Positions 1 through 38,959 of a stretch of DNA of 38,959 bases are shown piece after piece. The translations under genes were made by a program, and so were the position numbers. The DNA lies in NCBI GenBank assembly GCA_007118655.1, contig SKRE01000168.1, positions 1 through 38,959 of the forward strand, read 5' to 3'. The notes beneath the pieces were generated by a model. The model ran no database searches, was not told where the DNA came from, and saw only the letters and a list, made by a program, of their open reading frames with translations. Numbering within the stretch: the first letter of the stretch is position 1; every line of letters starts with the position of its first letter. The DNA is from Clostridiales bacterium (GTDB taxonomy: Bacteria; Bacillota; Clostridia; Peptostreptococcales; T1SED10-28).

Positions 1-21
1 GAAAGAGCAGGAAAGAGCAGA

Positions 22-87
22 CAGCGGGACGGAGTAATTGTCCTGTTTATGCTTTTACTATGAGAGGACAATTACCCCGTCCCGCTG
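22..87. repeat. REP-like inverted repeat, copy 1
   Basis: cagcgggacggagtaattgtcct (22-44) pairs with aggacaattaccccgtcccgctg (65-87), one mismatch over 23 bp, 20-nt loop. Confidence 0.8.
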
Positions 88-191
88 CCCTCCTCGACGT
101 CTTCGCTGTCCTTCATGAAAATGTTAAAGCTTCCCGACTGCCTTGTTCTATCAACAGAAGAAAGGCTGGCGGGGAGCTTTTTTTGTTGCAA

Positions 192-356
192 TCAATAGCC
201 TTGTCTTTTATGCCGGAGAAAACTGGCAACGGCTAGTATGATAAAAACCAAAAATAGAACTCTTGCAATACCGGTGGCAGTAGTAGCAATCATTCCAAGT
301 CCAAAAAGACCGGAAATAATTGCAAGAACAAGAAAGAAAATCGCGCCCTTCAGCAT
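192..356 (-). CDS. Small hydrophobic protein, DUF1328/YtjA-like (54 aa)
   Basis: Not in ORF track. Reverse strand reads MLKGAIFFLVLAIISGLFGLGMIATTATGIARVLFLVFIILAVASFLRHKRQGY*, preceded by RBS-like aggagg; two-TM pattern typical of DUF1328. Confidence 0.8.
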   Translation of the reverse strand: MLKGAIFFLVLAIISGLFGLGMIATTATGIARVLFLVFIILAVASFLRHKRQGY

Positions 357-498
357 AGTATCCTCCTTTCTACCCCAAGGAATAACGGGAAATGACTAGT
401 TGATATTTGTATTTTACCCGGAAAAATGTGTATTATTCATTTTATAGAGCGAAGCGTACTATAGCAACGCTGTATAGTCACAGAGATGAGGATTTGAG

Positions 499-557
499 GA
501 CGGAGCAATTATGTAACCCCTATTGGAAAAAAACAACTAGAGGACAATTGCTCCGTC
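499..557. repeat. REP-like inverted repeat, copy 2
   Basis: gacggagcaatt (499-510) and aattgctccgtc (546-557) are reverse complements; same core family as copy 1. Confidence 0.65.
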
Positions 558-738
558 TCCCTGTCTCTTCCCCGTCCCCTCTCTCTTTCCCCTGCAGCTC
601 TTTCCCTCTGTCTATGCAGGTATCCGGATTAAGTTTTGTTGACAAAGGTTAAAGCAAATAATATTATGATATGAATAGGTATTTTAAATTGACAAGTATT
701 ATTCTTTTATTATCACTACGCAGAGGGGAGGCCTCGTC

Positions 739-3027
739 TTGAAGCCTAAACATACGATCTTATTTGTTGCTGCTGCTAATTTAATAATATTAGTGGGGGT
801 ACATTTTCTGCTTGCAGGAAATCCGCGGGGAGAATCAGTGGCATTGAGCCTGCTTCATATTATCGGTTTGACTTTCGGTCTTATTTTTTTACATAGAGCT
901 TATGGAAAAACCGCCGGGAAACATAAAAGTTTTTGGTTGTATTTAAGTATCGGCCTGGCATTCTATCTTGCGGGAACCTTGACATGGTATTATTTTGAAA
1001 TAATCCAAGGGATCACCGTGCTGTCGGACACATCCTACTTATTTTGGCTTTTAGCTTATATATTCTTTCTGGTTGCATTGATTGTTCGAATAAGAAACAC
1101 AAAAACCGAGGCCCTAAACCGATCCTATATCTTTAATATAATTATATTTATGATTACGACGGCGTCCATCATTATTCACTATTTAGTTGAACCGGTTATA
1201 ACGCTTTCAAAACACTCAATGTGGAACACCTTAATGTCCCTGGCATACCCTGTTATGGATTTAAGCATCTTGTTTGCGATAATAACCCTTTACTATTTGA
1301 TTTATAAAAGGAAAGATAAAAACGATTTACTTCTAGTTTTAGGCGGACTCTTTGTACACGTCATAGCCGACTCCTATTTTGCATATCTGGATATTATGGG
1401 GGGGTTCTATGCCGGACACCCTGTAGGTCTTTTATGGCTAAGCAGTATATGGTTGATAGGATTTGGCGGCTTTTATGTAACTCAGGACAATAAAGAGCCT
1501 GAGCCGACGTTCAAAGAAACCTTTGAGAAAAGTGAAATCCTCATTCCGTACATCGGTACGATTATACTTATTCTATTGGTTATATTCAGTTATCAAAGGG
1601 ATTTTAATGCACTCAGCTTGGGACTGCTTGTTATTATGATAATGATAATTGTACGTCAGTTGTATATGGTAAAAGAAAATAATAAACTTATTGATGAATA
1701 CCGGCATTTAGCCTACCACGACCTCCTTACGGGGTTGAATAACCGAGGGAGCTTTAAATTGCATCTGGACAATAGGATTATCAACGCTAAAAACAGCAGA
1801 ATCGGTTTATTACTGATTGATTTGGACAGATTCAAAGTAGTAAATGATACCTTAGGTCATCAAGTTGGAGATAGTATTCTGTTAAAAACCGCGGAATATT
1901 TAAGAGAAATGGCAGATTCCGATTCTCAGATTTTCAGATTAGGAGGGGATGAATTCGCGATTATCCTGACTGAAGCAACGAAAAAGAAATGTGCAGGGGC
2001 CGCCGCAGTCTTGCTCGAAAAATTCCAAAAACCTTTTTTATTAAACGAGCATGAACTTATTGTTACGGCCAGCATCGGAATCAGTATGTATCCCGATAAT
2101 GGCCTTACTTTGGATGAAATGTTCAGGTATGCAGATGTAGCCATGTACCTTGCAAAGGATGGAGGAAGAAATGGCTTTAGATTCTACGATGATGAATTAA
2201 AACATACTATGGCGAGAAAAATGAGAATAGAGAGTGATTTAGGGAAGGCCATCGAGAAAAACCAGCTACAGCTGCATTATCAGCCGATAGTAGAATTAAG
2301 CACAAGAAAACTCCTTGGAATGGAAGCATTACTTCGTTGGAAGCATACGGAGATGGGGTGGATTTCTCCTGCGGAATTCATTCCCATTGCGGAAGAAACC
2401 GGCAGGATTGTATCCATTGGCGAGTGGGTTTTAAAAACCGCCTGCATACAAAACCGAATATGGCAGAAAAAAGGACTGCCGATGATTAATATTTCAGTAA
2501 ATGTATCCGTCAGGCAATTTCAGCAGGGAAATTTTTTAGGAATTCTTAAAAAAGCATTGCATGACTCGAAGCTGGATCCCGGTTTTCTGGAAATAGAGAT
2601 TACCGAAAGCATTATGCAAAACATCGATATTAGCGGACCTGTATTACACAGGATAAGAGAAATGGGTGTTGGAATCTCCATCGATGATTTTGGAACAGGA
2701 TATTCATCGCTGCATATGATACAGGAACTACCGATCAATACTATAAAACTTGATAAAGCTTTTATTGCGAAAATTACTGACAAGAAACAGCAAGCGATGA
2801 TTAAAACCATAATAGACCTGGGGAAAACCCTTAAATTAAACGTTGTGGCTGAAGGAATAGAAAACGAGCATCAACTGAAAACCTTGATAGAAAACAATTG
2901 TACCATGGGTCAGGGCTATCTATTTTCAAGACCGGTACAAGGAGAAAAATTCGAAGAAATCTTAAGAGAATACCGATGTCAAGAATCCAGCAAGGCATTT
3001 ATGGTACCCGTCAGTAGGAAAAGTTGA
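739..3027 (+). CDS. Membrane GGDEF-EAL protein (diguanylate cyclase/phosphodiesterase)
   Basis: Multi-TM N-terminus; LTGLNNR, RLGGDEF, GMEALLRW, DDFGTGYSSL motifs. Confidence 0.93.
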   Translation: MKPKHTILFVAAANLIILVGVHFLLAGNPRGESVALSLLHIIGLTFGLIFLHRAYGKTAGKHKSFWLYLSIGLAFYLAGTLTWYYFEIIQGITVLSDTSYLFWLLAYIFFLVALIVRIRNTKTEALNRSYIFNIIIFMITTASIIIHYLVEPVITLSKHSMWNTLMSLAYPVMDLSILFAIITLYYLIYKRKDKNDLLLVLGGLFVHVIADSYFAYLDIMGGFYAGHPVGLLWLSSIWLIGFGGFYVTQDNKEPEPTFKETFEKSEILIPYIGTIILILLVIFSYQRDFNALSLGLLVIMIMIIVRQLYMVKENNKLIDEYRHLAYHDLLTGLNNRGSFKLHLDNRIINAKNSRIGLLLIDLDRFKVVNDTLGHQVGDSILLKTAEYLREMADSDSQIFRLGGDEFAIILTEATKKKCAGAAAVLLEKFQKPFLLNEHELIVTASIGISMYPDNGLTLDEMFRYADVAMYLAKDGGRNGFRFYDDELKHTMARKMRIESDLGKAIEKNQLQLHYQPIVELSTRKLLGMEALLRWKHTEMGWISPAEFIPIAEETGRIVSIGEWVLKTACIQNRIWQKKGLPMINISVNVSVRQFQQGNFLGILKKALHDSKLDPGFLEIEITESIMQNIDISGPVLHRIREMGVGISIDDFGTGYSSLHMIQELPINTIKLDKAFIAKITDKKQQAMIKTIIDLGKTLKLNVVAEGIENEHQLKTLIENNCTMGQGYLFSRPVQGEKFEEILREYRCQESSKAFMVPVSRKS

Positions 3028-3124
3028 TTTTCATATGATAGATATTTTCTTTCGAATCATATATAATATTGGTACGTTACAAAAGGCAAGATGGGGCACA
3101 GAAAATTAATCAGGAGGTATCACT

Positions 3125-3781
3125 ATGGATATCCAAAAAATACAAAAGGATTATTTATCAGGCCTGCTTCGAGGTGATCGTCATCAATGCCATCTAATTG
3201 TAAAAGATGCCCTTTATGAAAAAATATCATTACAAGAAGTATATGAGCAAGTTTTTACCCCTTCCATGATCGAAATCGGTAGATTGTGGGAAATAAAAGA
3301 AATATCCATTGCCCAAGAACATTTAGCCACCGCCATCACCCAAAGTGTGATATCCGGATTTTATGAGTATCTGTTTTCTAATAAAACCCCGGAGTACAAA
3401 GGAAAGATGATTCTAACCTGCGTTGGGGATGAACTTCATGAGTTGGGGCCCCGTATGCTGGCGGACCTGATTGAAATGGAAGGTTGGGATGTTCAATACT
3501 TAGGTGCAAATATGCCCATGGATGCAATATTTCACATAGTGATGGAAGAAAAGCCGGATCTTGTAGGGCTTTCCGCTACGGTGAAAGAAAACAAAGAGGA
3601 CATTAAACAGCTGATAAAAAGAATAAAAGAAGAACACGACCCGGGTACTCCCATTATGGTAGGAGGACTGGCCTATAAAATATTCCCGGATTTGTATGAA
3701 TATACCGGGGGAGATTTTTTAGGCAACAACTTCGAGGAAGCTTTGAAGTTCGCAAGGAAAGTAGAAATAAAAAGAAGTTAG
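3125..3781 (+). CDS. Stand-alone cobalamin (B12)-binding domain protein, sensor type
   Basis: N-terminal helical domain with W-EIKEISIAQ-EH (W-x9-EH); C-terminal GDELHELGPRMLADLIEMEGWDVQYLGANMP and MVGG typical of B12-binding folds; strong RBS aggaggtatcact. Confidence 0.88.
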   Translation: MDIQKIQKDYLSGLLRGDRHQCHLIVKDALYEKISLQEVYEQVFTPSMIEIGRLWEIKEISIAQEHLATAITQSVISGFYEYLFSNKTPEYKGKMILTCVGDELHELGPRMLADLIEMEGWDVQYLGANMPMDAIFHIVMEEKPDLVGLSATVKENKEDIKQLIKRIKEEHDPGTPIMVGGLAYKIFPDLYEYTGGDFLGNNFEEALKFARKVEIKRS

Positions 3782-3836
3782 CTCCTAATATAGACCGCAC
3801 TGCAAAAGATCAAAATCTCAACTCAATAAGGGGGGA

Positions 3837-5126
3837 ATGTATATGGAGACGGATTCTAATACAAAGGGCCGGGGATTTATTATTCGCTGTACCCAGGAAG
3901 GGATCATCAAAGACATAATTCGAAATGAACTGAAGCAGGAATTACCTTTTGATCCTGAGGAAAACATCCATTATTATCTTGACCACCAAAGCCTTATTGA
4001 TCACAAAAGATTTTTTGCGCAAGTAAGAGAATCCGGAGCCGGACTAGCTTGGCAATTGAACCTGAAGGGAAAAGAGGAAACCATGGCCTTGACCTTTGCC
4101 GCAGTTCTGGAAGAGGAAGACCTTTTAGTGGTGGCTGCAGAGAATGTTGATAAGATATTGGATTATTATGAGGATCTGATAAAGAGGAACAGTCCCTATG
4201 CCAATAAAATTCGTGATATTATACAACGCAGTTTTACAAGAAACATTATTAGGAACAGCGGATTACCTAAAAATGCAGAAATCGAGACTTATCACGGCAT
4301 CAGCACCATTAATAATCAATTGACCAATGTGCAAAGAGCATTAACGAAAAAAAACATTGAACTGAAGCGAATAGACGAGCAGAAAAATGAGTATCTAGGA
4401 ATGGCCGTCCATGATTTGCGCAATCCCATAGGTACCATCATGGGATATAGTGAAATTTTAAAGGAAGAGATTGAAAAGAATCTGAACGATGAACAAAAGG
4501 AGATGCTGGACTTGATTTATAGCTCCAGCGAATATATGTTAAAGATCATTGATGATTTTCTTGATGTTTCAAAAATTCAGTTGGGGAATCTGAAATTGGA
4601 TAAAAGCTTAGTGAATCTTGAGGAACTGGTTAAGCAAAATATCTCAATTAACCTGATTGTGGCTCAGCAAAAGGATATCAATCTGGAGTATATCTTAATA
4701 GGAGAAGCCCCCGTTGTAATGGTGGATCCCGGTAAAATGAATCAAGTACTGAATAATCTTATTGGTAATTCTGTGAAGTTCTCCCCCTCCCAAAGCAGTA
4801 TTACAGTAACGCTATCCTCGGACTATGAAAAAGTGATGATGGAAGTGGCTGATGAGGGTCTTGGGATTTCAATGGAGGATAAGGAGAAGATATTTAACTC
4901 CTATCAACAGGCAGAAACGAAAAGCACCAATGGGGAAAAAGGAGAAGGCTTAGGTCTTGCCATAGTAAAAAAAATCATCAAAGGTCATGGCGGGGTTATT
5001 CAAGTGCAATCGGAAGAAGGAAAGGGCTCAAGATTTACCGTGTGGCTGCCAAAGGACCGGAGGAAAACAGACAAAGAACAGGACCTTTCCGAGATAAAGG
5101 CAATGAGTGATACAAGACCGATATAA
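3837..5126 (+). CDS. Soluble sensor histidine kinase
   Basis: HisKA motif AVHDLRNPIGTIMGYSEIL, N-box NQVLNNLIGNSVKFSP, G-boxes DEGLGIS and GEGLGLAIVKKI; no obvious TM segment. Confidence 0.92.
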   Translation: MYMETDSNTKGRGFIIRCTQEGIIKDIIRNELKQELPFDPEENIHYYLDHQSLIDHKRFFAQVRESGAGLAWQLNLKGKEETMALTFAAVLEEEDLLVVAAENVDKILDYYEDLIKRNSPYANKIRDIIQRSFTRNIIRNSGLPKNAEIETYHGISTINNQLTNVQRALTKKNIELKRIDEQKNEYLGMAVHDLRNPIGTIMGYSEILKEEIEKNLNDEQKEMLDLIYSSSEYMLKIIDDFLDVSKIQLGNLKLDKSLVNLEELVKQNISINLIVAQQKDINLEYILIGEAPVVMVDPGKMNQVLNNLIGNSVKFSPSQSSITVTLSSDYEKVMMEVADEGLGISMEDKEKIFNSYQQAETKSTNGEKGEGLGLAIVKKIIKGHGGVIQVQSEEGKGSRFTVWLPKDRRKTDKEQDLSEIKAMSDTRPI

Positions 5127-5130
5127 AAGA

Positions 5131-5156
5131 TGTGGGGACGAAGTAATTGTCCTCTT
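5131..5156. repeat. REP-like half element, copy 3
   Basis: ggggacgaagtaattgtcctc just after the histidine kinase stop; single arm followed by a T tract. Confidence 0.55.
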
Positions 5157-5426
5157 TTTTTTGTTCTTTTTGCAATTTTATTGAACGGCTTCCGAATTTT
5201 TTTACTTTTTGGAATTCCGGTTTAGAACAGTCAAAATAAGAAGAAACAATATTCTGAAAACTATCGAATGAAATCGTAAAGTACTATATAATTAAGGCAT
5301 ACCTTATTAACAGTGGCATGGAATATTTTTTTATTTCTAATCGTTAATTATTTAACAAATTATTCTTATAATTTCATTACTGATGATATGGTAGTGCAGG
5401 TCAAGAATTTGATAAAATGAGGATAA

Positions 5427-6254
5427 TGTGATGTTAAAGAAAAAGAAACTTTTAATGCAAAGGCTGTGGTGCTGGCAACCGGCGGTTTTTCTCAAAGTCC
5501 GGAAATGATCGATGAATACGGCCCAACGGCAAGCGGACAATTTTGTTATGCAGCCTCAGGGAATGTAGGGGACGGTCTCAGAATGGCAAAAGAAGCAGGG
5601 GCAGACATTGTAGCAAAGGACGGGGTAATCGGATTTAGAGGAGTATCTCCTGACCGATCTTATCGAGCTTCCCTTGGAGTATTGGTTTTTTATCCGAATC
5701 TCTATGTGGATGAAAAGGGAGAGCGTTTCATGAACGAGGCGAATTACTACGCATTGATGTATGAAGATATGGTGGAAAATGAAAGCGATGAATTCTACTC
5801 GATTTTCAGCGGGGAGGTACCGGCAGAAGCTTTAGAAGAGGGAGTAGAAGACGGGTGCGTGGTGAAAGCTGATACGTTTGAAGAATTAGCGGAAGCCATG
5901 GGAGTGCCCGCAGATAACTTTTTAGCATCCGTGGAAAGATTTAATGAATTGGCGGAAAGTGGTGAAGATGAAGATTACGGAAATCCTGTCATTGCCACTA
6001 TTGAAGAGGGAGAACTATACGCACTAACGGTACTTCCTGCGACATTAGGGTCTTTCGGCGGGGCAAGGGTTAATCTGCAAGGAGAAGTAATGGATACCGA
6101 TGGAAATCCGATTCAAGGTCTTTATGCTGCAGGGGAAGTCGCCAACGGTCAATTATATAAATCCGTATACCCGGCAAGCGGAACATTTATTACCGCAGTG
6201 TTTGTTTTGGCAAGGGACGCAGGAAAAGAAGCAGCTATGAGTATTGGAGAATAG
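5427..6254 (+). pseudogene. C-terminal remnant of FAD-dependent fumarate reductase/flavocytochrome c-like flavoprotein
   Basis: Open frame from 5427 reads CDVKEKETFNAKAVVLATGGFSQSPEMI...ASGNVGDGLRMAKEAGADI...GLYAAGEVANGQLYKSVYPASGTFITAVFVLARDAGKEAA; N-terminal FAD dinucleotide-binding region absent, in-frame TAA at 5424. Confidence 0.75.
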
Positions 6255-6314
6255 CAAAATGAAATGAAAAAGAGACCGGCATAAACTCATTGCAGTCAAG
6301 AACATGAAAGAATA

Positions 6315-6517
6315 GGACAGAGGGCGGAGTAATTGTCTTCAAAGTTGGAAAAACCAACATGTGGACAGTTACTCTTTCTCTCTGATCTTTTTTACCCGGA
6401 CGAAAGATTAACTTCTGATAAGCAGGGGTATATATTTACCGCAGGATTCGGTCAGAAAGTAACATTCTTCCTAGGATTGGGGAAAAAGGTGTTAAGAGGA
6501 CAATTACTCCGTCTCTC
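6315..6517. repeat. REP-like repeat pair, copy 4
   Basis: gacagagggcggagtaattgtct near 6316-6338, degenerate gtggacagttactctttctct near 6361, and agaggacaattactccgtctctct near 6495-6517. Confidence 0.6.
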
Positions 6518-6555
6518 TATCCTTTCTGTCGGTCTTCTGTTCTATTAGAAAAGGA

Positions 6556-7746
6556 GTGGAACATTTGAGTGAAAAAAGACCGATTCGACGCAGCACCTTT
6601 TTGAAAGACGTATTAATTTGTTCTCTTGGAGCTTACGGCGGTCCGGAGGCTCATTATGGGGTTTTTACAGATCAGATGGTAGTTAAGAAAAAATACTTAA
6701 CCGAGGAAGAGTTGGTGGAGCTGATGGCCTTAACCGGTATTCTGCCGGGTCCCAGCAGTACCCAGACCATTGTCGCCATCGGACACAAAACCGGAGGCCC
6801 GATGTTGGCGCTGCTGACTATGCTGGTATGGGCACTGCCCGTACTCGTGGCGATGACCCTTCTTTCTTTTATGAGCCAGTTTTTAGCGGACATGAACCTA
6901 TCCCAGGATGGCCTGCGGTATATCGGACCCATGGCCGTAGGGTTTATTATTGTGGCTGCCTACCGTATCGGCAGGAAAGTGGTGAAGGATGGAATAACCT
7001 TAGGACTGCTGATATTCGCAGGGATAACCACGTTTTTTATCAGGGACCCTTGGATATTTCCCCTGGCATTAATTTTTGGCGGAGCAGTCAGTGTGTTAAC
7101 CTCAAAGGAAACGAATATCTGGCACAGGGTAAAACTGAACCCGCCATGGAAATACTTAATTCTCTTTGCAGCTTTTGCCTTGGGCAGCCTGGTTCTGGTA
7201 TTTATCTCGGATAATCAAATCATTCGATTATTTGAGAGTTTCTACCGCTACGGTTATTTGGTCATCGGTGGGGGACAGGTGGTCATCCCAATGATGTACA
7301 GCGAAATCGTAGAAGTGCTTCAATATATGAGCAGCCAGGAGTTTTTAACGGGATTCGGCCTGGTACAAGGGCTTCCCGGTCCTATGTTCAGCTTCAGCGC
7401 CTACACGGGAGGCATGGCGGCTAGAGGAGGCAGTGCGGCAACCCAGGTCCTCGGTGCAGCGGTCAGCGGTATCGGCATATTTCTGCCGGGTCTTTTTCTG
7501 ATTTACTTTATTTATCCCGTGTGGGAGCGGCTGAAAGAGATACGGGGGATCAAAATCGCCCTAAGAGGGATCACGGCTGTTGCGGGAGGTCTTATAACCA
7601 TCGCCGCGGTCATCTTAATGCAAAGCAGCGGCTTTGTGCTAGATAACTTTATCGTAATGATCCTGACGGTAGCCTTGCTCTTGACGAAAAAAGTACCGGC
7701 GCCGCTGATTGTTCTCCTGGTTCTAATTGCCGGATTTCTATTGTAA
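6556..7746 (+). CDS. chrA: Chromate transporter family (CHR) protein, two-domain long form
   Basis: GAYGGPEAHYGVF and ALTGILPGPSSTQT in the first half, repeat GLVQGLPGPMFSFSAYTGG in the second; multiple TM segments. Confidence 0.85.
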   Translation: MEHLSEKRPIRRSTFLKDVLICSLGAYGGPEAHYGVFTDQMVVKKKYLTEEELVELMALTGILPGPSSTQTIVAIGHKTGGPMLALLTMLVWALPVLVAMTLLSFMSQFLADMNLSQDGLRYIGPMAVGFIIVAAYRIGRKVVKDGITLGLLIFAGITTFFIRDPWIFPLALIFGGAVSVLTSKETNIWHRVKLNPPWKYLILFAAFALGSLVLVFISDNQIIRLFESFYRYGYLVIGGGQVVIPMMYSEIVEVLQYMSSQEFLTGFGLVQGLPGPMFSFSAYTGGMAARGGSAATQVLGAAVSGIGIFLPGLFLIYFIYPVWERLKEIRGIKIALRGITAVAGGLITIAAVILMQSSGFVLDNFIVMILTVALLLTKKVPAPLIVLLVLIAGFLL

Positions 7747-7767
7747 GTTTGAAGGATTAATCTCTTC

Positions 7768-7789
7768 GCCGCCTTTACGGCGGCTTTTT
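7768..7789 (+). terminator. Rho-independent terminator after chrA-like gene
   Basis: gccgcc-tttac-ggcggc hairpin followed by ttttt. Confidence 0.8.
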
Positions 7790-7844
7790 CATGTGTGAAA
7801 AACTAAGTAAATATCAGGAATAATAAATGTTAGAGTTCATAGCC

Positions 7845-7898
7845 GGACTAAGCAGGAAAAAACAACAGTGATCGCGAATTATGTAGAAGAAGAGAGGG
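7845..7898 (+). repeat. 54-nt conserved element, copy A
   Basis: ggactaagcaggaaaaaacaacagtgatcgcgaattatgtagaagaagagaggg; gap-free alignment to 36550-36603 with 42/54 matches. Confidence 0.6.
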
Positions 7899-7953
7899 TT
7901 CATGAGATGTGGAATGTAAAGGGTCGGAAAATTACAAAGGAGGAATAGTCATA

Positions 7954-8610
7954 ATGAACATAGTAATAGCAGCGAACCGGAGGATTAAAGAAGCAAAAGA
8001 ACAAGGTCCCGTGACCACAGGAAAGGTAAGAGAAATTTCAGCGGTACTTTATAAAAGTATAGAAGATAAAAGCATTGATAATGTCCTGTTCCTTTCAGAA
8101 CAGCTGCTAAAAGAAGAAAGCTGGGCCCTGGGCATCATTGCTTACGACTGGGCTTTTCGGGTTCGGGATCAATATAGCATTGATACCTTTCTGATTTTTG
8201 AACGCTGGTTAAAAGAATATGTCCGGGACTGGGGAGATTGTGATGATTTTTGCACCCATGCCCTGGGAGCGCTCATCGGTCAATACAACGAACTGTTCGA
8301 TAAAATATTGAACTGGACCAAACACCCGGACTTTTGGGTACGCCGGGGGGCAGCGGTATCCCTGATTTATCCAATTAAGAAAAATAAATACGATCAAATT
8401 AATCCTTTGCTGATTTCCGATGCATTACTCCGGGATGATCATTATCTTGTGCTAAAGGGCTACGGCTGGATGCTGAAAGTGCTCTCGCAACAGGAGCCGG
8501 AGTTGGTGTTTCAATATCTTGCACAAAAAAAAGACACCATGCCCCGAGTGGCTTTTCGATACGGGCTGGAAAAACTCAGAAAGGAAAGAAAAGAGATGTT
8601 AATGAAATAG
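7954..8610 (+). CDS. DNA alkylation repair (AlkD-like) HEAT-repeat protein
   Basis: KSIDNVLFLSEQLLKEESWALGIIAYDW..., DDFCTHALGALI, HPDFWVRRGAAVSLIYP typical of AlkD family; RBS aaaggagg favours ATG 7954 over 7909. Confidence 0.78.
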   Translation: MNIVIAANRRIKEAKEQGPVTTGKVREISAVLYKSIEDKSIDNVLFLSEQLLKEESWALGIIAYDWAFRVRDQYSIDTFLIFERWLKEYVRDWGDCDDFCTHALGALIGQYNELFDKILNWTKHPDFWVRRGAAVSLIYPIKKNKYDQINPLLISDALLRDDHYLVLKGYGWMLKVLSQQEPELVFQYLAQKKDTMPRVAFRYGLEKLRKERKEMLMK

Positions 8611-8731
8611 TTGAACAAGCTGAATACTTTTTTGACGTTAAATGAAAAAAACAAGATGTCGCATTATTCACAACAATATGATAATATATGGGGTACAAGC
8701 GTTCGAATTTAGAGTTCAGGGTAAATAGCAA

Positions 8732-10255
8732 ATGCTTGAAACTATGAAAGAAGGTGCCGGATTGGATGAATCATTAAAAAATGAAAAGCTTATGGAAGCA
8801 ACCATCGATCAAATACATCAATATATGGAAGACAGGGAGCTTACTTCTCGGGAATTGGTAGAGTTTTACCTGAAACGTATAGAAGCTTATGATCAAAAAG
8901 GTCCCAAAATCAACGCGGTCATTAAAATCAATTCCAAGGCTTTAAGTATTGCAGAGGAATTGGATAAAGAGTATAAAAAATCAGGATTGGCGGGACCGCT
9001 TCACGGGATTCCTGTATTGTTAAAAGATAATGTGGATATAAAAGACATGGAAACCACTGCGGGGTCCTTAAGCTTGAAAGATTTTCTACCGAAGGAAGAC
9101 GCATTCATTACAAAACGCATGAAGGAAGCGGGAGCCATAATACTGGCTAAGGTTAATCTTCATGAATTTGCAGTTTGGGGAGAAACCGTGAGCTCCATAT
9201 TGGGCCAAACCATTAATCCCTACGACTTATCCAGAACGCCGGGAGGATCCAGCGGCGGAACCGGAGCAGGTGTTGCATCTAACTTTGGAATGATCGGAAT
9301 AGGTACGGACACGATTAATTCAATACGTTCTCCCGCATCGGCATGCAGTCTTGCAGGCATTCGGCCGACCGTAGGACTTATCAGCAGGGCGGGCATTGTG
9401 CCTTATTCTATTACCCAGGATACTGCGGGACCTATTTGCCGGAGGGTGGAAGATGCGGTGAAGTTTTTGGATGTGATCAGAGGATACGATCCGGAGGATC
9501 CTTTAACGGCGTGGGCTTATGGAAAACAAAGAGGGTCTTATGTACAGCACCTGAAAAAGGATGGATTGAAGGGGAAGCGTATCGGTGTTTTGCGAAGTTT
9601 TTTCGGTAAGGAGAAAGCCCATGAACAAGTAAATCAAGTGATCAATAAACGGCTGCAGGATATTCAAAGCTTCGGTGCAGCGGTTGTGGATCTTGAAGAA
9701 AATATCAATGCTGATCAACTGATTAACGAGGTCAGCGTGCATTTATATGAATTGAAAAAAGAGTTGAATGAATACCTGGAAGCCTTAGGAGCCCGGTCTA
9801 AAGTGGGATCATTAGAAGAAATCATTGAGTCTGGTAATTTCCACAAAGGAATTGAAGAAAACATCAAAATTGCCCAAGGGTTGAGTATCGATACACCGGA
9901 GTATCAGGAACGTTTGGTAAAAAGAAAGCAGCTTAGAAATCACGTAATGGAAATTATGGCAAAGTATGAACTGGATGCCGTTGTATATCCCCATCAAAAG
10001 CGGCCGGTGGTAAAGGTGGGTGAGCCGCAAGTGGATCGAAACGGTGTAATCGGATCGGTCACAGGGTTCCCCTGCTGTGTGGTGCCCGGAGGATTTACCG
10101 AAGCGACTGCGGAGGCTCCCGGAGGAATCCCGGTGGGGATTGAGTTTTTAGCACGGGAATGGGATGAAGCAACGCTGATTGAAATTGCCTATGGTTTTGA
10201 ACAAAACACTTTATGTCGTACACCGCCGATGAATGTACCGGCATTAGAATCTTAG
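8732..10255 (+). CDS. Amidase signature family enzyme
   Basis: GIPVLLKDNVD (Lys), GGSSGGTGAGVASN (cis-Ser), IGTDTINSIRSPASACSLAGIRPTVG (Ser nucleophile region). Confidence 0.88.
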   Translation: MLETMKEGAGLDESLKNEKLMEATIDQIHQYMEDRELTSRELVEFYLKRIEAYDQKGPKINAVIKINSKALSIAEELDKEYKKSGLAGPLHGIPVLLKDNVDIKDMETTAGSLSLKDFLPKEDAFITKRMKEAGAIILAKVNLHEFAVWGETVSSILGQTINPYDLSRTPGGSSGGTGAGVASNFGMIGIGTDTINSIRSPASACSLAGIRPTVGLISRAGIVPYSITQDTAGPICRRVEDAVKFLDVIRGYDPEDPLTAWAYGKQRGSYVQHLKKDGLKGKRIGVLRSFFGKEKAHEQVNQVINKRLQDIQSFGAAVVDLEENINADQLINEVSVHLYELKKELNEYLEALGARSKVGSLEEIIESGNFHKGIEENIKIAQGLSIDTPEYQERLVKRKQLRNHVMEIMAKYELDAVVYPHQKRPVVKVGEPQVDRNGVIGSVTGFPCCVVPGGFTEATAEAPGGIPVGIEFLAREWDEATLIEIAYGFEQNTLCRTPPMNVPALES

Positions 10256-10339
10256 GAGACCAAGGACATACTGTAGAGAGTTTAGCATATAATAATAAGG
10301 GTATAGGCTTATTATAATATTAATAAAAGGAGGAAAGAA

Positions 10340-10774
10340 ATGAAAATTTTAGTAGGATATGACGGCTCGGAAAGCAGCAAAAAAGCATTGGAAATGGCAA
10401 AAAAATTGATATCCACTTGTGATGTTTTTAAAATCACGATGATTCATGTAGAACAGCACAGTTCATTAGACTATGCTCCTTTCGGAGGCGTAGTGAAAAT
10501 TCAGGATATGGAAAAAATGGGAGAAGAAGTTTTCGAAGACGACCTTGAAGAATTGCAGGAAGCCGCGAAAAGAATTAATAATGGTGATGTGGAAGTTAAA
10601 ATTATCGAAGGGAATGATCCTGCTAAGGTTTTAGCGGATTATGCCAAGGATGAAAATTATGATCTGATAGTTGTGGGAGCTAGAGGAACCGGCGGACTTA
10701 AAAAATGGAGACCCGGCAGTGTAAGCAAGGCAATAGTGGATAATTGCTGCATAAGTGTAATGGTTGTAAAATAG
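10340..10774 (+). CDS. Universal stress protein (UspA family)
   Basis: KILVGYDGSESSKKALEMA...DLIVVGARGTGGLKKWRPGSVSKAIVDNCCISVMVVK; RBS aaaggagg. Confidence 0.92.
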   Translation: MKILVGYDGSESSKKALEMAKKLISTCDVFKITMIHVEQHSSLDYAPFGGVVKIQDMEKMGEEVFEDDLEELQEAAKRINNGDVEVKIIEGNDPAKVLADYAKDENYDLIVVGARGTGGLKKWRPGSVSKAIVDNCCISVMVVK

Positions 10775-10788
10775 CATAATTTTGATGT

Positions 10789-10847
10789 GCCTGAAGTCTA
10801 ATCGTCGGATTGCTTGATCGATGAGTAGACTGAGGGCCTTTTTTTTT
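10789..10847 (+). terminator. Probable terminator after the usp gene
   Basis: gcctgaagtcta / tagactgagggc imperfect stem followed by a T run. Confidence 0.6.
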
Positions 10848-10916
10848 ATGTTATGCCCTAAGTAAAAAAAATGAATATTAAACTGTGAACCTTTAGTGAA
10901 AAGTACTAAAGATATA

Positions 10917-10936
10917 AAAAACAACAGGTTGTTTTT
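10917..10936. promoter_or_regulatory. Perfect 9-bp palindrome, possible operator
   Basis: AAAAACAAC-AG-GTTGTTTTT; preceded by CTTTAGT-gaaaagt-ACTAAAG (10891-10911). Confidence 0.4.
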
Positions 10937-10939
10937 ACA

Positions 10940-11125
10940 ATGGATATATCAATAAAAGTAAAGTGCGGAAAGCTTGCTGTTCAGCCTAAGCTGTCGGGAG
11001 AAGACGCGGGATCATAATCAGAAGACTTAAAAAGAATAGAATTTGGACTTGAAATGTATGAACTTGTTAAAAAATTACCGGGAATATTGTGGGATATTTC
11101 TAAAAACTCTAAAAATTCTCAATAA
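10940..11125 (+). pseudogene. Small ORF interrupted by one in-frame TAA
   Basis: Frame reads MDISIKVKCGKLAVQPKLSGEDAGS*SEDLKRIEFGLEMYELVKKLPGILWDISKNSKNSQ*. Confidence 0.35.
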
Positions 11126-11238
11126 AAGTTGTTAAGTAGTACTAAAAGGTCTTTTGGTATAATATATGTATGCTGAAAATTAAGAATTAACAAAAATAAA
11201 GGTGATATGATTTTATTGAAAAATATGGAGGTGTTTGC

Positions 11239-12072
11239 ATGAAATCCTTTGAATATTTCAAAGTGAAAACCGTAGCAGAAGCAATCAGCCGATTAAGAGA
11301 TAATCCCGACGGCAGTCATATTCTAAACGGAGGGACGGATTTAATTATCCGTATGAAAGAAAACCACCTTCATCCGGATCGGGTTATAGATATTCGTGGA
11401 ATTGAAGGCTTTTCAGATATCAATTTTTCCGAAAAAGAAGGTCTGTTTATTGGGGCCTGTGTTACTTTAGGCGAGATGGCACATCATAAAAGTGTGGTGG
11501 AGCATTACTCGTTGCTGGCCGATGCAGCTGAAATGGTAGGTTCGGGACAAATTCGAAATGCAGCAACTATGACTGGGAATTTATGCAATGCATCCCCCTT
11601 AGCGGACACGGCAACCCCGGCTTTAGTTTTAAACGCCGTGGTGATTGTAGAGGGCTTAACCGGAGAAAAAGAAATTCCAGTAAATGAATTTTTCAAGGGG
11701 GTTCGCCGGACGTCTTTAGAGAAAACCGATGTGGTAAAAGGAATACGAATACCCTACGAAGCAAATTTACAAGGAAGTTTTCACAAGGCATCCAGAAGAA
11801 AAGACGTGGACCTTTCTACAGTTTGTGCCAGCGGAGTAAAAATTGGAGACGAATACCGATTGGCCTTAGGTGCGGTAGCACCGACTCCGATTCGTTTGCC
11901 CCAGGTTGAAAAATTTCTGAGGGGAAAAGAAATCAATCAGAATACGATTAAGCAAGCCCTGGATTTGATCGATGAAGAGATTTCTCCAATCGATGATGTG
12001 CGCAGTACAAAAGAATTCAGAACCCATCTTGCGAAGGTTTTAGTGCAGCGATGTCTTGAGCAAATGGTCTAA
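11239..12072 (+). CDS. Xanthine dehydrogenase family FAD-binding subunit (copy 1)
   Basis: LNGGTDLIIRMKENH, GSGQIRNAATMTGNLCNASPLADT typical of CoxM/XdhB; RBS ggaggtg. Confidence 0.93.
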   Translation: MKSFEYFKVKTVAEAISRLRDNPDGSHILNGGTDLIIRMKENHLHPDRVIDIRGIEGFSDINFSEKEGLFIGACVTLGEMAHHKSVVEHYSLLADAAEMVGSGQIRNAATMTGNLCNASPLADTATPALVLNAVVIVEGLTGEKEIPVNEFFKGVRRTSLEKTDVVKGIRIPYEANLQGSFHKASRRKDVDLSTVCASGVKIGDEYRLALGAVAPTPIRLPQVEKFLRGKEINQNTIKQALDLIDEEISPIDDVRSTKEFRTHLAKVLVQRCLEQMV

Positions 12073-12087
12073 GCGGAGGTGTTGAAG

Positions 12088-12549
12088 ATGAAAATTACAT
12101 TCACATTAAATATGGACGTTATAGAACATGAAGTGGAACCGAATATAACGCTGCTGAAAATGCTGCGGGAGGACTTTGATCTTACGGGCGCAAAGGAAGG
12201 TTGCGGAGGGGGAGAGTGCGGTGCATGCACCATTCTCCTGAACGGCAAACCCGTAGTATCCTGCCTGATGCTGGCGGTACAGGCCGATGGTCAGGAAATC
12301 ATCACCATCGAAGGCTTGGCTCGGGGAGAAGTACTGGATGAACTTCAAAAGACTTTTATTTCCACCGGCGCGCTTCAGTGCGGGTATTGTACTCCGGGGA
12401 TGATTATGACCGCAAAAGGATTGTTGGCGGAGAATCCGGATCCCACACGGGAAGAGATTAAAACCGCATTAAGCGGAAACTTATGCCGTTGCACCGGTTA
12501 TAAAAGAATCATTGAAGCGGTTGAATCGGCAGCAAAAAGCAACGGATAA
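12088..12549 (+). CDS. Xanthine dehydrogenase family [2Fe-2S] subunit (copy 1)
   Basis: CGGGECGACTILLNGKPVVSC and CGYCTPGMIM...GNLCRCTGYK; RBS gcggaggt favours ATG 12088 over 12079. Confidence 0.95.
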   Translation: MKITFTLNMDVIEHEVEPNITLLKMLREDFDLTGAKEGCGGGECGACTILLNGKPVVSCLMLAVQADGQEIITIEGLARGEVLDELQKTFISTGALQCGYCTPGMIMTAKGLLAENPDPTREEIKTALSGNLCRCTGYKRIIEAVESAAKSNG

Positions 12550-12563
12550 GGGAGGGATGCGAA

Positions 12564-14879
12564 ATGAAATATGTGGGAAAAAGTATTGTACGGGTTGACG
12601 GAGTAAAGAAGGTCACAGGAGATTTGAAATTTGTAGATGATATAAAACTCCCTAAAATGCTCTATGCCGGGGTGAAAAGAAGTCCGCATGCCCATGCAAA
12701 AATCCTAAAAATCAACACAATCTTAGCGGAGCGCCATCCCGGAGTACGGGCAGTGGTTACGGGAAAAGACTTTCCCAAAAGAGCCGGTCTTTATTTAGCG
12801 GATAAAACCTTTTTTGCAGTGGACAAGGTACGATTTGCCGGAGAGGCAGTGGCGGCAGTGGCGGCGGATACAGTGGAAATTGCGAAGGAAGCGGCGGAAC
12901 TGATTGAGGTGGAGTATGAAGTACTGAAGTCAATCCATAATGCGAAAGAGGCAATGAAGAAGGATGCACCGATCATTCACCCGGCGTTGGGGGATTATAA
13001 AGTGGTTCCTATTTTCAAAACAATTCCCGGAACCAACATCAGCGAGCATTTCAAACTGAGAAAAGGGAATGTGGAGGCAGCTTTTGAAAAAGCATATAAA
13101 ATTTTCGAAAAAGATTTTTACGTTCCCCATATCCAGCACACACCCATCGAAAACCATGTTGCCATTGCACAATTTGATCGGGAAAAGAATTTGACGGTAT
13201 GGGCGAGTTGTCAATCTCCCTATGCGGTTCGTGCGGCGTTATCCGATGCATTTGACGTTCCCCTGCATAAACTGCGAGTAATTTCTCCTGCGGTAGGAGG
13301 TGGTTTTGGTGCGAAGGCAGGAACGACCTTGGAAGGGATTATCATCCCCCTTGCTATGAAAGTGGGGAATCGTCCGATTAAACTCACTTATAGCCGGGAG
13401 GATGAATTTGTCAGCTCCTATGTTCGACAAGCCCTTCACTCAAAATTTAAAACCGCTGTGGATAAAAACGGGAAGCTTCTTGCAGTACAAAACGAATTTA
13501 TTTGGGATGGAGGAGCCTTCACAGAGTATGGGGTAAACATAGCAAAGTCCGCAGGATTTGCCGCTGTCGGTCCTTATGATGTGGAAAATATCCATTGTGA
13601 TTCCTATGCGGTGTATACCAACAATCCTGTGGGGGGACCATACCGGGGATTCGGTATGGCGGAAATCCACTTCGGGATTGAACAGAATATGGATCATATC
13701 GCCAGAGAAATGGGAATGGATCCTATAGAACTTCGAAAAATCAACGCGCAAAAACCTGGGGGGACCACCGCAACCGGTGCGAAAGTTGATGCGGCCTGCG
13801 GATTAGAGGAATGTTTGGACTCCGTTGTGAATGAAATCGATTATCACACCCCTTCGGAACAACCGGCGGATCCTAATAAGGTTCGTGCCAAGGGAGTTGC
13901 CTGTGGAATGAAAGCCCCTTCTATGCCCAATAATGCGGGGTCTTCCGCTGTGATCAGACTCAACGAAGACGGATCCGCCTTTCTTTCCGTAAGTGCTCAA
14001 GATTTAGGTCAGGGGTCGGATACCGCTCTGACTCAAATCGCCGCGGAAGGGCTACAAATTCCTGTAGAGAAAATCACCATCAAAACAGGAGACACAGACC
14101 ATACTCCTTATGAGTGGCAAACCGTTGCAAGTCGAATCACTTATTCTACGGGAAATGCCATTGTCAAGGCTTGTGATGATATAAAAAGTCAGTTGGTAAA
14201 CTTAGCTTCTCAAAAACTGGATGTTTTGGAAGAGGAACTTATTTTGGATGATGAACATGTAGTTTGGGAAAAAGATCCCTCCAAAAGAGTGCCTATTAAA
14301 AGCTTGGCTTTAGGGCTTCAATTGGCCGACGGTTCCGGAATTCACGGACCGATTATTGGGCGGGGAACCTTTGTGCCTGAAGGGGTTTTAAATTTCGATT
14401 CTGAAACCGGATTATCGGAGAAACCGGTGGTGTTCTGGACTTACGGAGCCTACGGCGTGGAGATAGAAGTGGACAAGCAAACCGGGAATATCAAAGTATT
14501 AAAAGCAACAACATGCTTTGATGTGGGAAAAGCAATCAATCCGGAGCTGGTAAAAGCCCAGTGCGAAGGAGCCGTGGTACAGGGACTGGGATCAGCGATT
14601 TTCGAAGAAATTATTATGAAAGACGGCAAATTTCGAAACCCCAACTTTACGGATTACAAAATTCCAACCTCGGGAGATATGCCTGAGATGACCATTAAAA
14701 TTGCTGAAAACCCTCAATATGATGGACCCTATGGAGCCAGGGGGATGGCTGAACCGGCCATGATTCCTGCAGCCCCTTCGATTGTGAATGCATTTTACAA
14801 TGCAACAGGGATTGCGATGAACCGCCTTCCGTTAACACCTGAAAGAGTTGTTAATGCTCTAAGAGAGCATAATAAATAA
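12564..14879 (+). CDS. Xanthine dehydrogenase family molybdopterin-binding subunit (copy 1)
   Basis: GVKRSPHAHAKI, AVGGGFGAKAG, GGPYRGFGMAEIHFGIE, YGARGMAEPAMIPAAPSIVNA. Confidence 0.95.
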   Translation: MKYVGKSIVRVDGVKKVTGDLKFVDDIKLPKMLYAGVKRSPHAHAKILKINTILAERHPGVRAVVTGKDFPKRAGLYLADKTFFAVDKVRFAGEAVAAVAADTVEIAKEAAELIEVEYEVLKSIHNAKEAMKKDAPIIHPALGDYKVVPIFKTIPGTNISEHFKLRKGNVEAAFEKAYKIFEKDFYVPHIQHTPIENHVAIAQFDREKNLTVWASCQSPYAVRAALSDAFDVPLHKLRVISPAVGGGFGAKAGTTLEGIIIPLAMKVGNRPIKLTYSREDEFVSSYVRQALHSKFKTAVDKNGKLLAVQNEFIWDGGAFTEYGVNIAKSAGFAAVGPYDVENIHCDSYAVYTNNPVGGPYRGFGMAEIHFGIEQNMDHIAREMGMDPIELRKINAQKPGGTTATGAKVDAACGLEECLDSVVNEIDYHTPSEQPADPNKVRAKGVACGMKAPSMPNNAGSSAVIRLNEDGSAFLSVSAQDLGQGSDTALTQIAAEGLQIPVEKITIKTGDTDHTPYEWQTVASRITYSTGNAIVKACDDIKSQLVNLASQKLDVLEEELILDDEHVVWEKDPSKRVPIKSLALGLQLADGSGIHGPIIGRGTFVPEGVLNFDSETGLSEKPVVFWTYGAYGVEIEVDKQTGNIKVLKATTCFDVGKAINPELVKAQCEGAVVQGLGSAIFEEIIMKDGKFRNPNFTDYKIPTSGDMPEMTIKIAENPQYDGPYGARGMAEPAMIPAAPSIVNAFYNATGIAMNRLPLTPERVVNALREHNK

Positions 14880-14981
14880 GTTCGCTTCAAAGGAAAAGAT
14901 TTAATTATCCTTTGGTCCCACGTTCACAGCAAAGGGGGTGGCAAAGAAAGAATTATATTTATTTAATGAGGAGGAAGATAA

Positions 14982-16235
14982 ATGAGTGAAGTTAGAAAAG
15001 AAACGGAAGACATGGAAATTGATGCTGACTTTGTAGCAGCATCGGACTTATCCGGTAATTTCAGCAGGGGTCAACAGGTATTTTTAGGTTTCCAACATAC
15101 CCTTGCAATGTTCGGCGCCTGTATTCTTGTGCCCCTGTTAACCGGTTTAAGTGTTTCAGCTACATTGTTTGCAGTTGGTGCAGGTACTTTAATTTTTCAC
15201 TTCATGACCGATCGAAAAGTTCCGGCATTTTTAGGGTCATCCTTTGCTTTCATCGGCCCGCTGATTATAGCAGGAGAACAGGTTGGATTACGAGCAGCTC
15301 AGGGCGGTATTATTCTAGCGGGTATTACATATATTCTGGTAGGATACCTTATGGAATTAGCGGGACCTGAAAAGGTGAAGAGAATTTTCCCGCCCGTTGT
15401 TACCGGACCGATTATTATGATCATCGGATTAAGTTTAGCCCCGATCGGTATCAATATGGCCAGTGGACACTGGGGTGTGGCACTGATCACACTGGGAACT
15501 GCTATTATTGTGAATATTTGGGGTAAAGGCATGATTAAAGTCCTTCCGATTGTCATCGGATTGGCAGCGGGGTACCTTGGTTCCCTGGCCTTTGGATTAA
15601 TTGACGGAACACAAGTGGCAGAAGCTAGTTTAGTCGGGCTTCCCGGTTTTACACTTCCGGAATTTAACTCCACGGCGTTATTATTGGTGGCACCGGCGGC
15701 AATCGTTTCCATTATTGAACACTTTGGTGATGTACTTGCTATTGGAAGCACCATCGGAAAAGACGTCAGAAAAGATCCCGGAATTCCAAGAACCTTTTAT
15801 GGCGGAGGAGTAGCAACAATGCTATCCGGTTTCCTTGGCGGACCTTCGCTTACAACCTATGGTGAAAATGTTGGGGTGTTGGCATTAACAAGGGTGTATG
15901 CAACCTTTGTCGTAAGTATGGGAGCGGTATGGGCTATTGCTTTAGCCTTTATACCGAAAATCGAAGCAGCTATTCATACGATTCCCGTACCGGTAATCGG
16001 CGGAATCTCAGTTCTTCTTTATGGTATGATCGCAGCCGTAGGTGTTCGTACGGTTGTTGAAAACAAAGTAAACTTTACAAAATCAAGAAACTTGATAGTA
16101 GCATCGGTAATCCTGGTTCTTGGTGTTGGGGGAGTAGGATTCCAAATTGGGGATATTGAGTTCAGTTCCCTGGTTATTGCAGCGGTATCCGGTGTTGTTT
16201 TAAACCTTGTTCTGCCTGGCGGAGAGGTAAAATAA
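14982..16235 (+). CDS. Uracil-xanthine permease family (NCS2) transporter
   Basis: QHTLAMFGACILVPLLTG, FLGSSFAFI, SIIEHFGDVLAIGSTIGKD, GGPSLTTYGENVGVLALTRVYA. Confidence 0.93.
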   Translation: MSEVRKETEDMEIDADFVAASDLSGNFSRGQQVFLGFQHTLAMFGACILVPLLTGLSVSATLFAVGAGTLIFHFMTDRKVPAFLGSSFAFIGPLIIAGEQVGLRAAQGGIILAGITYILVGYLMELAGPEKVKRIFPPVVTGPIIMIIGLSLAPIGINMASGHWGVALITLGTAIIVNIWGKGMIKVLPIVIGLAAGYLGSLAFGLIDGTQVAEASLVGLPGFTLPEFNSTALLLVAPAAIVSIIEHFGDVLAIGSTIGKDVRKDPGIPRTFYGGGVATMLSGFLGGPSLTTYGENVGVLALTRVYATFVVSMGAVWAIALAFIPKIEAAIHTIPVPVIGGISVLLYGMIAAVGVRTVVENKVNFTKSRNLIVASVILVLGVGGVGFQIGDIEFSSLVIAAVSGVVLNLVLPGGEVK

Positions 16236-16291
16236 TTACAGACCGGCAATATCAAAAAGTGCATAAAGCCATCATTTAACTGTTTTAATAA

Positions 16292-16321
16292 CAAGTATCC
16301 ATAAAATCTTATGGATACTTG
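16292..16321. promoter_or_regulatory. Perfect 13-bp inverted repeat upstream of PucR-type gene
   Basis: CAAGTATCCATAA-aatc-TTATGGATACTTG, with no T tract on the + side. Confidence 0.55.
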
Positions 16322-16360
16322 TGTTATCATTAGATAAACATTTGAGATGAGGATGATTCT

Positions 16361-18058
16361 ATGACGAATGCAACCGGGATTACGGTAAAAGAGTTAATGG
16401 ATATGGAGTTCATGAAAGATGCTGAAATTTTAGCCGGCGACCAAGGGGTAACGCGGGTCATTCACAAGGTGAATGTAATGGAAGTTCCGGATATTGTGGA
16501 TTGGGTTGAAAAAGGGGAACTGGTATTAACCACGGCTTATGCGATCAAAGACGATCTGGACAAGCTCCATAAGCTTGTCATTGATCTGGATAACAAAGGG
16601 GTTGCAGGTCTGGGAATTAAAACCCATCGGTACATTAAAGAAGTCCCCCGGTATATTATTGATGAGGCAAATCGAAAAGGATTCCCAATTATCAAACTTC
16701 CCTATGAACTATCCCATTCCACGGTGATCGCAAACGCTTTGGCACAAATCATTAACCGACAGACCGATTTATTAAAACGAATTGACAAGGTGCAAAACCG
16801 TTTATTAAACACCATGCTTCATGGCGGCGGATTGGAATCCATCGGTCAGGTTATTTGTGACAGTTTGGAAAAATCGACCCTGGCCATAAGAGAATATGTT
16901 TTTGAAGAAAACATCATATTTTCCAGTGAATCCAAAAAAGAGGCAATAAAAGAAATTTTAAAAAAAGACCGGGAAAGCGGAAGGGAATATGCCCTGGATA
17001 TGGAAAATGATTTCAAACATTTTGAAACCCGGGACGAAATTAACGGAGAGATGGTCAAGCGCTATATCATCCCTATCTGTACCCAGGACCGGAATTTCGG
17101 AGCCATTTACATTTGGGACAGCAACAATCGATTGACAAGTCTGGAGCTGCGAATGATTAAATCCGCCAGTTCCATTATTGCGCTGGAAATCCTTCGGAAA
17201 CTGTCCATGTTCGAAATTGAGAGTAAATATAAAATCGAATTTTTTGATGACCTGTTTTCGAAAAACCCGTTAAAACGGAATCGTGCGTTGGATAAGTCCG
17301 CTTTTTTTGATTTTGATAAGAGACTTTCTTATTCCGCTGTGGTCATATCTATCGGAGCCGACAGCACCATGGATAAGCAAAAAAGTATACAAACACAATT
17401 GTTACACAAAGTTAATGTTCGGGTATTAGGCTTAATCCAGCGGGTCCTGCAGCAGCAGAAAAGAAATATGATTTGCGGGAATAAAAGCGATGAAATCATC
17501 ATTCTCTACGGTTCTGCAGTTGAAGGGGAAAGCAAATTGTTTAAAAAAGAAATCCTCTCATTCTGCAAAGAAATTCGACATTGTGCGGAATTAGAAGCGA
17601 TTGATAAAGTAGAGATCGGCATCGGAAGGAATTATAAGGATTCCGGTGAATTATGGAAAAGTTACCGGGAAGCAAAAAGAGCCATTCGAAGTATTGCTAT
17701 GGACGAAGAACGCAATGTCATGCACTATTCAGATTTAGGGATCTATAAACTGTTAACCTATGAAGAATTAAAACCGGAAATAAACGAGTTCTATAAAGAA
17801 ATACTCCGCCCTTTGGTAGAATATGATAAAGAGAAGAATACAGAACTGGTATTAACCCTTAAAAGCTATTTTCTCTACGGAGGGAATTCCATGAGAATAT
17901 CCAAGGAAATGTTTACCCATTACAATACAATTGTTTACCGGATTCAGCGGATACAAGAAATTACAAATGCTGACTTAGAAGATCATAACGATCGACTGAA
18001 TTTAGAGATCGCCCTAAAAATATATGATATTATTGATGAAACTGAGGATTCTTTCTGA
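16361..18058 (+). CDS. pucR: PucR family transcriptional regulator
   Basis: N-terminal PucR domain (TVKELMDMEFMKDAEILAGDQGVTRVIHKVNVMEVPDIVDWVEKGELVLTTAYAI) and C-terminal PucR HTH (TLKSYFLYGGNSMRISKEMFTHYNTIVYRIQRIQEI). Confidence 0.93.
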   Translation: MTNATGITVKELMDMEFMKDAEILAGDQGVTRVIHKVNVMEVPDIVDWVEKGELVLTTAYAIKDDLDKLHKLVIDLDNKGVAGLGIKTHRYIKEVPRYIIDEANRKGFPIIKLPYELSHSTVIANALAQIINRQTDLLKRIDKVQNRLLNTMLHGGGLESIGQVICDSLEKSTLAIREYVFEENIIFSSESKKEAIKEILKKDRESGREYALDMENDFKHFETRDEINGEMVKRYIIPICTQDRNFGAIYIWDSNNRLTSLELRMIKSASSIIALEILRKLSMFEIESKYKIEFFDDLFSKNPLKRNRALDKSAFFDFDKRLSYSAVVISIGADSTMDKQKSIQTQLLHKVNVRVLGLIQRVLQQQKRNMICGNKSDEIIILYGSAVEGESKLFKKEILSFCKEIRHCAELEAIDKVEIGIGRNYKDSGELWKSYREAKRAIRSIAMDEERNVMHYSDLGIYKLLTYEELKPEINEFYKEILRPLVEYDKEKNTELVLTLKSYFLYGGNSMRISKEMFTHYNTIVYRIQRIQEITNADLEDHNDRLNLEIALKIYDIIDETEDSF

Positions 18059-18169
18059 ATTTTCATTGGGTTTAGGAACAGTTCACAAATCGTTGTTTTG
18101 GATTTTATTCAGTCTCACCAAAGATTCTATGGTCTAAATGAGGTATTATTAATATAGAAGGTTGATAAT

Positions 18170-19027
18170 ATGAAAATCAAATTAATGGATGAAAAACTCT
18201 ATAAATATTTAATTAATGAAAAAGAGGAATCCTGCCGAGTGCATTCCGTTTTTATCCATGCCTGCAATCTGTTTACGTCCCGAGGGCTATGGCTGACCTT
18301 GGTTTCCGAAAATCGATGGCTGCCCCCGAATGGTGTGAAATTGAATCACAACAAGGATCTTAGAGAGTGTTTCCCCCAAGGAGAGCACATTCGGTTTTCC
18401 ATAATAGACCAAAAGATAAAGCTGCTGGATCTGAAGTTGTCTACCAGTAATAAAAAGAAAAAAGAAACCCGGGAAAACAAACGGGTAAAGCTGGAATACA
18501 TGAAAACCTATCTTGCGTTGGAAGGCAAGGGGGAGGCTGTTGGAAAAGCTGTGCTGCCCGGGAATATTCAAGCATCCTTTCGATGCCTGGAGAGGGCTTT
18601 GGAAGAAAACAGCTTGGGCAAAATACAAACCGCAGCTCGAGGTCTGATCGGATTCGGAAGCGGACTGACCCCCTCGATGGATGACTATTTGACAGGAAGA
18701 ATCCTGATGTGGAAAGCTTGGATGATGCATTGCTCTGCTCCTATGGAGGAGGATTATTCCAAGGTGATTGAAGAAGCGGCCCGGGGAAGGACCACAATCC
18801 CCAGTGAATGGATGATCCGCTTTGCCGGGGAAGGCCGCTGCTCCGAAGAAATTCTTCATTTTTTACATACGTTTTTCAGGAAATCTACCGGCGCTGCATT
18901 TGATGAGGCCTTTAGGGAAGTGCTGAAAATCGGCAGTACTTCCGGGGAAGATCTGATATACGGCATGTGCAGTGAAGGCTCGCGGTTACTAAAGAGATAT
19001 GAAGGAGGAAGCAGTGAATGGGATTAA
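18170..19027 (+). CDS. allH: DUF2877 protein (YlbF/AllH-like)
   Basis: LIGFGSGLTPSMDDYLTGRILMW motif characteristic of DUF2877; overlaps fdrA-like gene start. Confidence 0.82.
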   Translation: MKIKLMDEKLYKYLINEKEESCRVHSVFIHACNLFTSRGLWLTLVSENRWLPPNGVKLNHNKDLRECFPQGEHIRFSIIDQKIKLLDLKLSTSNKKKKETRENKRVKLEYMKTYLALEGKGEAVGKAVLPGNIQASFRCLERALEENSLGKIQTAARGLIGFGSGLTPSMDDYLTGRILMWKAWMMHCSAPMEEDYSKVIEEAARGRTTIPSEWMIRFAGEGRCSEEILHFLHTFFRKSTGAAFDEAFREVLKIGSTSGEDLIYGMCSEGSRLLKRYEGGSSEWD

Positions 19028-20574
19028 AATCGTACATTAAAAAAAATGCCTACTATGATTCCGTAGTATTGATGCAGGTGACAAAGGAATTGAAAAAGTC
19101 CGAAGACATCAAGGAAGTTATTGTGGGGATGGGAACCCCCTTGAATAAGGAACTTGCAGAGAATTTAGGATTATTGACTGAAGATGTGAAAGCGACCACT
19201 CAAAATGATTTCTTCGTCAGTCTTGAGGGCGAAGACACCGTAGATATGGATCAAGTATTAACCAGAATTACCGCGTTGTTAAATAAGAAAAAAACCTCGG
19301 GGGATCAAGACTATCGTCCCGCAACCTTAAAATCAGCATTGAAAGTAATGCCCGAGGCGAATCTTGCATTGTTTTCCATTCCGGGAGAGTATGCCTATGA
19401 CGAAGTAAAAAAAGCCCTGGATGAAGGGCTCCATGTCATGCTTTTTAGTGACAACGTAACGATGGATGAAGAAAAGAAACTGAAAGATTATGCGAAGGAA
19501 AAAGGATTACTAATGATGGGTCCCGACTGCGGAACCGCTATTATCAATCATACCCCTTTGGCTTTTGCAAATGTCATAAAACCGGGAAATATCGGGATTG
19601 TGGGAGCTTCGGGAACCGGAACCCAGGAAGTATCGGTTTTGATTGACAAATTCGGCGGCGGAATTTCTCAAGTAATCGGCACGGGCGGAAGAGACCTTAA
19701 AGAACCGATCGGCGGAACCATGATGCTGATGGGCATAGATGCGTTGGAGGACGACGAGAAAACCGAAGTAATTGTGTTAATCTCCAAGCCTCCCCACGAG
19801 TCCATAGCAAAGAAGATTTTGGAACGGGTCAAAAAATGCAAAAAAACCGTAGTGGTGGATTTCATCGGAGGAGACACTAAAATGATTGAATCCTATGGTG
19901 CCCACCCCTGCATAAGCTTAGAAGATGCAGCGCAAAAGGCCGTTGCGGTAGCCAAGGGTGATACGCCGAAAGACTTTACGGGATTTACTATGGATGAAGG
20001 CGCCGTTGATGAAATGGTTGAAAAGGAAGTTCAACAGTACAGCAGCAACCAAAAATACCTACGGGGTTTATATACGGGAGGAACCTTAGCCGACGAGGCC
20101 ATGATGATATTAAGCGAAAGCATGGAAGCTCTGTATTCCAACAAACCGAAATCCCCGGAGTTTAAACTGGCGGATGTGTTTAAAAGCAGGGAAAACACCG
20201 TGGTTGATTTGGGAGAAGACGAATTTACTGTGGGAAAGCCCCACCCGATGATCGATCCCTCGGCTCGAGGGGAACGGATGAAACAGGAGGGCAGGGATGA
20301 AAATGTGGCTCTAGTGCTGATGGACATGGTGCTGGGATATGGTTCTCATCAAGATCCTGCGGGAGAAATGATTGAATCCATTAAAGAAGCGAAAGCGACC
20401 ATGGCTTCCAATGGAGGGCACCTAACTGTGGTGGCCTCGGTATGCGGCACAGAAGGGGATCCTCAGGATCTTGAAGCTACAGAACAAAAGCTAAAGGACA
20501 TAGGAGTTATACTGATGCCGTCAAATGCACAAGCGGTAAAGTTTGTTGATAAAATCATGAAGCGAATTTCCTAA
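19018..20574 (+). CDS. fdrA: FdrA-like acyl-CoA-synthetase-type protein (AllF-like)
   Basis: GIVGASGTGTQEVSVLIDKFGGGISQVIGTGGRDLKEPIGGTMMLMGIDAL, LLMMGPDCGTAIINHTPLAFANV, VLLDMVLGYG-like region. Confidence 0.9.
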   Translation: MGLKSYIKKNAYYDSVVLMQVTKELKKSEDIKEVIVGMGTPLNKELAENLGLLTEDVKATTQNDFFVSLEGEDTVDMDQVLTRITALLNKKKTSGDQDYRPATLKSALKVMPEANLALFSIPGEYAYDEVKKALDEGLHVMLFSDNVTMDEEKKLKDYAKEKGLLMMGPDCGTAIINHTPLAFANVIKPGNIGIVGASGTGTQEVSVLIDKFGGGISQVIGTGGRDLKEPIGGTMMLMGIDALEDDEKTEVIVLISKPPHESIAKKILERVKKCKKTVVVDFIGGDTKMIESYGAHPCISLEDAAQKAVAVAKGDTPKDFTGFTMDEGAVDEMVEKEVQQYSSNQKYLRGLYTGGTLADEAMMILSESMEALYSNKPKSPEFKLADVFKSRENTVVDLGEDEFTVGKPHPMIDPSARGERMKQEGRDENVALVLMDMVLGYGSHQDPAGEMIESIKEAKATMASNGGHLTVVASVCGTEGDPQDLEATEQKLKDIGVILMPSNAQAVKFVDKIMKRIS

Positions 20575-20585
20575 GGAGGATGAAT

Positions 20586-20756
20586 ATGTCTAAGATCAAT
20601 GAATTGTTTGACAGTGAACTGCGGGTTATAAATTTAGGGTTGGAATCCTTCTCGGAAGAATTAAAACTGCAAAAAAAAGAGGTTGTTCATGTGGAATGGC
20701 GGCCGGTTGCAGGGGGCAATAAAAAACTGAGAAATATTTTAAACCAACTGGGATAG
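20586..20756 (+). CDS. Small protein resembling the FdrA C-terminal segment (56 aa)
   Basis: Not in ORF track. MSKINELFDSELRVINLGLESFSEELKLQKKEVVHVEWRPVAGGNKKLRNILNQLG*; RBS aaggagga; lies between fdrA and DUF1116 genes. Confidence 0.85.
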   Translation: MSKINELFDSELRVINLGLESFSEELKLQKKEVVHVEWRPVAGGNKKLRNILNQLG

Positions 20757-20792
20757 AGTAACGCTGAAAACTACAAGAATGGAGGGAGTCAT

Positions 20793-22046
20793 TTGCTAAA
20801 AGAAAAAATAGAACAAGCCAATCAAGAGGCAATGGAGAAATTGTTAAAAGCACAGCCAACCCTGGTCGGTTTAGGGACTGCTGGAAAAGACATTCCGGAT
20901 ATGAATAAAAAAACAATTCTCCATGCAGGTCCCCCGGTGAAGTGGGAAAAGATGAGCGGCCCCCTAAAAGGAGCAATCATTGGAGGACTGATTTATGAAG
21001 GCCTTGCAGAAAATGCAGAGGAAGCAGTGAAATTAGCGGAGTCCGGAGAGATTACCTTTGATTCATGTCATCATCACAGCGCCGTAGGTCCTATGGCAGG
21101 CGTCGTGACCGCGTCCATGCCTGTATGGATTGTGGAGAATACCGCCTTCGGCAATAAAGCTTACTGCACATTGAACGAAGGATTAGGAAAGGTGCTGCGC
21201 TACGGTGCTTACAGCGATGAAGTAATCGATCGTCTGAATTGGATTGAAAAAACACTAGCCCCAGTATTGGAAGAAACTATAGCACTTTCTGGGCCGATCG
21301 ATCTGCAGACCATGATAGCTCAAGTGATTCAAATGGGAGACGAAGGACATAATCGGAATAAGGCGGGAACCTCCTTGTTGATTCGGGAACTGGCCCCCTT
21401 CCTGGTGCAAACATCCTTTGATAATCAAGAGAAAAGCGATGTGTTAAGATTTATTCATGGGAATGACCATTTTTTCCTAAATCTGACCATGCCCGCATTT
21501 AAATCTTCCTTGGATCCCTTAGAAGGTATTCCATACTCTACCTTAGTCTATACCATGGCTCGAAACGGTACGGAATTCGGTATTCGCATTGCGGGTCTTG
21601 GGAACCGGTGGTTTACTGCCCCGGCGGAAGTTATTGACGGTCTGTTCTTTCCCGGCTATACAAAAGAAGACGCCAACCCGGATATCGGAGACAGCGTGAT
21701 CTGCGAAACCGCAGGCGCCGGAGGCTTTGCTATGGCAGCAGCCATTCCCATTGTACAGTTCGTTGGAGGAACCCCTCAGGATGCAATGAACTTTACCAAG
21801 AGCATGTATGAAATCACCCAAGGGGAAAATACCAGTTTTAAAGTTCCGGTGTTGGATTTCAAGGGAACCCCTACGGGCATTGATATTCGAAAAGTTGTTG
21901 AAACAGGCATTTTGCCGATCATCAATACGGGAATTGCTCACAAGGACGCTGGGGTAGGCCAGGTAGGAGCAGGACTCGTGCGGCCGCCGATGAAATGTTT
22001 TGAAGAGGCCTTGGAAGCTTTTGCAGAAAGCGTTGGAATATCATAA
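20793..22046 (+). CDS. allG: DUF1116 protein (YlbE/AllG-like)
   Basis: LLHAGPPVKWEKMSGPLKGAIIGGLIYEG-like N-terminus, CHHHSAVGPMAGVVTASMPVWIVEN, NRWFTAPAEVIDGLFFPGYTKEDANPDIGDS, INTGIAHKDAGVGQVGAGLVRPP; TTG start with ggaggg RBS. Confidence 0.92.
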   Translation: MLKEKIEQANQEAMEKLLKAQPTLVGLGTAGKDIPDMNKKTILHAGPPVKWEKMSGPLKGAIIGGLIYEGLAENAEEAVKLAESGEITFDSCHHHSAVGPMAGVVTASMPVWIVENTAFGNKAYCTLNEGLGKVLRYGAYSDEVIDRLNWIEKTLAPVLEETIALSGPIDLQTMIAQVIQMGDEGHNRNKAGTSLLIRELAPFLVQTSFDNQEKSDVLRFIHGNDHFFLNLTMPAFKSSLDPLEGIPYSTLVYTMARNGTEFGIRIAGLGNRWFTAPAEVIDGLFFPGYTKEDANPDIGDSVICETAGAGGFAMAAAIPIVQFVGGTPQDAMNFTKSMYEITQGENTSFKVPVLDFKGTPTGIDIRKVVETGILPIINTGIAHKDAGVGQVGAGLVRPPMKCFEEALEAFAESVGIS

Positions 22047-22050
22047 ATTG

Positions 22051-22079
22051 TTTACACTATACCCTTGCGGGTATATAAT
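22051..22079 (+). promoter_or_regulatory. Sigma-A-type promoter with an internal palindrome
   Basis: TTTACA - 17 nt - TATAAT; spacer and -10 contain TATACCC-ttgc-GGGTATA (22058-22075). Confidence 0.65.
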
Positions 22080-22105
22080 ATAAAAATCTCAAGGAGGAAT
22101 TACAC

Positions 22106-22906
22106 ATGAATATTTTAGATCTATGGAAAAACGTAAAAGCTTATGACTTAACTCAAAACGTCGGTGTTCAAACACCGCCATGGCCAACCTATGAGCCATT
22201 ACAAGTAAAGTTTTTTAAACGGTTATCACCCAACGGTGCCAACGGACAGTTAATTACTACGTCCAACCATGTGGGTACCCACTTAGACGGACCGCTTCAC
22301 TTTGATACAGCAGGAGCAGACATTTCTTCATTATCAATGGACAAGTTAATGGGTCCTGCAGCCATCGTTGACCTTTCTGATATCTCGGAAGACTACGGTA
22401 TTTACACTCCTCAGGATATTATGGATCGGGTAGAAGTGAAAAAAGGAGATATTCTGATTATCAATACCGGTTACCATAAATATGGTTGGGATCAACCGGA
22501 AGCTGACGAACGACGATATATGCTGCGACATCCCGGACCGTCTATGGATTTTGTAGACTGGGTAAAAGAAATGGAAATCAAGTGGATCGGCGTTGACTGC
22601 GGATCTGCAGACCATCCTTTCAATACGAAGATCCGTGACTGGGAACCAGGAGAAGCAAAACTTGCGGATGAGTACCTGAAAGAAAAATACGGCAAAGGCC
22701 TGGAAGAAATTTATAGCTGGCCGGATACTTACCAAGCCATGCATGTTCATGTATTCCCGAAACCACATGTTATCATTCATGCAGAAAATCTTGGCGGAGA
22801 GCTTAACAAAATCTTAAACAGAAGAATGATTGTCGGTTGCTTCCCATGGAAGTTTGTCGGTGGAGAATCAGCTATGGCAAGAATCGTAGCATTTGACGCA
22901 GAATAA
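22106..22906 (+). CDS. Cyclase family protein (metal-dependent hydrolase, kynurenine formamidase/isatin hydrolase superfamily)
   Basis: NHVGTHLDGPLHFD matches the HxGTHxDxPxH motif; RBS aaggagga. Confidence 0.92.
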   Translation: MNILDLWKNVKAYDLTQNVGVQTPPWPTYEPLQVKFFKRLSPNGANGQLITTSNHVGTHLDGPLHFDTAGADISSLSMDKLMGPAAIVDLSDISEDYGIYTPQDIMDRVEVKKGDILIINTGYHKYGWDQPEADERRYMLRHPGPSMDFVDWVKEMEIKWIGVDCGSADHPFNTKIRDWEPGEAKLADEYLKEKYGKGLEEIYSWPDTYQAMHVHVFPKPHVIIHAENLGGELNKILNRRMIVGCFPWKFVGGESAMARIVAFDAE

Positions 22907-22938
22907 AAAGCCGGATCATTTAGAATAAAGTTGATAAT

Positions 22939-22961
22939 GCCCGCCTAAATTCTAGGCGGGC
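22939..22961 (+). terminator. Hairpin after cyclase gene, probable terminator
   Basis: gcccgccta / taggcgggc perfect stem; weak downstream T tract. Confidence 0.6.
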
Positions 22962-23056
22962 AAATTTCTATCCGAAAAAATTGCTGTTCGACTCTAGAGA
23001 TTGTTTGATCCGTAGGTACAGTATGACTAATACAGATGAAAACGAGGAGTGGTTAA

Positions 23057-24244
23057 ATGGAGTTTGCATTGGAGAATGTAAAAGTATTGGACTTAACCAG
23101 AGTATTGGCGGGACCCTACGCAACCATGATTTTAGGAGATTTGGGAGCGGATATTATAAAGGTGGAAATGCCTGGAACCGGCGATGATGCCAGGTCTTTC
23201 GGACCCTATGTCAATGAAGAAAGCGCTTACTTTATGAGTCTGAATCGAAATAAGCGAAGCATTACCTTAAACCTGAAGGAAGAAGAAGGCAAAACAATTC
23301 TTCGGGATATGATCAAAAAAGTGGATGTAGTAGTGGAAAACTTTCGACCGGGCACAATGGAGAAATTAGGTTTAGGCTATGAAGACTTAAAAAAAATAAA
23401 TCCTAAGATTGTGTATGCCGCTGCCTCGGGTTTCGGCCACACCGGCCCCTACAGCAAAAGAGCAGCCTATGATGCGGTTGTCCAGGCTATGGGGGGAATC
23501 ATGAGCATTACCGGTCAGGAAAACGGCAAGCCTACCCGGGTGGGAACTTCGGTTGGGGATATTAACGCCGGAATGTTTACGGCAATCGGTATACTTACAG
23601 CACTGTATCGAGTGAAAGAAACCGGTAAAGGACAAAAAGTTGACGTTGCCATGTTGGATTCTCAAGTAGCGATTTTAGAAAATGCCGTTGCTCGATATGT
23701 GGTAACGGGAGAAGTTCCCGGGCCTCAAGGAAATCGTCATCCCGCCATCGTTCCCTTCGAAACCTTCGAAACCCTGGGTGGAGAAATTATGATCGCCGCG
23801 GGAAACGATGCCCTGTGGGCAAAACTCTGTACCGCCATGGAGCTTAGGGAATTAATTGATGATCCGAAGTTTCGTACGAATCCTTTGAGAAATACAAACT
23901 ATAATACATTGAAGCCGATTCTGGAGGCAACAACCTTGAAAAAGTCAACGGAAGAATGGCAGGAGATTTTGGATCAGGCAGGGGTACCCAACGGTCCGAT
24001 CAATACTATTGATAAAGTCATTGAAGACCCTCAAGTGAAAGCGCGAGAAATGATTCTGGAGATGGACCACCCCACTGCCGGGAAGCTGAAAGTACCGGGA
24101 ATCCCAGTTAAACTTAGTGATACTCCGGGGAAAATCCGATGTGCAGCTCCCACCTTAGGACAACATACGGAGGAGATTTTAAAAGAATACCTAGGTTATA
24201 ACGATGATGAAATCGAGAACCTGCGTAAGACGAAAGTTCTTTAG
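23057..24244 (+). CDS. CaiB/BaiF class III CoA-transferase family protein
   Basis: VLDLTRVLAGPYATMILGDLGADIIKVEMPGTGDDAR, NRNKRSITLNLK, ENFRPGTMEKLGLGYE, GHTGPYSKRAAYDAVVQAMGG. Confidence 0.95.
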   Translation: MEFALENVKVLDLTRVLAGPYATMILGDLGADIIKVEMPGTGDDARSFGPYVNEESAYFMSLNRNKRSITLNLKEEEGKTILRDMIKKVDVVVENFRPGTMEKLGLGYEDLKKINPKIVYAAASGFGHTGPYSKRAAYDAVVQAMGGIMSITGQENGKPTRVGTSVGDINAGMFTAIGILTALYRVKETGKGQKVDVAMLDSQVAILENAVARYVVTGEVPGPQGNRHPAIVPFETFETLGGEIMIAAGNDALWAKLCTAMELRELIDDPKFRTNPLRNTNYNTLKPILEATTLKKSTEEWQEILDQAGVPNGPINTIDKVIEDPQVKAREMILEMDHPTAGKLKVPGIPVKLSDTPGKIRCAAPTLGQHTEEILKEYLGYNDDEIENLRKTKVL

Positions 24245-24268
24245 AAATAAAATAAGCTTAAGAAGAGA

Positions 24269-24303
24269 ATCGTCCCGGTCAGCAGAACTTGGACGATTTT
24301 TTT
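24269..24303 (+). terminator. Terminator after CoA-transferase
   Basis: atcgtcc...ggacgat stem followed by a T run. Confidence 0.75.
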
Positions 24304-24357
24304 AAAAAATTCTTAGAGTCTGTCCTTGAGAAAAAAAGAAGAAATGAGGCGGCATAA

Positions 24358-24603
24358 ATGTTTTGTAAATGTTTTAGTCCCGGAAAAAAGAAAAAAATAA
24401 CGAAAAAAATTCTATTGCATTTGGAGGGAAAAGCGATTGATATTGGGGAAGTTACCGTGGAAATCTGCGGAAGTTCACATTGCAGGGAGGGTTATATCAG
24501 CCCGGAGCGATGGAATGAAATTTACGAGACTGTAAAAAAAGAAGAGATTTATTTAAGTGAAGCGGCCTTAAGCCGTATCCTGTTTTCAAATTTTAGAGAT
24601 TGA
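24358..24603 (+). CDS. Small protein of unknown function (81 aa)
   Basis: MFCKCFSPGKKKKITKKILLHLEGKAIDIGEVTVEICGSSHCREGYISPERWNEIYETVKKEEIYLSEAALSRILFSNFRD; aggcgg RBS-like; stands alone between two terminator/promoter regions. Confidence 0.5.
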   Translation: MFCKCFSPGKKKKITKKILLHLEGKAIDIGEVTVEICGSSHCREGYISPERWNEIYETVKKEEIYLSEAALSRILFSNFRD

Positions 24604-24626
24604 GAGCTGCCAAGAAAATCCTGAAA

Positions 24627-24679
24627 AGTTTACAAGAAAAAGAGGGAAGATTGACATAATTTTGTAAACTAGTCATAAG
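24627..24679 (+). promoter_or_regulatory. Putative promoter with spaced inverted repeat upstream of second molybdohydroxylase operon
   Basis: AGTTTACAA (24627-24635) and TTGTAAACT (24662-24670) are reverse complements; TTGACA (24651-24656) -17 nt- CATAAG. Confidence 0.4.
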
Positions 24680-24828
24680 AGATTTTTTGTAAAATAATGA
24701 TAAAATATATACATTAGGAGTATTCAGAAAATTCTAAGGAATATTGCGTAAAATTATTATATAAATCGAATGAAAGGCCCCTGAAAAGTGTCGTCGGGAA
24801 GTTTAATTTAACTGAACGTATAAGGAGG

Positions 24829-25689
24829 TTGGCTATGTTAAGTAAGTTTGATTACGTAAAACCGAAAACAGTGGAAGAAGCCGTTGCTTTCCTGGAAAAT
24901 AATCCGGGTACCAGGGTGTTAGCCGGAGGAACGGATTTGATCGTTCTTCTGCGCCGCAATCTGTTGATCACCGATCATATTTTGGATATTAAAGGAATTG
25001 AAGGTCTCCATCGTTTGGACTATAAGGAGGGGAAAGGTCTTTATATCGGAGCGGCGGTCCTGGTCAATGAGATTTCTGAAGCTCCTATGATTCAGGATAA
25101 GTACCGCGCATTATCTCAGGCCGCGGGCAGCCTTGCCTCCCATCAGCTAAGAAATCGGGCGACCTTAGTCGGCAATATTTGCAATGCTTCTCCCGGAGCG
25201 GATCTTTCCACTCCGCTTCTGGTCTATAATGCCGTGGTTCACATTGAAGGACCGGAAGGGAAAAGAGAACTTGGCATTGAGGACTTTTTCACCGGGGTCA
25301 AAAAAACCGCTCTGAAAAAGGGAGAGATCGTAACGGGAGTATCATTACCCGATGTACAGGAAGGGGACAGCAGTTACTATAAAAAACAAGCCCGTGTGAA
25401 AGGTCATGACCTTGCCACCGTGGGTATTTCCATAAGAAGAACCTCGGAGCAGGAAACCCTGATGGGGATGGCAGCAATCGCTCCTACACCGATCCGACTT
25501 CGGGAATTAGAAAAGAAGTTGAAAAATCGGGATTTCAATGAAGAAACCGCTAACTGGCTGAAAGAAGAAATAAAGAATCATGTGAAGCCCATCTCCGATG
25601 TCAGGGCCTCGTTGGAATATCGTTTTCTTGTGTCCGGCGCCTTGGCAAAAAAGATCATGATGACATTGATGGAAGAGGGGGTTAAGTAA
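24829..25689 (+). CDS. Xanthine dehydrogenase family FAD-binding subunit (copy 2)
   Basis: VLAGGTDLIVLLRRNLL, SHQLRNRATLVGNICNASPGADLSTPLLVYNA; RBS aaggagg. Confidence 0.94.
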   Translation: MAMLSKFDYVKPKTVEEAVAFLENNPGTRVLAGGTDLIVLLRRNLLITDHILDIKGIEGLHRLDYKEGKGLYIGAAVLVNEISEAPMIQDKYRALSQAAGSLASHQLRNRATLVGNICNASPGADLSTPLLVYNAVVHIEGPEGKRELGIEDFFTGVKKTALKKGEIVTGVSLPDVQEGDSSYYKKQARVKGHDLATVGISIRRTSEQETLMGMAAIAPTPIRLRELEKKLKNRDFNEETANWLKEEIKNHVKPISDVRASLEYRFLVSGALAKKIMMTLMEEGVK

Positions 25690-26226
25690 ATGTGCAGCAC
25701 AGCGAAGAACAAAGGAAATTGTGTGGAATATACGGATTCCGGTTTGCCTAAAATAGCCATTGGATTTGAAGTGAACGGGGATCGTTTTGAAAAGCATGTA
25801 GATCCTACCATGACCTTGCTACAGCTTCTTCATAATGAGCTGAAACTCTTTGGTACCAAGGAAGGGTGCGGCGAAGGAGAATGTGGAGCCTGTTCCGTTA
25901 TTCTAAACGGGAAAGCGGTGAACTCCTGTCTGGTATTGGCTGCGGAAGCGGACGATGCAACGATCCTTACGGTGGAAGGCTTAGGTCAGGGGAATGAACT
26001 TTCTATTCTGCAACAGGAATTTATTAAATACGACGCCCTGCAATGCGGATTTTGTACTCCGGGGATGCTAATGTCCGCCCGTTCCCTCTTAGATCGACAG
26101 CCGAATCCCTCCGACGAAGAAATAAAAGAGGCCATCGCTGGGAATTTCTGCCGTTGTACAGGCTATGTTCCTATTATTGAGGCGATTCGTTCGGCAGCAA
26201 CACGGGAAAGGGAGGCGTTGATATAA
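25690..26226 (+). CDS. Xanthine dehydrogenase family [2Fe-2S] subunit (copy 2)
   Basis: CGEGECGACSVILNGKAVNSC and CGFCTPGMLMSARSLL...GNFCRCTGYVP. Confidence 0.95.
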   Translation: MCSTAKNKGNCVEYTDSGLPKIAIGFEVNGDRFEKHVDPTMTLLQLLHNELKLFGTKEGCGEGECGACSVILNGKAVNSCLVLAAEADDATILTVEGLGQGNELSILQQEFIKYDALQCGFCTPGMLMSARSLLDRQPNPSDEEIKEAIAGNFCRCTGYVPIIEAIRSAATREREALI

Positions 26227-28607
26227 TGAGTGAAAAAATACTTGAACATATAGGGAAAGGCTATGACCGAAAGGAAGCCCAGGAAAAAGTAACGGGCCAG
26301 GCGGTATATGTACATGATATGGAAGTGCCCGGTATGCTTTATGCTAAAGTGCTGCTTTCACCTTTCGCCCATGCGGAGATTGTATCCATCGATTATTCCG
26401 AAGCTGAAAAGCTTAAAGGGGTAAAGGCGGTTGTAACAGGTAAGGAAGCATGTCAGCGGGTGGGTCTCTACATGGTGGATAAAAACATCATGGCGGGAAA
26501 AAAGGTGCGCTACCAGGGGGAAATTGTGTCTGCGGTTGTGGCGGAAAGTGAAGCCGTTGCAGAAGAAGCGGTTACCCTGATTAAGGTGGAGTATAAAGAG
26601 CTGCCGATTGTTCATAACCTGGATGAAGCCCTGGAGGCAAAAGTCCTGGTGCATGAAAATCTGCACACCTATGAGCATATGAAAGGGGTCTTTTTCCCTA
26701 AAAAAGACAGCAATATTGCCAGCTGGAACCGGACGAAAAAGGGAGACATCAAGAAGGGTTTTGAGGAAGCGGACTTTATCTTTGAAGATGAATTCAGTGT
26801 ACCCGCCGTGGCCCATGTTCCCATGGAAACCCATGTGACCATTGCCCAGGCCGATCCTTACTCCGATAAGATCAAGATCTGGTCTTCCGCCCAATCACCC
26901 TTTGCGGTACGCCAGTTATTGGCGAAATCCATGGGTATTGCAAAAGGGAATGTTAATGTTATCGTACCCTATGTGGGGGGAGGTTTTGGAGGAAAAGCCG
27001 GCGTCCATCTTGAGCCTTTAGTCAGTGTGTTATCCAAAGCTGTTCATGGGCTTCCTGTGAAGCTGAAGATGACCAGGGAAGAGGAGTTTAACATTCTTCC
27101 TACCCGGGCAGGCATGCGGGCTAGATTTAAAACGGGAATGACAAAAGAGGGAAAAATCACAGCCATGGAGGTTTACCATGACTGGGATAGCGGGGCCTAT
27201 GCGGATTACGGAGTAAACGTCGGGAAAACCGCTGTTTATTCTGGAGCCGGACCCTATGCCGTTCCCAATATCGAGCTTCATTCACGAACCATTTATACCA
27301 ACAAGGTATTCAGTACGGCCTATCGTGGATTCGGGCACTTGGAAACCCACTGGGCGGTTGAGCGGCACATGGATATCATGGCCCAAAAGTTGAACATCGA
27401 TCCCTATGAATTGCGGATGAAAAACCTGCTTCGTCCCGGAGATACCACCATCAGCGGCGAGCTGATCTATCCCACGACGGGAGATCCGGTGGCCTGCCTG
27501 AATGCTGTAAAAAATGAACTAAAATGGACAGGACGGAAATCCCAGGAAGACCGGAAGCGGGAGATGGAAACCGGAAAGGTAAGAGGACAAGGGTTTGCCA
27601 TGCTTCAAAAAGCCCCGGCGATGCCCAGTTACACCTCAACATCAGCAATAATGCAAATGGATGAAGACGGACATGTTAAGGTTATGCTCGGAGCGGTGGA
27701 CTTTGGTCAGGGCGCCAACACCATCATGGCCCAGGTAGCCGCGGAAGAACTTCGGGTTCCTATGAAGGATGTGGAAGTGGTTTGGAATGTGGAAACCGAC
27801 AAACATCCCTATGACTGGAACACCGTGGCATCCAAATACACTTTTATGGGAGGCAATGCGGTTCGTAAAGCTGCTCGAAATATGGTTCAGCAGATGAAGG
27901 AAGTGGCGGGACAGGTCCTTCGCTGCCATACTGATGAACTCACCCATGGCGACGGTTATATTTACCATGTACATCAAACCCATAGACGAATATCCTACGT
28001 GAAACTATCGATGGGATATGCCTACGAAAACGGGAATGGCATTGGGGGACCCTTGATTTCCCATGGGGTCTATATGGCCAGCGGACTGAGTAATCCCGAT
28101 CCTGAAACCGGACAGGGCCGTCCCGGCTTGGTGTGGACCTTTGGTGCCCATGGAGTGGATTTGGAGGTGGATGTGGAAACCGGCGAAGTCAATATTCTTA
28201 AAATCGTATCAGCATTTGATATCGGAAAGGTGATCAATAAGAAGCTGGTGGATGGTCAGGTGTACGGGGGGATCGTTCAAGGGGTGGGTTCCGCCCTGAT
28301 CGAAGGATATAAGTTTGATGGAGAAGCAAAGCTTTTGAATCCCTACTTTGGCGACAATCGCATTCCCTCATCAAAGGACATCCCCGATGAGGTCAAAGCG
28401 ATTTACATCGAAGAGCCCAAAACCGCTCAAGTGGACGGACCCTATGGGGCAAGAGGCATCGGAGAACATCCGATGATTTCCGTGCCATCGGCCATCGGCA
28501 ATGCCCTGTATGAGGCCTTGGAAATTAACTTCCATCGACTCCCCCTTACGCCGGAAAACGTGGCCTTAGCCATTGATAAGCATTACAATAATGATGAATC
28601 GAAATAG
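26226..28607 (+). CDS. Xanthine dehydrogenase family molybdopterin-binding subunit (copy 2)
   Basis: YVGGGFGGKAGVHLEP, TAYRGFGHLETHWAVERHMD, YGARGIGEHPMISVPSAIGNALYEA. Confidence 0.95.
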   Translation: MSEKILEHIGKGYDRKEAQEKVTGQAVYVHDMEVPGMLYAKVLLSPFAHAEIVSIDYSEAEKLKGVKAVVTGKEACQRVGLYMVDKNIMAGKKVRYQGEIVSAVVAESEAVAEEAVTLIKVEYKELPIVHNLDEALEAKVLVHENLHTYEHMKGVFFPKKDSNIASWNRTKKGDIKKGFEEADFIFEDEFSVPAVAHVPMETHVTIAQADPYSDKIKIWSSAQSPFAVRQLLAKSMGIAKGNVNVIVPYVGGGFGGKAGVHLEPLVSVLSKAVHGLPVKLKMTREEEFNILPTRAGMRARFKTGMTKEGKITAMEVYHDWDSGAYADYGVNVGKTAVYSGAGPYAVPNIELHSRTIYTNKVFSTAYRGFGHLETHWAVERHMDIMAQKLNIDPYELRMKNLLRPGDTTISGELIYPTTGDPVACLNAVKNELKWTGRKSQEDRKREMETGKVRGQGFAMLQKAPAMPSYTSTSAIMQMDEDGHVKVMLGAVDFGQGANTIMAQVAAEELRVPMKDVEVVWNVETDKHPYDWNTVASKYTFMGGNAVRKAARNMVQQMKEVAGQVLRCHTDELTHGDGYIYHVHQTHRRISYVKLSMGYAYENGNGIGGPLISHGVYMASGLSNPDPETGQGRPGLVWTFGAHGVDLEVDVETGEVNILKIVSAFDIGKVINKKLVDGQVYGGIVQGVGSALIEGYKFDGEAKLLNPYFGDNRIPSSKDIPDEVKAIYIEEPKTAQVDGPYGARGIGEHPMISVPSAIGNALYEALEINFHRLPLTPENVALAIDKHYNNDESK

Positions 28608-28632
28608 TAAAACCCAAGAATTAAAAAATGAA

Positions 28633-29232
28633 ATGGCGGCGATTATTATTGCCGCCGGTTACTCCAGTCGAATGAAGGTCTTTAAACCCCTGCTGCCCTT
28701 AGGGGAGTCCACGGTCTTGGAGCACGCTTTGAAAACATTTTTGGATGCGGGGGTCAAAAAAATTATTGTGGTTTTAGGGTATCAAGGAAAAAGAATCGAA
28801 CCGCTGCTGGAGAAGTATAATATTTCGCCGGTGTATAACCCCAAATATGATGAAGGGATGTATTCTTCAATTGTAGAGGGGATAAAAGCCCTTCCTTCCC
28901 ACAGCAAAGGATTTTTTCTCTTGCCTGCGGATATGCCCCTGGTCAAAAGCAGCACCATAGATGCCCTTTTGGAGGCATACCGGCGTTCGGGAAAGCACAT
29001 CATCTATCCTTCCTATAATAGCAGAAGAGGACATCCGCCCTTAATCTCTTCGTACTTCTTCTCGAAAATCCTTGCCTATGACGGCGGCGGAGGGCTGAAA
29101 ACCTTACTGAAAGAGTATGATAAGGAACATGGAGAATACGTAAATGTGAAGGATAAAGGCGTAATACTGGATATGGATTATTTTAAAGAGTATCAGGAAT
29201 TGATTGATTTGGAAAAATGCAGCAAAGAATGA
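28633..29232 (+). CDS. MobA/MocA-like nucleotidyltransferase (possible molybdenum cofactor cytidylyltransferase)
   Basis: AAIIIAAGYSSRMKVFKPLLPLGESTVLEHAL; FFLLPADMPLV; start uncertain (28573/28591/28594/28633), overlaps or abuts the upstream gene. Confidence 0.82.
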   Translation: MAAIIIAAGYSSRMKVFKPLLPLGESTVLEHALKTFLDAGVKKIIVVLGYQGKRIEPLLEKYNISPVYNPKYDEGMYSSIVEGIKALPSHSKGFFLLPADMPLVKSSTIDALLEAYRRSGKHIIYPSYNSRRGHPPLISSYFFSKILAYDGGGGLKTLLKEYDKEHGEYVNVKDKGVILDMDYFKEYQELIDLEKCSKE

Positions 29233-29304
29233 TAGACAGATGTTACTTAAGGAACATGGAACTTGAGATATTTCTTTATGAACCGTTAATATATTAACCT
29301 TATA

Positions 29305-29329
29305 AACCGCCTCCGGGTGGTTTTTTTTG
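29305..29329 (+). terminator. Terminator after the molybdohydroxylase operon
   Basis: aaccgcc-tccg-ggtggtt hairpin followed by a T run. Confidence 0.8.
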
Positions 29330-29441
29330 AAAACATCAAAAATTTCGATTTATAGGCTGGATTTTCGGGTATATTAATTTCATAAGATATAATTTCGCTG
29401 TCATTCGTTAATAAAATAACAATTAGACGGGAGGGTATCCT

Positions 29442-30632
29442 ATGAAAAGAAATCTTTTTGTAATTGCATTTTTGGTGGTCGTCAGTATCATTCTTTTAAT
29501 GATTTTGGTACCGGGTCCGATAGAGGTCGATGATATTCTTCCCGCGGAGCACTGGGCCGAGGAATATCCAGATCAATACGAGAGCTATCAGCGGAATCTG
29601 GAAATGGAAAGAACCACATTCGGAGGGTCTGAGCCCTATCAATATCCTGAAGAATATCCGTTTTTGGAGACTCTGTACGCCGGAAATGCTTTTAGTCAGG
29701 ATTATCGCCGATCAAGAGGTCATCCTTATGCCCTAGAGGATGTGATTAATACCGAAAGACCAAAACCTGCTGCCAGCTGCTTAAGCTGTAAAAGTTCAGA
29801 TTATGTAGGTATGCTGAATGAACACGGCTCCGAGGCAGCGGCCATGGATTTTGACGAGATGTCGGAAATTGCGGTAAACCCCGTAAGCTGTTTCGATTGC
29901 CATAGAAACGAACCGGGAAATCCAGTGGTTACAAGAACCCATTTAAACGAGGCCTTAGAGCATATTGAAGAGGGCATCGACTTGGGGAATTTGGTATGCG
30001 GTCAGTGCCACATCGAATATTATCTTCATGATGACACCAAGGTAGTATCTGTACCCTGGGATCGAGGCTACAATGCCTGGGCCGTTGAGGAAGAGACTTT
30101 GGCACGGGGTCATGTTGATTGGGTACATCCTCTGACGGGAGCAGAACTGCTCAAGGTGCAGCACCCTGAGTTCGAGACCTACATGGGAAGCATCCATGAC
30201 CGGGCCGGAGTAACCTGCATCGACTGCCACATGCCGGAAATGGTAAATGAAGAAGGGGATACCTATTCATCCCATCATTGGACAAGTCCCCTAAAGCATG
30301 TGGAAGCCTCCTGTCTCGGTTGTCATCAGGAAACCGAAGAAGAGTTAATTGTCCGCACCGAGGAGGTCCAGGGCGAGGTATATGAAAAAACCAACAGGGC
30401 GGCAGAAATGCTGGTGGAATTCATAGAGGAATTTGAAGATGCCCTGGATTCCGGAGAATTATCCGATGAGGTAATTGAACAGGCCAGAGAATATCATCAA
30501 AGAGCCATGTGGCGGTGGGATTTTGTATTTGTGGAAAATGGTACTGGATTCCACAACTCGGCCTTTGCTATGGAAATCCTGGAGGAAGCCATGGAGTACA
30601 GCCAACAGGGTCTGGAGCTTATTCAAAATTGA
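29442..30632 (+). CDS. nrfA: Ammonia-forming cytochrome c nitrite reductase-like pentaheme protein
   Basis: CLSCK plus CFDCH, CGQCH, CIDCH, CLGCH; single N-terminal TM segment. Confidence 0.92.
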   Translation: MKRNLFVIAFLVVVSIILLMILVPGPIEVDDILPAEHWAEEYPDQYESYQRNLEMERTTFGGSEPYQYPEEYPFLETLYAGNAFSQDYRRSRGHPYALEDVINTERPKPAASCLSCKSSDYVGMLNEHGSEAAAMDFDEMSEIAVNPVSCFDCHRNEPGNPVVTRTHLNEALEHIEEGIDLGNLVCGQCHIEYYLHDDTKVVSVPWDRGYNAWAVEEETLARGHVDWVHPLTGAELLKVQHPEFETYMGSIHDRAGVTCIDCHMPEMVNEEGDTYSSHHWTSPLKHVEASCLGCHQETEEELIVRTEEVQGEVYEKTNRAAEMLVEFIEEFEDALDSGELSDEVIEQAREYHQRAMWRWDFVFVENGTGFHNSAFAMEILEEAMEYSQQGLELIQN

Positions 30633-30654
30633 TAAAGGGGGGGAGACTTGATAA

Positions 30655-31965
30655 ATGGACGGCAAAAAAGAACAACGGTCATCAACGTTTAAAAGAATTT
30701 ATCAGAGCATTCACTCCATGAAATTCGGAATGGTACTCCTACTGATCATCGGAGTACTATCCATCATAGGGACGATTCTGCCACAGGATCGCCCCTTATC
30801 CTTTTATGAAGAAGAATACAATGCATTTTTCTATGGAGTCATTGAAATATTTCAGCTTAACCGGGTCTATACCTCCTGGTGGTTTATTGCGATGATCCTT
30901 ATTTTATCCCTTAATTTAATTCTTTGCAGTATCATCCGACTGCCGAAGCTGCTGAAGAGCTTGAAAAATGAGCCGAAGCATCCGGATCAGAAGAATGATA
31001 AAGTCCTGATGGTTTTCAATGATACGGCGAATGAAAATCCGAAGGAGATTTTCAAAATTTGCGGCTTTAAGTCGCCGAAAAAATTATCTGCCGCCGAAGG
31101 GGAGCTCTACTATGGAAAGAAAAACACCATCGGGCATCTGGGATCCTGGTTTACACATATCGGTCTGTTGATTATTTTTATCTCCTACCTCTTCGGTCAA
31201 ATAGCGGGGTATGAGACATTTTTTTACGGTGTCCCCGGTGTTCAGGGAAGAATCGGGGATACGCCCTATGAACTGGCCATTGAGGGTTTCACCATTGATT
31301 ATCGGGAGGATCACAGCATAGAGCAGTACACCAGCCGTTTAAGGGTGTATCATCATGACGAAAACACCTTGGTGAAAGAAGGCGTAAGCAAGGTAAACGA
31401 CCCCATGAGAGTGGACGGTTTTTCCATTTATCAAAATGGCACCGGCTGGGCCTTGGATTTAAATTTATATAAAGAGGAAGAATCCCTTCGAGAACTGACC
31501 CTTTATGAAGGAGAGATTCACGTTGATGATGACCAGAGAATTGCCATACAGTTTTACAGCTTCTATCCCGACTATATCCATCATCAGGGGATGCCCGCTA
31601 CCAAAACCCCTTTCCCGGAGAATCCTCATATGCTTTACGTGCTGTTTTACGAAGGATTTCGGGTGGATATGAATGTGGCGGGTATGGGAGAGGAAATCGT
31701 CTATGGAGAGTATTCCTTTAATGTGGAAGCTCCCCGGCAATTTACTTATCTGCAGATTGTCAGGGACCCTGGGATTCCCGGAGCCTTTGCCGGGGGAGTG
31801 ATGCTGATTCTTGGAGTCTTTTTAGCCTTCTATATCCATCCGAAAACCCTGTTCCTGAGAAAAATCCCCGGAGAAATGCATCTTTTTGCCAAAGCTCCCC
31901 GGGGTGAAAAACTATTTCATAATGAACTGAAAAAGCGACTGAAGGAGGGAACCCATTGGGAGTAG
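30655..31965 (+). CDS. resB: ResB/Ccs1-like cytochrome c biogenesis protein
   Basis: SMKFGMVLLLIIGVLSIIGTILPQ, GSWFTHIGLLIIFISYLFG, FSIYQNGTGW; next to CcsA-like gene. Confidence 0.9.
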   Translation: MDGKKEQRSSTFKRIYQSIHSMKFGMVLLLIIGVLSIIGTILPQDRPLSFYEEEYNAFFYGVIEIFQLNRVYTSWWFIAMILILSLNLILCSIIRLPKLLKSLKNEPKHPDQKNDKVLMVFNDTANENPKEIFKICGFKSPKKLSAAEGELYYGKKNTIGHLGSWFTHIGLLIIFISYLFGQIAGYETFFYGVPGVQGRIGDTPYELAIEGFTIDYREDHSIEQYTSRLRVYHHDENTLVKEGVSKVNDPMRVDGFSIYQNGTGWALDLNLYKEEESLRELTLYEGEIHVDDDQRIAIQFYSFYPDYIHHQGMPATKTPFPENPHMLYVLFYEGFRVDMNVAGMGEEIVYGEYSFNVEAPRQFTYLQIVRDPGIPGAFAGGVMLILGVFLAFYIHPKTLFLRKIPGEMHLFAKAPRGEKLFHNELKKRLKEGTHWE

Positions 31966-32843
31966 ATCAAAGTATACAATTGGAAACCACATTGTTCAAT
32001 TTTGCCATAGGCCTTTATTTAGTATCCATGGTGCTGTACCTGGTGTTTTTTATCGGAAAAATCGAAAAACCGGGAGAATTCGGTTCCTATCTGATTAAAG
32101 GAGGTTTTTTACTGCACACCGCTGCCCTGATTGTGCGTTGGTTTGAAGCGGGAAGGATCCCTCTTTCCAATCAATATGAATTTGCCACCGCCTTTGCCTG
32201 GGGGATTGTGCTATGTTTTATTATATTTGAATTAAAATTTGGCTATAAAGCCATGGGCACCTTTGTGACCCCGATCGCTTTTTTGATCATGGGCTACGCC
32301 GCTATGCAGTCCAAGGACATCCGTCCGTTAATGCCCGCACTGCAGAGTAATTGGCTCTCACTCCATGTAGGCACCGCCGTTATCGGATACGGAGCTTTCG
32401 GTGTTGCCGCAGGGGTTTCCCTGATGTATCTTCTGCGAAATCAATTCAGGAACAGCCCCTTTGTCAGAAAACATCTTCCGGACCTGATAACCTTAGATTT
32501 GATCAGTTACCGGGCCATAGCCCTAGGCTTTTTCTTTCTCACTTTGGTCATTGTCACCGGAGCTATTTGGGCTGAACAGGCATGGGGCAGATACTGGGCC
32601 TGGGATCCGAAAGAGACCTGGTCCTTGATTACCTGGATCATATACGCCGTTTATCTCCATGCCAGAATTATGAGGGGATGGCAGGGAAAAAAGGCAGCGT
32701 TGTTCAGCGTGATAGGATTTATCTGTGTGCTCTTTACTTATATCGGCGTCAATACCCTGCTTCCAAGTATTCATAGTTATGCACTGCTAGTGCCTTTTTC
32801 CCTTTTATTTCCTCCGAAGAAAGGATATAATAACAGGATATGA
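31956..32843 (+). CDS. resC: CcsA/ResC-like cytochrome c biogenesis protein
   Basis: WGRYWAWDPKETWSLITWIIYAVYLHAR heme-handling WWD motif. Confidence 0.93.
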   Translation: MGVDQSIQLETTLFNFAIGLYLVSMVLYLVFFIGKIEKPGEFGSYLIKGGFLLHTAALIVRWFEAGRIPLSNQYEFATAFAWGIVLCFIIFELKFGYKAMGTFVTPIAFLIMGYAAMQSKDIRPLMPALQSNWLSLHVGTAVIGYGAFGVAAGVSLMYLLRNQFRNSPFVRKHLPDLITLDLISYRAIALGFFFLTLVIVTGAIWAEQAWGRYWAWDPKETWSLITWIIYAVYLHARIMRGWQGKKAALFSVIGFICVLFTYIGVNTLLPSIHSYALLVPFSLLFPPKKGYNNRI

Positions 32844-32863
32844 TTATGGAGGAGGTTAAAATT

Positions 32864-33847
32864 ATGAGATGGATCAATAAAATCACAGAAATCATCGGAC
32901 TCCGGATCTTAAAATCCGGCTTTGCCATTATTTTTGCCACCTACCTGGCCATGTTTTTGGGGCTGGAACATGCGGCCACCGCAGGGGTTTTTAGCATTCT
33001 GTCGATCCTGGATACGAAACGAAAAACCCTGCAGGTCGGCATCAACCGGGTTATCTCCGCCTTAGTGGGCCTCGGATTATCAAGTCTGCTTTTTACTCTG
33101 CTGGGTTATGAGGTCTATGTTGTGGGCATTATTGTGGTGGTCTTTCTTCCCTTGGCGAGAAAATTCGATTTGGCCTCGGGGTTTATCATCAATCTGGTTT
33201 TTGCCAATCAATTACTGGACTTCGGGGAAGTGACGATCCCGATTTTTTTAAACCAAATGGGTTTGCTGACCATCGGCGTGGCCACAGGCCTCTTGATGAA
33301 TCTACATATCCCCTACCGTGAAAAAGATCTCATTGAAAAGCAGCAAATTATCGAAGGGGATCTGAAAATCATGCTGGAAATCTTCGGATACAGTTTGAAA
33401 AACGCCTGCCCCTTAGATCAGGACATGGATGAGCGTCTGGACTCCCTTATTAAAAACATCAAGGAAGGCCTGCAGCTTTCCTACCGCTATATTGATAATC
33501 GGTACCTCAGCCCGGAACATTATTATGTGCAGTATATGCTGATGCGAAAAAGCCAGTTCAAAACTTTGGAAGCCATGAAAATCAGCCTTAAGAAAAAAAT
33601 CATGACCCAGGACTTTGCCGACGGACTAAGTAAGATCACGCTGGATTTGTCCAAGGAGATCAATACCAATAATTCCGGAGTAGAGGCCATGAAAAAACTG
33701 GAAGATATTAAAGAATACTACCGGAGTCTGCCTCTTCCTAAAACCAGACGGGCTTTTGAAGATCGAGCCCATCTTTTCTTGTTTCTTCACCATTTAGAAA
33801 ATTTTATACGGATTAAAATGGAGTTTTACGAGAAGCATCTTGGATAA
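32864..33847 (+). CDS. Aromatic acid exporter family (ArAE_1/DUF939-like) membrane protein
   Basis: GLRILKSGFAIIFATYLAMFLGLEHAATAGVFSILSILDTKRKTLQVGINRVISALVGLGLSSLLFTLLGY with C-terminal helical domain; ggaggagg RBS favours ATG 32864. Confidence 0.82.
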   Translation: MRWINKITEIIGLRILKSGFAIIFATYLAMFLGLEHAATAGVFSILSILDTKRKTLQVGINRVISALVGLGLSSLLFTLLGYEVYVVGIIVVVFLPLARKFDLASGFIINLVFANQLLDFGEVTIPIFLNQMGLLTIGVATGLLMNLHIPYREKDLIEKQQIIEGDLKIMLEIFGYSLKNACPLDQDMDERLDSLIKNIKEGLQLSYRYIDNRYLSPEHYYVQYMLMRKSQFKTLEAMKISLKKKIMTQDFADGLSKITLDLSKEINTNNSGVEAMKKLEDIKEYYRSLPLPKTRRAFEDRAHLFLFLHHLENFIRIKMEFYEKHLG

Positions 33848-34110
33848 GGAGGGCATATGAAATACTTCTTGTTTACTAAGTGTTAAAATGATATTATTGA
33901 ATAATACAAATATTAATATGCTTTTCCTGATCTGCAGGATTGTACAATTGCATTTACTATGGAAATCACCGGACCTGTCTAACTAATCACTGTTAGGCTG
34001 GTCTTTCTGTTTTTTAAATACCGGAGACCGCTGTAACGAAACAGCAAAGAAAGTATTTTGGTTGTCTGCAATTTGCTCAACTCATAATATTTATATAAGG
34101 AGAAACTACT

Positions 34111-36440
34111 ATGCAAAAGAAAAAGGAAATACTTCTAGCGGCGTCCAATCTTTTCGGTGAAAAAGGGGATCGATTCACTCTTGAGGAATTGGGCAAGGCG
34201 GTGAACATCAACAAAGCCTCGATTTACTCTCACTTCCAAAATAAAGAAGAAATTATTTTGCTGGTCACGGCTATGCAGTGCAAGCATTATGAAGAATATA
34301 TGAATCATGTATTTTTACTGCTGGAGGATGAAGGGGAGGCGGGAACTGTGGAAAAGGATAAATTGAGGAAGACCGATGTAAAATTTTTTTTAATCCCTTT
34401 TATAATATTGGTTACAGGGTTCACTTTTTTACCGTATGTGACGGCTAAAAACCGCATTGAGGAGCGATACGACATCTTTGAAACCACCACGCTGAACATT
34501 GCGGACAGCTATGCCTATGGGTTAACGAACTCAAGAGAAGCGTACAATATTATTACAGAACTTCTAGATGAAAAAATTATGGTGGCGAGTCAGGCAATCA
34601 TGCTGATTGAAGATCGGGAAGATCATGAACGGTTATATGAAATTGCACAAAAACTCGAAGTGGATGAAATCTACTTGCATAATAACGAGGGGAAAGTTAC
34701 TTACAGTACAACAGAGGAATATATTGGATGGAAAGCATACGAAGGTCATTCGGTTTATGATTTTCTCGGGAGTTTTGAAATTTCGAAGTTAATCAATGAT
34801 ATTTCAAATCGAGGAGATGTGAAACACGTATTTTTTATCAACGGAGAATACGAAATAACTGCAAGCAGCCTTTCCGAATACATAGGTTATATAATCGAGA
34901 GTCAGGAAATTCGAGAAGAAATGGATAACAATGCTTCGGATATACATAAAATGGAAATTGATGGCGATGAAGTTTTTAGGGTTTCCGTACCGGCTGTATA
35001 CGAAAATAAAAAGTTGGGAACCTTGGCAATCACTTGGCCGACGGAGGAAGTGAACAGAGAAGTACTAGGAATTATTCTGAACGGTGTCATGATATTTTTA
35101 ACAGTGTCCTTTGTTGTCGGCGGTTTGTTGTATTATGCTGACCGGCCTTCCCAACAGCGAATACCTAATGGAATATTTGGATGATATTATTAAAATCCCT
35201 GGGATAAGCAACAAAGCGGTAGTACTTCTTAGTTGTACTAATTTCAAAGTGCTAAACATGACCTATGGTTTTCTATACGGAAATGAAATTCTAAAACAGA
35301 TTGCCCTAAAAGTGAGGTATTTATTAAAACCTGAAGACATGCTTTTTCGGTTTGAGGGAGATCGGTTTATAATAGTACTGGACAATTATAAAGACCATGA
35401 AAAACTTAAGGAATGGGGACATAAGTTAGGGGATGTCTTTGAGAATCCTTTTAGCGGAAGCCCAGACCACCAGTATATAAACGCCGAAATAGGAATCGTG
35501 GAGATGAAGGATAAAAATACCTCAGTGGATAAAATTTTTCAAAATGCCGCCATGGCCCTGTCTTATTTTAATGGAGAGTCAAAAAACCAGATAATGTTTT
35601 TTAATGATGCAATGAAAAAAGATGTGCTGCGTAAGGATCAGATTGCAAAGGTTTTAAGAACCGTTATTGAGGGAAAAGATACCGAGTCTTTCTATCTTGT
35701 GTTTCAACCGAAACTGGACATAAAGAAAGATCAGATTATTGGATTTGAAGCCCTGGCCAGACTCTACACCAAAGATTTAGGACAGATATCACCCTATGAA
35801 TTTATTGCTGTTGCAGAGGATTGGCTGCAGATTTATGATTTGGGAAACCGAATTTATCCCATGCCTTAAGGTTTGGAAATCAATTAAAAGAACAGGGTTA
35901 CCATGATGTAAGTGTTGCCGTCAACATCTCCGGCATTCAACTGTTAAGAGAAGAATTTGTAGAAACCATTCGAAGAATTGTGGCATTAACCGGTGCGGAG
36001 ATGATTTCCCTGGAATTTGAAACTACAGAAACCGTTTTGCTGGAGAACTTCGATTTAATCAATGAAAAATTAGAAGAGATTAAAAAAATGGGAATATCAA
36101 TTTCGCTGGATGATTTCGGTACAGGGTTTTCCTCTTTAGCCAGACTCGGAGAACTAAACATTGATTCCGTAAAGATTGACAAATATTTTATTGATGAAAT
36201 CAGTCATCATGATGAAAAAGACTTAATTACAGCGGATATCATATCAATGTCCCATAAAATCGGTTTAACCGTCATCGCAGAAGGAATAGAGGAAGAAAAT
36301 CAAAAAGAATACCTTGAAAATATGGGTGTGATATTATACAGGGATATCTTCTGAGCAAACCCATATCCGATGAGAAGGCAATGGTATTTTTAAAAAACTA
36401 TAATCAGCAGCAGGGGAATAGGGCCTTGGAGAGCTTATGA
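34111..36440 (+). pseudogene. TetR-HTH / TM-sensor / degenerate GGDEF / EAL chimera, frameshifted three times
   Basis: Reads TetR HTH (TLEELGKAVNINKASIYSHFQNKEEI), TM, extracytoplasmic region, TM (34111-35184), then out of frame LTGLPNSEYLMEYL...RFEGDRF...GFEALARL (to about 35869), then LRFGNQLKEQGYHDVSVAVNISGIQL...DDFGTGFSSL (to 36354), then CDIIQGYLLSKPISDEKAMVFLKNYN (to 36440). Confidence 0.82.
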
Positions 36441-36471
36441 TGCAGAATCCGGACAAGCTGGATAAAAAAAC

Positions 36472-36516
36472 AGAACTGCCGTTTAAAGGTTTTTAAGAAC
36501 TTTTTGCGGCAGTTTC
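36472..36516 (+). terminator. Possible terminator after the chimera
   Basis: aactgccg...cggcagtt stem followed by tttcttt. Confidence 0.5.
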
Positions 36517-36549
36517 TTTAATCACAAAAAACTTCAGGAATGTTTTAGA

Positions 36550-36603
36550 GGATTAAGCAGGAAAAAGTGAAAGTTATCTCGAATCTTTTAGTAGAAGAGA
36601 AGG
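36550..36603 (+). repeat. 54-nt conserved element, copy B
   Basis: ggattaagcaggaaaaagtgaaagttatctcgaatcttttagtagaagagaagg; matches 7845-7898. Confidence 0.6.
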
Positions 36604-36678
36604 ATGCATTTGCGTAACAACTCTTTATTCAGCATAAAAAAACGGATACAAGTAATAAACATGATAAAGGGGGGTAAA

Positions 36679-37449
36679 ATGGATAATTTGAAGTTTAAGA
36701 GAATATACGAGTATGTAATGATTATTTTAGCGTTGCTGGTTGTTGGTCTTTTAATTGTTGAATTTACCATGGATCTAAGTGAAAGGGCTTTGAACAGATT
36801 GGCAATGATTGATCTGGGAGTGCTTATTATATTTTCGGTAGATTACTTCACGCGTCTAGTCATAGCGAATAATAAAAAACTCTTTGTGTTGCATAATAAG
36901 GCGGATTTAATAGCCATTATTCCTTTTTCATCCATATTTCGGATCTTTCGACTCGCAAGGCTTGCTCGATTAGCAAGGATCAGCAGAATAAATCGTTTAG
37001 TGCGAGCCGGTATATGGGCCGAAAAGCTTAGAATAAAACTCCGATCCTTTTTTAATACAAACGGATTAATTTACATGATTACGATTGCAATTCTCATGGT
37101 TCTTAGCGGAGCTTTAGGAATTTATGTTTTTGAAGGGATGAGATTTTCTGACGGCATATGGTGGTCTTTTGTAACCACAACCACCGTAGGTTATGGGGAT
37201 ATGTCCCCGGAGAGTACGGGAGGAAGAATTGTTGCAGGAATATTAATGCTGGTGGGCATCGGATTTATTGGTATGTTGACCGGAACCATCGCCACCTATT
37301 TTTTAAAGGGAGACAGTGAGCAAAACACCTTCAAAAAAGAGGTTATTGTAGGGATTAAAGGGAAGCTGGACGAGTACGATTCCTTAACCGCCGAAGATAT
37401 AGAAGATATGGTTAGCATCCTGCGGAGTCTGAAAAAAAATTCAAATTAG
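36679..37449 (+). CDS. Voltage-gated-type potassium channel / ion transporter
   Basis: S4-like IFRIFRLARLARLARISRINRLVR and selectivity filter TTTTVGYGDMSP; RBS aaaggggggt favours ATG 36679 over 36604. Confidence 0.92.
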   Translation: MDNLKFKRIYEYVMIILALLVVGLLIVEFTMDLSERALNRLAMIDLGVLIIFSVDYFTRLVIANNKKLFVLHNKADLIAIIPFSSIFRIFRLARLARLARISRINRLVRAGIWAEKLRIKLRSFFNTNGLIYMITIAILMVLSGALGIYVFEGMRFSDGIWWSFVTTTTVGYGDMSPESTGGRIVAGILMLVGIGFIGMLTGTIATYFLKGDSEQNTFKKEVIVGIKGKLDEYDSLTAEDIEDMVSILRSLKKNSN

Positions 37450-37549
37450 ATAATTTAAGTTTGAAATCGGCAGATCCATGTACTCAAGTTACAATAACCG
37501 ATTAAAGCAGGAGAAGCAATTTAAAAACCTGATGGAAAGGAGCTCCAAC

Positions 37550-38407
37550 ATGCGTTCAATGGATACGATCTACAAAACTATTCTAAGTTTGGCAGAAGAA
37601 GATAAGCAAATACGTGCGGTTTACATGAACGGCTCAAGGACCGATTCAAAGGCCCCGAAGGACCGATTTCAGGACTATGATATCGTCTACATTGTAGAGG
37701 ATACCCAACCCTTTATTGAGGATAAAAAGTGGCTCTGGGCCTTTGGAGAACTTATGATGATGCAGGAGCCGGACAAGCTGGACAGAGGCATCGGTTATGA
37801 TATGGATTTTACAAAATCCTATACTTATTTGATGCTTTTTTCCGATGGGATTCGAATTGATTTGAACTTGAAAAATAAGGAGGAAGGGATAAAGCATTTT
37901 CAAGAGGAAAAGCTGACGGTAAAACTCTTAGATAAAGATGGTATCCTTCCGGAGATTCCTGAGCCTTCCGACGCAGACTATCGGGTACGAAAACCCACCG
38001 AGGAAGAGTTTGAAAGTGTGACCGACAACTTCTTTTGGTGTCTTCAAAATGTGGCAAAGGGAATCAATCGAAAAGAGCTTCCCTACGCTATAGGAATGTA
38101 TCAGGAAACTACACTGAAAAGTCTACATCGGATGATGGATTGGTGGATCGGGATGCATCATAACTTTGAAGTCTCCACCGGAAAATTTGGAAAGTACTAC
38201 GAGAAGTATCTGCCGAAGGAGTACTGGACGATGTACAAAGAAGTATTTCCCTCCGGAGATTACGATAATATCCGGGAAGCGGTACGCATAGCCTGTCATA
38301 TTTTTAAAGAGCTTGGAGAGGAAGTAGCGAAGGAGCTGGGTTTTTCTTATCCTTATCAGGATGAAGTTTCGATGACAAGGTATTTGAGAAAGGAAAGGAT
38401 TATTTAG
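37550..38407 (+). CDS. Aminoglycoside 6-adenylyltransferase (AadK/ANT(6)-like)
   Basis: AVYMNGSRTDSKAPKDRFQDYDIVYIVED, IRIDLNL, YQETTLKSLHRMMDWWIGMHHNFEVSTGKFGKYYEKYLP; RBS gaaaggag favours ATG 37550. Confidence 0.9.
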   Translation: MRSMDTIYKTILSLAEEDKQIRAVYMNGSRTDSKAPKDRFQDYDIVYIVEDTQPFIEDKKWLWAFGELMMMQEPDKLDRGIGYDMDFTKSYTYLMLFSDGIRIDLNLKNKEEGIKHFQEEKLTVKLLDKDGILPEIPEPSDADYRVRKPTEEEFESVTDNFFWCLQNVAKGINRKELPYAIGMYQETTLKSLHRMMDWWIGMHHNFEVSTGKFGKYYEKYLPKEYWTMYKEVFPSGDYDNIREAVRIACHIFKELGEEVAKELGFSYPYQDEVSMTRYLRKERII

Positions 38408-38441
38408 CAGACTCTGATTATCGGAATGAGAGGTGATACTT

Positions 38442-38525
38442 ATGAATAAACTTTATTGGAAAATTATGCTGATTACTGGAATAATAGGGATTGCATTGAT
38501 TATTTTTGCAACGGTTATTTTGTAG
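38442..38525 (+). CDS. Putative 27-aa single-TM peptide
   Basis: MNKLYWKIMLITGIIGIALIIFATVIL*; RBS-like gagaggtgat; not in ORF track. Confidence 0.4.
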   Translation: MNKLYWKIMLITGIIGIALIIFATVIL

Positions 38526-38625
38526 CGAGGACATTGTAAAAATTCTTTAAATAAGCTTGGACGGCAAAAAGAAATCTGTCCACCCCTATCATTACTGGGA
38601 TGAGGCCGGGGTAAGGAGGGATATA

Positions 38626-38959
38626 ATGCAAAGGTTTACGCTAAGTGAAAAATTAGCAGTTCGTGATGAAATGTTACTGTTGAATGATAAAGTTTGGCCT
38701 GAGTTTATGCTGCATTGGGAGTGTAAAGAATGGTTTCATTTGTTTTCAACATTTTCAAGTTTTCAGGTGGTATTAATGGAAGAGGAAGAGCTCATTGCCT
38801 TTGGGCATACAATACCATTTTATTGGGAGGGGAGCATAGAGCATATTCCTGATAACTTAAATGCACTGATCGGGATGGCTGCAGAGGCTCGTAAAAATTC
38901 CATGAAACCCAATGTATTATTGGCTTTGGCTGTATGCGTTTCACCGGATCATAACGGAA
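38626..38959 (+). CDS. Acetyltransferase-like (GNAT) protein, truncated by window edge
   Basis: MQRFTLSEKLAVRDEMLLLNDKVWPEFMLHWECKEWFHLFSTFSSFQVVLMEEEELIAFGHTIPFYWEG...VLLALAVCVSPDHNG; RBS aaggaggg. Confidence 0.55.
   Translation, partial: MQRFTLSEKLAVRDEMLLLNDKVWPEFMLHWECKEWFHLFSTFSSFQVVLMEEEELIAFGHTIPFYWEGSIEHIPDNLNALIGMAAEARKNSMKPNVLLALAVCVSPDHNG

Follow-up and report, generated by a model that had tools for sequence, protein, structure and literature searches.

The locus and its small open reading frame

The window, i.e., the whole stretch of 38,959 nucleotides analyzed here, belongs to a fragmented assembly with a completeness of approximately 64%. It contains a tight operon with the gene order AllH-FdrA-segment-AllG, in which the segment is encoded by a small open reading frame (Table 1). 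The adjacent genes encode homologs of AllH, AllF and AllG (PF11392, NF004760 and PF06545, respectively). By homology, the locus is predicted to encode an AllFGH-type carbamoyltransferase (oxamate carbamoyltransferase family), an enzyme type of purine breakdown, with a putative substrate.

Table 1. Coordinates of the operon genes and their ribosome-binding sites in the window.
Feature	Coordinates	Strand	Evidence and remarks
AllH (DUF2877) subunit gene	18170..19027	+	PF11392 AllH, E=2.8e-21; 10-nt overlap with fdrA start
FdrA/AllF gene, 518 aa, without C-terminal segment	19018..20574	+	NF004760, PDB 3DMY
AGGAGG ribosome-binding site	20574..20579	+	Overlaps last base of fdrA stop codon; 6 nt 5' of ATG
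Segment gene (candidate connector), free-standing, 56 aa	20586..20756	+	ATG 20586, stop 20756; NF004760 and 3DMY tail matches
GGAGGG ribosome-binding site of allG	20781..20786	+	Sequence
AllG (DUF1116) gene, TTG start, no N-terminal segment	20793..22046	+	PF06545 AllG, E=7.8e-102; PDB 3CLQ, E=1.4e-136

The operon is preceded by genes for a xanthine/uracil permease and a PucR-type regulator. A catabolic carbamate kinase, which could use carbamoyl phosphate, is encoded in the same genome on contig C17, outside the window (TIGR00746 match above cut-off). On either side of the operon lies a set of molybdopterin (xanthine dehydrogenase-like) genes for three subunits (11239-14879 and 24829-28607), and a MobA-like gene is found at 28573. 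Between the second of these sets and a CoA-transferase III gene lies an 81-aa open reading frame (24358-24603) with no Pfam match.

A preliminary description of this DNA had placed a small open reading frame with a good ribosome-binding site between fdrA and allG, and its coordinates proved exact. The encoded peptide is MSKINELFDSELRVINLGLESFSEELKLQKKEVVHVEWRPVAGGNKKLRNILNQLG. The gene is separated by an 11-nt gap from the end of fdrA, from which it differs in reading frame, and 36 nt lie between its stop codon and the TTG start of allG. A second in-frame ATG at 20580 is an unlikely start codon, since it directly abuts the Shine-Dalgarno (SD) site. The GGAGGG arrangement of allG recurs in two other loci (L002 and L057) and, slightly altered, in a third (L064). 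The small gene is single-copy in its own genome, and a gene of 56 residues is likely to have been missed by annotation.

Homology to the FdrA C-terminus and coding constraint

Searches with the NCBIfam FdrA model NF004760, which has 555 positions, divided its length between the two neighbouring reading frames. The FdrA of the window matched positions 2-494 (E=9e-155), and the small open reading frame significantly matched positions 505-554 (E=1.1e-14), i.e., the part that is absent from this FdrA. The crystal chain of E. coli FdrA (PDB 3DMY) was divided likewise: its body was matched by the FdrA of the window (E=4.5e-80) and its tail, residues 430-473, by the small open reading frame (E=5.5e-10). 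The sequence of this chain has 480 residues, of which 446-447 are modelled. No Pfam family was matched by the segment in a Pfam search. In an alignment of 21 sequences covering four arrangements of the segment (alignment A1), the small open reading frame carries all the invariant residues (G18, W38, P40 and G44) and also the near-invariant L7, F8, N16, F22, Q29 and L52. Judged by these matches, the small open reading frame is homologous to the FdrA C-terminus. The resemblance to longer FdrA proteins given in the preliminary description was borne out by the model and crystal-chain matches, as was the proposal that FdrA stops at 518 residues without this part; the alternative that the 518-residue protein is already complete does not hold, given that its match ends at position 494 of 555.

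The split is conserved in related Clostridia, as it occurs in many Clostridia and other Bacillota. Among 42 free copies of the segment, 41 encode 55-59 residues, the start codon is ATG in 35, TTG in four and GTG in three, and 40 are preceded by an SD-like site, a count that is somewhat favourable because starts were chosen partly by their SD. Their frame offset relative to FdrA is 0 in 10 loci, 1 in 20 and 2 in 12. The small open reading frame shares 89-95% amino acid identity with close relatives, and substitutions relative to two of them fall at third codon positions in 16 of 25 and 16 of 20 cases. The corresponding NG86 dN/dS values are 0.052/0.932 and 0.024/0.769, i.e., a ratio of approximately 0.03-0.06 against same-genus or nearest relatives, comparable to those of FdrA (0.062/1.089) and AllG (0.034/1.266). 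The small open reading frame is under purifying selection. A chance open reading frame was rejected given the NF004760 match (E=1.1e-14), the identity among relatives, the third-position substitutions and the dN/dS values.

An assembly error or pseudogene, in which a frameshift in the MAG FdrA cut off the C-terminus and left the small open reading frame as a remnant, would fit the incomplete, fragmented assembly and the different frame of the two genes, but can safely be dismissed, because dozens of genera keep the split with varying frame offsets, among them genomes assembled in one contig (G006, which is 100% complete, and G699), and because start codon, ribosome site and length are retained nearly everywhere at low dN/dS. 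Readthrough or programmed frameshifting, by which the segment would be made as part of a long FdrA like that of E. coli, is very unlikely. The segment does directly follow FdrA, and at two loci (L007 and L008) the FdrA stop codon shares the frame of the segment and no further stop intervenes. However, the frame offset varies among relatives, extra stops intervene at some loci (L003 and L005), and almost every free copy has an SD of its own and a start codon close to the same residue.

Four arrangements of the segment

The segment of approximately 50 residues was seen in all four possible arrangements: as the C-terminus of FdrA, as the N-terminus of AllG/DUF1116 proteins, as the middle of a triple fusion, and free. 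These are every way of cutting the line FdrA-segment-AllG at its two joints. A sequence search yielded 48 loci, with the segment free in seven and at the AllG N-terminus in 41. Among 107 non-redundant loci, for which FdrA, segment and AllG were all required, there were 55 segment-AllG fusions, 43 free segments, six FdrA-segment fusions and three triple fusions; this sample is enriched for relatives of the window and close sequence relatives, and the counts are not natural frequencies. The triple fusions are a protein of 1003 residues in E. faecalis and open frames of 1008 and 1013 residues in two further genomes (G059 and G173, respectively). The nearest fused relatives of the small open reading frame are AllG fusions, with which it shares the start MSKxNELF. 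The segment forms the N-terminus of AllG/DUF1116 no less often than it forms a piece of FdrA.

Different arrangements can be found within one genome: one contains free-type and FdrA-fused paralogs (G039), and another contains free and AllG-fused copies (G789). In three genomes, tandem AllG duplicates stand behind one free segment in the order FdrA-segment-AllG-AllG' (L170 2118-4651; L171 3794-6334; L178 598-3151). On a plasmid of Vibrio diabolicus, a stop codon interrupts the segment ahead of AllG between IS elements (L054 3932-5371), and the annotated start of the DUF1116 gene falls inside the segment.

The distribution of the segment was compared with those of FdrA and AllG in two genome samples. 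The segment was present in 15 of 60 relatives, and AllG was present in those same 15. Across 391 genomes of the class, the segment was found in 23, AllG in 24 and FdrA in 22; all 25 FdrA copies in this sample had a segment, and no genome of the sample contained a segment without AllG. Two full AllG copies lacked a segment (G194 contig 82 and G322), neither with FdrA nearby. Counted copy by copy, the segment thus follows the FdrA-AllG pair. The additional segment-bearing genome (G139) encodes an internally shortened FdrA, which lacks its middle (model positions ~81-399) and has an intact AllH on one side and segment and AllG, both intact, on the other (L175 3424-4169); this reflects either an internal deletion or an assembly collapse. 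Orphan AllG genes without FdrA or segment were seen at L163 5956-7218 and L164 6891-8132. The latter, which is the G322 copy, neighbours genes for an ILVD-type dehydratase, an FAD protein and a short-chain dehydrogenase, and this setting suggests another function for some DUF1116 proteins.

On a concatenated FdrA and AllG tree of 83 loci, the arrangement changes at least 10 times, and at least seven times when long branches are removed. Grouping all free forms as one clade was rejected (AU p=5.6e-5), and so was grouping all AllG-fused forms (AU p=1.1e-4). By parsimony with equal costs, a free and an FdrA-fused midpoint root each require seven changes; a free root is obtained if fission is costlier than fusion, and a fused root is favoured if it is cheaper. 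At this assumed midpoint root, the free state is thus at least as likely as the FdrA-fused one, except where fission is taken to be cheaper.

These results make it quite unlikely that the segment is an FdrA C-terminus detached by recent fission that restores the FdrA fold without touching AllG. E. coli FdrA does carry the segment as its C-terminus, and in a genome with the order AllG-FdrA-segment (G361) the segment is still a separate open reading frame after FdrA even though AllG lies upstream. However, 55 of the 107 distinct loci have the segment joined to AllG and not to FdrA, free copies are widespread, and the tree gives no preference to a single recent fission. The preliminary label of a detached FdrA C-terminal segment is accordingly correct in respect of homology and the missing FdrA tail, but the segment does not belong to FdrA in particular, and its origin by one recent fission is not favoured by the tree.

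Proposed role and comparison with known systems

We propose that an AllFGH-type carbamoyltransferase here probably includes the segment as a fourth, small subunit, which would serve as a connector at the FdrA (AllF)-AllG junction. The segment would have its own ribosome site for translation directly behind fdrA and would dock, probably in a strand-helix-strand-helix fold, on the C-terminal lobe of FdrA. It may contact or position the N-terminal part of AllG, and its conserved loop W-x-P-x-(A/G)-x-G may face a shared active site. The free segment would work in trans, and the AllF C-terminus of E. coli, the AllG N-terminus of YahG and the middle of the E. faecalis triple fusion would do so in cis. 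Physical association, bridging of FdrA and AllG, a role at the active site and the substrate are matters that we infer; co-occurrence within one operon can also reflect a common function without contact. The earlier suggestion of a complex of four polypeptides stands as the natural reading, with the physical complex itself being putative.

Structure predictions weakly favour docking of the segment on FdrA. In the AlphaFold2 model of a natural segment-AllG protein (L006), the AllG body is confident, and residues 1-40 of the segment are without strands and of low to moderate confidence. In a linked chain obtained by translating across the FdrA stop codon at another locus (L011), the segment is predicted with moderate confidence as strand-helix-strand-helix (pLDDT ~48-78, and 88 at its end, with a shallow alignment as input); this model has a pTM of 0.50 and does not predict the relative placement of FdrA and AllG. 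Foldseek matched 3CLQ (the AllG body) and 3DMY, with nothing decisive on the segment.

It is rather unlikely that the segment instead serves FdrA or AllG as a small regulator or chaperone-like assembly protein and stays outside the mature enzyme. Its small size, its separate translation within the same operon and its poor order in the segment-AllG model without FdrA would be consistent with such a role. In contrast, the segment is repeatedly fused to FdrA, AllG or both, and being covalently joined it therefore stays with the enzyme in those organisms. A further-reaching view, which we consider possible though short of probable, is that the segment is an ancestral independent subunit whose W-x-P...G loop makes the active site complete where FdrA and AllG meet, and which was fused several times to either neighbour or both. 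If this were true, the textbook three-subunit enzyme would be a four-component one, its smallest part having been overlooked as model organisms carry it fused. For the connector subunit that we favour, the occurrence of the segment free, on either partner or on both marks the FdrA-AllG junction and provides a pointer for structure work.

To our knowledge, oxamic transcarbamylase is unrelated to other transcarbamylases and has no solved subunit arrangement. In the parts of the literature consulted, AllF, AllG and AllH of E. coli constitute this enzyme, which converts oxalurate to carbamoyl phosphate and oxamate and was assigned to the three genes only in 2024 (Kim and Kim, 2024; PMC11326118). 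The activity (carbamoyl phosphate + oxamate <-> oxalurate + Pi) is shown there for the E. coli proteins only, and the enzyme is treated as three subunits in the papers found (PMC11326118). The searched parts of these papers make no mention of the segment as a unit or of its free form. The free-standing segment gene is present in many Clostridia and relatives. Cloning only the three large genes from Clostridia for reconstitution would omit a conserved component.

The E. coli AllFGH system resembles the locus of the window in that the FdrA body and segment of AllF are homologous to the FdrA and small open reading frame, respectively, and in that AllG and AllH homologs are encoded in the same operon. 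However, the segment is the covalent C-terminus of a 555-residue protein in E. coli and a separate 56-residue protein in the window, and the gene order is AllF-AllG-AllH-AllK rather than AllH-FdrA-segment-AllG. In the YahEFG system of E. coli and the segment-AllG (DUF1116) proteins of bacilli, the segment likewise directly precedes AllG and has a similar start, and the YahEFG-type order DUF2877-FdrA-segment-AllG matches that of the window. The segment forms the N-terminus of AllG in the YahG type, whereas in the window segment and AllG are set apart by a stop codon and by a further ribosome site. The triple fusion of E. faecalis (V2I04_RS12230, 1003 residues) has the three elements lined up in the same order, but as one polypeptide compared to three in the window.
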